DNA from: Hoylesella buccalis ATCC 35310
GTDB lineage: Bacteria; Bacteroidota; Bacteroidia; Bacteroidales; Bacteroidaceae
NCBI RefSeq assembly: GCF_025151385.1
Contig: NZ_CP102287.1
Location: 372,001 to 436,000, forward strand
Direction of reading: 5' to 3'
DNA length: 64,000 nucleotides
The translations under genes and the position numbers were made by a program. The notes beneath the pieces are model-generated. The model did not search any database, was not told the origin of the DNA, and saw nothing but the letters and a program-made list of their open reading frames with translations. This document shows, one piece after another, positions 1 through 64,000 of this stretch. Positions within the stretch are counted from its first letter, which is position 1. Each line of letters starts with the position of its first letter.

Positions 1-1
1 A

Positions 2-1138
2 CAAAATACCAACTCGTATGTCATGAAAATCATTCCTAATCGAATCATCGATTGGATAAACAGCCGATTTGATCACCGGGCCGCATCTTTAGATGATGGT
101 GCTGCTTACGATGTGGTTCGGGCAGCGGTTAACTTGGTTTTGGCTTCCATGCTGATTACCTTTGGTACCAACTACAAGTTGCCATTGTCTACCACCTATG
201 TTACCTTCATGGTTGCCATGGGTACCAGCTTGGCCGATCGGGCATGGAGTCGCGAGAGTGCTGTGTTCCGTGTAACGGGTGTATTGTCTGTCATCGGCGG
301 TTGGTTTATCACGGCTGGCGTTGCATTTCTTTGCGCCGCTGTGGTAGCCTTGCTCATGTTCTATGGAGGTATCTTAGCACAAGCGGTCTTCATCGCCTTA
401 GTAATCTATTGTTTATTTAGAGGGTCGAAGGATAAGTCGGACAGCGGCTCGGGCAAAGATGATACTTACCGTTTGATGATGCGCACGCAAGATCCGGTTA
501 TTCTCTGGGATTTACTGAGCAAACATGTCAGTCGTACGCAAAGTTACATGACACGTTTTGCCAATGTGCAATACAATGCCATCTTGGACGGATTTATCAA
601 TGATAAACCAAATGTGTTGAGGCACAGTCTGAGTGCGCTGCGCAATGAGAAAACATCACTTACGAAATATCGGCGACAGGAACTGATGGCTTTGCGTAAG
701 GCACCTGCCGACCTCGCCATTGAACGCAATACGTGGTTCCATGTGGGCATGAACGCGTCGCAGCAATACATCTATGGATTGCGTCGTATGCTTGAGCCTA
801 TCAAAGAACATGTTGACAACAATTTTACTCCTATCACGCAGCGTCTCATTGACGAATATCAACCTATCCGTCTGAAAATCACCGACTTTTTAACCCAAAC
901 AGAAAATCTTATTGCCACAGGTCGGTTTGACAACTATCGGGAGTTGTTGGATAAGGCCGACCAGTTTGAAACAGAGTTGAGTGAATATCGTAAGAAGCAT
1001 ATCGATCGTATACAGATGGCACAGGACAACGAGACCTTCCAATTGTCGCTTGTCTATCTCAACCTGCTCCAAGAGAGCCAACTGCTGCTCAGCAGCATGC
1101 GTCAGCAGCTCAGGGCTGCTAAGAAGTTTAAGGAGTAA
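2..1138 (+). CDS. Inorganic phosphate transporter, PiT-like, C-terminal part (5' end outside window)
   Basis: The frame is open to the window edge, so the visible ATG at 23 is probably internal and the true start lies upstream. Residues about 30-140 (counted from that ATG) hold several hydrophobic membrane segments with a PLSTTYVTFMVAMGTS stretch, the kind of P-x-STT motif found in the second half of PiT-type phosphate permeases. After about residue 150 the chain turns hydrophilic and helical, resembling the PhoU-like domain often fused to these permeases in Bacteroidota. Role inferred: phosphate uptake across the inner membrane, possibly gated by the cytosolic helical domain. It converges on an alkaline phosphatase gene, which fits a phosphate-acquisition locus. 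The family call rests on the membrane half and on context. Confidence 0.75.
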   Translation, partial: QNTNSYVMKIIPNRIIDWINSRFDHRAASLDDGAAYDVVRAAVNLVLASMLITFGTNYKLPLSTTYVTFMVAMGTSLADRAWSRESAVFRVTGVLSVIGGWFITAGVAFLCAAVVALLMFYGGILAQAVFIALVIYCLFRGSKDKSDSGSGKDDTYRLMMRTQDPVILWDLLSKHVSRTQSYMTRFANVQYNAILDGFINDKPNVLRHSLSALRNEKTSLTKYRRQELMALRKAPADLAIERNTWFHVGMNASQQYIYGLRRMLEPIKEHVDNNFTPITQRLIDEYQPIRLKITDFLTQTENLIATGRFDNYRELLDKADQFETELSEYRKKHIDRIQMAQDNETFQLSLVYLNLLQESQLLLSSMRQQLRAAKKFKE

Positions 1139-1320
1139 AGGTTTTTGCAACAACGAATGGAACAGATGAAATAACACGAGTCAATAAACAAGGATGCTTG
1201 ATTGGTTTAATTCGTTGTTAAACAATTACTTAACAAGAAATAATAGGAAAGTGCATTGAGTGGTAGTCCCATATCTTTGCACTTTCCCATTTTCTTACTT
1301 TTGCTTTCCGTTTCCAATCT

Positions 1321-1408
1321 CCATGACTTTAGACCCCAATGTCATTGACTTTGCAAGCCAATCTGTATGACTTTGCAGCCCAAAGTCAATGAGTTTGGAT
1401 GCTGTGTA
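1321..1408. repeat. 22-bp-period intergenic array, locus 1 (4 units)
   Basis: Four 22-bp units start at 1321, 1343, 1365 and 1387 in exact phase. Each carries a version of CAATGACTTTG, then five variable bases, then CAAAGT or a relative. The joint between units approaches the palindrome CAAAGTCAATGACTTTG. The array lies in the 420-bp gap between the convergent phosphate-permease and phosphatase genes. The same unit recurs near 33.5, 43.7 and 57.5 kb. Apart from this array and the terminator at 1461-1512, the gap 1139-1558 shows nothing recognisable. Confidence 0.8.
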
Positions 1409-1460
1409 TTTTGCCCTAAAATCGTTGTCACTTGTTCAAGAAACTCAATGATGCTAGCAC

Positions 1461-1512
1461 AAAACAAAATCCCCTCGCCATTCATGTGCAGAAAGCCATG
1501 ATAGGCGAGGGG
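1461..1512 (-). terminator. Intrinsic terminator of the pafA-like gene
   Basis: A perfect 9-bp stem, CCCCTCGCC (1471-1479) with GGCGAGGGG (1504-1512), is followed on the minus strand by ATTTTGTTTTG. It lies about 50 bp past the phosphatase stop codon. Confidence 0.75.
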
Positions 1513-1558
1513 ACGAGCTGTTGATTTCTTATGATTTGGGACTAATCAAACCGTTTCA

Positions 1559-3040
1559 TCATTCCTTAAATGGAAGCGGTTTGCCAATGCTGCCGTTCGG
1601 CACTTGTATCTTCAAAAGGTTGCAGATGGTGGGTGCAATGTCGTTGATGGTCGCTTCGTACGCGCTTCTGCCATGTGGAATTCCCCAGCCGTAAAGTACA
1701 AATGGGATGTGCGAATCGTAGGGATTCCATACTCCGTGCGTGGTTCCTTGGTGAGGAGCCGTGCCTGCATGCTCGTAATGAGCGGGCGAAAGTACCACCT
1801 CCATGTCGCCGCTTCTCTGGGCGTTATATCCATTGCGCATCATGTTTTTCAGTCTGGCGGGCATGGATAGATTCTCTAAATTCTCGTAATCAACCACGAA
1901 TTCAATCTTCGTGTCTTGTTTCAAGAATGCCGCAATCTCGTCTTTTACCTTTTGGATATCGAGGTTCGATTGGCCAATCGTTTCATGATCAAGATAGATA
2001 CGGTATTCAATGTAGTCTTTAACTAATGGTTTGGCCACTCCAAATTTGGAAGTGAGGTGTTCGTTGAGAGCCTTCATGGTTGCGCGAGCATCCCATGTTC
2101 CGGCCTGAATTTTGTGTGCGCGGAGGTAATCTGTGTTATGCGAAGCTCCGTGATCGGCTGTGAGGAACAGCAGGTAGTTGCCTTTTCCCACCTTTTCGTC
2201 CAACTTGTTGAGTAGTTTGCCCAACTCCTTGTCCAGGTTGAGGTATATCGCATCGGTTTGTTTACTTCTCACACCGTATTTGTGACCCACATAGTCGGTC
2301 GACGAAAAGCTCATGGCCAGGAAGTCGGTTTCATCGCCTTGCCCCAGTTTTTCGTTGTCCAGAACCTCCATGGCCAGACGCACCAAGATGGAATTTCCTT
2401 CCGGATCGGTGCGCACGTCGCGTTTGATGATGTCGTAATTCTTCTTATTGAAGGCTTTCAACCATGCGGGAAGCTCGTTCATGTAGTAAGTGCTGGTGAT
2501 GAAAGAACCGGCCGATACATCCATCCAATAGGCTGCATTGGCCGTATGTCCGCCAGGCATGATGGCGCTACGGTCTTTGATGGAGATTGAAATGGTGCGC
2601 GATCTGAAATCGTTGGCCAGTCGTAAAGCGTCGGTCATGGTCGTCACTTTGAGGTTGCGGGGCGACATCTTGCCAGCCTTCGACTGACTTCCTACGCTGT
2701 TAACGGTATTGTCGTCGGCGCAATAAACACGCTGGCCGTTGATGTAAAAGTTGTTACCGGCAATGCCAGAGATGGCTGGCACCGAGCCTGAATAAACGTG
2801 CGTGTGGCCTGCGCAGGTAACGGTAGGGGTGTAATTAATGTTGAGGTTGTCGAAACTAAAGCCTCCATTCATCAGGCGGTTGAAGCCATCTTCCCCAAAC
2901 CGGCTTTCATAATAGGGCAGATAATCCCAACGCATTTGGTCTACAATGATGCCTACTACTAGTTTTGGTTTCTTGGGTTGAGCCATCACGAGGAGTGATG
3001 AGCATACCAAGAGCGTGCAAAGTGTAAAAAACTTTTTCAT
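1559..3040 (-). CDS. pafA: PafA-type alkaline phosphatase (periplasmic phosphomonoesterase)
   Basis: A 493-residue secreted phosphatase of the alkaline-phosphatase superfamily. A signal peptide covers residues 1-20 (cleavage after VMA). D34 in the VGIIVDQMRWD segment is a metal ligand candidate, T75 in YTPTVTCAGHT is the nucleophile position, and the GNNF segment (N96/N97) plus K155 and R157 in SIKDRSA match the Asn, Lys and Arg that define PafA active sites. A TADHGA motif and a C-terminal histidine-rich HYEHAGTAPHQ segment complete the di-zinc site. Expected role: release of phosphate from organic monoesters in the periplasm, independent of phosphate level in known members. It faces the PiT-like permease. 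A TAACTTTG box lies upstream and a terminator downstream. The assignment is strong on motifs. Confidence 0.85.
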   Translation of the reverse strand: MKKFFTLCTLLVCSSLLVMAQPKKPKLVVGIIVDQMRWDYLPYYESRFGEDGFNRLMNGGFSFDNLNINYTPTVTCAGHTHVYSGSVPAISGIAGNNFYINGQRVYCADDNTVNSVGSQSKAGKMSPRNLKVTTMTDALRLANDFRSRTISISIKDRSAIMPGGHTANAAYWMDVSAGSFITSTYYMNELPAWLKAFNKKNYDIIKRDVRTDPEGNSILVRLAMEVLDNEKLGQGDETDFLAMSFSSTDYVGHKYGVRSKQTDAIYLNLDKELGKLLNKLDEKVGKGNYLLFLTADHGASHNTDYLRAHKIQAGTWDARATMKALNEHLTSKFGVAKPLVKDYIEYRIYLDHETIGQSNLDIQKVKDEIAAFLKQDTKIEFVVDYENLENLSMPARLKNMMRNGYNAQRSGDMEVVLSPAHYEHAGTAPHQGTTHGVWNPYDSHIPFVLYGWGIPHGRSAYEATINDIAPTICNLLKIQVPNGSIGKPLPFKE

Positions 3041-3068
3041 TTCTTTCTATTGTTTTGCTGTGATATTG

Positions 3069-3076
3069 CAAAGTTA
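3069..3076 (-). promoter_or_regulatory. -7 element of the pafA-like gene
   Basis: On the minus strand this reads TAACTTTG, matching the Bacteroidota -7 consensus TAnnTTTG, 28 bp before the ATG at 3040. Confidence 0.55.
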
Positions 3077-3155
3077 CAATATTCTTTTTACAAAGCCATG
3101 TGCATAGCATGACAAAGTAATGATGGTTTGTTGCCGAAAGTTAGTCATGCTCGAG

Positions 3156-3947
3156 TCATCTGTTTTGCGCTTTGCTTTCAATCCACCCCCTGAGCAGCCA
3201 CAGGACATTGTTGTATGCGCGTTGGCTGATTTTGCGCGTGGGGAAATCCATTTTGACACCGATGGTGAAGGCGGTCTTGAACTTTTCTGCCTCGAAAAGG
3301 CTCGGCTGTCCCGTAAAAGGACCGTTGATAAATCGCATATTTGCGCGTTGATGTCCCCCTAAACCAAAGCGGTAGTCCCAGTCGAGGCAGAGCGAAACGG
3401 TGCTGAAAAGGTGAATGTCAACGCCCAACTGTGGTATAATACTCAAAGCTGGGCATTGTACATCGTGTTCCATATAAAGGGTTGTTCCGGGGTATGCTTC
3501 GGTGACCGCATAATTGCCTTTGCCCTGTGAACGACTAAGGTTGAGGAAATTGGTTTGAAGGGAGGCGCCAACGTGCGGCTGGATGATCCATTTCTTGGGA
3601 AAAAAGTAATATTTGGCACCGGCTGTGAGGCCCATTGTATTAATCTTCTTCAGTCCGATTCCACTGGAAAAGCTTGTAATAAGTCCGGCTTGTTCAAAAT
3701 ACAAACCACCAGTCAAGGCCAGTCTTTGATTGAGAAAATAATCACCGTTGAGTGAAAATAGGTTCCCTTCGTTGTCATTGGAAACATAGAAGGGTTGGTT
3801 TTCTGGCGAATTGTCTCCTACGGAAGTCTTGCCCATTCCCAGTTGTAATCCCCAGCGTTTCGGGGCGTCGTCATCACTTGCCGCTTTGATCGGTAACGAA
3901 CAGAAAGCGACCATTGTTAAAATCAAGATGAAATATTGTTTCTTCAT
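3156..3947 (-). CDS. Outer-membrane beta-barrel protein, function unknown
   Basis: A 263-residue exported protein with a signal peptide (residues 1-22, ending PIKAA) followed by alternating hydrophobic and polar strands rich in glycine and aromatic residues, for example LTGGLYFEQAG, TAGAKYYFF and LCLDWDYRFGLGGH. This is typical of an eight- to ten-stranded outer-membrane barrel. The chain does not end in the aromatic residue usual for barrels: the last about 25 residues (from SQRAYNNVL) are basic and may be a short tail. A minus-strand TACTTTTG (3977-3984) lies 29 bp before the start codon. No specific ligand or partner can be named. The ISAon1 element is inserted about 80 bp upstream of the ATG, beyond this promoter element. 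Confidence 0.6.
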   Translation of the reverse strand: MKKQYFILILTMVAFCSLPIKAASDDDAPKRWGLQLGMGKTSVGDNSPENQPFYVSNDNEGNLFSLNGDYFLNQRLALTGGLYFEQAGLITSFSSGIGLKKINTMGLTAGAKYYFFPKKWIIQPHVGASLQTNFLNLSRSQGKGNYAVTEAYPGTTLYMEHDVQCPALSIIPQLGVDIHLFSTVSLCLDWDYRFGLGGHQRANMRFINGPFTGQPSLFEAEKFKTAFTIGVKMDFPTRKISQRAYNNVLWLLRGWIESKAQNR

Positions 3948-3976
3948 TTGTGGAAACTTATTGAAATGAATGTGTG

Positions 3977-3984
3977 CAAAAGTA
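3977..3984 (-). promoter_or_regulatory. -7 element of the barrel-protein gene
   Basis: The minus strand reads TACTTTTG, a match to TAnnTTTG. The mobile element begins 44 bp further upstream, so the core promoter survives but upstream control sequence may have been displaced. Confidence 0.5.
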
Positions 3985-4104
3985 AATAAAAAGCGGAAAA
4001 GTAAATGTCTGTTTCATCTGCTTTTTGGGGTCAGTCGTAAAACCCAGTTGCAACCCTCTCCCTCTCATGCACATAATTTCATAAGTATTTGTTATCTTTG
4101 CATC

Positions 4105-4449
4105 ATGAAGACCGAGCAATTGTTGCGTTGTATCTTTCCAGAGATACTCGCAGATTATTTTGATGTGATAGATATCCAAGAGAGTATTTCCCAGATAGAC
4201 TTCTGGTTGGATGAGCGTAACTTTATGGAAGAGGTTGACCGCAAGTCCGGCACGGTAAGCAGTTACGGCTTTACCGCCGAACGGGTTGTCCATGACTTTC
4301 CCCTTCGTGGCAAGCCCGTTTACCTTCATGTCCGCCGTCGAAAATGGCGTGACAGTTCCACGGGTGAGATATTCAGTTATTCTTACGATGACTTGACAAC
4401 TGAGGGCAGCAAACTTTCCCCTGAGTTCGTTTCTTTTTTAAAAGAATAG
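4105..4449 (+). CDS. ISAon1-type transposase N-terminal region protein (first ORF)
   Basis: A 114-residue protein starting MKTEQLL. A TATCTTTG promoter element at 4093-4100 lies only four bases before this ATG, which decides the start and suggests a leaderless mRNA. The C-terminal half (VRRRKWRDSSTGEIFSY) is basic, as in the DNA-recognition part supplied by the first gene of this IS family. The stop at 4447-4449 overlaps the second ORF, which is in the +1 frame and open from 4442, next to the run TTTTTTAAAAG. The protein probably binds the inverted repeats together with the second product. Confidence 0.75.
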   Translation: MKTEQLLRCIFPEILADYFDVIDIQESISQIDFWLDERNFMEEVDRKSGTVSSYGFTAERVVHDFPLRGKPVYLHVRRRKWRDSSTGEIFSYSYDDLTTEGSKLSPEFVSFLKE

Positions 4450-5433
4450 AATTGAGTCTACTGCGGAGAGCATTACAGGTATCGGCTCTCACTATGGCGT
4501 AGACGGCAAGCAGCTTTCCACCCAATACAAGGAGCATTTCAGCGATTATCGCCAGTGGGAGCAGTTGTCGCATGCGGGAGACTGGCTGCTGTTTGATGAG
4601 AACCTGGGAGAGAGCCTGAGTATCGATGAGACTTGTCTGAGCAGCGGTGAGGTCTATACGTTTCTGACCAACAAGGCTGGCAAAGGTGGCAGGGGTACGC
4701 TGGTAGCTGTGGTCAGGGGAACAAAAGCCGAAGATGTGATTCGTGTTCTGGAAAAGATTGACCTTTCCAAAGAAAGACTGTCAAGGAGATAACGCTCGAC
4801 TTGTCTTCCTCTATGATGATCATTGCGCGCACGGTGTTCCCCAAGGCACTCATCACCAATGACAGGTTTCATGTGCAGAAGCTTTACTATGACGCTTTGG
4901 ACGACATGCGCATAGCCTACAGGTGGATGGCAAGGGACAGAGAAAATGAGGAGATGAAGGAAGCCAAAGCCAAGAACGAAACCTACAGGCCATTCAGATA
5001 CAGCAACGGTGACACACGCAAGCAACTGCTTGCCAGGGCGAAGTTTATACTGACTAAACACAAGTCAAAGTGGACAGAATCGCAAAGGCTAAGGGCTGAA
5101 ATAATCTTTGAAAACTACCCGGAACTCAAAAAAGCCTATGACCTGGCCATGGAACTTACCGATATTTATAATGCCAGAAGCATCAAGGACGCTGCAAGAT
5201 TGAAACTGGCTAAGTGGTTTAACGAGGTAGAGAAGTTGGGCGTGGATAATTTCTATACGGTAATTGACACCTTTAAGAACCATTATGATACCATACTCAA
5301 TTTCTTTGTCAACAGAGCCACAAATGCCAATGCTGAATCCTTCAACGCAAAAGTCAAAGCCTTCAGGGCACAGTTCAGGGGAGTAACGGATATTCCTTTC
5401 TTCCTTTATAGGCTTATGAAATTATGTGCATGA
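4442..5433 (+). pseudogene. ISAon1-type DDE transposase, frameshifted
   Basis: The transposase is split over two frames. Positions 4442 to about 4771 encode the part with the first catalytic aspartate (SLSIDETCLSSG). The rest, 4771-5433, contains the second aspartate (ITNDRFHVQKL) and the glutamate (NANAESFNAKVK). Joining the two needs a -1 shift at TCCAAAGAAAG around 4769-4775: the upstream frame ends at 4792, and the downstream frame is closed upstream by TGA at 4759-4761. The site is not a convincing slippery heptamer, so I read this as an inactivating single-base change. A programmed shift is not excluded. No start codon is assigned; expression may depend on translational coupling with the first ORF. 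Confidence 0.75.
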
Positions 5434-5509
5434 GGGGGAGAGGGTTGCAACTGGGTTTTACGACTGACCCGCTTTTTGAGCTTTTTAACAGATTTATCAC
5501 GGGTAGAGG

Positions 5510-5544
5510 GCAAAAAAAATATCATAACTCCATGGAGCTATGAT
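5510..5544 (-). terminator. Intrinsic terminator of the tRNA-Asp pair
   Basis: On the minus strand the stem ATCATAGCT / AGTTATGAT (one G-T pair) encloses CCATGG and is followed by ATTTTTTTTG. It lies about 50 bp past the 3' end of the second tRNA-Asp. Confidence 0.7.
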
Positions 5545-5592
5545 ACTGATGTGTTGTTAAATCCATTCAGACTTAATGTCTAAACTATTTGT

Positions 5593-5669
5593 TGGCGGTG
5601 CGTACGAGACTCGAACTCGTGACCTCCTGCGTGACAGGCAGGCATTCTAACCAACTGAACTAACGCACC
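5593..5669 (-). tRNA. tRNA-Asp(GTC), copy 2 of tandem pair
   Basis: The minus strand reads GGTGCGTTAGTTCAGTTGG at the 5' end, an anticodon loop CTGTCAC between CCTGC and GCAGG, a T-loop GTTCGAGTC and ACGCACC-G-CCA at the end. CCA is encoded. The gene is 77 nt and identical to its neighbour. Confidence 0.97.
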
Positions 5670-5692
5670 AAGTGCATGGAGAAATGATTGGT

Positions 5693-5769
5693 TGGCGGTG
5701 CGTACGAGACTCGAACTCGTGACCTCCTGCGTGACAGGCAGGCATTCTAACCAACTGAACTAACGCACC
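5693..5769 (-). tRNA. tRNA-Asp(GTC), copy 1 of tandem pair
   Basis: Sequence identical to the gene at 5593-5669, 23 bp upstream of it on the same strand, with encoded CCA. The two are probably one transcript that ends at the terminator at 5510-5544. Confidence 0.97.
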
Positions 5770-5867
5770 TCAACTAATGCTGTCATTTCTGTTTGCGGAT
5801 GCAAAGGTAATGCTTTTAATTGAAAAGTGACAAACAGATGTCAAGAATCATTCATAATTAATATATA

Positions 5868-6593
5868 TTAACACATCGCCGAGATGATGAGGAACAACGA
5901 TAAAAGTATCATACAGCTGGCTACCACTTTTTGATATTTCTTTTTGTCAACGTTCTTGATGAATCGCATGGCCAGGTAGTTGCCGACAATCATCGCCACG
6001 GCAATGCCAAGACCAGCGATGATGATTTGCTCGTTAACCAGATTCAGCTTGCCATAAACCACGATTTTAACAACGTGCATCACCGTTGCTGTTGTGGCTT
6101 CACTGGCGATGTACGACACCGGACTTAAATCTAATGTGAGGAACGCCGCACTGCTCAGCGGCCCTGAAATGCTCAACATGCCGTTGATGAATCCCGTGAC
6201 GCAACCACCCATGACCATGGTTGCCGGATGTTGTGGAAAGTGCAGCTTGCCACGGAGTTTCTGAATGGCAAACAGTATCAAGGCAAAGCCTACGATAATG
6301 GTCATGATGTTTTTGGGCGCAATGGAGAAACCGTAAGCACCCAGGGCCGTGAGGGGAATGGATGGCAGCAAAAACCATAGCGTTTTTTTCCATTCAATGC
6401 TTTTCCATCCGATGATGGCGCGCGAGGCATTGCTTAGCAGTTGTGCGATGGTACATACGGGAACGGCCACCTCTATGCCGTATACGGAGGTGACGATGGG
6501 TAGCAGCAGCATGCCGCCACCAAACCCGATGGAGCTGGAAAGCATGCCAGCCATGAGGCCTACGATACTGAGAAGAATTAAGGATGTGTTCAT
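5868..6593 (-). CDS. TSUP/TauE-SafE family membrane permease
   Basis: A 241-residue inner-membrane protein starting MNTSLILLS; an in-frame ATG six codons upstream is possible but gives a polar extension before the first membrane helix. About eight hydrophobic segments are visible. The N-terminal repeat carries SSSIGFGGGMLLLP and the second half has GFINGMLSISGPL, the paired glycine-rich motifs of the TauE/SafE (DUF81) sulfite/organoanion exporter family. The substrate cannot be read from sequence; family members move sulfonates, sulfite or other anions. The gene stands alone between the tRNAs and a decayed glycosyltransferase locus, so context gives no further hint. Confidence 0.8.
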   Translation of the reverse strand: MNTSLILLSIVGLMAGMLSSSIGFGGGMLLLPIVTSVYGIEVAVPVCTIAQLLSNASRAIIGWKSIEWKKTLWFLLPSIPLTALGAYGFSIAPKNIMTIIVGFALILFAIQKLRGKLHFPQHPATMVMGGCVTGFINGMLSISGPLSSAAFLTLDLSPVSYIASEATTATVMHVVKIVVYGKLNLVNEQIIIAGLGIAVAMIVGNYLAMRFIKNVDKKKYQKVVASCMILLSLFLIISAMC

Positions 6594-6643
6594 TGCTTTG
6601 ATGTTTTGCAAGTAGTTTTGCTGAATGTCAGGTCGCCTTAGTG

Positions 6644-7311
6644 TTATTGATCACCGCTTTTACGCTGTCTGGATAGAAGGACAATGTTGCGTACATAGGC
6701 CACAAATCCGAATGATTGTCCCAGAATCGAGACTGGATTGCGGCGAATGATACCGTATATAACGATGGTGCAACTACCTATCAGACTGATAATCCAAAAG
6801 CCGAGCGGGAGGAGGGAGGCATGGCGTCGGTAGGAATAGTACCACTGATAGATAAATTGAAACGAAAAGCCAGCACTATGAACAGCACCATCAGCATGTC
6901 CATGCGTACAACCAATGCCGTTGCAGCAAAGTAAGCAGTGGTCATTAGCATCAAGGTGGCCGTCTTTCTATTTTGCTCTGAGAACAGATTGTTTGTCCAT
7001 GAAAGCATGATGGCGGCAATGCCACAAGCAGGAATAAACGAAAGCAGGCTCAACAAAATCATGTAGTGTCCACCCGATATCCATCGACAAAGCATTACTA
7101 ACCAAAGATAAAAAAGTGGTTTATCTGCATAAGGCTCTCCATGGAGAGTGAAGGAAATGAAGTTACCCGACCTGATTGCTTCATCGGCAATGATGAGGTA
7201 CCTACCTTCATTCGCAGGAGTGAAGTCGCGCAAGATGAGAATCGGAAGAAAGGCCAGTATGATGACGACCCATATCTTCTTATCAATGTATGGAGCTTTT
7301 GCGTCTAACAT
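6644..7311 (-). pseudogene. Deletion chimera: ArnT-like glycosyltransferase N-terminus joined to lipid-A-biosynthesis N-terminal domain
   Basis: The first about 150 codons (from 7311) match the N-terminus of family-39 (ArnT/PMT-like) membrane glycosyltransferases: FTPANEGRYLIIADEAI, then GEPYADKPLFYLWLV. Such enzymes are usually over 450 residues, but this frame stops at 6781. In the +2-shifted frame from about 6875 to 6644 the minus strand encodes YQWYYSYRRHASLLPLGFW, ISLIGS, a YGIIRRNPVSILGQSFGF segment and YVRN, the C-terminal half of the lipid-A-disaccharide-synthase N-terminal domain. These domains belong to separate neighbouring genes elsewhere in Bacteroidota. The junction near 6860-6875 therefore marks a deletion that removed the transferase C-terminus and the start of the second gene. 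The remnant is probably non-functional. Confidence 0.75.
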
Positions 7312-7910
7312 GTCATCATGTATATAATATTAGGTAGAAGTGAGATGGCTACTCCATCTATTGTATTTTACAAAAACGGGGTGCATACTGCAATTCAAAT
7401 GATGTGATACTTCTCATAATGTTTTTGTGTTGAATGATTGATTCATGCTTTAGTATGACAAAGATAATTTATTTTTCAAAGAAAGGCAAATAGATATTTG
7501 TCGTTTTTAGAATCGTCATATATATTTCATCACTGAAAGACACATGGTAGGTTCATTTTTTCCCCTTTCTATGGTAAAACCAATAACAGATATTCATAGA
7601 ACCAAATGCCAAGAGAAAGAAAATCAAATCGTTTTTACTAAATACGTGACAACGTTCCATACAAAACAGAGCAAACACCAATTAGTTTGTTACTCAAGGT
7701 GAATCTATGTAACAAACAGCTTGTCATGATGTTATCAAGTATTTGTTTTTCCGCATTATCATTAGCACATCGTTCCTTTGTAGGGTTATTTCAAAGTTTA
7801 CAAAACAACTTGAAGTCTCAATTTTCATCCATCATCTACCGAATGCTGGTATAGATACAAACCGTAACAGAAACGTAAAATCGGGTGTTTATCCTCCTAC
7901 CTTTGCAGCG
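7312..7910. other. Intergenic stretch without a recognisable gene
   Basis: About 600 bp. A minus-strand TATCTTTG at 7459-7466 could drive the glycosyltransferase remnant with a roughly 140-nt leader. A plus-strand TACCTTTG at 7898-7905 abuts the IS30 insertion. I found no convincing coding frame between them. Confidence 0.5.
7898..7905 (+). promoter_or_regulatory. -7 element cut off from the thrE genes by IS30
   Basis: TACCTTTG matches TAnnTTTG. Five bases later IS30 copy 1 begins, and the sequence resumes after the element with the duplicated GCG and, 24 bp on, the ATG of the 51-residue gene at 9085. Before insertion this would have given a leader of about 25 nt. A clear -33 box is not visible. 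Confidence 0.5.
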
Positions 7911-9057
7911 TGTAGAGTCAACCAGCAAGTGCAAAATTACAAAACGTGTTTGAAGAATTCTCGTTTTGGTGTAGAAAAGTTTAATTTTTCTCTCGGTCTT
8001 TCGTTCAATTTCTTTTGTATCGACATAATTCTCTTGTCTGTGTAATGTTCAAACGAATCCTTTTTCGGTATATATTGTCTGATCAGCTTATTTGTATTCT
8101 CAATAGCTCCCTTCTGCCATGAGCAATATGGATCAGCGAAGTACACGGGCACGCCTAAGAACTTGGTAATGTCCTTATGTGCCGCAAATTCAGGCCCGTT
8201 GTCTGTTGTAATGGTCTTCAGACAATCCTTGTATGGCAGCAGCAGTTTCCTGACCACCTTTGCCAGGGGCTTTGACTGCTTCCCGAATGGCAGTTTCTGC
8301 ATGAGCAGCATATTGGTGGACTTCTCCACCAGCGTGAGTATGGCGTGCTGGGCAGGGTCTACGATCAAGTCCATCTCAAAATCCCCGAATCTCTTCCCGT
8401 CAACTTCCTTGCTTCTTTCATGGATGCTCACCCTGTCCTTGATTGGAAGATGTCTGCCCTTGGGACGATGCCTGTATTTCATCTTATGCCTTGTGTGCCT
8501 GGCAAGTTCCCCTGTCGTGTCATTGTGGATGATGTTATAGATGGACTGGTGGGACACCTTTATCCCCTCGTTCTTGCGCAGATAACCAGATATTTGTCTT
8601 GGAGACCACTGGTCATTGATGATATATTCCTTGATTCTCCAGACCAATTCGTCGGAGAGTTTGGAGTTCTTTACCGTTCTATTTCTGCGCTGCATAGCCA
8701 TGTCGTGCGCCTTTGTCCAGATATACTTTCCTGATGGCGTGCTGTTGTTCTTTAGCTCACGACTGATCGTAGCTTCACTCGTACCCACAATGAGGGCAAT
8801 TTCTTTTCTCTTTATTTTCTTTTGGAGTAAGGCGAAAATTTGCGACCTTTGCTCCGAGGTTAATTGATGATACATATACAATACAAAGTTAATTAATCTT
8901 TGGGAGACTGCGGTCTCCCTTTTGCTTTTTTTGTATTGCTGATTGTGCTCTTCGGGGGCTTCGCGCCCCCGGCCGCATGGCAACCTCCGCGGTGTTTTTC
9001 ATGTTTTTTGTACAATCCAAACACCAACAATTTTTGCACTTCGATTTTGAATCTTTA
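7911..9057 (-). mobile_element. IS30-family element, copy 1
   Basis: 1147 bp, repeated without visible change at 44116-45262. The ends are imperfect inverted repeats (TGTAGAGTCAACC on the left, TAAAGATTCAAAA on the right strand) sharing an inner AAGTGCAAAA block. A 3-bp duplication GCG flanks this copy (7908-7910, 9058-9060). A GGGGGC-TTCG-CGCCCCC hairpin lies near 8955-8972, upstream of the transposase. Confidence 0.88.
7937..8875 (-). CDS. IS30-family transposase (copy 1)
   Basis: 312 residues from the ATG at 8875 (MYHQLTSEQR). A longer frame back to a TTG exists but only adds the hairpin region, so it is not used. The N-terminal helix-turn-helix (QRSQIFALLQKKIKRKEIA, then VGTSEATISREL) is typical of IS30, followed by WSPRQISGYLRK. 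The catalytic triad is D in FGDFEMDLIV, D in TITTDNGPEF and E in WQKGAIENTNKLIRQY, then the closing N-RPREKLNFSTP block. The enzyme is full length with an intact DDE core, so the element is probably active. It is identical to the protein at 44142-45080. Confidence 0.93.
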   Translation of the reverse strand: MYHQLTSEQRSQIFALLQKKIKRKEIALIVGTSEATISRELKNNSTPSGKYIWTKAHDMAMQRRNRTVKNSKLSDELVWRIKEYIINDQWSPRQISGYLRKNEGIKVSHQSIYNIIHNDTTGELARHTRHKMKYRHRPKGRHLPIKDRVSIHERSKEVDGKRFGDFEMDLIVDPAQHAILTLVEKSTNMLLMQKLPFGKQSKPLAKVVRKLLLPYKDCLKTITTDNGPEFAAHKDITKFLGVPVYFADPYCSWQKGAIENTNKLIRQYIPKKDSFEHYTDKRIMSIQKKLNERPREKLNFSTPKREFFKHVL

Positions 9058-9084
9058 GCGTAAAACTTTAACAAGATAGTAATT

Positions 9085-9240
9085 ATGGACAATCAAATCA
9101 TTATTTGGAGTAGTGTTATTTTAATGTTAGGTGTCATCTTCATCATGCGTGAAGCTGTTAAAATGAGAAGGCACACCAAAGGACATAAATTATTTGAGCT
9201 TTCAGATGAATTCGATATCTATGACTGGGACGAAGAATAA
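9085..9240 (+). CDS. Small membrane protein (51 aa) upstream of and overlapping the thrE gene
   Basis: A 51-residue frame, ATG at 9085 and TAA at 9238-9240. Residues 4-20 (IIIWSSVILMLGVIFIM) form one membrane helix, followed by a basic turn (KMRRHTKGHK) and an acidic C-terminus ending DWDEE. The charge pattern and the overlap of 20 bp with the exporter start at 9221 suggest translational coupling and a real gene. I do not recognise a family. It is now separated from its presumed promoter at 7898-7905 by IS30 copy 1. Possible role, inferred only: a small accessory subunit of the exporter. Confidence 0.5.
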   Translation: MDNQIIIWSSVILMLGVIFIMREAVKMRRHTKGHKLFELSDEFDIYDWDEE

Positions 9241-10018
9241 TCAATTGCAAGTGGCTGACCAAACCAAGTCAATATGCCTGTTTCTGGCCGACTATGCCTC
9301 ATGGCTTTATGGCTGTGGAGCGACCTGCACACGGATAAAGAAGAACGTTGACCGCATGGCCAAGGTGTGGAAGCTAAACATAGAAATGACTATTTTGCCC
9401 GGTAGTATCCATCTGGCACACTTTGATCCGGAAACGGGACAATCAAGCGTGTACTTCAAGAAAACGCCGAGCACAGGTATCAGCTTTTACAAAAACACCC
9501 AACTGAGCAAACTCAGTTGGGCCGTTTCTGACGGTCATATTCAGTTTGAGGAGGCTCAGACAGAGTTTGCCCGCATCATTTCTGCGCCGTTTACCAACAA
9601 GTGTGTGGTGTTGTTCCTTGCTTCACTTGCAAATATGTCATTCTGCCGCTTGTTCGGTGGCGATTTGTTGGCCATGGTCATCGTCTTCGTGGCTACGCTG
9701 TTGGGCTTCCGATTGAAGCAGGTGTTGTTGGAAGAACATGTGGATGTCAAACTGGTTTTCATGGTTTGTGCTTTCTTTTCTGCCGTTATCGGTACGGCGG
9801 GATATGTCTTCGGACTGGGTGACAAGCCCGATGTGGCATTGGGTACCAGTGTTTTGTACCTCATACCAGGCATCCCGTATATCAACAGTCTTAGCGATCT
9901 TATACAAGGTCAGTATCTTGTGTCTTTCAGCAGATTCATGAATTCCATGATCCTTACGTTCTGCCTCTCTGTTGGATTGGCTGGTGGCATACTGCTGATG
10001 AATCTCAAAATGTTTTAA
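9221..10018 (+). CDS. Threonine/serine exporter, ThrE N-terminal-type subunit
   Basis: 265 residues from ATG 9221 (MTGTKNNQ); ATG 9206 is also possible but adds only five residues. The N-terminal soluble part holds FLADYASWLYGCGATC, followed by IKKNVDRMAK and the LPGSIHLAHFD segment, the ThrE (DUF1212) domain hallmark. Five membrane helices follow from about residue 120. Known ThrE proteins export threonine and serine; in many Bacteroidota the protein is divided into this large half and a small membrane half, as here. The next gene starts 10 bp downstream. The start overlaps the 51-residue gene. Confidence 0.85.
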   Translation: MTGTKNNQLQVADQTKSICLFLADYASWLYGCGATCTRIKKNVDRMAKVWKLNIEMTILPGSIHLAHFDPETGQSSVYFKKTPSTGISFYKNTQLSKLSWAVSDGHIQFEEAQTEFARIISAPFTNKCVVLFLASLANMSFCRLFGGDLLAMVIVFVATLLGFRLKQVLLEEHVDVKLVFMVCAFFSAVIGTAGYVFGLGDKPDVALGTSVLYLIPGIPYINSLSDLIQGQYLVSFSRFMNSMILTFCLSVGLAGGILLMNLKMF

Positions 10019-10028
10019 TCGTATAGTT

Positions 10029-10526
10029 ATGGCATTCTTTTTATGCGTTTTAGAAGACGCATTTTTTGGTGCTCTGGCAGGCATAGGATTTGCCAGTATC
10101 AGCAACCCACCGCACAATGCGTATCCTTATTGCGCCCTCATCTCAGCCGTAGGCCATGGCGTGAGATATTTCTTGATGAACAACGCCTATCACCCAGAGA
10201 GCCTTATCGTAGCCAGTTTCGTGGCCTCTTTGGTCATTGGCTTCATGGCAGTGGCACTGGCCAGAATGGCTAAGTGTCCACCTGAGACTTTCTCTTTCCC
10301 ATCTCTCTTGCCGATGATTCCTGGTATGTATGCCTATCGAACTGTCGAGGCTTTGGTTATGTGTTTGTTTACACAGGATGAAGATTTATTCAATCATTAT
10401 TTGTATCTTTGTACATCAAACGGATTCACTTGCGCTTTTGACATTTTAGGAATGGTGTTGGGTGCCACATTGCCCATCTTCTTCCTCAACAAGATATCCT
10501 ATCGCGCTACACGTAACGTAGATTGA
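10029..10526 (+). CDS. Threonine/serine exporter, ThrE C-terminal-type (ThrE_2) subunit
   Basis: 165 residues with four to five membrane helices. The opening FFGALAGIGFASISNPP and PPETFSFPSLLPMIPGMYAYR segments are the conserved features of the small ThrE_2 (DUF3815) membrane domain that pairs with the preceding protein. Together the two reconstitute a full ThrE-like exporter in the inner membrane. The operon order large subunit then small subunit, with a 10-bp gap, supports a complex. A LysR regulator starts 31 bp downstream on the same strand and may be co-transcribed. Confidence 0.82.
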   Translation: MAFFLCVLEDAFFGALAGIGFASISNPPHNAYPYCALISAVGHGVRYFLMNNAYHPESLIVASFVASLVIGFMAVALARMAKCPPETFSFPSLLPMIPGMYAYRTVEALVMCLFTQDEDLFNHYLYLCTSNGFTCAFDILGMVLGATLPIFFLNKISYRATRNVD

Positions 10527-10557
10527 ATATGATGTAACCAACTGAATGAGGTAAACT

Positions 10558-11466
10558 ATGGAACTGAGACAAATAAGATACTTTCTCAAGGTGGCCGAAT
10601 TGTTGAATTTCTCTGAGGCATCAAAGGCGCTGTTCATCACACAGAGCACCCTCTCTCAACAGATACGCCAGCTTGAGAACGAATTCGACACCATCTTGTT
10701 TGAGCGAAACAGTCACGAGGTTTCGCTCACCGAAGCCGGTAAACAATTCATGCGATATGCCCGAAAAGTGATGATTGATGTCGATGATTGCACGCAGAAG
10801 ATGGACGACCTGAAGAACATGCTGACGGGCGAATTGAACATCGGCGTTACGTTCACGTTCAGTCCTTTGCTTACCGAGACCGTTCTCGAATTCATGAAAC
10901 TGTACCCACATGTGCGCCTCAATGTTTTTTATAAAACCATGAGTGAGCTGATGGACATGCTGCAACGGCGGGAAGTTGACTTTGTGCTGGCTTTCAAACC
11001 TACCGACAGAAACGATAAGATAGAGAGCCACGTGCTCTTCAACAACCATCTGTCCGTAGTGGTCAGTGAGCAACATTCATTGGCAAAGCGGAAGTCGTTG
11101 ACCTTAGACGATTTGGCTCCGTACGATGCTGCCATGCCGGCACGCGGTTTACAGGCTCGCAACTCGTTCGATGATATGATTCATAGTGAAAACAGCAAGC
11201 TCAAAATACGCGTTGAACTCAACGACGTGAGCATCTTGCTGAAGCTGATTAAACAGAGCAAGCTCATCACGATATTAGCCGACGCCACCATTCATGATGA
11301 AGATGGCCTGGTTGCCATCCCGCTCGAAATGACAGGCAACGATATGGAGGGATGCATTCATCTGCTCAAACAAGCCTATGTCAAAAATTCTGCACGCGAG
11401 TTTTATCGGCTGCTCAGTCAGTCAAGAGCCATTCTCAAATATTCCTCTTTGGCCAAATTGCTCTAA
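10558..11466 (+). CDS. LysR-family transcriptional regulator
   Basis: 302 residues, the usual LysR length. The winged helix-turn-helix occupies residues 1-60 (MELRQIRYFLKVAELLNF, FITQSTLSQQIRQLE, FERNSHEVSLTEAG), and the type-2 periplasmic-binding-like effector domain covers about 90-295. The sequence resembles CynR/OxyR-like members, but the effector cannot be named. It follows the exporter pair on the same strand and might regulate it, though most LysR proteins are divergent from their targets. A long hairpin at 11518-11561 lies past the stop. Confidence 0.88.
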   Translation: MELRQIRYFLKVAELLNFSEASKALFITQSTLSQQIRQLENEFDTILFERNSHEVSLTEAGKQFMRYARKVMIDVDDCTQKMDDLKNMLTGELNIGVTFTFSPLLTETVLEFMKLYPHVRLNVFYKTMSELMDMLQRREVDFVLAFKPTDRNDKIESHVLFNNHLSVVVSEQHSLAKRKSLTLDDLAPYDAAMPARGLQARNSFDDMIHSENSKLKIRVELNDVSILLKLIKQSKLITILADATIHDEDGLVAIPLEMTGNDMEGCIHLLKQAYVKNSAREFYRLLSQSRAILKYSSLAKLL

Positions 11467-11517
11467 GTTTCTTCGTTCAAGAAGAGTAGAAACTGCGTCT
11501 GCAGCTACCCAGCAAAT

Positions 11518-11561
11518 CGGGTGGAAGTTAAATACTCAAAAATGTATTTATCTTCCACCCG
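11518..11561. terminator. Bidirectional hairpin between the LysR and Lrp genes
   Basis: An 18-bp stem pairs 11518-11535 with 11544-11561 (CGGGTGGAAG... with ...CTTCCACCCG) around an 8-nt loop. No long T-run follows on either strand, so termination strength is uncertain, but the site sits between convergent genes. Confidence 0.55.
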
Positions 11562-11592
11562 TTATATTTGGTGTCGTTTCTTTCTCGTAAAA

Positions 11593-12108
11593 CTACGGCT
11601 CTGGATCTGCCTCTTCATCAACCATCTCGCTGCGTTCTTCTATCTTCATCTGAGCAACGGGCAATTGGCGATCGATTACGGTGCGGAACGAAATCATGGT
11701 TTCGCTTCCCGACAGTCCCAGGGGTTGCAATTTATCATAGATAATGCTCATCAGGTGATGATTGTTTGTGGCATATAGCTTGATGAACAAATCATAATCA
11801 CCCGTTGGGCAATGGCATTCTACCACCTCCGGAATCTTCTTCAATTCGTCGGCCACTCGGTCAAAATCACTGGGATCTTTCAAGTGCAGACCAACGAAAG
11901 CGCAGGTTTCGTAGCCAATCTTCTCTGGATCGAATATGAATCCCGAACCCTTAATCACCCCCAAATTTATCAATTTTTGCACGCGCTGATGGATGGCTGC
12001 TCCGCTAACGTTGCATGCGCGGGCAATCTCCAGAAATGGAGTACGGGCATCCTCAGCAATCATCGTGAGAATCTTCTTATCTAATGCGTCAAGATTATGG
12101 TGTCCCAT
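11593..12108 (-). CDS. Lrp/AsnC-family transcriptional regulator
   Basis: 171 residues. The N-terminal AsnC-type helix-turn-helix is residues 5-60 (LDALDKKILTMIAEDART, then ISGAAIH-like VSGAAIHQRVQKL and LGVIKGSGFIFDP). The RAM ligand-binding domain follows (VGLHLKDPSDFD, VECHCPTGDYDLFIKLYA). The chain ends in an acidic tail EERSEMVDEEADPEP that most Lrp proteins lack. Such proteins sense amino acids and assemble as octamers. Proximity to the Thr/Ser exporter makes an amino-acid link plausible but unproven. A minus-strand TATATTTG at 12146-12153 lies 37 bp before the ATG. Confidence 0.9.
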   Translation of the reverse strand: MGHHNLDALDKKILTMIAEDARTPFLEIARACNVSGAAIHQRVQKLINLGVIKGSGFIFDPEKIGYETCAFVGLHLKDPSDFDRVADELKKIPEVVECHCPTGDYDLFIKLYATNNHHLMSIIYDKLQPLGLSGSETMISFRTVIDRQLPVAQMKIEERSEMVDEEADPEP

Positions 12109-12145
12109 TTTTTACTTTTATATATTTTAATTTTATAATACCGTG

Positions 12146-12153
12146 CAAATATA
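12146..12153 (-). promoter_or_regulatory. -7 element of the Lrp gene
   Basis: Minus strand reads TATATTTG, matching TAnnTTTG, 37 bp before the start codon. Confidence 0.5.
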
Positions 12154-12785
12154 CTACAAAGTGTTGTTTTCCACAACGATTTAAGTATTTTTTGTAATCA
12201 ATGTTCATTTGGTGGTAATTTATATTGACAATCATCTTTCTTCTCCTTGGCTTATTTACAAACGAACTTGCTGCTGACCGAAAATTCGCCGAAAATGAGC
12301 GATGTTGATAAGACGTTGATATACAATATTCTACCGTCTTCATGCGTCGTTTCTCCTCGGTGGTTCATGTTGATTTCAGCCAAAGTCATTGCTTTTCAAT
12401 GCTAATTTGCATGCTTTAACGCTGTAATGTCATGTTAGTAGAGGTGCAAACTGATGAATCTTGCCGTGTCATCTCATTGTTTTTGCTGGAACAACTGCTT
12501 TTTTCTCACCGAATCATCACTTGTTTGCTCCCTGTTTGCCTATCAATTTTTTCTAGATTGAAACTTTTGAAGAGCCGTTTTTGGGGCATTATTTGGGTAA
12601 AATAATGTACAAATCGTGTCGTTCGTGGCACGCTCACTCTTTGTTCAACGACAAATTATTGAGATGGAAAGATACGGTCGTTCTGACCATTACCCCCCCA
12701 TTTCAATTCATTTTTTTTATTGATAGGATTAAACCTTTTTATCATACTCTCGTCATAACATAAAATCGACACAGTAATTTAACTA
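12154..12785. other. Non-coding stretch, nothing recognised
   Basis: AT-rich sequence with no ORF that looks like protein and no hairpin followed by a T-run. It may contain the promoter of the ncRNA candidate downstream, but no clear TAnnTTTG was found. Confidence 0.4.
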
Positions 12786-13140
12786 GACTTTAACTAATTG
12801 AATGCGCTTGATTTTAGCCATTTTAATGGCAGTCTGGGGTTTAGAGGTTGACAACGCATCTAAAAGCATGACTAAGAAGTCACTATGCAGCAAGACGATA
12901 GCCGTGGAGCAGGTGACCTACCCAATCGGGAAGACATCTCTATATTGCCAGATATCACCTGCTATAGATGGAGGAAATTTCCTAACCATAATCAACTAAA
13001 TGATTAGTTGCGCATAACAGTAGATAAATACAAGAACTGAACTTTTATATATTTAAATGAGATTCTATAGGAATTAGTTTGTAAGATCAGGATGATATGG
13101 AGCGTCCCCTAAGTGATTAGCGGGCGCTTTTCTTTTTTTT
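12786..13140 (+). ncRNA. Candidate structured non-coding RNA (family not recognised)
   Basis: A run of compact hairpins is enclosed by the closing pair ATGCGC (about 12802) with GCGCAT (about 13010). Inside are GCCATT-TT-AATGGC, TTTAGA...TCTAAA, GCAT-GACT...AGTC-..ATGC, the 9-bp AGCAGGTGA (12908-12916) with TCACCTGCT (12955-12963), AGGAAATTTCCT, and CAACTA...TAGTTG just inside the closing stem. A strong intrinsic terminator ends at 13140. No coding frame explains the terminator. The 5' end is a guess. It lacks the signatures of RNase P, tmRNA and SRP RNA that I can check by eye; a 6S-type RNA is possible but unproven. Confidence 0.5.
13101..13140 (+). terminator. Strong intrinsic terminator of the ncRNA candidate
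   Basis: Stem AGCGTCCCCTAA (13101-13112) with TTAGCGGGCGCT (13117-13128), one mismatch and one G-T pair, loop GTGA, followed by TTTCTTTTTTTT. Confidence 0.85.
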
Positions 13141-13183
13141 GTCTAGTTTGTGTGCAATGATTTTTTTTGTCATTTTTTATTTG

Positions 13184-13191
13184 TACCTTTG
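13184..13191 (+). promoter_or_regulatory. -7 element of the DUF4738-like lipoprotein gene
   Basis: TACCTTTG matches TAnnTTTG. The leader to the ATG at 13294 is about 95 nt and contains a 22-codon frame, 13195-13263, starting ATGATGGACGG; whether it is translated is unknown. Confidence 0.6.
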
Positions 13192-13293
13192 CAAATGATG
13201 GACGGTTCTGGTTTTCTTCCTGATGATGGGGGTGAAGCACAACACGCCACAAGTAAGTTATAAGATAGGAAACATTATATATAGAATCAACTC

Positions 13294-13884
13294 ATGCGAT
13301 TGTATTTACGTTTATTTTTGATTATAGTTGTAGGTTGTGGTATCGTTTCTTGTTCTGAAAAGAAACAAGACAAGACAATCATCACGCAGAAGCCAAAGCC
13401 TGTCAAGAAGAAGGCCACGCAATCTATGAGCGACTACGAGCAGTCGATTCCTGTTGAATGGGTAGGCTCGGTGTATCATGTAAATGTATCAAGGCAAGCT
13501 GACTCTTCGCTACCGTTAGCGGATGACGGGGCAGGCAACAAATATTATGATAATAAGATAAAACTGAGTATCGTTCGAAAAGACCAAAGCGAATTCTATG
13601 GTAGGACGTTTACGAAAGCTGATTTTGTAAACTATGTTGATGAACTTTATCGTAAAAACAGCGCATTGTTAGGTATTGTTTTTGATAAAGTTGAAGGCAA
13701 CAACCTCATTTTTGCAGTGAGTATCGGATCGCCCGACAAAATGAGTGACGAGTATGTTCCTTTGGTTATGAAGATATCAAACCTTGGTGCTGTATCCATC
13801 CAGAAAGATACCCTGTTGGATACCGGTAACACGGAGGGTGAGGAATCGGAAGCAGATATGGAAGAGGAAGATGATGGTGTGTAG
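13294..13884 (+). CDS. Lipoprotein, DUF4738-like
   Basis: 196 residues. The N-terminus is a lipoprotein signal with lipobox GIVSC, acylated cysteine at residue 20, followed by a lysine-rich linker (KPKPVKKKA) and a globular region with VEWVGSVYHVNVSRQ, a YGRTFTKADFVNYVDE segment and LLGIVFDKVEGN. The tail is strongly acidic (EGEESEADMEEEDDG). I place it in the DUF4738 family of Bacteroidota from memory of the overall pattern; function unknown. It is a single-gene unit with its own promoter. A likely location is the periplasmic face of a membrane. Confidence 0.6.
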   Translation: MRLYLRLFLIIVVGCGIVSCSEKKQDKTIITQKPKPVKKKATQSMSDYEQSIPVEWVGSVYHVNVSRQADSSLPLADDGAGNKYYDNKIKLSIVRKDQSEFYGRTFTKADFVNYVDELYRKNSALLGIVFDKVEGNNLIFAVSIGSPDKMSDEYVPLVMKISNLGAVSIQKDTLLDTGNTEGEESEADMEEEDDGV

Positions 13885-14406
13885 GGTAGACCATCATTTG
13901 GCAGCTTCGTCTTGGCGCTTCTCCTCTTTGTTTCTAGTGCCATCATGCCACACCCCACGGCATTTCTTCATGAGGGTTAGGTGATTGTATTGTTTGGTGT
14001 GACTTATCTTTTTACATCTTTTCTGTTTATTCGCTAATCGGCATCCATTTTTTAGCTAGCACTTAAATCGTCATAAAGAATGATAATTCTTGTGGCTATT
14101 ATTCGATTTTTGTTATCTTTGCATAAGATAGGCAGCGCCTTAGCAAAGTAAACAAGCTTTCTTTGCATTCGACTTGCACTATCTTTGCATAAAACAGGCT
14201 ACACCTCAGCAATTCAAACGTAGTTTGACTGCTTTCGGTTTGCGCTGTTTTTGCATAAGATAGGCTGCGCCTTAACAAAGTAAGTAAACTTCCTTTGCCT
14301 TCGGCTTGCACTATCTTTGCAAATAACGAACGGTGTGTGTTTTGGTAGAATATAGTTCTGTCATCTGCATGCTTCCTAAGTCTTTTATAAAAACAAGGGT
14401 TAAGGT
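13885..14406. other. Long upstream region of the alpha-2-macroglobulin operon
   Basis: No gene is supported. Positions 13885-14100 show nothing specific beyond a weak hairpin GATGGT...ACCATC at the end of the lipoprotein gene. The rest is the 66-bp repeat block described separately. Minus-strand frames across it (LLRRSLSYAK-type repeats) are artefacts of the repeat. Confidence 0.6.
14108..14325 (+). repeat. Four -7 elements carried on exact 66-bp tandem repeats
   Basis: TATCTTTG at 14114, 14180 and 14312, and TGTTTTTG at 14246, lie exactly 66 bp apart, each followed by GCA and, in the first three, TAAGATAGGC or a variant. The filler between them (GGCTGCGCC, TTAGCAAAGTAA, CTTTGCATTCGACTTGC) is also repeated with about 75-85 percent identity by eye. 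Three of the four match the Bacteroidota -7 consensus, so the block may be a multi-start promoter for the operon at 14407. Similar repeats are scattered in Prevotella genomes as far as I recall. Confidence 0.75.
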
Positions 14407-17400
14407 ATGAAAAAAATCATAATGATGTTGATAGCTTCTTTACTGATGCTGCCGTCTCACCTGATGGCAGACAGTTATACTGTACTTTGGAAGCAGTATG
14501 AGCGAGCACAACAGAAGGATCTACCTAAGACGTCCATGAATGTGCTGAAGAAGATTATAACCAAGGCACAGGCCGATAAACGATACGGCCATCTCTTGAA
14601 AGCTGAATTGCTACACGGCTCCCTCGCTAGTCAAGTGTCGCCCGATTCATTGACCATAGAAGTGGAAAGGCTAGTCGCCAGCATGCAGAAGGCCGAGAAG
14701 CAGGATCCGGTCTTAGCTGCTGTTTATCAATCGTCGTTAGGTCGTCGCTATCGGGAGAATGAGCGATTGTCGGACAATAGTAAGGAGTTGAGTGAGGAGT
14801 ATTACCGCAAATCCTTGTCGCATCCCGACTTGTTGGCTGCTCATAAGGCCTCGGAGTATGTGCCCATGGTGATAGAAGGCATCGACAGTAAGATTTTCGG
14901 CAACGATCTCTTGCATGTATTGGGCATGGAGGCTGAGGCTTATGGGATGCTGCACGATTATTATCAAAAACAAAACAACCGTCCTGCTGCGTGCATCACG
15001 GCCTTGCTGCGCGTGCGACAAGATAGAGATGGGGACGTGATGCAGGTGAGGAAGTCGAAATATCTGCTGACCATCGATTCATTGATTGACCACTATAAAG
15101 ATCTTCCTGTGGCAGGTGAACTGGCCATTGAGCGCTATCGTTTTATGGAACAGGCTGACGATGCTTCTGCCGAAAGCAAGATGAACTACATAAATTATGC
15201 ACTAACCCAATGGGGAGCGTGGCCTCGCATGAACATTCTTCGCAATGCCCAGGCACGGTTAACGTTGCCAATGTTCCATCTTTCACTGGGTGAAAGCGTC
15301 CAGATTCCTAACAAGGAGCGACAGGTGGTCATCATGCAAATCTGTAATATCGATCAGTTGGACATGTCGGTGTGGCGCCTCAATCTGAAAGGCGATACTT
15401 CATTTGATCCCAATGACTCGCGTGACTATGCAAGAATCAAGTCGCATCTTGTATCTAAAACACCCGTGTACACAGCCTCAAAGCGATACGTTGGTTTGCC
15501 AGACTATCAGGTCATGCGCGACACGATGACCATCAAAGGCTTGCCAGTTGGCGTGTATCTCGTAGAGATGACCACCACCAATAAATCCATCAAGCCACAG
15601 CGAGCCTTGTTACGGGTCAGCGATATGTATCTCATGTCACAGAAACTGCCCAACAACAGGGTACGATTGGTTGTTGTGAGTGCAACCACAGGACAGCCAT
15701 TGCCGAACGCTAAGATCAGAATCACAAACGGTAACAATTATGACAACAAGCGACATTCCCAAACCTTGACCTGCAATGCGCAAGGAGAGGTGGTGCACCA
15801 AATGGGTAGGTCGTCCTATCAATCCATTTATCCTTATACAGATGAGGACCAAGCTTGTGCGGAAACTTATTTCAATGCGTATGGACAATTCCCAAAAGAC
15901 CGAGTCCCAGTTCGTCCGCAGGTTGAGCTTTATACGGATCGAAGCATCTATCGTCCTGGACAGACTGTGCATGCCGCAGCCATTGTTTACCGAAGGGTGG
16001 ATGATGAACGTACCGAGGCAGTTGCCCATCAGGCCATGACCTTGACGTTGCGTGATGCCAATTATAAGGTTGTAGCCACCAAAGAGGTGGTTACAGACGA
16101 CTTTGGAACGGCGTCAACCGACTTTGTTTTGCCATCCTCTGGACTTACTGGCATGTTCTCATTGCGCACAAACTTTGGCAACAGCGGTTACGAATCTTTC
16201 TCGGTTGAAGAATATAAACGTCCTACTTTCCAGGTTTCTTTCGATGACGTGAAAGAGAAATATCAGGCGGGTGACACCGTGAATGTGGTTGGACATGTAA
16301 AGAGTTTCGCTGGTGTTCCTGTCCAATCAGCCAAAGTTAGTTATACGGTTGTGCGCAAACCTGCCATGTGGTGGTTCTATCGTATGAATAAAGATCGGGA
16401 GGTTATGGTCGCCAAAGACACCTTGGTGACTGACGGTGACGGACGCTTCACGGTTCCTGTGCCGATGGAGATGCCCGATGATTACAGCCATCACGTTGCA
16501 CGTTACTATTCGTTCGAGGTTCATGTCGATGTCACTGACGCTGGCGGAGAGAGCCATTCGGCTGCAACTCGGCTACCATTGAGCGACAAACCAACCTTGC
16601 TCACCTGTAACTTGCCGGCTCAAAGTTTGCGAGACAGCATCCAGCCTGTGACCTTCAGGTACATCAATAACGCTGGTCAGCCTGTCGATGGACAAGTAAA
16701 TTATACGATAGATGGGCATGCTTATTCAGCAAAAACCAATGAGCCGACCGTTCAGGGATTGAAGAATCTGTCTTCGGGCGAGCATCATTTAGTTGCCATT
16801 TGCGGCAACGATACGCTTGACCAGAAGTTTGTTATTTTCTCTCTTGATGACAAGAAACCTGTTGTCAAGACCTCCGATTTCTTTTATGTCACATCAGACA
16901 CATTCCCACACAAGGGCAAACCGGTGTATCTGTTGTTTGGTTCGTCTGACAGGCAGGTGCATGTAGTGTACACGATGATTGCTGGCGACCGTGTCATAGA
17001 TAGTGGAACCCTTGAAATCAACAACCAACTGATTAAGAAGAAGCTGACTTATCTGCCCCAATATGACAAGGGATTGCTTGTCAACTACGCATGGGTGAAG
17101 AATGGTAAGCTATACAGTCATCGTCAGATGATACAAAAACCGCAGCCCGACAAGCGGTTGATGGTCACATGGAAGACTTTCCGCAATCGCCTCACCCCAG
17201 GGCAAAAGGAAGAGTGGTCGTTGCAAATTACCAAGCCAGATGGCTCGCCAGCGCAGGCTCAGTTGATGGCTGTGTTGTTCGACCAGACGCTCAATGAAAT
17301 CAGAAAACACGATTGGAAGCTCAATACCACTTACCATCCAGCTTTGCCTTTCACCCAATGGAGCGGGTTAAACTTTGCTGAAGCTGTTCTCTATGGTGAT

Positions 17401-19938
17401 GCTCCCATCGCGTCTCTTCGTGAACGGAATCTTGATTTCAGTCGTTTTGACAATGTGTTTACAAGTTTCGGCCAGAGAGATGAGGTGTTCCTCGTAGGCT
17501 ATGCCCCTGATATCAGGCTGTATGGAAGCCGTGCGATGAAGGCCATGCCTATGTCTGCGACGGCCAAGCAGTCAGGTGCCATGGTGCTGAAATCGACAGC
17601 TGGAGGGGGCAATGCAAGGGAAGAATTTGCTGATGACACCGCTTCGCCAGCTTTGGCAGAGGCATCTCAGCCCCAACAACCAGCCTCACGAATGAGCGTT
17701 CGTGAGAACTTGAGCGAGACAGCCTTCTTCTTTCCGGCCTTGTTGTCTGACGACAAAGGCAACGTGAGCCTGCGATTCATCTTGCCAGAGAGTGTCACTA
17801 CATGGCAGTTCATGGGCCTTGCGCACGACAAGGCGATGCGTCATGGTATGCTCAAGGACGAGGTTGTGGCGCAAAAGACCGTCATGGTGCAGCCCAATAT
17901 GCCGCGTTTTGTGCGTATGGGCGACCATGCCACGCTGTCGACGCGCATCATCAGTACCTCTAAGCGAGTGGTTGAAGGCACCGTGCAACTGGAGTTGCTC
18001 AACCCGGAGACCGAAGGTGTGGTGTTTAGTAAACAGCAGTCCTGCCGTCTTCAGCCCGACACAACCGTATCGGTAGCCTTCGATTTCGACGTAACTCGTC
18101 TGCTCGCCACCCATCCGCAGCTGTCGTTGCTCATCGCACGGGTCATGGTAAGCGGGAAGGGATACAGCGATGGCGAGCAACACTACCTGCCCATTCTGCC
18201 CGCGAAGGAATGGGTGACCACCACCGTACCCTTCACGCAGCATGCCCCCGGCACCAAGATGATTGACCTGAAACAGCTCTTCCCCGTGGATGATGCTGCC
18301 AATCGGCTGACCATCGAATACACCAATAACCCAGCATGGCTCATGGTTCAGGCACTGCCCTCGATGGGAACGCCCGACGCCGACAATGCCATCAGTCTGG
18401 CAGCAGCCTACTATGCCAACAGCATTGGGCGTTATCTGTTGAACGAGGCACCGCAACTGAAGTCGACCATTAGCCTGTGGAAGCAGGAAAAGGGTGGCGA
18501 GACCTCGCTCATGAGTAGTCTGGAGAAGAACCAATCACTCAAAACAATGGTACTTGAAGAAACGCCTTGGGTGGCCGATGCAAACAAAGAGAGCGAGCAG
18601 AAGCAGCAACTGGTCACTTTCTTTGACCCAAACTCGATGGACTACCGATTGAACTCCGCCCTCGACAAGCTGTCAAAACTACAAAATCCCGATGGCTCTT
18701 TCAGCTGGTGGAAGGGCATGTCGGGCAGTCGATACATGACAACAGCCGTTGTCAAGATGTTGGTTCGGTTGAATGTGCTCATTGGTAAGCAGCAGGTAAC
18801 TACGTCAATCATTCGGCAGGCTCTTGCATACTTGGACAAGAAAGCAGCCGAAGAGGTGGCTCAATTGAAAGAATTGAAAGCAAAAGGAAACAAGAATCTG
18901 GCTCCCAGCGAGGCGGCTTGCGACTATTTGTACATCCATGCGTTGGCAGAAAGACCATGGACCTCCACCGTTAAATACCTTGTTGACTTGCTCGCCAAGA
19001 AGCCTTCGGCATTGACAATCTATGGAAAAGCCAATTCTGCGATTATCCTTTCACAGTATGGTAAACACGAATTGGCCAAGGAATATCTGCAAAGTATCAA
19101 CGAATATAGTGTTTACAAAGAGGAAATGGGACGCTATTTCGATACGCCGCGTGCCCAGTACACCTGGTGCGACTATCGCATACCCTCGCAGGTGGCAGCC
19201 ATTGAGGCCACAAAACGTCTGCGTCCTGGCGACCCCAGCATTGAGGAAATGCAACGCTGGCTGCTGCAATCCAAGCGCACACAGGCTTGGGATACGCCCA
19301 TTAACAGCGTGAATGCGGTGTTTGCCTTCTTGCATGGAGCCACCGAAAAGCTCACCCAGTCATCCCAAGATGCCGTTATCAAGATAGACAACCAGCCTGT
19401 TGACCTGCCTAAGGCCACCGCAGGTCTGGGTTATGTCAAGGTGTCGAAGCCGGGCAAGGATGTGCGAACGCTTGCTGTGAGCAAGACTTCAGCCGGTACA
19501 TCATGGGGAGCTGTGTACGCACAGTTCATGCAGAAATCTACCGAAGTGGCCAGTCAGTCGTCTGGAATTAAGGTAACTCGTACCTTATTATATAATGGTA
19601 AGCCTGCAACGAATCTGAAAGTGGGCGACAGGGTGACCGTGAGAATTGAGATAGAGGCCGACCGCGACTACGACTTCGTGCAGCTACAGGATAAGCGTGC
19701 GGCATGTCTTGAACCGATAGGTCAGTTGAGTGGCTATCATCAAGGCTACTACTGTGCGCCCAAAGACAATGCCACCAACTATTATTTCGACCGCCTTGGC
19801 AAAGGAAAACATCGCATAGAAACCGACTATTACATAGACAGAGCCGGAACCTACCAAACGGGCATTTGCACCATTCAGTGTGCTTACAGTCCGGAGTACA
19901 ATGGTAGGGAGGCTGCAAAAACATTGAATATACAATAA
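14407..19938 (+). CDS. Alpha-2-macroglobulin family protein, thioester-free
   Basis: 1843 residues with a signal peptide (1-21, ending LMA). After an all-helical N-terminal region of about 250 residues come macroglobulin domains, including the MG2 segment ELYTDRSIYRPGQTVHAAA near residue 505 and VEEYKRPTFQVSF near 600. The A2M signature (LSETAFFFPALLSDDKG, FILPESVTTWQFMGLA) starts near residue 1100, and a helical toroid lies at about 1310-1650 with NPDGSFSWWKG. The CxEQ thioester expected near residue 1320 is absent; the sequence there is SMGTPDADNAISLAAAYYA. Known bacterial homologues trap or inhibit proteases at the cell surface or in the periplasm; without the thioester, covalent trapping is ruled out. 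First gene of an operon with a DUF1573 protein and ispH. Confidence 0.9.
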   Translation: MKKIIMMLIASLLMLPSHLMADSYTVLWKQYERAQQKDLPKTSMNVLKKIITKAQADKRYGHLLKAELLHGSLASQVSPDSLTIEVERLVASMQKAEKQDPVLAAVYQSSLGRRYRENERLSDNSKELSEEYYRKSLSHPDLLAAHKASEYVPMVIEGIDSKIFGNDLLHVLGMEAEAYGMLHDYYQKQNNRPAACITALLRVRQDRDGDVMQVRKSKYLLTIDSLIDHYKDLPVAGELAIERYRFMEQADDASAESKMNYINYALTQWGAWPRMNILRNAQARLTLPMFHLSLGESVQIPNKERQVVIMQICNIDQLDMSVWRLNLKGDTSFDPNDSRDYARIKSHLVSKTPVYTASKRYVGLPDYQVMRDTMTIKGLPVGVYLVEMTTTNKSIKPQRALLRVSDMYLMSQKLPNNRVRLVVVSATTGQPLPNAKIRITNGNNYDNKRHSQTLTCNAQGEVVHQMGRSSYQSIYPYTDEDQACAETYFNAYGQFPKDRVPVRPQVELYTDRSIYRPGQTVHAAAIVYRRVDDERTEAVAHQAMTLTLRDANYKVVATKEVVTDDFGTASTDFVLPSSGLTGMFSLRTNFGNSGYESFSVEEYKRPTFQVSFDDVKEKYQAGDTVNVVGHVKSFAGVPVQSAKVSYTVVRKPAMWWFYRMNKDREVMVAKDTLVTDGDGRFTVPVPMEMPDDYSHHVARYYSFEVHVDVTDAGGESHSAATRLPLSDKPTLLTCNLPAQSLRDSIQPVTFRYINNAGQPVDGQVNYTIDGHAYSAKTNEPTVQGLKNLSSGEHHLVAICGNDTLDQKFVIFSLDDKKPVVKTSDFFYVTSDTFPHKGKPVYLLFGSSDRQVHVVYTMIAGDRVIDSGTLEINNQLIKKKLTYLPQYDKGLLVNYAWVKNGKLYSHRQMIQKPQPDKRLMVTWKTFRNRLTPGQKEEWSLQITKPDGSPAQAQLMAVLFDQTLNEIRKHDWKLNTTYHPALPFTQWSGLNFAEAVLYGDAPIASLRERNLDFSRFDNVFTSFGQRDEVFLVGYAPDIRLYGSRAMKAMPMSATAKQSGAMVLKSTAGGGNAREEFADDTASPALAEASQPQQPASRMSVRENLSETAFFFPALLSDDKGNVSLRFILPESVTTWQFMGLAHDKAMRHGMLKDEVVAQKTVMVQPNMPRFVRMGDHATLSTRIISTSKRVVEGTVQLELLNPETEGVVFSKQQSCRLQPDTTVSVAFDFDVTRLLATHPQLSLLIARVMVSGKGYSDGEQHYLPILPAKEWVTTTVPFTQHAPGTKMIDLKQLFPVDDAANRLTIEYTNNPAWLMVQALPSMGTPDADNAISLAAAYYANSIGRYLLNEAPQLKSTISLWKQEKGGETSLMSSLEKNQSLKTMVLEETPWVADANKESEQKQQLVTFFDPNSMDYRLNSALDKLSKLQNPDGSFSWWKGMSGSRYMTTAVVKMLVRLNVLIGKQQVTTSIIRQALAYLDKKAAEEVAQLKELKAKGNKNLAPSEAACDYLYIHALAERPWTSTVKYLVDLLAKKPSALTIYGKANSAIILSQYGKHELAKEYLQSINEYSVYKEEMGRYFDTPRAQYTWCDYRIPSQVAAIEATKRLRPGDPSIEEMQRWLLQSKRTQAWDTPINSVNAVFAFLHGATEKLTQSSQDAVIKIDNQPVDLPKATAGLGYVKVSKPGKDVRTLAVSKTSAGTSWGAVYAQFMQKSTEVASQSSGIKVTRTLLYNGKPATNLKVGDRVTVRIEIEADRDYDFVQLQDKRAACLEPIGQLSGYHQGYYCAPKDNATNYYFDRLGKGKHRIETDYYIDRAGTYQTGICTIQCAYSPEYNGREAAKTLNIQ

Positions 19939-19941
19939 AAG

Positions 19942-21003
19942 ATGAATCGAAAACTCATAATATTCGCGCTCATGGCGCTTCCACTCCTGTCTTCTGCGCA
20001 GCAGATGACAGCCGTCAACGAGGTGATAGATTGCGGACAAGTCGTTTATAAGGCTCCCGTGACGGTGGCGTATGACATCAGGAACACCGGCGACAAGCCG
20101 ATCGCTATCAGCAAAGTGCTGACCAGTTGCGGCTGCACCTCTGTGGATTATCCCCGCCAAGCCATCGCTTCTCACGGTTCGGCTGTCGTGAAAGTCACCT
20201 ATGATGCCAAGCAAATGGGAACTTTCAACAAGCTGGTTCGCATTTACAGCAATGGCTCTGCCGCTCCTTTGGAGTTGACCATCAAGGGTAAAGTCGTGGA
20301 TGAAATCATTGATTTCGGCGGATCTTATCCCTTTACTTTAGGCCTGTTGCAAACCGATGTCAACAACATCGAGTTTGATGATGTGAATCGTGGCGAGCGT
20401 CCGCAGGCTAAGATACACATCAAGAACAACACGACGCAGATGGCACAGCCCATCTTGATGCATCTACCCAACTATCTTTCAGCCGACGTTTCACCCTCAC
20501 GCATTGCGCCAGGCCGAGCCGGCGTTGCAACCATCACCTTGAATTCCAAGCTGATACGCGACTACGGACTGACCCAGACATCCATCTTTATGGGTTTTGT
20601 TCCGGGCGATAAAGTAAATCCAGATAATGAGTTGACAGTCTCTGCTGTACTTCTACCTGAATTCGATGATCAGGCAACAGCCGCGCACATGCCCCAACCA
20701 AAGATGCAACTCTCTGCAACCAAGTTGGATTTGGGCACCTTTGGGCGTAAGAAAAAGCTGAAAGGACAAATCTTCATCCAAAACATAGGGAAGAGCAAGC
20801 TCGAGATAGAGAACGTACAAATGTTCACCGGAGGTTTGCAGATATCGCTCAACAAGTCGAAATTGGAACCTGGTCAGACCGCCAAACTCAAAGTGACGGC
20901 TATCGCAGCGCAATTGAAAAAGGCTAAGAGTAAACCTCGTATCTTGATGATTACCAACGACCCGGAGTTGCCTAAGGTGATTATTGATATCCATGTGAAC
21001 TGA
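19942..21003 (+). CDS. DUF1573 protein with two repeats
   Basis: 353 residues, signal peptide 1-19 (LLSSA). Residues about 25-115 are a DUF1573 domain with YDIRNTGDKPIAISKVLTSC and GCTSVDYP, ending VKVTYDAKQMGTFNKLVRIY. A second, degenerate copy starts near 255 (LDLGTFGRKKKLKGQIFIQN). These immunoglobulin-like, ASPM/MSP-type domains occur in periplasmic and surface proteins of Bacteroidota; no catalytic residues are known. It starts three bases after the macroglobulin stop, so the two are almost certainly co-translated and may act together in the envelope. Specific function unknown. Confidence 0.85.
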   Translation: MNRKLIIFALMALPLLSSAQQMTAVNEVIDCGQVVYKAPVTVAYDIRNTGDKPIAISKVLTSCGCTSVDYPRQAIASHGSAVVKVTYDAKQMGTFNKLVRIYSNGSAAPLELTIKGKVVDEIIDFGGSYPFTLGLLQTDVNNIEFDDVNRGERPQAKIHIKNNTTQMAQPILMHLPNYLSADVSPSRIAPGRAGVATITLNSKLIRDYGLTQTSIFMGFVPGDKVNPDNELTVSAVLLPEFDDQATAAHMPQPKMQLSATKLDLGTFGRKKKLKGQIFIQNIGKSKLEIENVQMFTGGLQISLNKSKLEPGQTAKLKVTAIAAQLKKAKSKPRILMITNDPELPKVIIDIHVN

Positions 21004-21010
21004 TTTTCCG

Positions 21011-21874
21011 ATGGTACAAATAGAAATTGATAGTGGCAGTGGCTTTTGTTTCGGCGTGACGACCGCCATACAGAAAGCACAGGAAGAATTGGCCAAGGGA
21101 GAAACGCTGTATTGTTTGGGCGACATTGTGCATAATGGTATTGAAGTGAAGCGTCTGCATGAAAGCGGACTGGTGACCATTAACCACGATGATTTGCGCC
21201 AACTGCACGATGTGAAGGTGTTGCTGAGAGCACATGGAGAACCCCCTGAAACCTACGAATTGGCTCGAAAAAACAACATCGAGATTATAGATGCCACCTG
21301 TCCCGTGGTGCTGGCGTTGCAACGCCGCATTAAAAAACAATACGAAAATCATCCTGATGCGCAAATTGTGATCTTCGGAAAGACTGGTCATGCCGAGGTG
21401 TTGGGCTTGGTAGGTCAAACCCAAAGCAATGCGATTGTGATAGAAAAGGTAGACGACGTGAAGCTGTTGGACTTCTCACGCGACATTTATTTGTATTCGC
21501 AAACCACCAAGAGCCTCGACGAGTTTCATCGTGTGATTGATTACATACAATCGCACATCTCACGCGATGCCGTCTTTCGCAGCTTTGACACCATTTGTAG
21601 ACAGGTAGCGAACCGTATGCCTAACATTGCTAACTTTGCGTCTAAGCATGATTTGATACTCTTCATGAGTGGCCGAAAGAGCTCGAATGGGCGTGTCTTA
21701 TTCAAAGAGTGCAAGCGCGTGAACCCCAATAGTTACCATATAGAGGATGTGGACGAAATAGATTTCGATTGGTTACAAGGTGTCAATACCGTTGGCATTT
21801 GTGGTGCTACCAGCACGCCTAAGTGGCTCATGGAGAAGTGTAGGGATTATATCTTGCAGAAGCTGGGGCAGTAA
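21011..21874 (+). CDS. ispH: 4-hydroxy-3-methylbut-2-enyl diphosphate reductase
   Basis: 287 residues. It catalyses the last step of the MEP isoprenoid pathway, making IPP and DMAPP. The three 4Fe-4S ligands are C13 (GFCFGV), C97 (DATCPVV) and C195 (FDTICRQVANR). H41 in DIVHNG, H75 in RAHGEPP and the GKTGHAEVLG pair (H126, E128) are the active-site residues of the family. C264 lies in the GICGATSTP region. The gene begins 7 bp after the DUF1573 gene, so an essential isoprenoid enzyme rides on the alpha-2-macroglobulin transcript. Domain content and length are complete. Confidence 0.96.
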   Translation: MVQIEIDSGSGFCFGVTTAIQKAQEELAKGETLYCLGDIVHNGIEVKRLHESGLVTINHDDLRQLHDVKVLLRAHGEPPETYELARKNNIEIIDATCPVVLALQRRIKKQYENHPDAQIVIFGKTGHAEVLGLVGQTQSNAIVIEKVDDVKLLDFSRDIYLYSQTTKSLDEFHRVIDYIQSHISRDAVFRSFDTICRQVANRMPNIANFASKHDLILFMSGRKSSNGRVLFKECKRVNPNSYHIEDVDEIDFDWLQGVNTVGICGATSTPKWLMEKCRDYILQKLGQ

Positions 21875-21889
21875 AGGCGGTGACTGGGC

Positions 21890-22036
21890 GTTTTAAAGGA
21901 GTTAATGGGAGTAAAATGGGAGTTATCGGGAGTAAACGGACATTTGTCTGATAACTCCCTCTTAACTCCTAATAACTCCAGTTAACTCCCATTCTAGTCC
22001 CCACTTACTCCCATCTTAACTCCCGCTAACTCCTGA
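21890..22036. repeat. GGGAGTTA/TAACTCCC inverted-repeat cluster
   Basis: The gap between convergent ispH and tcdA is filled with repeats of GGGAGT(T)AA on the left and their complement TAACTCC(C) on the right, at least four and six copies. A perfect 10-bp stem GGGAGTTATC (21918-21927) / GATAACTCCC (21950-21959) is the best single hairpin. Likely a transcription barrier for both genes. Confidence 0.65.
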
Positions 22037-22043
22037 CTCTAAG

Positions 22044-22802
22044 CTATAAATCACACAAATCTTTCACCACTTCACCCCCAACAATCAGTCCGGCGGCAGC
22101 AGGAACAAACGCATTGCTGGCCGGTACAGACCGCTTTTTATTAGTAACGATTGGTGCTGATGATGCGGGTTCTGGTGCTGATGAGTCCTCATTGGTTGAC
22201 GCTATGGGAAACGGTTTGCGGGGTTCTTCGTCACTATAAACCACCTTGAGGTGGGTAATTCCCAACTTTCTAAGTTTCTTTCTGATAACCTTTGCCAGCG
22301 GGTCCATCTGCGTTTTGCTGATATCTGTCACCTTAAAACGAGTGGCATCCATCTTGTTGGCTGCCCCCATACAGGCAATCATGGGTATGTGCAGCGCATC
22401 ACATTGTTTGATAATCTCCAGTTTGGCAGCCATGGTATCAATGCAATCTACCACATAATCGCAAGCTGACAGGTCAATTTCATGTGCTGTTTCCGGCAAA
22501 TAAAACAGCGCATGCGCATGCACTTTGCAGTGGGGGTTGATGTCTAAGATGCGCTTTCGCGCCACCTCAACTTTTTTTTGCCCGAGGGTTGAATGCAATG
22601 CCACCAGTTGTCGGTTGATGTTCGAGAGGCTTACCTCGTCGTTATCTACCAAACTGATTTCTCCAACTCCGCTGCGTGCCAGCACTTCCACCACATAACT
22701 GCCCACGCCGCCCACGCCAAAAACCATGACGTGCGATTGGCTTAGCTTTTCCAGGGCAGCGGTGCCAAAGAGCATTTCGGTTCGAGTAAACTGATTTTCC
22801 AT
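22044..22802 (-). CDS. tcdA: tRNA threonylcarbamoyladenosine dehydratase
   Basis: 252 residues from MENQFTRTEML; the longer frame back to 22880 runs through the promoter and is rejected. E1/ThiF-type adenylating fold: nucleotide motif VFGVGGVGSYVVEVLARSG, then DNDEVSLSNINRQ, KVEVARKRILDINP, and YVVDCIDTMAAK. These match TcdA (formerly CsdL/YgdL), which cyclises t6A to ct6A at position 37 of ANN-decoding tRNAs. The C-terminal ASNAFVPAAAGLIVGGEVVK segment is also family-typical. An alternative ThiF/MoeB role is unlikely because no sulfur-carrier genes are nearby. A TAACTTTG promoter lies 24 bp upstream. Confidence 0.9.
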   Translation of the reverse strand: MENQFTRTEMLFGTAALEKLSQSHVMVFGVGGVGSYVVEVLARSGVGEISLVDNDEVSLSNINRQLVALHSTLGQKKVEVARKRILDINPHCKVHAHALFYLPETAHEIDLSACDYVVDCIDTMAAKLEIIKQCDALHIPMIACMGAANKMDATRFKVTDISKTQMDPLAKVIRKKLRKLGITHLKVVYSDEEPRKPFPIASTNEDSSAPEPASSAPIVTNKKRSVPASNAFVPAAAGLIVGGEVVKDLCDL

Positions 22803-22825
22803 ATCCTGTTTCTTTATTCCGTGTG

Positions 22826-22864
22826 CAAAGTTAGCCATTTTATCCCACTTTTTAACTAACTTTG
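22826..22864. promoter_or_regulatory. Face-to-back divergent promoters for tcdA and the FecCD permease
   Basis: Minus-strand TAACTTTG at 22826-22833 serves tcdA (ATG 22802). Plus-strand TAACTTTG at 22857-22864 serves the permease (ATG 22874), leaving only a 9-nt gap to its start codon. The two boxes are 23 bp apart, so the -33 regions overlap. Confidence 0.6.
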
Positions 22865-22873
22865 CCCTTTGGT

Positions 22874-23887
22874 ATGACAAAGAACAATACCATCGTTTTG
22901 AGTTTGGCTTTATCGTTTTGCATCTGCCTTCTGCTGATGCTCAACTTGTTGGTAGGTAGCGTTGCGATACCTACGCAGGATGTGTTGACTATTTTGTGCG
23001 GACAAGATGTGGGCAAACCCAGTTGGCAATTCATCATCCTCCAGTCGCGTTTGCCGCAAGCCCTCACGGCGTTGCTGTGCGGGGCCGCACTTTCTACCTC
23101 CGGTTTGCTATTGCAAACGTCGTTTCAAAACCCCTTGGCAGGTCCTTCTATCTTTGGCATCAACAGCGGGGCCGCATTAGGCGTGGCTCTCGTTATGCTG
23201 TTGCTGGGCGGAAGTGTGTCTACGGCTTTGTTCAGCGTAGGTGGGGCATGGGCTGTCTTGTTGGCTGCGTTTGTGGGAGCCATGGCCGTGACAGGCATCA
23301 TTTTTATGTTCGCCCAGTGGGTAAAAAGCAGTGTGATGCTGCTCATTATCGGTATGATGATTGGTTATTTGGCTTCGTCTGCCATCGCCCTTCTCAACTT
23401 TTTCGCCACCCAAGAAGGCGTAAAGTCGTTTACCATGTGGGGCATGGGAAACTTTGGCGGCGTGTCGTTGTCGCAACTGCCCATGTTTACTGGTGCGATT
23501 GTGATAGGGTTGGTGGGTTCCGTCTTGCTGATCAAACCCCTCAATGCGCTGTTGTTGGGCGAAACATACGCGCGCAACTTGGGCGTAAACGTGCGTACGA
23601 TGCGCAGTTGGCTCTTGGTGATTACTGGATGGCTCACGGCCGTTACCACGGCATATTGCGGTCCGGTGGCATTCATCGGGCTTGCCGTTCCACACTTGGC
23701 GCGTCTTGTGATTGGCACCGACAACCATCTTCAATTGCTTCCCATCACCATGGCCATGGGGGCGTTGATTGCTCTTTTGTGCCAACTTGTTTGCGTGTTG
23801 CCCGGTTCGCAAGGCATCTTGCCTCTCAACGCCGTAACTCCATTGATTGGCGCACCGGTGATTATCTATATTATTTGGAAGAGATAG
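22874..23887 (+). CDS. FecCD-family ABC transporter permease (iron/cobalamin/haem type)
   Basis: 337 residues starting MTKNNTIVL, chosen because the promoter element ends nine bases upstream. Eight to ten membrane helices; conserved segments QSRLPQALTALLCGAALSTS, LLLQTSFQNPLAGPSIFGIN and the C-terminal GPVAFIGLAVPHLARL identify the BtuC/FecCD/HmuU permease family. It would form the channel of a type II importer for siderophore, haem or B12. No binding protein or ATPase gene adjoins it: the gene upstream is tcdA on the other strand and the one downstream is convergent. Its partners must be encoded elsewhere. Confidence 0.9.
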   Translation: MTKNNTIVLSLALSFCICLLLMLNLLVGSVAIPTQDVLTILCGQDVGKPSWQFIILQSRLPQALTALLCGAALSTSGLLLQTSFQNPLAGPSIFGINSGAALGVALVMLLLGGSVSTALFSVGGAWAVLLAAFVGAMAVTGIIFMFAQWVKSSVMLLIIGMMIGYLASSAIALLNFFATQEGVKSFTMWGMGNFGGVSLSQLPMFTGAIVIGLVGSVLLIKPLNALLLGETYARNLGVNVRTMRSWLLVITGWLTAVTTAYCGPVAFIGLAVPHLARLVIGTDNHLQLLPITMAMGALIALLCQLVCVLPGSQGILPLNAVTPLIGAPVIIYIIWKR

Positions 23888-23908
23888 AAGAAAGAGCCTC
23901 ACCCCCAA

Positions 23909-23929
23909 CCCCTCCCCAAAGGGGAGGGG
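23909..23929. terminator. CCCCTCCCC-AAA-GGGGAGGGG hairpin
   Basis: A perfect 9-bp stem with a 3-nt loop about 20 bp past the permease stop, inside a CCTCACCCCCAACCCCTCC context that is a common dispersed repeat in Bacteroidota. No T-run follows. Confidence 0.6.
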
Positions 23930-24404
23930 AGTAGATACAATATTTGCCTGGGAGAATTCTGTTATCGTGTTAGAAAGATTTTTACAAACATGTTTCCGTG
24001 CTTGGCTTATTCGCAAACCACCAAGTAGTTCGACGTAAACACGCGAAATATGGGCGATTTGTATAAATCAAAGTGAATCAGGGTGTTGTGGAATTAGAGG
24101 TGAAAAAACAGGTTTTTTCACCCCCGATTTTTCCCAAAAAAGCCAAGAAAAACGGTGAAAAAACAATGCAGTTGAGCCGCAATAGCATACAGATAGTGCG
24201 GCAATATGTATGCTATTGCCGCACTATCTCAATGACTTTATGCTAAAACAACCTATTTGTTGGAAATAAAAGTCATGTAGGCGTGTCGTTTGCCTATTGA
24301 TTTTTTCTATTTCATCATTTTACGATGGCCATTTTTTTGTCATTTATAAGGACTAAAATAGGTCAGAAGGGAGATGATGGTTTTTGACAGATGAAAATAC
24401 AAAC
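23930..24404. other. 475-bp convergent gap with several hairpins
   Basis: No gene is supported. It contains GGTGAAAAAA...TTTTTTCACC (about 24101-24124, 10 bp) and the competing hairpins at 24179-24229. The rest shows nothing recognisable. Confidence 0.55.
24179..24229. other. Two mutually exclusive hairpins sharing one arm
   Basis: A 16-bp perfect stem pairs 24191-24206 with 24214-24229 (AGATAGTGCGGCAATA and its complement, loop TGTATGC). A 12-bp perfect stem pairs 24179-24190 with 24208-24219 (GCAATAGCATAC and its complement). The downstream arms overlap, so both cannot form together. Located past the 3' ends of both flanking genes. Confidence 0.7.
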
Positions 24405-25559
24405 TTATTTTGTCACCTCTATCACCCTAAACACACCGTCACCCTGGATGTCAGGTTGCATCACGATGGGGTAGAACTGTACGCACACTGCCTTATCCAC
24501 AGAGATGTTTTGATGTGTGTCGGTCAGTAAGCCATTAGCACTGTTGATGCGGAAAACCTGAATGGTGTTGTCGTCGCGACAGGCGCAAAGTAAGAACCGT
24601 CCGTTGGGTGTAATGTTGAAATGACGTGGGTGGATGCCTGTTCGCTGATAGCCTACCTTTGTCAACAAGCCTGTTTTTTGATTGATTTTGAAGATGGCAA
24701 TGCCGTCATTTTTCAGTCGGTTACTGGTATACAAGAATCTGCCGTCGGGTGAAACGTGAATGTCTGCGCCGCCTTGTGCGCCCACTTCATCAGACTGTAT
24801 CTCCTGTATTTTCTTCATATTGCCAAAGTTATATTGGTATGCAGTAACCGCTCCCGACAGTTCGCTCATCACATAAACAAACCTGCTGTCGGTGCTGAAG
24901 GCGATATGGCGCGGTCCTGAACCTTTGGACAGCTTTGCGGTAACCTTTGCGTTGCCCAGTGATTTCATGTCTTCCAGTTCGAAACGCAGCAGTTGGTCGG
25001 CACTGAAATCGGTGGCAATAACGCCATTTCCATCGGGAAGGAATCGTGCGCAATGAACGTGTGGCGCCTGTTGACGCTCAGGGTTTGGTCCACCTATCGA
25101 GCCTTTGAATTGTTGCGACATGGCTGAGAGCGACCCGTCTACGTTCAAGGGGAACACGCTCATGGAGCCTCCTGAATAGTTGGCCGTCAGCAACAGGTTG
25201 CCGTTGGTCTCCACATAGCAAGGGTCTGCGCCCTTCGTGGGGAACGAACTTTGCAGCTGCATTTGTCCCGTTGTCTTGTCAAACGTGATGGCGTTGACCG
25301 CTGCCGACTCGTCATGGTTTTCGTTAACGGCATAAATCATCGTGCCGTCTGAGGCGAGTGTCAGGAAGGATGGGTTCTTCAGTTCGAGCGTGTCGAGAGG
25401 GGTGGCCTTTCCGGTGGATTGATTGAAGTTGAACGAGTAAATGCCTTTGCTGGTACCATTGGTATAGGTTCCAACGATTAGTTTGATGTCGTCTTGCGCC
25501 TGTAATGTCAGGTGGCCGAAGACAGTCAAGGCGAGTAAAAGTAAATTCTTGATTTTCAT
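24405..25559 (-). CDS. Lactonase family protein (6-phosphogluconolactonase-like beta-propeller), secreted
   Basis: 384 residues from MKIKNLLLLALTVFG, a clear signal peptide ending LQAQ; longer in-frame starts would bury it. The body is a seven-bladed propeller: LIVGTYTNGTSKGIYSF, ANYSGGSMSVFPL, QQAPHVHCARFLPDG, GSGPRHIAFSTDSRFVYV, GGADIHVSPDGRFLYTSNR, GIHPRHFNITPNGRFLLCA. These match the Lactonase (PF10282) family that includes cytosolic YbhE/Pgl. Because this copy is exported, a role in hydrolysing 6-phosphogluconolactone is uncertain, and other lactone substrates are possible. It is a single-gene unit with a TATCTTTG at 25644-25651. Confidence 0.85.
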   Translation of the reverse strand: MKIKNLLLLALTVFGHLTLQAQDDIKLIVGTYTNGTSKGIYSFNFNQSTGKATPLDTLELKNPSFLTLASDGTMIYAVNENHDESAAVNAITFDKTTGQMQLQSSFPTKGADPCYVETNGNLLLTANYSGGSMSVFPLNVDGSLSAMSQQFKGSIGGPNPERQQAPHVHCARFLPDGNGVIATDFSADQLLRFELEDMKSLGNAKVTAKLSKGSGPRHIAFSTDSRFVYVMSELSGAVTAYQYNFGNMKKIQEIQSDEVGAQGGADIHVSPDGRFLYTSNRLKNDGIAIFKINQKTGLLTKVGYQRTGIHPRHFNITPNGRFLLCACRDDNTIQVFRINSANGLLTDTHQNISVDKAVCVQFYPIVMQPDIQGDGVFRVIEVTK

Positions 25560-25643
25560 AAAGTATGTTTTGTTATTGATGTTCGTCATATCAGATGAAG
25601 CAAGAGGTGTTGTGCAAACCGTACAAGGTACGATTGACCAAGA

Positions 25644-25651
25644 CAAAGATA
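25644..25651 (-). promoter_or_regulatory. -7 element of the lactonase gene
   Basis: Minus strand reads TATCTTTG, a full match to TAnnTTTG, giving a leader of roughly 75-80 nt. Confidence 0.55.
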
Positions 25652-25714
25652 TTCATTTTCTTGCACTGTAGCAATCATTTGTTGTTTTTTTATTCACAAT
25701 TCGATATTAATTTG

Positions 25715-25722
25715 TAATTTTG
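25715..25722 (+). promoter_or_regulatory. -7 element of uraA, near-leaderless
   Basis: TAATTTTG ends five bases before the ATGATG at 25728. Confidence 0.5.
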
Positions 25723-25727
25723 CCTGC

Positions 25728-27095
25728 ATGATGAATACCATTGAATTAACTCCTTTACGTAAGGGAATTGTGGGAGTGCAATTTCTCTTTGTCGCATTCG
25801 GTGCAACCGTTTTGGTTCCATTGCTGGTGGGTTTGGATCCGGCAACCGCACTGTTTACCGCTGGTATAGGTACTTTCATCTTTCATTTGGTAACGAAAGG
25901 GAAGGTACCTATTTTCTTAGGCTCGAGCTTTGCTTTCATCGCACCTATCATTGAGGCCTCCAAGATGTGGGGCATGGCTGGTACATTGGCGGGTATTGCT
26001 GGCGTAGCCTTGGTTTATTTTGTGATGAGTGCATTGATTAAATGGCAGGGAAGGAAGCTCCTGGATCGGTTGTTCCCGCCCGTTGTCATCGGTCCGGTGA
26101 TTATCCTCATTGGTTTGTCCTTGTCGGGATCGGCCGTGAACATGGCCAAAGAGAACTGGACATTGGCCTTTGTATCCTTGGTGACGGCCATCCTTGTACT
26201 GACACTCGGCAAGGGGTTAATTAAATTAGTGCCCATCGTGTGTGGCATTGTGGTAGGGTTCATCGTCGCTTCCCTGATGGGTGAAGTGGATTTCACGAAA
26301 GTGCATGAGGCATCATGGTTTGCCTTGCCAGGCTCATTGGCCCATTTTCATTGGCCCGAGTTTGCTTGGAAGCCATTTATCTACATGATTCCTGTTGCCA
26401 TTGCACCGGTGATAGAGCACATTGGCGACGTGTATGTGGTGAACGCAGTGGCTGACAAAGACTTCGTGAAAGAGCCGGGTTTGCACCGCACGATGTTGGG
26501 TGATGGGTTGGCATGTCTTGCGGCAGCCTTCTTTGGTGGCCCTCCCGTGACCACTTACTCGGAGGTGACGGGTGCCATGCAGATTACCAAAGTGACTCAT
26601 CCGCAGATCATTCGCATCGCAGCATTGACGGCCATCGTGTTCTCTGTGATTGGAAAGCTGAGTGCTCTGTTGCAGAGTATTCCGCAAGCAGTACTGGGAG
26701 GAATCATGCTGTTGCTGTTTGGAACCATTGCCAGTGTGGGAGTTCAAAATCTGATACAGCACAAAGTGAATCTTAACAATCAACGCAATATCATTATAGT
26801 ATCGGTGACTTTAACGCTGGGAATTGGTGGTGCGATGCTCGATTTCAGTCTGCGTGGCGTACTCATCGGTATTCTTATGGTTAGTTGTTTGGTTTATGCC
26901 AATGCCATGAAGCAAGGTTTGGTAAAAGTGCTGCTTATTATAATAGGTGGCATTGCTTTAAGTACCCTGGTCTTCTTTTTGCTTCCTGGTGGCGATAACG
27001 AACTGACCAAGATGAGTGGTATTGGCCTGAGTGCCATTACGGGCGTAGTACTCAACTTGGCGTTGCCTAAGCGTACCGAGGAGGAAGAAGCATGA
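25728..27095 (+). CDS. uraA: Uracil/xanthine permease, NCS2 family
   Basis: 455 residues with about 14 hydrophobic segments. The N-terminal LRKGIVGVQFLFVAFGATVLVPLL and GKVPIFLGSSFAFIAP, the central MIPVAIAPVIEHIGDVYVV with the catalytic-site glutamate, and GGPPVTTYSEVTGAMQITK are the nucleobase:cation symporter 2 signatures. The H-IGD and NCS2 TYSE elements are closer to UraA than to xanthine permeases, so uracil uptake driven by protons is the best guess. The stop codon overlaps the next gene by ATGA. Two in-frame ATGs at 25728 and 25731 are equivalent. Confidence 0.88.
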   Translation: MMNTIELTPLRKGIVGVQFLFVAFGATVLVPLLVGLDPATALFTAGIGTFIFHLVTKGKVPIFLGSSFAFIAPIIEASKMWGMAGTLAGIAGVALVYFVMSALIKWQGRKLLDRLFPPVVIGPVIILIGLSLSGSAVNMAKENWTLAFVSLVTAILVLTLGKGLIKLVPIVCGIVVGFIVASLMGEVDFTKVHEASWFALPGSLAHFHWPEFAWKPFIYMIPVAIAPVIEHIGDVYVVNAVADKDFVKEPGLHRTMLGDGLACLAAAFFGGPPVTTYSEVTGAMQITKVTHPQIIRIAALTAIVFSVIGKLSALLQSIPQAVLGGIMLLLFGTIASVGVQNLIQHKVNLNNQRNIIIVSVTLTLGIGGAMLDFSLRGVLIGILMVSCLVYANAMKQGLVKVLLIIIGGIALSTLVFFLLPGGDNELTKMSGIGLSAITGVVLNLALPKRTEEEEA

Positions 27096-27436
27096 TGGAG
27101 GAGGACTTTGAGCGTTATTGGCTGGAAAACCGCCGTGAACTTCTGGCAAAAAACAAAGAGTATCGGGAGATAGAAGAAAGCTATAAGATGCGAACGGGTT
27201 TCGATTGGCTGCTTTGGGCCTTGCCTGTTGTGGTGGGAATTTTGACGTTCAACGTGGTTAGGAGTGAGAGCGAGGTGCTGAAATGGTTGGCCTCTGCGGG
27301 AGCTGTCATTGTCGTATTCTTGGTATGTGTCTGGGTTAAGTCAGCTGTTTCTGGTCATCGTCCGTTGGATGAGGTAGAAAAAGAGGTCAAAGCACAGGCA
27401 TACGAAGCTTTTAAGCGTAGATTAAATCAGCCATAA
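27092..27436 (+). CDS. Small two-helix membrane protein, function unknown
   Basis: 114 residues. Acidic/basic N-terminus (FERYWLENRRELLAKNKEYR), two membrane helices at about 39-57 (WLLWALPVVVGILTFNVV) and 65-84 (WLASAGAVIVVFLVCVWV), then a charged tail (DEVEKEVKAQAYEAFKRRL). It overlaps uraA by four bases (ATGA), so it is translationally coupled to the permease. Its 3' end overlaps hemW by 26 bp on the other strand. No family recognised; an accessory role for UraA is only an inference from coupling. Confidence 0.7.
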   Translation: MMEEDFERYWLENRRELLAKNKEYREIEESYKMRTGFDWLLWALPVVVGILTFNVVRSESEVLKWLASAGAVIVVFLVCVWVKSAVSGHRPLDEVEKEVKAQAYEAFKRRLNQP

Positions 27437-28571
27437 CGGCATCGCTCACATACAGTCCTTGCGTCGTCAAACGAATTGAATCGCCCCGAATCTCCAAGAG
27501 GTTTTGGGCGATTTGCTTTTCTGCTTGTTGTAAAAGATACGTCCTGTGTTTAGGAGTGAGTGTCGATAAGTTGATGCCTTCCGATGTTCTCAGTGCGGTT
27601 GTTATCAAGTCGTTGTAGCGTGTATCGTCGTCAAGGCATTCGCGTTCGAAAGGAATCTCACCTTGTTCGATGGATGAGATGTATTCCTTGATATTGGAAA
27701 CGTTCCACTGTCGCGATTGAATGTCGTACGAGTGGGCCGACGCACCGATGCCCAGATAGGGTATAGCGTGCCAATAACTGCTGTTGTGTTGGCTCCGTTT
27801 GCCCGGTTTAGCGAAGTTGCTGATTTCGTAGTGCTCATATCTAGAAGCTTTCAGCTCATCCACTAAAGTTTGATACATGGTCAAAGAAAGTTCGTCATCA
27901 ATTTCTTTCACCTTTTTATTGCTTAGTAGTTGATAGAGTGGTGTGCCCTCTTCGTACATCAAACTGTAAGCCGAGATGTGTTCAACCCGCAGCGCAAGGG
28001 CCTTTTGGATGTCCAGTTTCCATTCGTCGAGTGTTTGGTTGGGAAAACCAAACATCAAATCTACACTGATGTTGTCAATGCCGATGCCTCGAAGTTGCTG
28101 CACCACAGGAGAAATATCTTCCGCATGATGGCGCCTGTGAAGAAACTTCAATCGCTCGTTGCTGAATGATTGTACACCCATGCTCACACGGTTCACAGGC
28201 GAACGCTGTAGAAATTGGACAAATGATGGGGTGATATCGTCGGGATTACACTCCATGGTTACCTCACAATGGGTGCGCATCAGCGTATCTTCTCCCTGAA
28301 AGAAAACCGTGACGATGGTACTGAAAATCTGTTGAAGTTGTGCGGGAGTGAGTTGGGAAGGGGTACCTCCACCTAAATATATGGTGGAAATCAGAGGCTG
28401 AGCAACAGCACCTGTGTCTTCTGTCGTGGGCAGGTAATGGCGTCTTAGCTGCATCTCTCGGCACAAAGCATCAACATATTGTTGGCGCACATCAAGGTGC
28501 GTGGTGGAGTAGAAGCCACAATAAATGCAGCGACTGGCGCAAAAAGGAATGTGTATGTATAAGCCTGCCAT
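27411..28571 (-). CDS. hemW: Radical SAM family haem chaperone HemW
   Basis: 386 residues. The radical-SAM cluster motif is C11-x3-C15-x2-C18 (IPFCASRCIYC), followed by YLGGGTPSQL, MECNPDD, VNRVSMGVQSF, RRHHAEDI and NISVDLMFGFPNQT, all typical of HemW (formerly annotated oxygen-independent coproporphyrinogen oxidase). The extra cysteine after the third (HemN has CxxxCxxCxC) is absent, here CGFY, favouring HemW over HemN. Role: haem binding and delivery to respiratory enzymes. TACTTTTG lies 20 bp upstream (28592-28599). Confidence 0.92.
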   Translation of the reverse strand: MAGLYIHIPFCASRCIYCGFYSTTHLDVRQQYVDALCREMQLRRHYLPTTEDTGAVAQPLISTIYLGGGTPSQLTPAQLQQIFSTIVTVFFQGEDTLMRTHCEVTMECNPDDITPSFVQFLQRSPVNRVSMGVQSFSNERLKFLHRRHHAEDISPVVQQLRGIGIDNISVDLMFGFPNQTLDEWKLDIQKALALRVEHISAYSLMYEEGTPLYQLLSNKKVKEIDDELSLTMYQTLVDELKASRYEHYEISNFAKPGKRSQHNSSYWHAIPYLGIGASAHSYDIQSRQWNVSNIKEYISSIEQGEIPFERECLDDDTRYNDLITTALRTSEGINLSTLTPKHRTYLLQQAEKQIAQNLLEIRGDSIRLTTQGLYVSDAVMADLIYA

Positions 28572-28591
28572 GGGTATGGACTATTTTCATG

Positions 28592-28599
28592 CAAAAGTA
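28592..28599 (-). promoter_or_regulatory. -7 element of hemW
   Basis: Minus strand reads TACTTTTG, matching TAnnTTTG, 20 bp before the ATG. Confidence 0.5.
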
Positions 28600-28635
28600 C
28601 TAATTTGATTTAAATATGTTATATTTTTTCTATAA

Positions 28636-28643
28636 TACTTTTG
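28636..28643 (+). promoter_or_regulatory. -7 element of the EF-G2 gene
   Basis: TACTTTTG, 81 bp before the ATG at 28725. The leader contains no obvious hairpin. Confidence 0.5.
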
Positions 28644-28724
28644 TCTTTATTCAAAAAATGCCTAACTTAGACGGCATAATCTTAAATAACGTAATACTAA
28701 CCCTTTTTAAAATCTATAACCGTT

Positions 28725-30887
28725 ATGAGAGTATATCAAACGAACGAAATTAAAAACATCGCATTGCTTGGCAGTGCGGGTAGCGGCAAGACCACACTTG
28801 CCGAGAGTATGCTGTTTGGCAGTGGTATCATCAAGCGCCGTGGATCAGTAGAGGCCAAAAATACCGTCAGTGATTATTTTCCAGTTGAGCAGGAATACGG
28901 CTATTCGGTGTTCCCTACCGTATTCCATGTAGAATGGAATAACAAAAAACTGAACATCATTGACTGTCCCGGTTCGGATGACTTTGTGGGCGGAGCCATC
29001 ACTGCTTTGAATGTTACTGACCAAGCTGTGATTCTCATCAACGGGCAATATGGACCAGAAGTGGGTACGCAGAACAACTTTAGATACACGGAAAAACTGA
29101 AGAAGCCCGTCATCTTCTTGGTTAATCAGCTTGATTCAGACAAATGTGATTATGATGCTGTCATCAATACCATGAAAGATATTTATGGCTCCAAGTGTGT
29201 TCAAATACAATATCCAGTGGAGACTGGAGCCAACTTTAACGAAATCATTGACGTGCTGTTGATGAAGAAGTATTCCTGGAAGGCTGAAGGTGGAATGCCT
29301 ATTATTGAGGATATTCCAGAAGACCAGATGGAAAAAGCCATGGAACTGCATAGACAACTCGTAGAAGCAGCTGCTGAGAATGATGATAGTTTGATGGAGA
29401 AATTTTTCGAAGAAGAGAAACTTAGTGAGGACGAATTGCGTGAAGGAATCCGCAAGGGACTTGTTACGCGCAGCATCTTCCCTGTATTCTGTGTTTGCGC
29501 TGGTGAGGATAAAGGTGTACGTAGACTGATGGAGTTCTTAGGAAATGTTGTTCCTTTTGTGAGTGAAATGCCGAAAATCCACAATACACGCGGTGAGGAA
29601 GTGGCTCCAGATGCACAAGGTCCCACGTCACTTTACTTCTTCAAGACCGGTATGGAACCGCATATTGGCGAGGTATCTTATTTCAAGGTTATGAGTGGTA
29701 GCGTGAAATCAGGCGATGATTTGACCAATGCAGACCGTGGATCGAAAGAGCGTATTGGCCAATTGTATGCTTGTGCGGGTGCCAACCGTATAGCAGTAGA
29801 CCAGCTGAACGCAGGCGATATAGGCTGCACGGTTAAGTTGAAGGACGTTAAAACGGGTAATACGTTGAATGGAAAGGATTGTGAGTGGCGTTTCGACTTC
29901 ATCAAATATCCTAATTCGAAGTACAGTCGTGCCATTAAAGCTGTTAATTCAGCTGATACAGAAAAGGTGATGGCCGCCTTGCTGAAGATGCGTCAAGAAG
30001 ATCCGACATGGGTGGTTGAACAATCGAAAGAATTGCGCCAGACCATTGTTCACGGACAAGGTGAGTTCCACTTGCGTACCTTGAAATGGCGTTTGGAGAA
30101 CAATGAGAAGCTACCAGTGACCTTTGTGGATGCCAAAATACCTTACCGCGAAACCATTACCAAGCAAGCCAGAGCAGACTATCGACATAAGAAGCAATCG
30201 GGAGGTGCAGGCCAGTTTGGTGAAGTTCATCTGATTGTAGAACCTTATGCCGAAGGCATGCCTGACCCAACGGTTTACAAATTTAATGGTCAGGATTTCA
30301 AGATGAACATCAAGAGCAAGGAGGAAATCGACTTAGAGTGGGGTGGTAAGTTGGTATTCATCAACTCTGTGGTTGGTGGCGCCATTGACTTGCGTTTCAT
30401 GCCCGCCATCCTGAAAGGTGTAATGGACTGCATTGAGCACGGCCCCTTGACCGGAAGTTATGCGCGTGATGTTCGGGTTGTGGTATACGATGGCAAGATG
30501 CACCCGGTAGATTCCAATGAATTGTCGTTCACCTTGGCTGCGCGTCATGCCTTCTCACAGGCGTTCAAGGCTGCTGGTCCTAAGATTCTTGAACCAATTT
30601 ATGATTTGGAAGTGTATGTTCCTGCTGACTACATGGGCGATGTGATGAGCGATTTGCAAGGCCGTCGCGCATTGATTATGGGAATGGATAGCGAGGCAGG
30701 ATACCAAAAACTGTCTGCCAAGATACCATTGAAGGAATTGTCCAGCTACTCTATCTCTTTGAGTTCTCTGACCGGCGGACGTGCATCGTTCACGACCAAG
30801 TTCTCAAGTTACGAGTTGGTACCAAACGATTTGCAGACGAAGCTCATTGAAGAGCATGAGGCTGAGCTCGCAAATGAGGAAGAATAA
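28725..30887 (+). CDS. Elongation factor G paralogue (EF-G2), probable GTPase-deficient
   Basis: 720 residues with the EF-G domain order (GTPase 1 to about 280, domain II about 300-390, III-V to the end). P-loop GSAGSGKTT at 16-24 and G4 NQLD at 134-137 instead of NKMD. The G3 motif is DCPGS (80-84): canonical EF-G has DTPGH, and the histidine that positions the attacking water is Ser84 here. Established work on Bacteroides describes an EF-G paralogue that translocates without GTP hydrolysis and supports growth in starvation and gut colonisation; this protein fits that type. It is not the str-operon fusA, as no ribosomal genes adjoin. Intrinsic terminator follows. Confidence 0.87.
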   Translation: MRVYQTNEIKNIALLGSAGSGKTTLAESMLFGSGIIKRRGSVEAKNTVSDYFPVEQEYGYSVFPTVFHVEWNNKKLNIIDCPGSDDFVGGAITALNVTDQAVILINGQYGPEVGTQNNFRYTEKLKKPVIFLVNQLDSDKCDYDAVINTMKDIYGSKCVQIQYPVETGANFNEIIDVLLMKKYSWKAEGGMPIIEDIPEDQMEKAMELHRQLVEAAAENDDSLMEKFFEEEKLSEDELREGIRKGLVTRSIFPVFCVCAGEDKGVRRLMEFLGNVVPFVSEMPKIHNTRGEEVAPDAQGPTSLYFFKTGMEPHIGEVSYFKVMSGSVKSGDDLTNADRGSKERIGQLYACAGANRIAVDQLNAGDIGCTVKLKDVKTGNTLNGKDCEWRFDFIKYPNSKYSRAIKAVNSADTEKVMAALLKMRQEDPTWVVEQSKELRQTIVHGQGEFHLRTLKWRLENNEKLPVTFVDAKIPYRETITKQARADYRHKKQSGGAGQFGEVHLIVEPYAEGMPDPTVYKFNGQDFKMNIKSKEEIDLEWGGKLVFINSVVGGAIDLRFMPAILKGVMDCIEHGPLTGSYARDVRVVVYDGKMHPVDSNELSFTLAARHAFSQAFKAAGPKILEPIYDLEVYVPADYMGDVMSDLQGRRALIMGMDSEAGYQKLSAKIPLKELSSYSISLSSLTGGRASFTTKFSSYELVPNDLQTKLIEEHEAELANEEE

Positions 30888-30905
30888 ATCGTTATTTTAC
30901 AAGTT

Positions 30906-30941
30906 AAAAGGTGTGATGTGGTTTGCCATGTCACACCTTTT
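30906..30941 (+). terminator. Intrinsic terminator of the EF-G2 gene
   Basis: AAAAGGTGTGATGTGG, loop TTTG, CCATGTCACACCTTTT, then TCTGTTTG, 19 bp past the stop codon. Confidence 0.8.
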
Positions 30942-31090
30942 CTGTTTGAAAAGTTCACAAGCTTAATACTCATTCTTGATGATTATGTTTTATAATTTGA
31001 TATGCATAATTATAAATATGCAATTCGTTAATTATCGATAATAATAGAGAAATATTTAACAGCTTATTGTTAAGCGTTTAAGAAAAACGT

Positions 31091-31098
31091 TATCTTTG
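31091..31098 (+). promoter_or_regulatory. -7 element of rprX, near-leaderless
   Basis: TATCTTTG with only six bases to the ATG at 31105. Confidence 0.6.
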
Positions 31099-31104
31099 TG
31101 ATGT

Positions 31105-32664
31105 ATGAAGAAGAGAACAATTTGGGTCATCTCGACAATCATGGGGCTTTCGTTCCTGGTGTTGCTTTTCCTGCAGTTGAAATACTTTCAGGAAATGGCC
31201 GACATGAAGAAGGAACAGTTTGACGAATCGGTCAACAGAGCCTTGAACCAGGCATCTCGCAACTTGGAATATAACGAGACGTGGCGCTACCTACAGAAGG
31301 ATGTGAACGAGACAGAACGGAGAGCTTATATACAAGACTCGATTGGAACTCGTTCAGGAAAGCCCGACGGTACGTTGCAACAGTCCCACCAGTTCTCGGT
31401 GACGGGCAAGGATGGAACCATGTATTCGGCCTTTGAGCTGAAGACCATCACAGTGAAACCCTCACAGATGCCCAAGGGAATGATTCTGCAAAACGATAAA
31501 AACTCTCTGTCTGAGGCTTCAAAGTCGTTGCAGGAGATTGTCAAGAACCGGTACATCTACCAGAAAGCGTTGCTCGACGAAGTGGTTTACTCCATCTTGT
31601 ACTCAGCTTCTGACAAGCCACTGAAAGAGCGAATCAACTTCAAATTGTTGGATCAAGACCTCAAGTCGGAACTGATGAACAATGGAATCAACATCCCATA
31701 TCACTTTCGTGTGACGACACAGGATGGACGCGAGGTGTACAGATGTTCTGACTATTCAGAGAAAGGGGAGGAATATACTTATTCACAGGTGCTGTTCCGT
31801 AATGACCCCGCATCGAAAATGGGTGTGGTGAAGGTGCACTTCCCCGATATGAACAGCTACATCTTTTCTTCAGTAAGGTTCATGATGCCAGCTATTGTTT
31901 TCACCTTCATCCTGCTGGTGACGTTTATTTTCACCATTGTTGTGGTGTTCAGGCAGAAACGGTATACCGAGATTAAGAACGACTTCATGAACAACATGAC
32001 CCACGAATTGAAGACACCAATCGCCAGTATTTCGTTGGCTGCGCAGATGTTGAATGACAAGAGCCTGACCAAGAGCGAGTCTATGATTAACCATCTTGGT
32101 GGGGTGATACAAGAAGAGACCAAGCGTCTGCGGTTTTTGGTGGAGAAGGTGTTGCAGATGTCCATGTTCGATCGTAAGAAAACCGTGTTCAAGAAGAAGG
32201 AATTGGACCTCAACGAGATGGTTGAGAGCATTGCCCATTCGTTCTCATTGCGTGTTGAACATACCGGAGGAAGGATATATACGGACATAGGTGCCGTTGA
32301 CTCTACCATTTACGTTGATGAAGTGCACTTCCAAAACGCCATCTTCAACCTGATGGACAATGCCGTGAAGTACGGAAAACCCGACCAGCCGCTGGACATC
32401 TACATGTCTACTTGGAACGATGATCAGCATTTGTATCTGTCAATTCGCGACACGGGACTGGGCATCAAGAAAGAAAATTTGAAGAAAGTTTTCGAGAAGT
32501 TCTACCGCGTCCATACAGGGAATGTGCACGATGTGAAAGGATTTGGGCTGGGATTGGCTTATGTCAAGCAAATTGTGGAACTGCACGATGGTGAGATAGC
32601 CGTTGATAGTGAGTACAGAAAGGGGACTAAGTTTACAATCAAACTCCCCGTCATTAAAGATTAA
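31105..32664 (+). CDS. rprX: Sensor histidine kinase RprX
   Basis: 519 residues. Membrane helix 7-25 (WVISTIMGLSFLVLLFLQL), a sensor region of about 230 residues outside the cytoplasm, then helix 260-283 (IVFTFILLVTFIFTIVVVF). Dimerisation/phosphoacceptor domain with H300 in MTHELKTPIAS, and an ATPase domain with N box LMDNAVKYG (about 414), G1 DTGLGIKK (about 449) and G2 GFGLGLAYV (about 480). It is followed after 27 bp by its response regulator, the arrangement of B. fragilis rprXY. The signal is unknown. The start codon is fixed by the promoter six bases upstream. Confidence 0.88.
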   Translation: MKKRTIWVISTIMGLSFLVLLFLQLKYFQEMADMKKEQFDESVNRALNQASRNLEYNETWRYLQKDVNETERRAYIQDSIGTRSGKPDGTLQQSHQFSVTGKDGTMYSAFELKTITVKPSQMPKGMILQNDKNSLSEASKSLQEIVKNRYIYQKALLDEVVYSILYSASDKPLKERINFKLLDQDLKSELMNNGINIPYHFRVTTQDGREVYRCSDYSEKGEEYTYSQVLFRNDPASKMGVVKVHFPDMNSYIFSSVRFMMPAIVFTFILLVTFIFTIVVVFRQKRYTEIKNDFMNNMTHELKTPIASISLAAQMLNDKSLTKSESMINHLGGVIQEETKRLRFLVEKVLQMSMFDRKKTVFKKKELDLNEMVESIAHSFSLRVEHTGGRIYTDIGAVDSTIYVDEVHFQNAIFNLMDNAVKYGKPDQPLDIYMSTWNDDQHLYLSIRDTGLGIKKENLKKVFEKFYRVHTGNVHDVKGFGLGLAYVKQIVELHDGEIAVDSEYRKGTKFTIKLPVIKD

Positions 32665-32691
32665 TAATTATTCATTAATAAATACAAGACT

Positions 32692-33390
32692 ATGGAAGAG
32701 AAAATAAAAATTCTATTGTGTGAAGATGATGAGAATTTAGGAATGCTGCTTCGCGAGTATTTACAGGCTAAGGGTTATACCGCAACATTATGCCCAGACG
32801 GTGAGGTTGGCTATAGAGAGTTCTTGAAAGACAAGTTTGACATCTGCGTCCTGGACGTGATGATGCCTAAGAAAGACGGGTTCACGCTGGCCCAGGAAAT
32901 ACGCCAGGCCAACGCAGACATGCCCATCATCTTCCTCACAGCAAAAGTTTTGAAGGAAGATATCCTCGAGGGATTCAAGATTGGAGCCGATGATTACATC
33001 ACCAAACCATTCTCCATGGAAGAACTTGTGTTGCGTGTTGAGGCCATCTTGCGCCGTGTACGAGGTAAGAAAAACAAGGAAGCCACAGTTTACAAAATCG
33101 GCAAGTTTGTGTTTGATACGCAGAAGCAGTTGCTCACCATCGGTGACAAGCAAACAAAGTTGACTACCAAGGAGAACGAGTTGCTGTCCTTGCTCTGCTC
33201 TCATGCGAACGAAATACTGCAGCGTGACTTTGCTTTGAAGACCATCTGGATAGACGACAACTATTTCAACGCTCGTTCGATGGACGTTTACATCACCAAG
33301 TTGCGCAAGCACTTGAAGGATGACGACCAGATTGAAATCATCAACATCCACGGCAAGGGCTATAAGCTCATCACGCCAGAGGAAGATTAA
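32692..33390 (+). CDS. rprY: OmpR-type response regulator RprY
   Basis: 232 residues. Receiver domain: acidic pocket E11-D12-D13, phospho-acceptor D55 (VLDVMMPKKDG), T83 and K105 (ITKPFSMEEL). C-terminal winged helix 125-229 with RDFALKTIWIDDNYFNARS and MDVYITKLRKHLK. The closing INIHGKGYKLI is typical of the family. The sequence closely resembles RprY of Bacteroides and Porphyromonas as I recall it; those control envelope and oxidative-stress genes. Co-transcribed with rprX and ended by an intrinsic terminator at 33433. Confidence 0.9.
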   Translation: MEEKIKILLCEDDENLGMLLREYLQAKGYTATLCPDGEVGYREFLKDKFDICVLDVMMPKKDGFTLAQEIRQANADMPIIFLTAKVLKEDILEGFKIGADDYITKPFSMEELVLRVEAILRRVRGKKNKEATVYKIGKFVFDTQKQLLTIGDKQTKLTTKENELLSLLCSHANEILQRDFALKTIWIDDNYFNARSMDVYITKLRKHLKDDDQIEIINIHGKGYKLITPEED

Positions 33391-33432
33391 GCTCGTTTAC
33401 AAGCAAAACGGCAATCTTATTGGAAAATAATC

Positions 33433-33466
33433 AAAGGCACAGGGTTTACGTCCTGTGCCTTTTTTA
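33433..33466 (+). terminator. Intrinsic terminator of rprXY
   Basis: Stem AAAGGCACAGG (33433-33443) with CCTGTGCCTTT (33452-33462), then TTTT, 43 bp past the rprY stop. Confidence 0.9.
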
Positions 33467-33525
33467 ATGAATACAGGTATCTGTAAGTAGTTGATAAACA
33501 GTAGGTCTTGAAGCTCATCTAAAAG

Positions 33526-33635
33526 CATTGGTTTTGCAGTCCAAAGTCAATGAGTTTGCCCGTTAAAGTCAATGCAATTGCCCATTAAAGTCAATGAGTT
33601 TGCCAAGCATGTCCAATGTGAAGATTCAAAATCGA
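33526..33635. repeat. 22-bp-period intergenic array, locus 2 (5 units)
   Basis: Units begin at 33526, 33548, 33570, 33592 and 33614. They carry CATTGGTTTTG, CAATGAGTTTG, CAATGCAATTG, CAATGAGTTTG and a decayed CAATGTGAAG, with CCAAAGT or TTAAAGT closing the first three. The array lies after the rprXY terminator and about 70 bp before the nhaD promoter. Same consensus and phase as the arrays near 1.3, 43.7 and 57.5 kb. Apart from the terminator, array and promoter, the 345-bp gap holds nothing else. Confidence 0.8.
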
Positions 33636-33681
33636 AGTACAAAGCTGTTTTGAGGTTTTAATGGAAAAATCACACAATTGT

Positions 33682-33714
33682 TTTGTTTAATTCATATTAT
33701 ATTTAGTATCTTTG
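33682..33714 (+). promoter_or_regulatory. Promoter of nhaD-pfkA
   Basis: TTTG at 33682-33685 and TATCTTTG at 33707-33714, spacing 21, match both Bacteroidota boxes. The ATG follows 21 bp later. Confidence 0.75.
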
Positions 33715-33735
33715 CGGTGATTAAGTTGCTTTATC

Positions 33736-35115
33736 ATGACACCCATCATTGTCAGTATTTTAGCAGTCTGCCTTCTCTTGATAGCCACAGAAAGCAAGAC
33801 GAACGTCAATAAAGCTGCTGTTGCCATCTTTGCAGGAACAGTAGGATGGGTTTTGTATGTCGGTTACGGTACTGATTTTGTGATGAGCCGACACGCTACC
33901 GACTATGTTAGCTTCTTGGACGGAGCAGAGTCTACAGGAATACTCGTCAAAGAGTTTATTGCCCGCCACGTGTTTCTTAAGCATGTGGGTCATGCCTCCG
34001 AGATCGTTCTCTTCTTGTTGGCTACGATGACCATCGTGGAGATTTTGAACAATAATGGCTGTTTCGATTTTATCAGTCAACTATTGAAGACGCGCAGTAG
34101 CAAGAAAATATTATGGCGGCTGGCCATTGTGACGTTTATCATCTCGGCCAATCTCGACAACCTCACTACTACGGTCATGATGCTCACCATCATGCACAAG
34201 ATTATTCCAAGCAGGCGATACCGCATGATTTATGGTTCGGCCATCGTCTTGGCTGCCAATTGTGGGGGAGCATTAACGGTTATCGGCGATCCCATGGGAC
34301 TGGTTTTGTGGAGTCAAGGAGCCGTTACGCCAACCAACTATTCGCTGTCGCTACTCGTCCCATGCCTCATTGCATGGGCACTGCCAACTTATTGGGTGGG
34401 GCGGATGTTGCCCGAGCGGATGCAGACCGAGTGGATTGTGATGCCCTATCGTGGCGATGATACCAATCTCAACGTGCGGCAACGATTGTTGATGCTGTTC
34501 ATCGGCATTGGTGGGTTGTGGTTCATCCCGTCGTTTAGTAATATCACCCGGTTGAGTCCATTCCTCGGAGCGCTCTGTGTGCTATCCGTTCTTTGGGTGG
34601 TGAACGAATTGTTCAACCATCGACTGATGAATGAAGAACAGATGATACAGCGCCGCACACCACGCGTGCTGCAATACGGAGTGCTGCAAATGATGCTCTT
34701 TGTGATGGGCATCATGCTGGCTGTCGGTGTTTTACAGGAAACAGGATTCTTGCAGCGGTTTACACTTTTGTTAGACCAGGGAGTGCAGAATGTGTGGATG
34801 TTGGGCGCAGTGAGCGCACTGGTGAGCACCATCTTAGACAACTTTGCTACAGGCATGGGTATGCTGTCGCTTCATGCAGTGGAAAATGTTCACGCATCAG
34901 CCACCCTGTCGGCATTCGCACAAGACGGAGAATATTGGAAAATAGTGGGATACACATCAGCCGTTGCTGGTAACATCTTGGCCATTGGCTCGATGAGTGG
35001 GTTAGCCTTGATCAAGGCTGAACGCATCCGTGTGGTCTGGTATTTGCGCAATATTGGATGGAAAGCATTGGTGGGAACCATGTTAGGCTATCTGGCTCTA
35101 TATATCTTTGTATGA
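33736..35115 (+). CDS. nhaD: Na+/H+ antiporter, NhaD family
   Basis: 459 residues with about 12 membrane segments. Conserved NhaD features are FIISANLDNLTTTVMML in the first half and VSTILDNFATGMGML in the second, the paired SxxLDN motifs whose aspartates bind the ion, plus ANCGGALTVIGDPMGLVLW. It belongs to the ion-transporter superfamily containing ArsB and CitM, but the two LDN motifs point to NhaD. Role: sodium extrusion and pH homeostasis at the inner membrane. pfkA starts 17 bp after the stop, so the two share a transcript. Confidence 0.87.
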   Translation: MTPIIVSILAVCLLLIATESKTNVNKAAVAIFAGTVGWVLYVGYGTDFVMSRHATDYVSFLDGAESTGILVKEFIARHVFLKHVGHASEIVLFLLATMTIVEILNNNGCFDFISQLLKTRSSKKILWRLAIVTFIISANLDNLTTTVMMLTIMHKIIPSRRYRMIYGSAIVLAANCGGALTVIGDPMGLVLWSQGAVTPTNYSLSLLVPCLIAWALPTYWVGRMLPERMQTEWIVMPYRGDDTNLNVRQRLLMLFIGIGGLWFIPSFSNITRLSPFLGALCVLSVLWVVNELFNHRLMNEEQMIQRRTPRVLQYGVLQMMLFVMGIMLAVGVLQETGFLQRFTLLLDQGVQNVWMLGAVSALVSTILDNFATGMGMLSLHAVENVHASATLSAFAQDGEYWKIVGYTSAVAGNILAIGSMSGLALIKAERIRVVWYLRNIGWKALVGTMLGYLALYIFV

Positions 35116-35132
35116 AATATTTTTTTTGAAGT

Positions 35133-36110
35133 ATGAATAATATAACAACAATAGGAGTTTTGACCTCTGGTGGAGATGCTCCGGGAATGAATGCAGCCAT
35201 CCGTGCGGTAACGCGCGCGGGTATCTGTAATGGCTTTAAGATTAAAGGTATATACAAGGGATTTGATGGCCTGATCAACGATGATATCAAGGATTTTACG
35301 ACCGAAAACGTGAGTGGTATCATCATGTCGGGTGGTACAATCTTGAAAACAGCACGATCTTTAGAGTTTATGACACCTGAAGGACGCAAGAAAGCTTATG
35401 AAAATGTGCAAAAACATCAGATAGGCGCACTAATCGTGATTGGTGGAAATGGTTCGTTGAGGGGTGCCATGGAGTTCGGCAAGGAATACGACGTACGTTG
35501 TATTGGCCTGCCCGGTACGATCGACAACGACTTGTATGGTACGGATTCCACCATCGGATATGACACAACCTTGAACACGATTGTCGAATGCGTAGACCGA
35601 ATTAGGGACACGGCACAAAGTCATGAACGCATCTTCTTTGTAGAGGTGATGGGGCGTGATGCCGGTTTTTTGGCGCAAAACAGTGCCATCGCATCGGGTG
35701 CAGAAGCTGCCATCATACCCGAAGATAGAACAGACGTGGACCAATTGGGACACTTCATGGAGCGGGGTATACGTAAATCAAAACGCTCGTGCATCGTCAT
35801 CGTGAGCGAAAGTCCTAAGTGTGGCGCGTTGTATTACGCTGAGCGTGTAAGAAAAGAGTTCCCTGGATATGATGTTCGCGTCACCATTTTAGGGCATCTT
35901 CAACGAGGAGGCCGCCCCTCCGCGCACGATAGAATCTTGGCAAGTCGAACAGGCGTGTCGGCCGTTGAGGCTATCATACAAGGACAACGCAACATCATGA
36001 TAGGTATAAAAAACAACGAGATAGATTATATCCCGCTGGTAGAAGCCATTAGGAGTGATAAACCCTTTGACCGAAAACTCATCAAGGTGCTTGATGAACT
36101 GAGTATTTAG
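35133..36110 (+). CDS. pfkA: 6-phosphofructokinase (PfkA type) with altered nucleotide motif
   Basis: 325 residues, the length of a bacterial ATP-type PFK. Visible motifs: [14 protein letters not shown] (11-24), the catalytic PGTIDND (127-133) with D131 as base, [12 protein letters not shown], and [16 protein letters not shown]. The nucleotide loop reads GGNGS (104-108) where ATP enzymes usually have GGDGS and PPi enzymes GGDD. The glycine at the fourth position keeps the ATP-type pattern, but the Mg-contacting aspartate is asparagine (N106). Activity is likely since everything else is intact. Glycolytic commitment step; co-transcribed with nhaD. Confidence 0.92.
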
Positions 36111-36198
36111 TGAAAGTTTTCAAAGGTAATATATGTTAATAAAGCAATTGGTTTTGTTAATATCTGGCAAAGCCAACGAGCTATACAAAGTATTTTCG

Positions 36199-36206
36199 TA
36201 TATTTG
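36199..36206 (+). promoter_or_regulatory. -7 element of the ATP synthase operon
   Basis: TATATTTG matches TAnnTTTG, 54 bp before the atpD ATG. No clear -33 box. Confidence 0.5.
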
Positions 36207-36233
36207 CAGGACTTAAGTTTAAGATTAATTTAG

Positions 36234-37790
<1,557 letters not shown>

Positions 37791-37811
37791 TCACAAAACA
37801 GGAAGAGATAT

Positions 37812-38051
37812 ATGTTACATCTAAGAATAGTTTCTCCTGAAAAGGTGGTGTTTGATGGCGAGGTGGAAAGCGTACTGGTGCCTGGAACATTAGGAAGCTT
37901 TGAGATCTTAACAGATCATGCTCCCATTATTTCTTCTCTGGAAGAAGGAGTGGTGGAATATAAAACACATCAGCAAAAGCAGAAAATCGATATTCTGGGT
38001 GGCTTTGTTCAGGTGAAGCAGAACGACGTTTCACTTTGTGTAGAAGTATAA
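37812..38051 (+). CDS. atpC: ATP synthase F1 subunit epsilon, short form
   Basis: 79 residues, covering only the N-terminal beta-sandwich (MLHLRIVSPEKVVFDGEVES, then VPGTLGSFEILTDHAPIISSL). The C-terminal helical hairpin of about 50 residues, which in E. coli and Bacillus can block rotation, is missing. Short epsilon proteins are usual in Bacteroidota as far as I recall. It lies 21 bp after atpD. The stop codon precedes a small membrane-protein gene by 14 bp. Confidence 0.93.
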   Translation: MLHLRIVSPEKVVFDGEVESVLVPGTLGSFEILTDHAPIISSLEEGVVEYKTHQQKQKIDILGGFVQVKQNDVSLCVEV

Positions 38052-38065
38052 TAGACGGCAAGTTT

Positions 38066-38476
38066 ATGATCGATTCTGTGGTTAAACAATATAAGAAAGT
38101 TGGTTTATGGATCATTGCAGGATTCATGCTAGTCTTCTTATTGGCGATTCAAATCACTTCCAACACAGCCATGCTGACAGGACTGGTGGTTTGTGTGCTA
38201 TATTTTTTAACCTCAACCTGGGTCTACGCTGCTTTGTGGAAGAAAACAGCTAAGACATCTCCAACGAAGCTAACAGGCTTCTACTTGGTAGCCATGGCTG
38301 TGAAGTTTTTTGTTGGAATACTGGTTGTCCTGGCGTATTGCCTCATCGTTCGAACAAGAACACAAGTCATTGCATTCGCTGCTATGTTCTCGATTTACTA
38401 TTTAGCGATGATTATTTACGACGCAACATATTTTTCCCGAGTAGAGAAGAAGAATCAAATAAGCATTAAGAAATGA
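38066..38476 (+). CDS. Four-helix membrane protein in the atpI position
   Basis: 136 residues from ATG 38066 (MIDSVVKQYKK). Four hydrophobic helices (VGLWIIAGFMLVFLLAI, LTGLVVCVLYFLTSTWVYA, GFYLVAMAVKFFVGILVVLAYC, VIAFAAMFSIYYLAMII), short basic ends. It lies between atpC and atpB and overlaps atpB by ATGA. The position and size suggest an AtpI/AtpZ-like assembly or ion-handling factor, but sequence similarity to AtpI is not obvious to me, so no symbol is given. Confidence 0.75.
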   Translation: MIDSVVKQYKKVGLWIIAGFMLVFLLAIQITSNTAMLTGLVVCVLYFLTSTWVYAALWKKTAKTSPTKLTGFYLVAMAVKFFVGILVVLAYCLIVRTRTQVIAFAAMFSIYYLAMIIYDATYFSRVEKKNQISIKK

Positions 38477-39555
38477 AATATATCAAACATATCTTCTGTC
38501 TATTGACCCTGTTTCTGGTTCTTTCTCCAGCGATGGCTGCTGACCAGGAAAAGGAAAATATTGACTTGGAGGAGATTTTGATGGGCCATATTAAAGACTC
38601 CTACGAGTGGCACATAACTGACTTTATGGGCAAGCCAATCGTGTTACATCTGCCGATTATCGTTAAAAGCTCGACAGGATGGCATGTCTTTTGCAGTAAT
38701 GAATTTGCCCATGAACCCAATGAACAAGGTAACAGGCCAGGTCCTTATGGTTTGTATATTGCAAATAACGAAGTACACGAGAATAAGATTTGCGAGATGG
38801 TGAATGGAGAAGAGGTTCGTCCTTTCGACATATCAATCACCAAGACCGTTGTCATTCTGTTTATTAATGCCATTATCTTGCTTCTCTGTATACTGATTCC
38901 TTCCAGATGGTGTCGCAATCATAAACCAAGTGACCCAGCACCTGGAGGATTTACGGGGTTGGTTCACATGTTTGTCATGTCGGTATATGATGATGTAATT
39001 AAACCGACATTGGGTAAAGAAGCTGATAAGTATGCTCCATACTTGTTAACCTGTTTTTTCTTCATCCTCATCTCCAACTTCATGGGTGTCATACCTTTTC
39101 CGCCAGGAGGAGGTAACCTTACGGGGAATATCACCTGTACTTTCTTTTTGGCTCTATGCACCTTCTTGGTAACGAACTTAACAGGAACGAAGGCATATTG
39201 GAAAGAAATCTTCTGGCCAGACGTCCCTTTGTGGATGAAGGCACCGATTCCTTTGATGCCTTTTATCGAGTTCTTTGGAATCCTCACAAAGCCTCTGGCC
39301 TTGATGATTCGATTGTTTGCCAACATGATGGCTGGCCATGCCATTGCCATATCGTTTGCCTGCATCATCTTTATCATGTTTGCCATCAACCCAGTATCAG
39401 GTACTTTGATGACTGTTGTCAGCGTCCTGATGAGCATCTTCATGATGTTGCTGGAACTGTTGGTATGCTATATCCAAGCATTAGTGTTTACCATGTTGAG
39501 CGCAGTCTTTATCTCACTCGCTCATGTTAAGGAACACAATGCCTCCTTAGAGTAA
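38473..39555 (+). CDS. atpB: ATP synthase F0 subunit a
   Basis: 360 residues, about 100 longer than E. coli AtpB. The extra part is an N-terminal signal peptide (MKYIKHIFCLLTLFLVLSPA) and a periplasmic domain of roughly 110 residues, usual for Bacteroidota. The membrane core has the essential arginine in LALMIRLFANMMAGHAI and the last helices ELLVCYIQALVFTMLSAVFI. It forms the ion half-channels against the c-ring. Overlaps the preceding gene by four bases. Confidence 0.96.
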   Translation: MKYIKHIFCLLTLFLVLSPAMAADQEKENIDLEEILMGHIKDSYEWHITDFMGKPIVLHLPIIVKSSTGWHVFCSNEFAHEPNEQGNRPGPYGLYIANNEVHENKICEMVNGEEVRPFDISITKTVVILFINAIILLLCILIPSRWCRNHKPSDPAPGGFTGLVHMFVMSVYDDVIKPTLGKEADKYAPYLLTCFFFILISNFMGVIPFPPGGGNLTGNITCTFFLALCTFLVTNLTGTKAYWKEIFWPDVPLWMKAPIPLMPFIEFFGILTKPLALMIRLFANMMAGHAIAISFACIIFIMFAINPVSGTLMTVVSVLMSIFMMLLELLVCYIQALVFTMLSAVFISLAHVKEHNASLE

Positions 39556-39598
39556 GAATTGAAATATATTAAAATAATAACTTAAAATTAAAACGACT

Positions 39599-39841
39599 AT
39601 GTTATCATTATTATTAGCAGCAGATGCTGTTGCAAAAGTAGGTGCCGCAATTGGCGGTGGTATATCTGTAATTGGCGCAGGTATCGGTATCGGACGTATT
39701 GGTGGTAATGCTATGGATGCCATGGCACGTCAGCCAGAGAAGATTGGTGACTTGCGTTCTTCCATGATTATTGCAGCCGCGTTGATTGAAGGTGCAGCAT
39801 TCCTTTCGATTATCATTGCCCTGCTTTCATTGTTTGTGTAG
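39599..39841 (+). CDS. atpE: ATP synthase F0 subunit c
   Basis: 80 residues, a two-helix hairpin with the polar loop ARQPEK and the ion-carrying glutamate in AALIEGAAF (residue 64). The first helix has the glycine pattern GGGISVIGAGIGIGRIGG needed for ring packing. The residues that define sodium-binding c subunits (Gln in helix 1 and Ser after the Glu) are not seen: an isoleucine aligns with the Gln and a glycine follows the Glu. Proton coupling is therefore the better inference. Confidence 0.96.
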   Translation: MLSLLLAADAVAKVGAAIGGGISVIGAGIGIGRIGGNAMDAMARQPEKIGDLRSSMIIAAALIEGAAFLSIIIALLSLFV

Positions 39842-39930
39842 AAGTTGAAATAGCAGATGGTATTTGTCTTGCCATCTGTCGATGTAGAAAATACACTTTC
39901 AACTGATTAACAAGAAATTAATAATAGCTT

Positions 39931-40437
39931 ATGTCATTAATAACTCCTGATTTTGGATTGTTTTTCTGGATGGCCATCGTCTTTATCATTGTATTGGCCA
40001 TCTTATGGAAATGGGGCTTTCCATCAATTGTCAATATGGTGAATAGCCGAAAGGAATTCATTGACGACAGCTTGAGAAAGGCTCATGAGGCCAATGAAAG
40101 ACTTGCAAACATACAGAAAGAGGGGGAAGCCATGCTCCAAAATGCGAGAGAAAAGCAGGCACAAATATTGAAAGATGCGGCGGATACTCGCGATGCGATT
40201 GTTGTGAAAGCTCAGGAGAAAGCTACAAATGAAGGTTCCAGATTGCTCAATGAGGCAAAAGCTGAAATAGAAGCAGAAAAGCAGAATGCCATTCGAGACA
40301 TTCGCACACAGGTAGCTGAGATTTCCGTTCAGGTAGCAGAAAAGATTGTTCGCGAGAAACTTTCTTCAGATGAGAGTCAAATGGAGTTAATCAACAAACT
40401 GCTGAATGACATTTCTGTTGGTAAAAATAACGAGTAA
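39931..40437 (+). CDS. atpF: ATP synthase F0 subunit b
   Basis: 168 residues: one N-terminal membrane helix (LFFWMAIVFIIVLAILWKWGF) followed by a long charged coiled coil (SRKEFIDDSLRKAHEANERL and onward) that forms the peripheral stalk, ending EKIVREKLSSDESQ. Located between the c and delta genes as expected. The 89-bp gap after atpE is the largest inside the operon and has no visible hairpin. Confidence 0.95.
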   Translation: MSLITPDFGLFFWMAIVFIIVLAILWKWGFPSIVNMVNSRKEFIDDSLRKAHEANERLANIQKEGEAMLQNAREKQAQILKDAADTRDAIVVKAQEKATNEGSRLLNEAKAEIEAEKQNAIRDIRTQVAEISVQVAEKIVREKLSSDESQMELINKLLNDISVGKNNE

Positions 40438-40443
40438 AAGGAT

Positions 40444-40980
40444 ATGGCTATAGGTGTAATATCAGTCAGATATGCGAGGGCGCTTTTAAAATGTGCGATG
40501 GAGCAGAACCTGGAAGATCAGGTTTATCAGGAGATGTTAACTCTTGCTGATCAATATAATCGTGTACCTGAACTGCGTTCTACAATTGACAATCCCATGC
40601 TTGAAAAGGACAAAAAGCAAGCACTTTTGCAAGCTGCTTGTGGGAAGAATCTGTCTGAATTGACAGAGAAATTTATCCAGCTGGTTCTACAAGAAGGCAG
40701 AGAGAATGTCATCCAGATGATGGCCACATCTTATATTACGCTCTATCGAAAACAGAAAAATATCATCAGTGGCCGATTGATTACTGCAACAACAGTCACG
40801 CCTGAGGTGGAGCAAAAAATGAAACAGATGGTTCAAAACAAGTCTCAGGCTACGGTTGAGTTCCAAACAGAAGTCGACCCAGACATCATAGGAGGCTTTA
40901 TCCTTGAATATGATTCTTACCGTATGGATGCCAGCGTTCAAACAAAACTGAACAATATCCTGAAAGAGCTTAAGAAATAA
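40444..40980 (+). CDS. atpH: ATP synthase F1 subunit delta
   Basis: 178 residues (OSCP family). N-terminal helical bundle with [19 protein letters not shown], and the C-terminal signature [21 protein letters not shown] which matches the family pattern DxxIIGGFxLxxxxxxxDxS. It links the b-stalk to the top of the alpha/beta head. Starts six bases after atpF. Confidence 0.95.
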
Positions 40981-40999
40981 ATTAAAAAGAAAAAATAAA

Positions 41000-42589
41000 A
41001 TGTCAGACAAAATAAAACCAAGCGAAGTGTCAGACGTACTACTTCAACAACTAAGTGGTGTCAGCTCGGACAATCAGTTTGAAGAAACTGGTACCGTACT
41101 TAACGTGGGGGATGGTGTGGCTCGCGTGTACGGTTTGCAGAATGCCGAAGCTAACGAGTTGCTCGAGTTTGAGAATGGTGTGATAGCCATTGTGATGAAC
41201 TTGGAGGAAGATAACGTCGGTTGTATTCTTTTGGGGTCATCATCCGCCATCAAAGAGGGGATGGTTGTGAAACGTACCCATCGCATCGCATCCATCCGCG
41301 TGAATGACAACATGCTTGGACGTGTCATCAACCCTCTTGGTGAGGCTATTGACGGATTGGGCGAGCTCGATTTGACAGAATCGTTTGAAATGCCGCTGGA
41401 TCGTAAAGCTCCGGGAGTGATTTACAGACAACCCGTGAAAGAACCGCTGCAGACAGGATTGAAATCTGTAGACTCGATGATTCCAATTGGTAGAGGACAA
41501 CGTGAGTTGATTATTGGTGACCGTCAAACTGGTAAAACAGCTATTGCGGTTGACACTATTATCAACCAGAAGAGCTTTTATGATGCAGGCAAACCCGTTT
41601 ACTGTATTTATGTAGCCATCGGCCAAAAAGCATCCACTGTTGCAAACCTTGTTCAGACATTAAAAGAACGTGGTGCTTTACCTTACTCCATCATCGTTTC
41701 TGCTACAGCCGCTGACCCAGCTGCCATGCAATACTATGCGCCGTTTGCAGGCGCTGCCATCGGTGAATATTTCCGCGATCGAGGGGAGTCAGCTCTTGTG
41801 GTATATGATGATTTATCTAAACAGGCCGTTGCTTACCGCGAGATTTCACTGATTCTACGTCGTCCTTCTGGGCGTGAAGCTTATCCGGGTGATGTGTTTT
41901 ATCTACACTCTAGATTGTTGGAACGGGCTGCTCGTATCAATGACCAGCAAGAGGTAGCCGAGCAGATGAACGACTTGCCCGAGTGCCTGAAGGGTCATGT
42001 CAAAGGTGGTGGTTCATTGACAGCCTTGCCAATTATTGAAACCCAGGCAGGCGATGTGTCAGCCTATATTCCTACCAATGTTATCTCTATTACAGACGGA
42101 CAGATTTACCTTGAGTCCAATCTCTTCAATCAAGGTTTTCGACCTGCTGTCAACGTGGGTATCTCCGTGTCACGTGTTGGTGGTAGTGCTCAGATCAAGA
42201 GTATGAAAAAAGTTGCCGGAACTTTGAAAATTGATCAAGCCCAGTATCGTGAGCTTGAAGCATTCTCCAAGTTCTCAAGTGATATGGATTCGGTAACAGC
42301 CATGACACTTGATCGAGGAAGAAAGAACAATCAGTTGTTGATACAACCACAATACAGTCCTGTTCCTGTGGGCGAGCAAGTTGCCATTCTATATTGTGGC
42401 GTACATGGCTTGCTGCATGATGTGCCAATTGATGAGGTTCGAACATGCCAAGATACCTTTTTGGAAGCCATGCGCACCAAACATGCTGATGTACTGAAGG
42501 TTCTTGAGTCAGGCCAATTAACAGACGAAGCCATCCAGACCATCGAGCAAACCATGAGCGAAGTGACAGCTTCTTACAAAGTTTCATAG
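41000..42589 (+). CDS. atpA: ATP synthase F1 subunit alpha
   Basis: 529 residues. Walker [14 protein letters not shown] near residue 173, [27 protein letters not shown] (written in parts: [25 protein letters not shown]), and the arginine finger region [17 protein letters not shown]. Non-catalytic nucleotide sites, hexamer with beta. Starts 19 bp after atpH. Complete and conventional. Confidence 0.98.
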
Positions 42590-42592
42590 CCT

Positions 42593-43567
42593 ATGCCGTC
42601 ACTCAAAGAGATTAAGACACGTATTGCCAGTGTCAAGAATACCCGAAAAATCACCAGTGCGATGAAGATGGTTGCATCTAGCAAACTTCATCATGCACAG
42701 GTCAGAGTAGAGAATATGCTCCCATACGAAAATATGTTGGAGCATATTCTTAAGTCATTTCTTATTTCTACACCAGATGCTGATACGCCATTTGATGCCG
42801 TACGTCCTAACTTGAAACGCGTGGCATTGGTGGTTTTTTCTTCAAACAGCAGTCTATGCGGTAGTTTTAACATTAATGTGTTGAAAATGATGCAACAGGC
42901 TGTTGAAGATTACCATCGTCTCGGAATTGATAAGGATAACATTATTATTTATCCTATTGGCCGAAAAGTTGCAGAGCGTGCTGTAAAGATGGGGTATAAA
43001 ACTGCTGGGAATTTCGTTGAATTGGCTGATAAGCCTAATGCACAGACCTGCCAAAAGATTGCTCATGAAATTGCACAGAAGTTCCTTAACGGTGAGTATG
43101 ACAAGGTCGAGATGATATATCATCACTTTAAAAGTGTAGGTTCTCAGATTCTGACTCGTAAAACCTTCTTACCCATTGACTTGTCAACCGAGATTGGATG
43201 GGGAAATGATCGTGATTTGAAATCTTCTTACACGACGGCAAGAGCACAGGAATATCTGAGGAAAAAGAATCTAAAAGTTGAAAGGAAAGAGATAGATGTC
43301 CAGCCATTGAACGATGACTTCATTGTAGAGCCTGATGTCAAGACTGTATTGGGCACCTTGATACCCAATCAATTACACCTCATGTTCTATACGGCATTGC
43401 TAGATAGCAACGCAAGTGAGCATGCCGCTCGAATGGTCGCTATGCAGACAGCTACCGACAATGCAGATGACTTGCTTCGTTCACTCAATTTACAGTATAA
43501 CAAGGGTAGACAGCAAGCCATTACAAACGAGTTGCTGGATATCGTTGGCGGGACTATCAATAACTAA
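42593..43567 (+). CDS. atpG: ATP synthase F1 subunit gamma
   Basis: 324 residues, longer than E. coli (287), with extra central residues (LLISTPDADTPFDAVRPN). N-terminal helix MPSLKEIKTRIASVKNTRKI, then ITSAMKMVASSKL, and C-terminal ARMVAMQTATDNADDLL and LNLQYNKGRQQAITNELLDI form the rotor shaft coiled coil. Last gene of the operon; begins three bases after atpA and is followed by a strong terminator. Confidence 0.97.
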   Translation: MPSLKEIKTRIASVKNTRKITSAMKMVASSKLHHAQVRVENMLPYENMLEHILKSFLISTPDADTPFDAVRPNLKRVALVVFSSNSSLCGSFNINVLKMMQQAVEDYHRLGIDKDNIIIYPIGRKVAERAVKMGYKTAGNFVELADKPNAQTCQKIAHEIAQKFLNGEYDKVEMIYHHFKSVGSQILTRKTFLPIDLSTEIGWGNDRDLKSSYTTARAQEYLRKKNLKVERKEIDVQPLNDDFIVEPDVKTVLGTLIPNQLHLMFYTALLDSNASEHAARMVAMQTATDNADDLLRSLNLQYNKGRQQAITNELLDIVGGTINN

Positions 43568-43587
43568 ACAATTTGATGTAATTGAAC

Positions 43588-43631
43588 AAAAAAGTTCGAG
43601 ACAACACAATGATGTTATCTCGAACTTTTTT
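43588..43631 (+). terminator. Intrinsic terminator of the ATP synthase operon
   Basis: A perfect 14-bp stem AAAAAAGTTCGAGA (43588-43601) with TCTCGAACTTTTTT (43618-43631), immediately after atpG. The A- and T-rich arms make it bidirectional. Confidence 0.92.
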
Positions 43632-43683
43632 GGTTTATGTTTTGAGTACCAAAAGTATACCCAAACAGACGAGTGCTCAAAGT

Positions 43684-43947
43684 CTATGCTATTGGTGCTC
43701 AAAGTCTATGCTATTGGTGCTCAAAGTCTATGCTATTGGTGCTCAAAGTCTATGCTATTGGTGCTCAAAGTCTAAGCTATTGGTGCTCAAAGTCTAAGTT
43801 ATTAACACACCATGTCTAAGCTATTAACACGCAAAGTCTAAGTTATTAACACGCAAAGTCAATGCTATTAGTGCTCAATGTCAATGCTATAAAAGCTCAA
43901 ACTCATTGACTTTGGTAAGCAAAGTCAATGAGTTTGAAGTCTCTTTT
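43684..43947. repeat. 22-bp-period intergenic array, locus 3 (12 units)
   Basis: Twelve units start at 43684 and every 22 bp to 43926 with no phase slip. The first four are identical (CTATGCTATTGG, TGCTC, AAAGT). The middle ones drift (CTAAGTTATTAACAC), and the last two return to CATTGACTTTG and CAATGAGTTTG. The end is a perfect 16-bp inverted repeat, CAAACTCATTGACTTT (43899-43914) and AAAGTCAATGAGTTTG (43921-43936) around GGTAAGC (spacer 6-7 nt). No spacers, no cas genes, no coding frame (22 is not a multiple of 3). It sits between the ATP synthase terminator and tRNA-Ser. Confidence 0.92.
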
Positions 43948-43949
43948 GT

Positions 43950-44040
43950 TGGCGGAAGATGAGGGATTCAAACCCCCGATACCCAAAAAGGGTATACCGG
44001 ATTTCGAGTCCAGCGCATTCGGTCACTCTGCCAATCTTCC
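43950..44040 (-). tRNA. tRNA-Ser(CGA)
   Basis: 91 nt with a long variable arm (TATACCC-TTTTT-GGGTATC), as in type II tRNAs. 5' acceptor GGAAGAT pairs with ATCTTCC, discriminator G, encoded CCA. Anticodon stem CTGGA/TCCGG encloses loop CTCGAAA, anticodon CGA, reading UCG codons. Confidence 0.96.
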
Positions 44041-44052
44041 TAAATGAGTGTG

Positions 44053-44083
44053 CAAATGTAATAATAATTTGGCAATGCCCAAA
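44053..44083 (-). promoter_or_regulatory. Promoter of tRNA-Ser(CGA)
   Basis: Minus strand: TTTG (44080-44083) and TACATTTG (44053-44060), 19 bp apart, the ideal Bacteroidota spacing. IS30 copy 2 is inserted 32 bp upstream of the -33 box, so the core promoter is intact. Confidence 0.75.
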
Positions 44084-44115
44084 ATTTTTTAACCATTTAA
44101 TATGCTTAGCGCATC

Positions 44116-45262
44116 TGTAGAGTCAACCAGCAAGTGCAAAATTACAAAACGTGTTTGAAGAATTCTCGTTTTGGTGTAGAAAAGTTTAATTTTTCTCTCG
44201 GTCTTTCGTTCAATTTCTTTTGTATCGACATAATTCTCTTGTCTGTGTAATGTTCAAACGAATCCTTTTTCGGTATATATTGTCTGATCAGCTTATTTGT
44301 ATTCTCAATAGCTCCCTTCTGCCATGAGCAATATGGATCAGCGAAGTACACGGGCACGCCTAAGAACTTGGTAATGTCCTTATGTGCCGCAAATTCAGGC
44401 CCGTTGTCTGTTGTAATGGTCTTCAGACAATCCTTGTATGGCAGCAGCAGTTTCCTGACCACCTTTGCCAGGGGCTTTGACTGCTTCCCGAATGGCAGTT
44501 TCTGCATGAGCAGCATATTGGTGGACTTCTCCACCAGCGTGAGTATGGCGTGCTGGGCAGGGTCTACGATCAAGTCCATCTCAAAATCCCCGAATCTCTT
44601 CCCGTCAACTTCCTTGCTTCTTTCATGGATGCTCACCCTGTCCTTGATTGGAAGATGTCTGCCCTTGGGACGATGCCTGTATTTCATCTTATGCCTTGTG
44701 TGCCTGGCAAGTTCCCCTGTCGTGTCATTGTGGATGATGTTATAGATGGACTGGTGGGACACCTTTATCCCCTCGTTCTTGCGCAGATAACCAGATATTT
44801 GTCTTGGAGACCACTGGTCATTGATGATATATTCCTTGATTCTCCAGACCAATTCGTCGGAGAGTTTGGAGTTCTTTACCGTTCTATTTCTGCGCTGCAT
44901 AGCCATGTCGTGCGCCTTTGTCCAGATATACTTTCCTGATGGCGTGCTGTTGTTCTTTAGCTCACGACTGATCGTAGCTTCACTCGTACCCACAATGAGG
45001 GCAATTTCTTTTCTCTTTATTTTCTTTTGGAGTAAGGCGAAAATTTGCGACCTTTGCTCCGAGGTTAATTGATGATACATATACAATACAAAGTTAATTA
45101 ATCTTTGGGAGACTGCGGTCTCCCTTTTGCTTTTTTTGTATTGCTGATTGTGCTCTTCGGGGGCTTCGCGCCCCCGGCCGCATGGCAACCTCCGCGGTGT
45201 TTTTCATGTTTTTTGTACAATCCAAACACCAACAATTTTTGCACTTCGATTTTGAATCTTTA
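44116..45262 (-). mobile_element. IS30-family element, copy 2
   Basis: Same 1147-bp sequence as 7911-9057, offset by exactly 36205, same orientation. No clean target duplication: ATC lies left and GCA right; a GCAT is present on both sides but offset by one base on the left. This contrasts with the GCG duplication of copy 1 and may reflect recombination or a variable end. Confidence 0.88.
44142..45080 (-). CDS. IS30-family transposase (copy 2)
   Basis: 312 residues, identical to the protein at 7937-8875, with the same ATG choice (MYHQLTSEQR) and intact DDE residues (FEMDLIV, TTDNGPEF, AIENTNKLIRQY). The complete identity of the two copies indicates recent transposition in this lineage. Neighbouring genes: tRNA-Ser downstream and a small secreted-protein gene beyond the right end. 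Confidence 0.93.
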   Translation of the reverse strand: MYHQLTSEQRSQIFALLQKKIKRKEIALIVGTSEATISRELKNNSTPSGKYIWTKAHDMAMQRRNRTVKNSKLSDELVWRIKEYIINDQWSPRQISGYLRKNEGIKVSHQSIYNIIHNDTTGELARHTRHKMKYRHRPKGRHLPIKDRVSIHERSKEVDGKRFGDFEMDLIVDPAQHAILTLVEKSTNMLLMQKLPFGKQSKPLAKVVRKLLLPYKDCLKTITTDNGPEFAAHKDITKFLGVPVYFADPYCSWQKGAIENTNKLIRQYIPKKDSFEHYTDKRIMSIQKKLNERPREKLNFSTPKREFFKHVL

Positions 45263-45374
45263 GCATGTGCTCCAACTGGAATGGGTAAGATGAAGCCATG
45301 TGTTTATTCAACAGTTATATGGTAGCTTTGCACCACGCTTTCATTGAACACAAAAAATAGAACAAATGCATGAA

Positions 45375-45848
45375 TTAGAATGGACCGTAAGTCAATTCAG
45401 CATTCCATACACCTTGTCTTTTGGCTGTCGAGATGGTAAACAAGTGCCCTATGCCTTTTGGTGATAAACCGCCTTTATAGAAATATGAGCCATCTTCATA
45501 ATCTTCTGATAGAGGATGTTTTTTACCCAGCTCTTTAGACAACGCTTCTACTTTTTTATCGGCACCTATTTTATTTTTGGCTCTCATGAAAAAGCGAGCT
45601 TCATTTAATTTATCATTCTTGAACTTGAAGATGACTAAGTCAAATTTAAAATTATGATAGGTCATATTCTTGAATTCAATAGCTTGTTGGTCAATGGTTG
45701 TAGGTTCACCAAACTCGGCCTTAATGTCCGTCAGCGCTTGTTGGTATTCTGAACCGATACTGACAGTTGCCACTTTTGCACCATTGTCAGCTTGTGTATT
45801 CATGAAAAAGAAACAACTAAGGATGAGAATAAATAATCTTGATAACAT
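45375..45848 (-). CDS. Small secreted protein, function unknown
   Basis: 157 residues. Signal peptide 1-20 (LFILILSCFFFMNTQA). The mature part contains KAEFGEPTTIDQQAIEFKN, FKFDLVIFKFKNDKLNEARFF and KGIGHLFTISTAK, an alternating beta pattern reminiscent of small periplasmic proteins that monitor residue-by-residue change in paralogous Bacteroidota families, but I cannot assign a family. It lies downstream of ppdK on the same strand with a gap of 82 bp and could be co-transcribed. No membrane segment apart from the signal. Confidence 0.6.
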   Translation of the reverse strand: MLSRLFILILSCFFFMNTQADNGAKVATVSIGSEYQQALTDIKAEFGEPTTIDQQAIEFKNMTYHNFKFDLVIFKFKNDKLNEARFFMRAKNKIGADKKVEALSKELGKKHPLSEDYEDGSYFYKGGLSPKGIGHLFTISTAKRQGVWNAELTYGPF

Positions 45849-45930
45849 GTCGATTTTAAGTTAAGACCAGGTAGCCTGTGTTGATACACGCAACTACCTG
45901 ACCTATTGCTGTTGATAAATGTGAAAAGTC

Positions 45931-48651
45931 TTATCCCTCGACTGCTGCCTGAGCCGCTGCTAAGCGGGCGATAGGAACTCTGAACGGTGAACAACTAACG
46001 TAGTTAAGACCTACCCTATGACAGAATTTCACGGAAGTAGGCTCACCACCATGCTCACCACAAATGCCACATGTAAGATTCTTACGAGTGGAACGACCTT
46101 TTTCTACGGCCATTTTAATAAGCTGTCCTACGCCATCTTGGTCTAATACTTGGAACGGATCTACCTTTAATATTTTCTGCTCCAAATAAACAGGCAAGAA
46201 ACCTGCGATATCATCACGGCTATACCCATACGTCATTTGAGTAAGGTCATTCGTTCCAAAGCTAAAGTACTCAGCGCGTTCAGCAATCAAGTCGGCTGTA
46301 AGAGCAGCTCGAGGAATTTCAATCATTGTTCCTACATGGAAAGGTATTTCAATTCCCTCTTCTTCAAACAGTTGTTTTGCCGTGTCTCTAATTACTTTTT
46401 CTTGCACATCAAACTCTTTCACGATACCAATCAGTGGCACCATAATCTCGGGACGTGGGTCGTATCCTTCCTTCTTCAATTGAATAGCGGCACCCAAGAT
46501 GGCTTTTGTCTGCATGGCAGTAATCTCTGGATAGGTGTTGCCCAGACGACAGCCACGATGGCCTAACATGGGGTTAGCCTCACTTAAACTGTTTACTCGT
46601 TTTTGAATTTGGTGCACACTGACACCCATATCCTTGGCCATGATTTCTTGTCCAGCCAAATCATGAGGAACAAATTCGTGTAGCGGTGGATCCAGCAATC
46701 GGATGTTAACGGGATATCCGTCCATCGCTTTCAATATGCCATAGAAGTCTTGTTTCTGATAGGGTAGGAGCTTCTCGAGAGTTTTCTCACGGCCGTCTTG
46801 GGTTTCAGCCAAGATCATTTCTCGCATGGCCTTGATCTTTTCATTCTCAAAGAACATGTGTTCTGTGCGACAAAGGCCAATGCCAACTGCACCAAAATTA
46901 CGTGCAACTTCAGCGTCATGCGGTGTGTCTGCATTGGTACGTACCACCAACTTGGTATATTTGTCGCAAAGCTTCATAAGCTCTGCAAAGTCACCAGTAA
47001 CTTCAGCCGGGCGTGTTTCAACCTCGCCTTGGTATATTTCGCCTGTTGAGCCATTGATAGATATATAGTCGCCCTCATGGAGAACGATGCCGTCTATCTC
47101 TACTATGCGCTCTTTATAGTTCACATTGATGGCTCCTGCGCCCGATACACAGCATTTGCCCATACCTCTGGCAACAACGGCAGCATGTGATGTCATACCT
47201 CCACGAGCTGTCAGGATGCCTTCTGCAGCAGACATGCCAGCCAGGTCTTCCGGAGATGTTTCCATACGTACCATGACAACTTGATGTCCAGCCTCGTGCC
47301 ATTTAACAGCATCGTCTGCAAAAAATACGATTTGTCCGCTTGCAGCACCTGGTGAAGCGGGTAATCCTCTGGTGAGAACTTTGGCTGTGCCGAGTGCAAG
47401 CTTATCAAATACTGGGTGCAATAGTTCATCCAGCTTATTGGGTTCGCAGCGTTTTAGTGCTGTCTTTTCGTCAATTTCTCCTTCATGCAGCAAATCCATG
47501 GCAATCTTAACCATAGCGGTACCTGTGCGTTTTCCATTTCTGGTCTGTAAAAACCACAGTTTGCCTTCTTGTACAGTGAACTCCATGTCCTGCATGTCAT
47601 GGTAATGCTTCTCCAGCTTGTCTTGAATATTGTTCAGCTGCTCGTAGATTTCCGGCATGGTTTCTTCCATGGAAGGATATTGGGATTTGCGTATTTCTTC
47701 GCTAATATTCTGCTGCTTGGCCCATCTCATACTTCCTTCTTTGGTGATTTGTTGCGGCGTTCTGATGCCCGCAACAACGTCTTCACCTTGCGCATTGACC
47801 AAATATTCTCCATTGAAACGGTTCTCACCAGTTGCTGCGTCGCGGGAGAAGCATACGCCAGTGGCAGAGGTATTACCCATGTTACCAAACACCATGGCCA
47901 TGACAGAAACGGCTGTACCCCATTCTGCGGGTATGCCTTCCATCTTGCGGTACAAGATAGCTCTCTCGTTCATCCAGCTGTCAAACACCGAACAAATGGC
48001 TCCCCAGAGTTGATCCATGGGATCGGTAGGGAAGTCTTTTCCTGTTTGTTTCTTGATGGCATCCTTAAATCTAACAACCAATGTCTTGAGGTCATCAACG
48101 GTCATTTCATTGTCAAGCTTCACTCCACGTTTGGCCTTGACATCCATGATGATTGCTTCAAATGGATCGATATCTTCTTTGTTCGCTGGTTTCATTCCGA
48201 GAACTACATCACCGTACATTTGTACAAAACGGCGGTAGCTGTCATAAGCAAAACGTTCATTTCCAGTTTTCTTCACCAAGCCTTCCACCACATTGTCATT
48301 CAGTCCTAGGTTCAAGATGGTATCCATCATGCCTGGCATGGAAGCGCGAGCTCCTGAACGTACGGATAGCAGCAACGGATTGGATGCATCACCGAACTTT
48401 GAGTTCATCAAAGTCTCAATGTGCTTGACTGCACGTTCAACGTCACCCTTTAAAAGTTCAACAACCTCATCTCTTCCTTTGTCAAAATATTCATTACAAA
48501 CATCTGTCGTAATGGTAAAACCAGGAGGAACTGGAACGCCTATTAAATTCATTTCCGCAAGGTTAGCACCCTTGCCACCAAGCAGATTTCTCATATCTGC
48601 TTTACCTTCAGCTTTTCCATTGCCGAAGGTATAAACTCTTTTTACATCCAT
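45931..48651 (-). CDS. ppdK: Pyruvate, phosphate dikinase
   Basis: 906 residues. Interconverts PEP, AMP and PPi with pyruvate, ATP and Pi, letting anaerobes run glycolysis with PPi. N-terminal nucleotide-binding part begins with KRVYTFGNGKAEGKADM, LLGGKGANLAEM and carries VRSGARASMPGMMDTILNLG. Phospho-histidine H489 in GGMTSHAAVVARGMGKCC. C-terminal PEP domain with GIGLCRTEHMFF, MLGHRGCRLG, MIEIPRAAL, FSFGTNDLTQMTYGYSRDD and catalytic C864 in CGEHGGEP. Complete. The minus-strand TATTTTTG at 48693-48700 lies 41 bp upstream of the start. Confidence 0.97.
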   Translation of the reverse strand: MDVKRVYTFGNGKAEGKADMRNLLGGKGANLAEMNLIGVPVPPGFTITTDVCNEYFDKGRDEVVELLKGDVERAVKHIETLMNSKFGDASNPLLLSVRSGARASMPGMMDTILNLGLNDNVVEGLVKKTGNERFAYDSYRRFVQMYGDVVLGMKPANKEDIDPFEAIIMDVKAKRGVKLDNEMTVDDLKTLVVRFKDAIKKQTGKDFPTDPMDQLWGAICSVFDSWMNERAILYRKMEGIPAEWGTAVSVMAMVFGNMGNTSATGVCFSRDAATGENRFNGEYLVNAQGEDVVAGIRTPQQITKEGSMRWAKQQNISEEIRKSQYPSMEETMPEIYEQLNNIQDKLEKHYHDMQDMEFTVQEGKLWFLQTRNGKRTGTAMVKIAMDLLHEGEIDEKTALKRCEPNKLDELLHPVFDKLALGTAKVLTRGLPASPGAASGQIVFFADDAVKWHEAGHQVVMVRMETSPEDLAGMSAAEGILTARGGMTSHAAVVARGMGKCCVSGAGAINVNYKERIVEIDGIVLHEGDYISINGSTGEIYQGEVETRPAEVTGDFAELMKLCDKYTKLVVRTNADTPHDAEVARNFGAVGIGLCRTEHMFFENEKIKAMREMILAETQDGREKTLEKLLPYQKQDFYGILKAMDGYPVNIRLLDPPLHEFVPHDLAGQEIMAKDMGVSVHQIQKRVNSLSEANPMLGHRGCRLGNTYPEITAMQTKAILGAAIQLKKEGYDPRPEIMVPLIGIVKEFDVQEKVIRDTAKQLFEEEGIEIPFHVGTMIEIPRAALTADLIAERAEYFSFGTNDLTQMTYGYSRDDIAGFLPVYLEQKILKVDPFQVLDQDGVGQLIKMAVEKGRSTRKNLTCGICGEHGGEPTSVKFCHRVGLNYVSCSPFRVPIARLAAAQAAVEG

Positions 48652-48692
48652 ACCTTAAAGTATTCTCTTAATTTATTTATTTTATGCTTTTG

Positions 48693-48700
48693 CAAAAATA
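48693..48700 (-). promoter_or_regulatory. -7 element of ppdK
   Basis: Minus strand reads TATTTTTG, matching TAnnTTTG. A palindrome TGCAATGTATACATTGCA lies upstream at about 48741-48758 and could be an operator. Confidence 0.5.
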
Positions 48701-48916
48701 ACAATATTTTATAATCTTACAAAATATTTATACAGAAAAGTGCAATGTATACATTGCATTTATAAGGATTAAAAAATATAGGAACTCGTGTACTCATGCA
48801 GCCTCATATAATATCGAGGCAATTGATGAAATGCCAGAAGATTATAAATATACGATTCGTAGGGTCTGCTCTTCAGTCAGTTAAACCGAGCTCGCGTGGA
48901 ATTACAAATGGCCAGC

Positions 48917-49399
48917 TTATTTTCCATTTAATTGAATAAATAACTCTTTACAAGCGATTTCTATCAAGTCAAGCGCATATTTAAAATCTTCATCTCCTCC
49001 ATAATATGGGTCTGGTACCACATCAACGTTCGGCTTGTCTTTTAGGTAACTTGCCAGCATTTCTACCTTCTGGCCATCTTCTTCGGTAGCTGCCATAGCG
49101 GTAATCATGCGTTTGTTTTCTTGATCCATGACATAGATATGGTCAAATTTCGCAAAATCATCCGCATTGAACTGGCGAGCACGGCTATCAAACCGATATC
49201 CTCTTTGTGCACCATGTTTTCTCATTCTATGGTCGGGTAGTTGTCCGATGTGCCAATCTCCAATGCCTGCTGAGTCGATGACGAATTCATTTTCCATGCC
49301 AGCAGCCTTGACAATGGATTTCATTACGCCCTCTGCCGCCGGACTTCTGCAAATGTTTCCTAAACACACGAATAACAATCTCTTTTTTGTCTTACTCAT
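48917..49399 (-). CDS. Low-molecular-weight protein-tyrosine phosphatase
   Basis: 160 residues from MSKTKKRLLFVCLGNICRSP; the frame extends further upstream but that part lies inside rmuC. The P-loop CLGNICRS has nucleophile C12 and R18. The general acid is D in VVPDPYYGGDEDF. Length and motifs are those of cytosolic LMW-PTPs, which dephosphorylate tyrosine on proteins such as BY-kinases; no BY-kinase is in the window. The start overlaps the end of rmuC by 8 bp, so the two are translated together. Confidence 0.92.
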   Translation of the reverse strand: MSKTKKRLLFVCLGNICRSPAAEGVMKSIVKAAGMENEFVIDSAGIGDWHIGQLPDHRMRKHGAQRGYRFDSRARQFNADDFAKFDHIYVMDQENKRMITAMAATEEDGQKVEMLASYLKDKPNVDVVPDPYYGGDEDFKYALDLIEIACKELFIQLNGK

Positions 49400-50774
49400 T
49401 TTCGCTTTCTTCTGTGATGTCCAATACGTCAGGTTGGGCCATGGGAATCTGTTGGTTAGCACTTTCTTTTACGCCTAATTCTTTCAGTTCGTTGGCCTTC
49501 TGTACAATACTTTGCCGCCCCGTATAAGCCTTGTTGTAAGCTTCCCCATAGTCTTTATGAAGCATGTCAATGTCTTTGCCAATCTTGTCAAATCGTTTTA
49601 TGAATTCGCCTACACGTTTCAATAATTCTTCAGCCAAGGCGAAAACCTTCTTTTGGTTTTCTGTTTGTGCGTATTGTCTCCAAGCTATCTGAATCATACG
49701 CAATATGGCCATTAAGTTTTGTTGGCTGGTGATGAACACCTGTTTGTCGAAAGCCTCACTCCATATCTTTGGATCCGTGTCTAAAGCCAGCTGCAAAGCT
49801 CCTTCGTTTGGAACGAACATGATGACGAAATCAATGGCTTTTCGTGGCGAATGTACATATTTGCTATAGTCTTTCTTGGCGAGATTGGTGGCTTGTGTGC
49901 GTATACTGCTCACCAAATCGGCTGCAAACTTTTTCTTGAGCGCTTCTTCTTCGGTGTTAACATATTGATAATAGGCATCAATTGACATCTTGGCATCAAT
50001 GATGACGTCTTCATTGTTTGGGTAATGTAGAATGACATCAGGAATCATCCGCCTTCCTGTATCATCATTTTTAATCACATTTCCCTTTTCATCTGTTAAT
50101 GTGTGCTGGATGTCATAATCAATGCCGACCTTGTAACCTTGACTTTCCAGAATGTCTGTCAGCATGCGTTCACCCCAATTGCCTTGTGCCTTGTTCCCAC
50201 CTCTAATTACATTGGTCAGTCGGGTTGCGGTGGATTCAATCTTCTGTGTCTGTAAACTCATCTCTCTGAGTTGTTGTGATAGCGAGGCAGTATTCTTAGA
50301 TGTTTCTGTATTTGTGTGCTGAATGGCTTGTTGCAATTGCTCGATGTTCATCTTAAGCGGTTTTGTTAGATGTTCCATCGATTCGTTGTTGGTTGTCTTC
50401 AGCCTTTCCGACGTCTGTTCTAAGATGCGTGTTGCCAAATTTGAGAATTGCTCTTGAACGGTCTTCAGTTGTTGTTCAAATTGTTCGCGGCGCATTTCTG
50501 TCTCTTTCGAATGCGATGCTTGTTCTGATTCCAGCTGCGTAGTTACTCGCTCCAGTTCAAGTTTGATAGTTATCAACTGTTGCTGTTGTTCTGCTTGCTC
50601 ACGCTGAAGTCGGTCACGTTCTGCTTGCAACTGTGTGCCAAGTTCTTGTTCGTGCGCCAATTGTTGATTAGACAAAACGTTCTTGGTCTCCAGCTTTTTC
50701 AGCTTTCCATTTAAAAAGAAAAAAACGATGATTGCTCCAATGACGAGCCCTATGGCTAAGTATATGAATTCCAT
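49392..50774 (-). CDS. rmuC: DNA recombination protein RmuC
   Basis: 460 residues. Membrane anchor 2-22 (FIYLAIGLVIGAIIVFFFL), a glutamine-rich coiled coil at about 30-190, then the RmuC nuclease-like domain: GGNKAQGNWGERMLTDILESQG, PDVILHYPNNEDVIIDAKMS, VIMFVPNEGALQLAL and WRQYAQTENQKKVFALAEELLKRV. It limits DNA inversions at short repeats in E. coli. TATCTTTG at 50779-50786 ends four bases before the ATG, implying a leaderless mRNA and fixing the start. It is followed by the LMW phosphatase with an 8-bp overlap. Confidence 0.92.
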   Translation of the reverse strand: MEFIYLAIGLVIGAIIVFFFLNGKLKKLETKNVLSNQQLAHEQELGTQLQAERDRLQREQAEQQQQLITIKLELERVTTQLESEQASHSKETEMRREQFEQQLKTVQEQFSNLATRILEQTSERLKTTNNESMEHLTKPLKMNIEQLQQAIQHTNTETSKNTASLSQQLREMSLQTQKIESTATRLTNVIRGGNKAQGNWGERMLTDILESQGYKVGIDYDIQHTLTDEKGNVIKNDDTGRRMIPDVILHYPNNEDVIIDAKMSIDAYYQYVNTEEEALKKKFAADLVSSIRTQATNLAKKDYSKYVHSPRKAIDFVIMFVPNEGALQLALDTDPKIWSEAFDKQVFITSQQNLMAILRMIQIAWRQYAQTENQKKVFALAEELLKRVGEFIKRFDKIGKDIDMLHKDYGEAYNKAYTGRQSIVQKANELKELGVKESANQQIPMAQPDVLDITEESENE

Positions 50775-50778
50775 ATTG

Positions 50779-50786
50779 CAAAGATA
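50779..50786 (-). promoter_or_regulatory. -7 element of rmuC, leaderless arrangement
   Basis: Minus strand reads TATCTTTG-CAAT-ATG, four bases between box and start codon. Confidence 0.6.
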
Positions 50787-50823
50787 ATTGATTTGATATG
50801 CATCTCAAAGCGTTGACGACATT

Positions 50824-52122
50824 TTATTTTTGTACCCAATTCAGATGCATTCTTCGATACAACAACCATTGTATGCCACCTCTCAAGCCTAAATAGACGA
50901 TGAAAGCCAACCACAGCGCGTGATTTCCCAAGTAGCTTTGTAGGGTAAGGTACAGCACGAAGAAGACAAGAGCTGATACCACTGAAGATACCAGCATGCC
51001 CCTTGTGGCCGTGAGTCCAATAAATATACCGTCATAAACAAAGGCCGATACGCTGACAATAGGAATCATCACAGCCCACCAGAAATATGCTTCGGCAGAT
51101 TGAACGACAACAGCTTCGTTGGTCAACAGCATCAGAAAGCCATTGCCTCCAACTGCGTAGACCAGCGTGAACACCACGGCCATGATGGCTCCCCATGCGA
51201 ACAAGCTACGATAGACCCTGTCAAAGGCCAGCTTATTCGCTGCACTATAATACTTCCCGCTAAGGGCTTCTCCGGCGTAAGCAAATCCATCCATAACGTA
51301 AGAGAAGAGGGTGAACAAAGTCATCAAGAGCGTATTGACAGATAGGATGATGGCTCCTTGCCTCGATCCGGCTGAAATGAAAAAGAAATTGACACCAACC
51401 AAGAAAAGCGTTCGTATGAAAATGTCCCCGTTGACGGCAAAGAATCGAACCATCGTACTTCGCTTAAACAAGTCATCTTTCCAATTATATTCAGCCAATC
51501 TGCCATAATATCGCTTCCAGCAGTACAAGGCAAGAAGGAAACCGGTCCACTGTGCCGTCAAAGTTCCCAACGCAACACCTTGGATTTTCATGCCAAATCC
51601 AAATACAAAACTAACGCTTGCAACGATATTCACGATGTTTTGAAAGATGGAGACCAACATCGGAATTCGCGTATTTTGCATACCTATAAACCATCCTGTC
51701 AGTCCGTATAAGCCCAACATGGCTGGTGCGCCCCAAATGCAAATGGAAAAATAAATTGCTGCCTGTTCCGCAATTTGTTCGGTGGGCTGCATGATGGTCA
51801 GCGCCATCCAACGAATTGGAAGTTGGAAGACGATGAAAATCGCAGCAATCGCCGTACTGATAGTCAGCGAACGAACCAACAATCTCATGGCTTCGGTCAA
51901 ATCACGTCTTCCTAATGCCTGAGATGTCATGCCGCTGGTACCCATCCGCAAGAAACCAAAGAGCCAGTACAGCACATTGAAAATCATGGTGCCAATGGCG
52001 ATGGCTCCAATATAAATCACATCACCCATGTGCCCGACAATGGTTAGGTCGATGATACCTAATAGGGGAACAGTGATATTTGAGATGATGGATGGCAACG
52101 CCAACTTAAATACTTGCTTCAT
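50824..52122 (-). CDS. MATE family efflux transporter (DinF-like)
   Basis: 432 residues, 12 membrane helices in two similar halves. The N-terminal LALPSIISNITVPLLGIIDL, IVGHMGDVIYIGAIAIGTM and GFLRMGTSGMTSQALGRRD are typical of the DinF branch of MATE exporters; the second half begins near IRTLFLVGVNFFFISAGSRQG. Probable role: Na+- or H+-driven export of organic cations or other small molecules; the substrate cannot be read. Single gene between rmuC and relA on the same strand. Confidence 0.88.
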   Translation of the reverse strand: MKQVFKLALPSIISNITVPLLGIIDLTIVGHMGDVIYIGAIAIGTMIFNVLYWLFGFLRMGTSGMTSQALGRRDLTEAMRLLVRSLTISTAIAAIFIVFQLPIRWMALTIMQPTEQIAEQAAIYFSICIWGAPAMLGLYGLTGWFIGMQNTRIPMLVSIFQNIVNIVASVSFVFGFGMKIQGVALGTLTAQWTGFLLALYCWKRYYGRLAEYNWKDDLFKRSTMVRFFAVNGDIFIRTLFLVGVNFFFISAGSRQGAIILSVNTLLMTLFTLFSYVMDGFAYAGEALSGKYYSAANKLAFDRVYRSLFAWGAIMAVVFTLVYAVGGNGFLMLLTNEAVVVQSAEAYFWWAVMIPIVSVSAFVYDGIFIGLTATRGMLVSSVVSALVFFVLYLTLQSYLGNHALWLAFIVYLGLRGGIQWLLYRRMHLNWVQK

Positions 52123-52215
52123 AATTGCTGCCTAAGACAATGCAAAATATACTGATTTTTATCATGATACTTGGCTGGAGTCTGCATGAAAAGAGAGGGC
52201 GAAAAGATTCTTTAT

Positions 52216-54423
52216 TTACAGTCTGGTTACTTGTTTTACCCCTTTCACCGTTTGTAATTTCTTGATCAAAGCATCCAGCCTCGTCACATCATCCAATTGA
52301 ACAGAAAGATTACCACTGAACAATCCGTCGTTTGAATCGATATTGATGGAACGCATCACTATCCTCTCTTCTTTGGATAGAATGCTGGTAATGTTGTTAA
52401 CTATTCCGATATCGTCATTCCCAATGATGCGCAGTACGATGGTGTATAAGGCCCCATTTTGTCCGCTCCATCTGGCTTTCACCATTCGATACCCAAATCT
52501 CTTCCTCATTTCCGGCGCGTTGGGACAGTCTTTCCTATGTATTTTAATGCCGCCACTTACCGTTACAAACCCAAAGACGTCGTCACCATAGATGGGATGA
52601 CAGCATTGAGCCAACGTGTAATCGATGCCCTTCAGGTTCTTGTCGATGACCAACACGTCAGATTGGCTGGTCATTTGTCCGTCAGGATGCTCCAAACTGA
52701 ACTCATCGGCACGTTGAACTGGCTTCAGCGTGTTAACGTTCAATTCTTTGTCACGCAGTTCTATATACCTGTCAATGATATCGTTAGGATCAAGTTTCTC
52801 GTCAGCTATTTGCTTGTAAAAATCCGAAATCTCCTTGTATCCCATCTTCTTCACCAGGTGGTTCATGATGGTTTCTTCCAGTTCCACCTTCTTGTTCTTG
52901 AACCTCCGCTCCAGTAATTCCTTGGCATAAAGCCCATCTTTCACCTGAGTTTCTTTCAACGCCAGGCGTATTTTGGCTTTCGCTTTGCTGGTCTTGACGA
53001 TTTTCAGCCAACTCTGGTTTGGTTTTTGGTTGCTTTGCGTCAATATCTCAACCGTGTCACCCGATTTCAATTGTTCTCTGATAGGAACGTTCTTGTTGTT
53101 GATACGCGCGCCAACACATTTGCTTCCTACGTCAGAGTGGATGTAATAGGCAAAGTCCAAGACCGTAGCCCCGTTAGGGAACTTCTTGATTTCACCTTTT
53201 GGTGTGAACACATATACCTCGTCTTCGTAAAGATCCAGTTTGAACTGATCCATTACTTGCAAATCGTCACCCGCTTCCAAGGCTGTTCTTATGCTGGCCA
53301 GCCATTCGTCGATGTTGCCCTGACTCTTGATGCCTTTATATCGCCAATGCGCAGCCAAACCCCGCTCTGCAATCTCGTCCATTCGTTCAGTACGTATCTG
53401 TACCTCAACCCATTTGTTCTCTGGTCCTAAAACGGTGATGTGCAAACTCTCATATCCATTGGATTTTGGAACCGAAAGCCAGTCGCGCAATCGCTTTGGG
53501 TTGGGCTGATACATGTCCGTGATGATGGAGTAGACCTGCCAACATTGCATCTTTTCTTTCTCCAAAGGCGCATCCAAGATAATACGTATGGCAAAAAGAT
53601 CATAGATACCTTCGAAGTTACATTTCTGCTTCTTCATCTTTTGCCAGATAGAATGGATGCTCTTGGTGCGTCCCTTCATCTGAAATTTCAACCCTGCATC
53701 TTCCAACTTCTGCTGAATAGGATTGATGAAGCTCGCGATATAACTGTCACGAGCCTTTTTCGTCGCATTGAGCTTATCCTTAATCATGTAATAAGCATCA
53801 TGCTCAAGGTATTTCAAACTCAGGTCTTCCAGCTCGCTCTTCAGTTGATAAAGCCCCAATTTATGGGCTAAGGGAGCATACAAATAGCTTGCCTCCTCAC
53901 TCACCTGTCGCTTTGCCTCCACGTTTTCAGCATCTCTGATATGGCGCATCAAGTTCACACGGTCAGCAATCATAATCAAGATAACACGCATGTCCTCAGC
54001 AAAGGTGAGCAGCAGATTCCTGAAATTCTCACTTTCAACCACAGGGTTCTTGCTATACAGTGCATTAATTCTTACCAGACCATGAATGATATGTGCTACT
54101 ACCTCACCATATTTCGCGCTAACGTCATCGATGTCCAAGTAACCGTTGACCACACTTTGGTACAGCAAGATAGCAACCACGCCATCCCTTTTCAGGCCAA
54201 TTTCGTTGACGGCAATTTCTGCTGTCTGCATCGAGTTTAACACTGGGTTCAACCCAAAGGCATCTCTTGTGATGAGGCCATTCTCCAGAGATGTCTTCAA
54301 ATGCGATTTGATGTTTGCTTCATCGTTTTCCTGAAAAGAATCGCCAATTGTTTCTTTGATGCGCTTGAATATGGCTATGTATTCAGATTTTTCCGACGCA
54401 AGGAATTCAAACTTTGTATCCAT
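52216..54423 (-). CDS. relA: RelA-type (p)ppGpp synthetase with inactive hydrolase domain
   Basis: 735 residues with the long RelA/SpoT layout: HD-like domain about 40-200, synthetase about 247-365 (GRTKSIHSIWQKM, IYDLFAIRIILD, GYESLHI, VQIRT, AAHWRYK), TGS about 400-465 (VYVFTPKGEIKKFPNGATVLDFAYYIH, read in parts), and a C-terminal ACT domain. The HD motif of hydrolases (LLHDVVED) reads LLYQSVVNG here, so the metal-binding H-D is Y88-Q89: hydrolysis should be lost. The synthetase keeps RLRD (311-314), closer to the RxKD than the ExDD class. A second, bifunctional SpoT is expected elsewhere. Confidence 0.9.
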   Translation of the reverse strand: MDTKFEFLASEKSEYIAIFKRIKETIGDSFQENDEANIKSHLKTSLENGLITRDAFGLNPVLNSMQTAEIAVNEIGLKRDGVVAILLYQSVVNGYLDIDDVSAKYGEVVAHIIHGLVRINALYSKNPVVESENFRNLLLTFAEDMRVILIMIADRVNLMRHIRDAENVEAKRQVSEEASYLYAPLAHKLGLYQLKSELEDLSLKYLEHDAYYMIKDKLNATKKARDSYIASFINPIQQKLEDAGLKFQMKGRTKSIHSIWQKMKKQKCNFEGIYDLFAIRIILDAPLEKEKMQCWQVYSIITDMYQPNPKRLRDWLSVPKSNGYESLHITVLGPENKWVEVQIRTERMDEIAERGLAAHWRYKGIKSQGNIDEWLASIRTALEAGDDLQVMDQFKLDLYEDEVYVFTPKGEIKKFPNGATVLDFAYYIHSDVGSKCVGARINNKNVPIREQLKSGDTVEILTQSNQKPNQSWLKIVKTSKAKAKIRLALKETQVKDGLYAKELLERRFKNKKVELEETIMNHLVKKMGYKEISDFYKQIADEKLDPNDIIDRYIELRDKELNVNTLKPVQRADEFSLEHPDGQMTSQSDVLVIDKNLKGIDYTLAQCCHPIYGDDVFGFVTVSGGIKIHRKDCPNAPEMRKRFGYRMVKARWSGQNGALYTIVLRIIGNDDIGIVNNITSILSKEERIVMRSINIDSNDGLFSGNLSVQLDDVTRLDALIKKLQTVKGVKQVTRL

Positions 54424-54446
54424 CTATTTGCCTTAAAGTATACATG

Positions 54447-54504
54447 CAAAGATAATGTTTTTATTGTAAACTAATGTGTATTTCATGAAAAGTAACTATC
54501 TTTG
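54447..54504. promoter_or_regulatory. Divergent promoters of relA and the DUF4301 gene
   Basis: Minus-strand TATCTTTG at 54447-54454 lies 24 bp before the relA ATG. Plus-strand TATCTTTG at 54497-54504 lies 56 bp before the DUF4301 ATG. Confidence 0.65.
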
Positions 54505-54560
54505 TATCAAATACGCAAACTTATACTTATATCCTTCCGCTAATTTATAAAGAACTCAAT

Positions 54561-56078
54561 ATGACACAACAAGATCTTCAACAAATTTCTCAAAAAGGTA
54601 TTACAGAAGAACAAATCAATCAACAGTTGGAAGACATTAAAAACGGCTTCCCATTTCTTCCAATCAAGGCGGCAGCCAGTGTTGAGTATGGTATTGTTTT
54701 GCTGGACGAAGTAATGAAAAAGCATTACGTAGAATTGTGGAACCAGTACAAACAGGGCGACCATCGCATCGTAAAGTTTGTACCTGCTTCGGGTGCAGCC
54801 AGCCGTATGTTCAAAAATCTCTATGCGTTTTTGCATGCCGACTATACGGTTCCAACGACAGATTTCGAAAAAGAGTTCTTCACTAACCTCAAGAAATTTG
54901 CTTTTTATGAAGAACTCACAGAGGTATGCGAGCAAAACGAAGGTGTAAAAGCGGCTAAGCTTATCGCCCAAGGTCAATATAAAACGGTGGTGGAGAACCT
55001 TTTGGAGCCAAAAGGACTCAATTATGGCAACCTGCCCAAGGGGCTGTTGTTGTTTCATGAATATGACGATGCGCCACGTACACCCATGGAAGAACATTTG
55101 GTAGAAGCTGCTTTATATGCCAGCTGTCATGGCGACTCTTACATTCATTTCACGGTATCACACCAGCATTTGGAACTGTTCAAGCAGCGGGTTGAAAAGG
55201 TTGTTGATAGATTCACAAAGCGATACAAGGTACAATTCCATGTGTCGTTCTCCGAACAAAAGCCCAGCACCGACACCATCGCAGCGAACATGGATAATAC
55301 GCCATTCAGAAATGAAGACGGAACTTTGCTCTTTAGGCCGGGAGGTCATGGTGCCTTAATCGAAAACCTCAATGACATTGATGCTGATGTTGTTTTCATT
55401 AAAAACATCGACAACGTGGTTCCTGACCGCTTGAAGACCGATACCGTTACCTACAAGCAGGTGATTGGTGGCGTGTTGATTGAGCTACAGGAAAAATGTT
55501 TCAAATGCTTGCGCCTGTTGGAAAGTGGTAAATTCTCTCATGATGAGTTGGAAGAAATCATACGATTTGTACAACGTGACCTGATGTGCCGCAATGAGAA
55601 ATTGAAACACATGGAAGATGAGGTGCTCTTCCCGTATCTTCGTGGAAAGCTTAACCGCCCCTTGCGTGTGTGTGGGATGGTCAGAAATATTGGTGAACCC
55701 GGTGGAGGTCCTTTCATTATTTATAGCAAAGACGGCGCTACCAGTCCGCAAATCCTTGAGTCCAGTCAGATAGACAAGAACAATGAGGAATATGTTAAAA
55801 TGTTCAATGAGGGAACCCATTTCAATCCGGTAGACCTGGTTTGTGCTTTGAAAGATTATCAGGGAAAGCCATTCAACTTGCCCGATTTCGTAGACAAGGA
55901 AACTGGTTTCATCTCTACTAAAAGTAAAGATGGTAAAGAGTTGAAAGCATTAGAGTTACCTGGATTGTGGAATGGAGCCATGAGCAATTGGAATACGGTA
56001 TTCGTAGAGGTTCCATTGTCCACATTCAACCCAGTAAAAACCGTGAATGATTTGTTGAGAGAGCAACATCAACCCTAA
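54561..56078 (+). CDS. DUF4301 family protein
   Basis: 505 residues, cytosolic by composition. Recognisable segments: FLPIKAAASVEYGIV, VPASGAASRMFKNLY, LPKGLLLFHEYDDAPRTPMEEH, FRPGGHGALIENLNDIDADVVFIKNIDNVVPD, and GMVRNIGEPGGGPF. The PASGAASRM and GGHGALIENL pieces look like phosphate or nucleotide-sugar loops and point to a nucleotidyltransferase-like fold, but the reaction is unknown. The family is common in Bacteroidota as a single-copy gene. Own promoter, own terminator, divergent from relA. Confidence 0.85.
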   Translation: MTQQDLQQISQKGITEEQINQQLEDIKNGFPFLPIKAAASVEYGIVLLDEVMKKHYVELWNQYKQGDHRIVKFVPASGAASRMFKNLYAFLHADYTVPTTDFEKEFFTNLKKFAFYEELTEVCEQNEGVKAAKLIAQGQYKTVVENLLEPKGLNYGNLPKGLLLFHEYDDAPRTPMEEHLVEAALYASCHGDSYIHFTVSHQHLELFKQRVEKVVDRFTKRYKVQFHVSFSEQKPSTDTIAANMDNTPFRNEDGTLLFRPGGHGALIENLNDIDADVVFIKNIDNVVPDRLKTDTVTYKQVIGGVLIELQEKCFKCLRLLESGKFSHDELEEIIRFVQRDLMCRNEKLKHMEDEVLFPYLRGKLNRPLRVCGMVRNIGEPGGGPFIIYSKDGATSPQILESSQIDKNNEEYVKMFNEGTHFNPVDLVCALKDYQGKPFNLPDFVDKETGFISTKSKDGKELKALELPGLWNGAMSNWNTVFVEVPLSTFNPVKTVNDLLREQHQP

Positions 56079-56124
56079 TCTTTCACGCTGCTGGCTGATT
56101 TTAAAATAATGATTGCACCCATGG

Positions 56125-56174
56125 AAAGGTGTACGTTAAACCTTGAACATGTCAAGACTTAGCGTACACCTTTT
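56125..56174 (+). terminator. Terminator of the DUF4301 gene
   Basis: AAAGGTGTACGTTAA (56125-56139) pairs with TTAGCGTACACCTTT (56159-56173) with one mismatch; T-rich sequence follows. Confidence 0.8.
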
Positions 56175-56341
56175 GCTTTGAATGCGTCGAACAAATGTTG
56201 CTTCATATAGCTGTTTCTTTCCTCCGTAGGTGTTAAATTCTTCTTGCTGCTACATTTTGATGAAGGAGATTGGTGACAGAATGGCTCATTATATTTAGGT
56301 ATGAAACAACCCTGAAATAGGTACTTCTTTCTTGTATTCAT
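56159..56341 (-). CDS. Possible small protein (60 aa), doubtful
   Basis: Frame from ATG 56341 (MNTRKKYLFQG) to a stop inside the DUF4301 terminator. It has four cysteines and ends EERNSYMKQHLFDAFKAKGVR, which looks protein-like, but there is no promoter match upstream and the stop lies within a hairpin. I cannot assign a family. Confidence 0.25.
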   Translation of the reverse strand: MNTRKKYLFQGCFIPKYNEPFCHQSPSSKCSSKKNLTPTEERNSYMKQHLFDAFKAKGVR

Positions 56342-56396
56342 CAATCAAATACCTAAATATTATGATTGTGCCATTCGTAAATAATTTATATTTTTG
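56291..56396 (+). promoter_or_regulatory. Promoter and inverted repeat of the hemerythrin-LuxR gene
   Basis: TATTTTTG at 56389-56396 matches TAnnTTTG, 31 bp before the ATG. Upstream, ATATTTAGGTAT (56291-56302) and ATACCTAAATAT (56349-56360) form a 12-bp inverted repeat, the second arm near the -33 position: a candidate operator. Confidence 0.5.
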
Positions 56397-56427
56397 CAAA
56401 CTGATACATAATCATGAGGGTAATACA

Positions 56428-57384
56428 ATGAAAGTTCATAAGATGTATGAGGCTGATGATAAGCTCATTTCTATCATCGCAGACAATTATAGCATATTGC
56501 AAAGTCTTGGGTCGTTTGGCATTAGCCTGGGTTTTGGCGATAAAACCGTTCGTGAGGTTTGTGAAGATGAGCATGTGGACACCTATACTTTTTTGGCCAT
56601 CGTCAACCTCACCATTAATGGGTATCGTGACACCGAGGATGTAGAGCGATTGTGTATACCTACCTTGATCAAATACCTAAGTGCCAGCCATGCTTATTAT
56701 CTTGATTTTCAACTGCCTTTTATCCGAAAAGAATTGGAGAGTGCACTCGATGAAAATGATAATCTGGCACGGCTCATCATCAAGATTTACGATGAATATG
56801 CGCACACCATTCGAAACCACATGCGCTATGAAGAGAAGAACGTGTTCCCCTACGTCAACGATTTGCTGAACAACAAGGCCAACGAGAGCTATGATATCGA
56901 AACTTATTCAAAACATCATGGTCAGACAGACCTTAAGCTGAAAGAACTCAAGAATATCATTATCAAGTATTTACCTTCTGATGGTTTGAGGAATAACCAG
57001 CTCACGGCCACCCTCTACGACCTCTACAATTGTGAACAATGGCTTTCGCAGCACGCATTGGTAGAGGATGAAATCTTCACACCGGCCATCCGTCATTTGG
57101 AGCGGCAGTTAAGGAAAAATGACGTGTCGGTTAAAATTTCATCCATGATCAATCAAACACCGCAAAACCAAGAGGCGTTAAGCGATCGGGAGAAAGAAGT
57201 GGTAATCAGTTTGGTGCAGGGTATGACGAACAAGGAGATTGCCGAGCATCTGTGCATTTCTATCAACACTGTCATCACGCATCGACGCAACATAGCCAGA
57301 AAACTGCAAATTCATTCGCCGGCGGGCCTTACCATTTATGCTATTGTCACCAACCTTGTTGACATCAGCAGTGTGAACTTATAA
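56428..57384 (+). CDS. Hemerythrin-domain LuxR-type transcriptional regulator
   Basis: 318 residues from ATG 56428, placed 31 bp after the promoter box. Residues 30-60 (GISLGFGDKTVREVCEDEHVD) resemble the ScdA_N/DUF542 segment of RIC di-iron proteins. Residues 85-225 are hemerythrin-like with potential ligands H88, H131, E135 (HMRYEEKNVFP), H163/H164, H209 and E213 (HALVEDEIF). Residues 250-310 are a LuxR/FixJ helix-turn-helix (LSDREKEVVISLVQGMTNKE, IAEHLCISINTVITHRRNI). A di-iron sensor for NO, O2 or redox state that directly binds DNA is the natural reading. No target is adjacent, so autoregulation or distant control is likely. It is a single-gene unit. Confidence 0.82.
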   Translation: MKVHKMYEADDKLISIIADNYSILQSLGSFGISLGFGDKTVREVCEDEHVDTYTFLAIVNLTINGYRDTEDVERLCIPTLIKYLSASHAYYLDFQLPFIRKELESALDENDNLARLIIKIYDEYAHTIRNHMRYEEKNVFPYVNDLLNNKANESYDIETYSKHHGQTDLKLKELKNIIIKYLPSDGLRNNQLTATLYDLYNCEQWLSQHALVEDEIFTPAIRHLERQLRKNDVSVKISSMINQTPQNQEALSDREKEVVISLVQGMTNKEIAEHLCISINTVITHRRNIARKLQIHSPAGLTIYAIVTNLVDISSVNL

Positions 57385-57503
57385 GAGGATTGTGGGACTT
57401 ATCGCTCCGGCAGAGTTGCAGGATGTTGTTGTGGAAAAAAATTCCTACCGATGACAGAGATAAGGTAGGAGTACATATCGTCATATTTCTCTAATTATCA
57501 AGG

Positions 57504-57613
57504 CATTGAGGTGCGTAATCAAACTCAATGCCTTTGATGTCTAAAAGCATGGAGATTGGCAGACAAAGTCAACGTGTTTGGACGCCAAACCCAATGACTT
57601 TGTTTTCAGACCA
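57504..57613. repeat. 22-bp-period intergenic array, locus 4 (5 units)
   Basis: Units begin at 57504, 57526, 57548, 57570 and 57592, all in phase: CATTGAGGTG, CAATGCCTTTG, CATGGAGATTGG, CAACGTGTTTGG, CAATGACTTTG, with AAACT, AAAAG, CAAAGT and CAAACC at the unit ends. It fills the gap between the convergent regulator and PAP2 genes. Confidence 0.75.
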
Positions 57614-57626
57614 GTAAGCCTCTATT

Positions 57627-58457
57627 TTACGATATGCGACGAATGTAGCCATTAAAGGTATTTCTGATGGAGGGAACCTTGAGTAACAGGCATTCGAAAA
57701 CCACGACAGCTACAACACAAGTAGCGATTCCCAGTGCAACGTCGATGAGGTAGTGGTGACTGGTGTACACGGCTGTCCACCAGATGCCCATGCAGATGAT
57801 GGCAAAAGTGGCAATGACCGCTTTCCGCTGTTGGCTTATCACGGCATAAATGGTTGTTACAAGCATGTAGGCCGCATGCAGTGATGGAATGGCGGCAAAC
57901 ACGTTAGCGTTTTTGCCATAGAGCGACTGGAACACGGGAATGGCGATGAGTTCATCGAACCTGCCCAGTCCGGCAACGTTTCCACTGGTGTGCAGCAGGG
58001 GTTCAAAACCATATTGCATGACATACCAGGGTGGGGCAGCGGGATGGATGTAGTAGCCTGCAAATCCCACGAGGTTGACGAAAAGGAATGCTGTTGAAAA
58101 GTGAAGATAATGCTTGCGGTCGCCCTTAAGATAAAGGTACAGACTGAACGCTATGGGTACAGGAACCCAGCAGAGGTAGAAAAAGCCAGCCAAGAGGTCG
58201 GCTACCGTGCAGTGGTGTTGTGCGAAAAACTCATTAGGCGTGAGCGTTCCGGCTGCTGTCGTGATGCCGAAAAGCTGTTTCTCAGCCTCATAGAGGTCAC
58301 GAATGTCTATCGGGTTGACCATGTAGTTGGGGTAAAGCCGCATCACGTCATAGGTACAACCAAACAAGGCCCAGGGGGCTAAGGCCAAGGCCAATTTGCG
58401 TGTGGGCTTGTAGGCTGCCAACACGATGTATAACAAGATGATGTAAATACTGAACAC
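57627..58457 (-). CDS. PAP2-family inositol-phosphoryl transferase, probable inositol phosphorylceramide synthase
   Basis: 276 residues, GTG start directly after the stop of the upstream gene. Six membrane helices; PAP2-type active-site motifs are FAAIPSLHAAYML (second motif, histidine) and YTSHHYLIDVALG (third motif). The YIHPAAPPWY segment matches the Aur1/Ipt1-like branch that moves inositol phosphate onto ceramide. The gene ends a cluster of CDP-alcohol transferase, GtrA-like and PgpA-like genes, an arrangement known for inositol lipid synthesis in Bacteroides (BT_1522 region as I recall it). Function assigned from motif plus context. Confidence 0.75.
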   Translation of the reverse strand: MFSIYIILLYIVLAAYKPTRKLALALAPWALFGCTYDVMRLYPNYMVNPIDIRDLYEAEKQLFGITTAAGTLTPNEFFAQHHCTVADLLAGFFYLCWVPVPIAFSLYLYLKGDRKHYLHFSTAFLFVNLVGFAGYYIHPAAPPWYVMQYGFEPLLHTSGNVAGLGRFDELIAIPVFQSLYGKNANVFAAIPSLHAAYMLVTTIYAVISQQRKAVIATFAIICMGIWWTAVYTSHHYLIDVALGIATCVVAVVVFECLLLKVPSIRNTFNGYIRRIS

Positions 58458-59096
58458 TTATCGGTCTTTCAATTGTTTGTAACAATGCGCCACGCGCCAA
58501 AAAGCAGTGATGTTGGCCAAAACAGCGATGAGCGTCATGCCCCCGATGAGCCACCACAGGTTGCTGGTCATGCCGGTGATGATGGCGGCCAAGGCCGTCA
58601 CTACGACACGCTCCGGACGTTGCATCAGTCCCACCTTGCACTCAATGCCCAGACCTTCGGCTCGGGCCCGCACATAACTCACCATGATGGAACCTACCAG
58701 GGCCAGGAATGTAATGACACCTGCCCAGATTCCTGAAGCGGTCATCAGGTAAAGCGTGATGCCGAAGAGCGAGAAGAGTTCGCTGTAGCGGTCTAAAGTG
58801 CTATCCCAGAATGCGCCAAAAGTAGTGGACATGTTGCCCAAACGCGCCAATCGGCCATCCATCATGTCAAACAAACCGGAGAAAAGGAGAATAGCTCCTC
58901 CCCAGCCAATCCATGAAAAACCTATGGATATCGGCGTGAGTTGACTGGCATGGATGAAGAGGAATGCGGCGACGACGTTGCCGACAAAACCGATGGTTGT
59001 CACCATGTTGGGCGTGATTCCCATCTTAATCATTCCCTTGATGATGGGATTGATGAGGGTATAAATGAGTTTTTGTAAATAGTCTCTATATTTCAT
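58458..59096 (-). CDS. CDP-alcohol phosphatidyltransferase, probable phosphatidylinositol-phosphate synthase
   Basis: 212 residues from MKYRDYLQK; the TTG three codons earlier lies in the GtrA stop region. The family motif is intact: [11 protein letters not shown] then [11 protein letters not shown] (pattern D-x2-D-G-x2-A-R-x8-G-x3-D-x3-D). Six membrane helices. In this neighbourhood it probably joins inositol phosphate to CDP-diacylglycerol; synthesis of phosphatidylglycerol phosphate is the main alternative. Ends immediately before the PAP2 gene and starts five bases after the GtrA stop. Confidence 0.82.
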
Positions 59097-59101
59097 CGTG
59101 T

Positions 59102-59602
59102 TCAATTTTCTATGTCAGGTAGGATAAACGCCTCGGAGGATGTAGATTCCGGCAATTCTATCGTTGTTTTTTTCTTGTTGATTATTTTCTTCAGAGGTCG
59201 GCTTAGCTTTGCGTTAAACACAAACAGTCGTTGCATTTGGTAGTTCCACAATACGGCAACGGCGATGGCGACAGCCGCTTTGACGATGATGAAACTTACA
59301 CCTGTCGCTTCTGTTAGGGAAAGGGTGCCAAAGGTGTTGAGCAGAATGCTTCCCGCCCACACTATCATATACCGTGCTGCTACGTGACGCTTATTGATAG
59401 AGTCGGGATGGAACACCCATTTGTAATTGATGATGCAGTTGGTGATTCCTCCCATGAGGGCGCCGATAAAGGTGGAATAACCGTACCATAATTCAGCAAA
59501 TTGCGCCAAGATGATGGTGACGGCAAAGTCGACGAATGATGCTATCCAAGCCGATATCTGCGCTTTGCCGAAGGTGATGACTGCATTTTTTATATAGCCC
59601 AT
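59102..59602 (-). CDS. GtrA-like family membrane protein
   Basis: 166 residues with four membrane helices ([78 protein letters not shown]) and the GtrA family ending [10 protein letters not shown], then a basic tail. GtrA proteins are linked to movement of lipid-linked sugars; here it may assist flipping or supply of inositol-phosphate lipids. Overlaps the upstream PgpA-like gene by 13 bp and is one of four tightly packed genes. Confidence 0.8.
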
Positions 59603-60060
59603 TGTGTGAAAAGGATGATAATGAGACTATAAACGCCAGCCAACAAATCGTCTGCCATCACCCAGAAACCACCGTGACGACGGTCCAACGTTCTAATACC
59701 CAATGGCTTCATGATGTCAAAGAATCTGAAGAGAACGAAGGATGCTACTATGTACCAGCCATTTTGTATAGGTACAGCCAGCAGCGGCATCCACATACCA
59801 ATCATCTCGTCAATGACCACTCGCTTGGGATCTTCACCCCAAAATGGTTCCAACTCGTTGGCTGCCCAAGTGCCGAAAGCAGTAAAAACGACAATGAGGG
59901 CAAGTGTGATGAAAAATAAGGTGGTGGGACTGAATGTGACCGCCATTGCCAGCCACAGGATTGTGGCCAGAAAAGCACCTGCAGTTCCTGGCCCCCATGG
60001 CCAGAATCCGCTTCCGAAACCGGTGCCAATAATAACTGCTAACAGCGGCGGACGCTCCAT
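59590..60060 (-). CDS. Phosphatidylglycerophosphatase A-like phosphatase
   Basis: 156 residues from ATG 60060 (MERPPLLAVI); the longer TTG form would start inside the promoter box at 60070-60077. PgpA signature: FGSGFWPWGPGTAGAF, EDPKRVVIDEMIGMW, FRFFDIMKPLGIRTLDR and WVMADDLLAG with the acidic catalytic set. In the inositol-lipid cluster it most likely dephosphorylates phosphatidylinositol phosphate; a role as housekeeping PgpA cannot be excluded. First gene of the four-gene unit, near-leaderless. Confidence 0.85.
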   Translation of the reverse strand: MERPPLLAVIIGTGFGSGFWPWGPGTAGAFLATILWLAMAVTFSPTTLFFITLALIVVFTAFGTWAANELEPFWGEDPKRVVIDEMIGMWMPLLAVPIQNGWYIVASFVLFRFFDIMKPLGIRTLDRRHGGFWVMADDLLAGVYSLIIILFTQWAI

Positions 60061-60069
60061 AAGTAGGTG

Positions 60070-60139
60070 CAAAATTAATAGAAAAAATATTAATATCCAA
60101 AGAGTTTTCTTTAAAATTCTAAGATTATGTATATCTTTG
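60070..60139. promoter_or_regulatory. Divergent promoters: inositol-lipid cluster and DUF5686 gene
   Basis: Minus-strand TAATTTTG at 60070-60077 is nine bases before the PgpA-like ATG. Plus-strand TATCTTTG at 60132-60139 is 81 bp before the DUF5686 ATG. Confidence 0.6.
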
Positions 60140-60220
60140 CATGATAGAGAGAAATCGCCCCTGACCGTCCATAGGGGTTGACCTACCTCAGGGTTTAAAT
60201 GAAATTACAATATCGACAAG

Positions 60221-62800
60221 ATGTCACTTGCACCGGCAGGTGACCCTATATATAATAAGGTGAAGAGATTTTTTAGTTTTCTGTTTATAGTCATGACTTT
60301 TGTCTGTGTAGCTCATGCGCAGATTACGGGTGTGATAGTAGATGAAGATGGGTATGCCATTCCATACGCTAGCGTGATGTATAAAGGCCATCATGTTGCT
60401 GTTGTCAGCGACATAGAAGGTAAATTCAGCATTGCCCGGCATGAGGGATGGGTGATGACAATCAGTTCAGTGGGTTTTAAACAGCAGTCTATTAAGGTAG
60501 ATGCCAGTACAAAGCCACATCTGAACATTGTTTTAAAGGAAGATGCCAAACGCTTGAATGAAGTGGTGGTAAAGAGTAAGCGTGGTCGCTATTCGCGCAA
60601 AAACAACCCTGCCGTGGAACTGATGCGGCGGGTGATTGCAGCCAAGAAGAAAAATCATCTGGATAATCATCCTTACTACCAGTATAACAAGTATCAAAAG
60701 CTTACGTTGTCTTTGAGTGACATCAAGCCAGAGGATTTGGAAAGTGGCAGATTGAGCAAGTCGCAGTGGATGTTGGACCAGATTGAAACCAGCAGCTATA
60801 ACAATAAGTTGGTTCTCCCAGTATCTGTAGACGAAACGGTAACGCAGCACATCTACCGCAAAGAGCCGAAGTCGGAGAAAAATATCATCAAAGGGCATCA
60901 AAGTCAGGGTGTCAATAAGATTTTGCAGACAGGTGAAGCCTTGAACGTGATCATGAAAGACGTCTTTACGAACGTTGATATCTACGACGACTATGTTCGG
61001 CTGCTTCAGTATTCTTTCGTGAGCCCTATCGGGCGTACGGCCATCTCTTTTTATCGCTATTACATCGAAGACACGGTCTATGTAAATCGTGACTTGTGCT
61101 ATCATCTACAGTTTATTCCCAATAACCAGCAAGACTTTGGATTCCGCGGAGAGCTGTATGTTCTGGCCGATTCGACTTTGCATGTGAAGAAATGCAAGTT
61201 GACCATACCGAAGAAAAGTGATGTCAATTTTGTCGAAGACCTGCATGTAGACCAAGAATACACCAAGCTCGATAACGGTGAGTGGGTGCTGACCAAGGAT
61301 GATATGTGGGCTGAATTGTCACTAACGAGTTTTCTTTCCAAAGTACTGGTTGTGCGTAATACCCGCATGAGCGACTATGCTTTTGACGAATTGCCCAACA
61401 AGATATTCAAGGGCAGGGCCAAAGTGCGGCATGAAGCCGATGCCATGGTTCGGGATGAGGATTTCTGGAATCGATATCGTGCGGTGGAATTGACGAAGGG
61501 TGAATCGTCTATGGATGCTTTCGTGCATCGTATGGAACAATCGAAAAACTTCAAGTGGTTGTTGGTGGGCATCAAAGCACTTGTTGAAAATTATGTGGAG
61601 ACAGGCAGCAGCCAACGCAAGAGCAAGTTCGACTTCGGCCCTATCAATACGCTTGTATCGAGCAACTTTGTGGATGGTTTGCGCTTCCGGATCTGCGGTA
61701 GAACGATGGCTGCACTCAATCCGCATCTGTTCTGGAATGGCTATGTGGCATACGGAACACGGTCGCAGAAAACCTATTACGGTTCAGAGGTGACCTATGC
61801 CTTGAACAAAAAGAAGAACTCGCCGTTTGAGTTTCCACAACGTAATCTGGTCTTTGAGACCGCTTATGACGTGATGTCGCCAGCCGATAAGTTTTTGATA
61901 CACAATAAAGACAATGCCTTTATGGCCATTAAGACGCAGAAGGTAGAACAGATGTATTTCTACAACCGCCAGAAACTATCGTTTATTTATGAAACAGATT
62001 GGGGATTCAGTGTTAACACCTCTGTCAAAGCCGAGAGCAATGAGGTGGCAGGTGACTTGCACTTCATGCGCATGAGTGATCGTCAAGAGATTTTCAAGAT
62101 AAGAACCACTGAGTTACAATTTGGCTTGCGCTATTGCCCTGGACAGACTTTCTTGAACACCAAACAGAAAAGAGTACCCATCAACTTGGATAGTCCTGAG
62201 TTCAAAGTAAGCCATACCATGGGATTGAAAAACTTCCTGGGTGGACAATATACGATGAATTTTACGGAAGTTGGGGTTTACAAGCGGCAATGGCTGGGCA
62301 GTTGGGGTTATCTGAATGGATATGTAAACCTGGGCGCACAGTGGGACAAGGTGCCGTTCCCTTTGTTGATCATGCCACCAGTGAATCTTTCCTACTTTGA
62401 ACACCCAGAGACATTCTCCATGATGCGCAACATGGAATTTCTGACAGACCGCTATGCGTTCTGGTCTTTGTCATGGGACATGAATGGTAAGCTGCTGAAT
62501 CGTATTCCTCTCATCAAGCGATTGAAGTGGCGTGAATATATAGCTTTTAAAGGCATGTTTGGCACTCTGACAGACAAAAATAATCCCTTTTTGCAGCGCA
62601 ATCAGGCCGATGACATGCTGTTTGCCTTCCCGGAAGGAGCATACGTTATGGACAAGAAAGTGCCCTATATGGAGATTGTGGCAGGTGTTCACAACATTTT
62701 CAAATTCTTTGGGGTAGACTACATCCATCGTATCAATTACAACGGACATCCCAATACTAAAAAGAACGGAGTGAGGTTCAGCGTCATGATGACCTTCTAA
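60221..62800 (+). CDS. DUF5686 outer-membrane protein with carboxypeptidase-like regulatory domain
   Basis: 859 residues. Signal peptide with a long N-region, hydrophobic core FFSFLFIVMTFVCVAHA (about 17-33). Residues 34-110 are a CarboxypepD_reg-like beta-sandwich (ITGVIVDEDGYAIPYASVM, VSDIEGKFSIARHEG, ISSVGFKQQSIKV). The rest (from NEVVVKSKRGRYSRKNNPAVELMRR, read in parts) is DUF5686, with a C-terminal outer-membrane barrel ending GVRFSVMMTF. Such proteins are often linked to TonB-independent envelope functions in Bacteroidota; the exact role is unknown. Single-gene unit. Confidence 0.82.
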   Translation: MSLAPAGDPIYNKVKRFFSFLFIVMTFVCVAHAQITGVIVDEDGYAIPYASVMYKGHHVAVVSDIEGKFSIARHEGWVMTISSVGFKQQSIKVDASTKPHLNIVLKEDAKRLNEVVVKSKRGRYSRKNNPAVELMRRVIAAKKKNHLDNHPYYQYNKYQKLTLSLSDIKPEDLESGRLSKSQWMLDQIETSSYNNKLVLPVSVDETVTQHIYRKEPKSEKNIIKGHQSQGVNKILQTGEALNVIMKDVFTNVDIYDDYVRLLQYSFVSPIGRTAISFYRYYIEDTVYVNRDLCYHLQFIPNNQQDFGFRGELYVLADSTLHVKKCKLTIPKKSDVNFVEDLHVDQEYTKLDNGEWVLTKDDMWAELSLTSFLSKVLVVRNTRMSDYAFDELPNKIFKGRAKVRHEADAMVRDEDFWNRYRAVELTKGESSMDAFVHRMEQSKNFKWLLVGIKALVENYVETGSSQRKSKFDFGPINTLVSSNFVDGLRFRICGRTMAALNPHLFWNGYVAYGTRSQKTYYGSEVTYALNKKKNSPFEFPQRNLVFETAYDVMSPADKFLIHNKDNAFMAIKTQKVEQMYFYNRQKLSFIYETDWGFSVNTSVKAESNEVAGDLHFMRMSDRQEIFKIRTTELQFGLRYCPGQTFLNTKQKRVPINLDSPEFKVSHTMGLKNFLGGQYTMNFTEVGVYKRQWLGSWGYLNGYVNLGAQWDKVPFPLLIMPPVNLSYFEHPETFSMMRNMEFLTDRYAFWSLSWDMNGKLLNRIPLIKRLKWREYIAFKGMFGTLTDKNNPFLQRNQADDMLFAFPEGAYVMDKKVPYMEIVAGVHNIFKFFGVDYIHRINYNGHPNTKKNGVRFSVMMTF

Positions 62801-62906
62801 GTGGATGCAATGCCACGCTATTGCATTGGAATGAGTGCCCGCAGATGAGGCACTCATTGGTTGATAGCCATGAGATAAATAGTCAGACTTGATAAAATGT
62901 TACAAC

Positions 62907-63392
62907 ATGAGAAAAATTAAGAATCCCTGGATAGGAGTGGAGAAGTACAACTGCTATGGTTGTTGCCCAGACAATGAGATGGGGTTGAAGATGGAGTTTT
63001 ATGAGGATGGCGACGACATCATCTCCTTTTGGAATCCACAAACACATGGACAAGGGTGGGTAGGAACCATCCATGGGGGCATTCTTAGCACGCTCATCGA
63101 CGAGATAGCGGGGTGGGTGGTCATCCGAAAACTACAAACCACTGGCATGACCAGCAAGTTGGAAGTGCGCTATAAACAGCCGGTTGCCACGACAGAACCT
63201 CAATTAACCATACGTGCCCACATACGAGAGCGTCGGCGCAACCTGGTATTCATTGATGCAACCATCGAGAATGGGCAGGGTGAACTATGTGTTGTAGGGT
63301 CGGCCGTTTATTCTGTATTCGATGAAAAACGAGCCAAAGAAATGGGCTTCCGTGGTTGTGAATTGGAAGACGAACAACTGCTCTCCATGTAA
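62907..63392 (+). CDS. Hotdog-fold thioesterase (PaaI-like)
   Basis: 161 residues from MRKIKNPWIG. The central helix carries GTIHGGILSTLIDEIAGW, with the HGG and D/E arrangement typical of PaaI/YbgC-type acyl-CoA thioesterases. C-terminal segments SKLEVRYKQPV and DATIENGQGELCVVGSAVY complete the hotdog sheet. An N-terminal C-x2-CC cluster (YNCYGCCPDNEMGL) is typical of a sub-branch of these proteins. The acyl substrate is unknown. Stands alone, 106 bp past the DUF5686 gene. Confidence 0.82.
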   Translation: MRKIKNPWIGVEKYNCYGCCPDNEMGLKMEFYEDGDDIISFWNPQTHGQGWVGTIHGGILSTLIDEIAGWVVIRKLQTTGMTSKLEVRYKQPVATTEPQLTIRAHIRERRRNLVFIDATIENGQGELCVVGSAVYSVFDEKRAKEMGFRGCELEDEQLLSM

Positions 63393-63799
63393 CTTGTAAG
63401 TCATAACCAGGATAGTTAATCCTTACGAATCTAAAAAGAAGTATTATATATAGAAATCTTTGATTGTCCGCTTTTACCATCTTCTTCAACCGACCTCGAG
63501 GCGTGTTGATGTCACAAAGAAAAACCGGAACTGAAAAACACTCAACATCGTTACAGGCAGGGAATTCACAGTCGGTTACTCTTCGTTAGGTGTGAAGGCA
63601 ATTGCTATCACTCTAGTTTCACCAATATGCTCAATATTGCTAAATTTTGCGTTTTTTATCGTTTAAAGCCTTTCTAATTCGGAAAAAAGTTGTACTTTAG
63701 CATGTTGAAATAAATAGGCAAAACGTCACAGAGCGAAATTAAATGCGCTTATAGACGATTTTAGACGGAATTTAACATTATATTTATACTAACGATTGA
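63393..63799. other. 407-bp region upstream of gyrA
   Basis: No gene is supported. A near-consensus TACTTTAG lies at about 63691-63698. No long hairpin was found. Confidence 0.4.
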
Positions 63800-64000
63800 A
63801 TGGACGAAAATCAGACAATTGATCATGACAGGATCATGAAGATTAACATTGAGGAAGAAATGAAGTCGTCATACATCGATTATTCGATGTCTGTGATTGT
63901 GGCTCGTGCCCTTCCTGATGTACGTGATGGATTCAAACCTGTGCACCGTCGTATCTTATACGGTATGCTGGGTATTAGCAATACAAGTGACAAGCCATAT
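63800..64000 (+). CDS. gyrA: DNA gyrase subunit A, N-terminal fragment (runs off window)
   Basis: 67 codons from ATG 63800 ([11 protein letters not shown]) to the window end. [21 protein letters not shown] and [19 protein letters not shown] are the unmistakable start of GyrA; the quinolone-resistance region would begin just after the window ends. ParC also shares parts of this motif, but [17 protein letters not shown] is closer to gyrase. Introduces double-strand breaks for negative supercoiling as A2B2 with GyrB. Confidence 0.92.

Follow-up and report, generated by a model that had tools for sequence, protein, structure and literature searches.

Intergenic arrays of 17-bp dyad units on a 22-bp grid in the chromosome of Hoylesella buccalis, a possible platform for a dimeric protein

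Between the ATP synthase gene atpG and a tRNA-Ser gene, a short unit is repeated twelve times without a slip of phase and without a reading frame. The locus raises the question of what such an array is, whether it has relatives elsewhere in the chromosome, and what could keep its geometry. It lies in a stretch of 64,000 nucleotides that was analyzed as a whole and is called the window below.

The array between atpG and tRNA-Ser

The locus contains the following features.

42593..43567, plus strand: atpG, ATP synthase gamma (PF00231, by Pfam), upstream of the 12-unit array
43588..43632, plus strand: terminator-like inverted repeat followed by a T-run, between atpG and the array (by eye)
43678..43936, no strand: 12-unit array on the register 43678 + 22n, each unit a 17-bp quasi-palindromic core, with 5-bp spacers (Tandem Repeats Finder and weight matrix)
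43898..43936, no strand: last two units, a perfect 17-bp inverted repeat around GTAAG (arms 43898-43914 and 43920-43936)
43950..44040, minus strand: tRNA-Ser(CGA), convergent with atpG, after the array (tRNA call)

An earlier note on this DNA had described twelve units in strict 22-bp phase. The weight matrix and direct inspection confirmed 12 units with zero phase slips, and the register was placed at 43678 + 22n. Tandem Repeats Finder reported a period of 22, 9.9 copies and 0% indels over 43673-43890, and the self-match of the array, computed on a stretch beginning one base late, was 0.83 at lag 22 versus 0.18-0.37 at the remaining lags between 15 and 30. Units 1-4 are identical. The inverted repeat that the note had placed in front of tRNA-Ser, at 16 bp, is present and is perfect over 17 bp. 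The neighboring genes atpA and atpG were identified via Pfam, atpG lying behind atpA, and a scripted scan likewise flagged a terminator-like site in the interval between atpG and the array. The near-identical repeats and long unique spacers of a CRISPR are absent here, the spacers being just 5 bp and the units diverging widely. Close behind tRNA-Ser, on the minus strand (44145-45188), lies a gene with HTH_38 and HTH_32 domains, presumably an IS30-type transposase.

When unit numbers were compared between relatives, as the note had proposed, the atpG locus was found to carry 12 units in this genome, 8 in Prevotella sp. BV3P1 (AtpG 94% identical) and 4 in the Hoylesella buccalis ATCC 35310 entry (AtpG 97% identical). 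The last two units of the array (43898..43936) are common to H. buccalis and BV3P1 with few changes, and both arrays of the 21-kb atpG region are at the same place in the two. At the 33.5-kb locus of BV3P1, the fourth unit is one base off phase. Most simply, the 12 units would have arisen by local tandem expansion of a four-unit ancestor, a direction of change suggested by these sequence comparisons. Among 23 same-genus atpG loci compared by eye (that of G583 stops at a contig end), four in-phase units were seen in G604 (75%), four units with other words in G431 (68%), and another array about 370 bp downstream in G017 and G476; no such array was seen at the remaining loci of the 23. The weight matrix of this genome found no array in the atpG regions of L252, L253, L256, L259, L261, L270 and L287. 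At the same locus in G514 (L229), tandem copies of a repeat of about 41 bp, of the GGTTCCCCGCGGCGGGAAATGGCCGCTGG type, were observed downstream of atpG.

The note had also counted three other loci of the window with the same unit. The family is indeed there, with four such loci, one of them weak:

1315..1397, no strand: class 1 array, 4 units, convergent intergenic (weight matrix)
24158..24240, no strand: weak, class 2-like array, 4 units (weight matrix)
33520..33602, no strand: class 1 array, 4 units, flanked by a response regulator gene and a CitMHS gene (weight matrix, Pfam)
57520..57602, no strand: class 1 array, 4 units, convergent intergenic (weight matrix)

The array at 33520..33602 occupies the same place in L249, L250 and L251. 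The 17-bp palindrome that the note had read at the joint of the units has no exact copy in the window; with at most 3 mismatches, it gave 18 strand matches versus 0.40 expected.

Unit, classes and spacing of the arrays in this genome

The genome is a single contig of 3.31 Mb. A genome-wide check extended the family beyond the window: 279 two-unit places with at most 3 mismatches were found, overlapping places of one array being counted separately, and the reversed control pattern gave 0. An iterated weight matrix was applied to 1.244 Mb, consisting of 59 evenly spaced 20-kb stretches and the window, and returned 446 units with scores above 8 versus 75 in one shuffle. The distances between these hits fall on a grid of 22 bp (144 cases), 44 (96), 66 (51), 88 (18) and 110 (6), while each distance up to 119 bp off the grid occurs at most twice. 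The unit is a 17-bp quasi-palindrome, CAA NNN C NNN G NNN TTG, followed by a 5-bp spacer. In a sample that is 81% coding by our own codon-usage calls, none of the 64 array calls (one array in L135 being counted twice) extends more than 15 bp into a called gene. The sample thereby supports the note's picture of an intergenic family in strict two-turn phase, and by extrapolation the genome would hold about 170 arrays.

Two classes of arrays can be distinguished. Class 1, defined by median unit scores of 16 or above, is made of CAAAGTCAATGAGTTTG words and comprises 59 of the 93 distinct arrays. With weak ends trimmed, 45 of these 59 have four units, a count that takes in class 1 only and leaves aside the other 34 arrays. 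Four units are therefore the rule, and the 12-unit form described in the note is an exception. Part of the remainder forms class 2, with about five units and position-dependent words such as TAAAAGCATTGCTTTTA (by eye); it is weaker and often picked up as 2-3 units. Neighboring units share half-sites above chance (0.29 left and 0.40 right versus 0.155). The note had offered selection on spacing or unequal exchange as causes of the pattern, and both have left traces: the grid is kept, neighbors share half-sites, and relatives carry 4, 8 or 12 units.

The note had likened the palindromic joint to an operator for a dimeric protein. The units do have dyad symmetry; a perfect palindrome is not what they keep, as identical half-sites are if anything avoided, being found in 0.104 of 163 distinct cores versus 0.155 if the half-sites were independent (207 of 5000 shuffles were as low). 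The dyad symmetry in this genome is thus not accompanied by covariation of the half-sites. Units of both orientations occur within 41 of the 59 class 1 arrays. These findings fit a dimer that reads the two half-sites of a unit independently.

The terminal flanks of class 1 arrays are A-rich, outward position 2 being an A in 76 of 118 cases, and the internal spacers are G+C-rich, so that the elements seem to have marked ends. The flanks carry at most 0.36 bit of information per position, which leaves no conserved element of about 188 bp. The 59 class 1 arrays were also searched for inverted ends outside the units, and flank identity was 6.12/20 within an array versus 5.95 between arrays. The search for target duplications in the 59 arrays gave 2 cases for k=2 (1.86 expected), 1 for k=5 (0.24 expected) and 0 for k=3, 4 and 6-9.

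Two contiguous blocks were examined for placement. Here class 1 arrays are depleted between divergent genes (2 of 37 versus 72 of 332 background regions, p 0.017) and somewhat favored between convergent ones (15 of 37 versus 81 of 332, p 0.047). Neither trend is seen among the 20 other arrays of the blocks (p 0.41 and 1.0). Relative to co-directional genes, the raw counts of array orientation are 15 versus 6, with 7 undecided and no significance value attached. Only 8 of 50 class 1 cases have a terminator-like hairpin separating the array from the gene end, and transcripts may therefore read through into the arrays. In 18 of 24 class 1 cases, a TAnnTTTG box separates the array from the 5' end of the gene downstream; this is a raw count without a chance control.

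The same two blocks, 1.03 Mb with 57 arrays, show a minimum spacing of about 7 kb. Only 2 of the 55 gaps are shorter than 7 kb, one of them connecting two two-unit hits, versus a mean of 16.4 and a minimum of 6 in 10,000 draws of random intergenic placement matched for gene orientation; an unmatched test was also run. Between 7 and 16 kb lie 34 of the 55 gaps, and in the stretches examined arrays occur intergenically about every 7 to 20 kb. Integrase-like genes were found in 4 of the 55 gaps, the three longest (127.7, 61.6 and 49.0 kb) among them; the queries were three integrases taken from the long gaps themselves, and the 4 gaps make up about a quarter of the inter-array DNA. For the longest gap (G000:C1:1302678-1430362, L175-L179), 10 of 51 larger reading frames were scanned, and these included an integrase, DUF4138, which we take to be the TraN family of conjugative transposons, and TssC. 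This array-free stretch of 128 kb is probably an integrative conjugative element carrying a T6SS. In the other two longest gaps, 10 of 53 reading frames were scanned and two were integrases.

Other species and known repeats

The frame of the unit was matched in 58 of 249 same-genus genomes, this one included, with at least 19 hits in 18 of them. The words vary by species and the geometry is unchanged. A word-free lag scan of contiguous blocks peaked at 22 and then 44 in both G476 and G587, and in G476 several unrelated words, for example AAATATGACGTCATATTT and TTACACGTAA, sit on one 22-bp grid. Three arrays of the near-perfect AAATATGACGTCATATTT palindrome were seen on this grid, at G476:C1:125722, 168406 and 208771. 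A set of 80 named atpG loci yielded 48 non-coding lag-22 arrays, spread over 32 loci. The dyad test was passed by 25 of these arrays, from 17 loci; the passing words include TTCCATGTCACATGGAA (H. loescheii), TGACCACGCCCTGGTCA (Hallella multisaccharivorax) and ATGAATGGCCTATTCAT (Xylanibacter muris). The word-free scan of the same 80 loci gave 52 peaks at lag 22, and 25 and 24 at lags 14 and 21, coding regions included. Over the 155 non-coding lag-22 arrays from all sources, dyad symmetry was 0.704 versus 0.561 for column shuffles, and 57% of them passed the test (p<=0.025) compared to 0-22% at other lags, except lag 18 (0.38, 8 arrays) and lag 24 (0.50, 6 arrays). Curvature from A-tracts was set aside as a common cause on the words alone, because those of some species, such as Hallella multisaccharivorax, have no A-tracts.

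The CAA/TTG pattern was matched in 27 of 393 genomes, this one included, and outside the genus its hits are single except in G193 (3) and G273 (2). The reversed control pattern gave 1-2 hits in nine genomes and 10 in G388, a genome of another family with a similar array. In ten selected same-genus genomes, the reversed pattern gave 9 to 52 hits, and the loci viewed had the same grid with other words, some of them partial. The reversed pattern is therefore a clean control for this genome but not for the genus. In the viral collection, the exact two-unit pattern was found in 25 contigs, 23 of them with one place (raw counts without a shuffled control). Among the contigs filed as viral, L343 has three identical units, and an IMG/VR contig carries four 22-bp units in phase, with Prevotella-like CAAATTC words (L340:1369-1451). 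Arrays of this kind may therefore occur in mobile DNA as well.

The spacing was followed into other genomes as well. Among the listed places of G431, G438 and G604, the pairs closer than 7 kb numbered 1 (6.2 expected), 0 (2.3) and 0 (3.2), the expectation ignoring contig ends and being too high for G604 with its 270 contigs. In G587 (27 peaks, coding repeats unfiltered), the smallest gaps were 6.6 to 8 kb apart from three below 600 bp. In G476, 59 unfiltered peaks in 400 kb left many gaps of 1 to 5 kb, and two arrays of one class lie only 1.4 kb apart (217066 and 218450), which indicates that the spacing rule is not general.

In the literature searched, with most subscription journals outside its scope, no published description of the 22-bp grid was found. 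The note knew of no name for the family, but a likely relative already has one, PINSR. According to the accessible part of its description, PINSR is a 188-bp intergenic repeat with 177 and 184 copies in two P. intermedia strains, has no terminal inverted repeats, shares about three-quarters of its places between the strains, is absent from most strain-specific CTns and MTns, and occurs also in P. nigrescens, P. falsenii and P. disiens, with H. pleuritidis, H. loescheii and H. marshii PCR-negative (PMC4755523). Being about three-quarters fixed in place and mostly outside conjugative transposons, it fits a resident chromosomal element. Class 1 here is likewise intergenic, of high copy number and without terminal inverted repeats. 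It differs in its length of about 83 bp, its words, its lack of a long conserved flank and its species, which lies outside the PINSR group; no 22-bp grid, dyad units or spacing are named in the accessible part of the PINSR description (PMC4755523). In G476, a class A element occurs at 38 places in 384 kb; its conserved stretch measures at least about 185 bp and contains five 22-bp units. In P. falsenii (L255), three arrays with class A-like words surround atpG. Set against the description of PINSR, these class A elements and the P. falsenii arrays are likely PINSR itself. The conserved stretch of class A starts near TTTTGTAAAGATAATTC in G476:C1:1-400000.

Other known systems share single properties with the arrays. 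The accessible text on the BrickBuilt MITE of Porphyromonas gingivalis, also of the Bacteroidales, describes an always intergenic element of 23-nt tandem units whose number varies between strains, with a leader and a tail bearing terminal inverted repeats and no spacer between units (PMC4596501). The arrays here have in common with it the intergenic place and short tandem units of varying number; they differ in having no terminal inverted repeats, 17+5 dyad units on 22 bp, about four units and long-range spacing. A MITE with ends of the BrickBuilt type is disfavored, since the 59 arrays have neither terminal inverted repeats nor target duplications above chance. REP and BIME elements are likewise intergenic palindromic repeats of high copy number, and in the part of the source available REPs at the 3' ends of ORFs are proposed to relieve transcription-driven supercoiling via gyrase (PMC3733652). 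The arrays here differ in their strict 22-bp phase and in showing no half-site covariation, and a RAYT-driven REP is disfavored since this genome has no Y1_Tnp match. The dispersed chromosomal dyad sites matS and parS, each read by a dimer, are single conserved sites, whereas here four-site arrays carry words that differ between species. Iterons are phased direct repeats of about two helical turns, but they sit at a plasmid origin and the present arrays at many intergenic places of the chromosome. Of the properties that mark a chromosome organizer, dispersed non-coding dyad sites and non-random spacing were both found in this genome, and the spacing fails in G476. We regard the arrays as a variant of dispersed intergenic repeats that is unusual in keeping its geometry while its words change and, in this genome, in its spacing.

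Possible functions

The reading that we tentatively favor, without giving it even odds, is that of a chromosome-wide intergenic family, usually of four 17-bp dyad sites, which may serve as a platform for a dimeric protein and help to organize the chromosome. One dimer would bind each 17-bp core and, with 22 bp being close to two helical turns, successive dimers would lie on one face of the helix. The row of dimers could then form a single nucleoprotein platform, which might set domain boundaries or anchor the nucleoid. The placement at the ends of transcription units, together with the spacing, points to such a domain or anchoring role rather than to regulation of single promoters. The rapid turnover of the words is hard to reconcile with one conserved regulator and counts against the platform. 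A broader version, which we hold to be rather doubtful, makes the arrays a chromosome ruler of the Prevotellaceae: four-dimer arrays, placed between transcription units about every 10 kb, would insulate domains, words and protein would be rewritten in each species with the 22-bp, 17+5 geometry fixed, PINSR would be one group's version, and the family would be defined by its geometry instead of its sequence.

The strongest rival is a short selfish mobile repeat, REP- or MITE-like, that settles between genes and avoids its other copies through target immunity, since it also explains the spacing; taken by itself it seems unlikely, though well within consideration. Intergenic placement, many copies and species-specific words agree with it, a mutual exclusion of about 7 kb is what immunity would produce, and one array lies in a contig filed as viral (L340). 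It has to contend with 59 arrays in which neither target duplications above chance nor inverted ends outside the units were found, and with arrays of the 21-kb atpG region that keep their place in H. buccalis and BV3P1. The RAYT domain Y1_Tnp (PF01797) gave 0 matches in this genome (G000), G438, G583, G604, G431 and G476; it is present in 5 of the 16 genomes searched, and the array-bearing G453, G514 and G587 have 1-2 matches.

The remaining explanations appear less probable. Ordinary operators, serving one or several large regulons of transcription factors, would account for dyad half-sites, phased sites and the TAnnTTTG promoter-like boxes counted without a chance control; such regulons do not predict a minimum spacing, and the convergent class 1 arrays, 15 of 37, have no flanking gene start, divergent regions being depleted. 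We consider operators improbable. Functionless tandem duplication that arose neutrally through slippage or unequal exchange is disfavored still more: it agrees with the identical units 1-4 and with the 4, 8 and 12 units in relatives, but not with the sharp four-unit mode, a dyad symmetry tied to lag 22, the long-range spacing or the same grid in many species. Least probable to us are RNA or single-strand hairpins acting as terminators, mRNA stabilizers or cruciforms. Dyad units, their position after genes and the near-perfect palindromes of several other species speak for hairpins, the half-site test having covered this genome only. Stem-loops kept by compensating changes are nevertheless disfavored in this genome, with identical half-sites less frequent than expected and Rfam at gathering thresholds returning only tRNAs in the window, and uncompensated half-site changes were seen by eye in the words of G431 and G604.

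If the arrays are bound as proposed, they would provide, for a large group of bacteria from the gut and mouth, a map of chromosome domains readable from sequence, and an example of a site family that changes its letters yet keeps its geometry. The unexplained PINSR repeat would then gain a likely inner structure and a wider family. Many fixed, countable and spaced arrays would make a boundary function accessible to deletion tests. If they are mobile, the 7-kb exclusion would represent target immunity in a repeat without visible ends.

Three further repeats were observed in the window. A separate intergenic array of TAACTCC words (21952-22033) has a period of 10-11 bp and also a lag of 22, two tRNA-Asp genes lie inside a 100-bp tandem repeat with 98% matching (5587-5769), and about three copies of a 66-bp repeat (14114-14321) lie upstream of a reading frame of 1843 amino acids.
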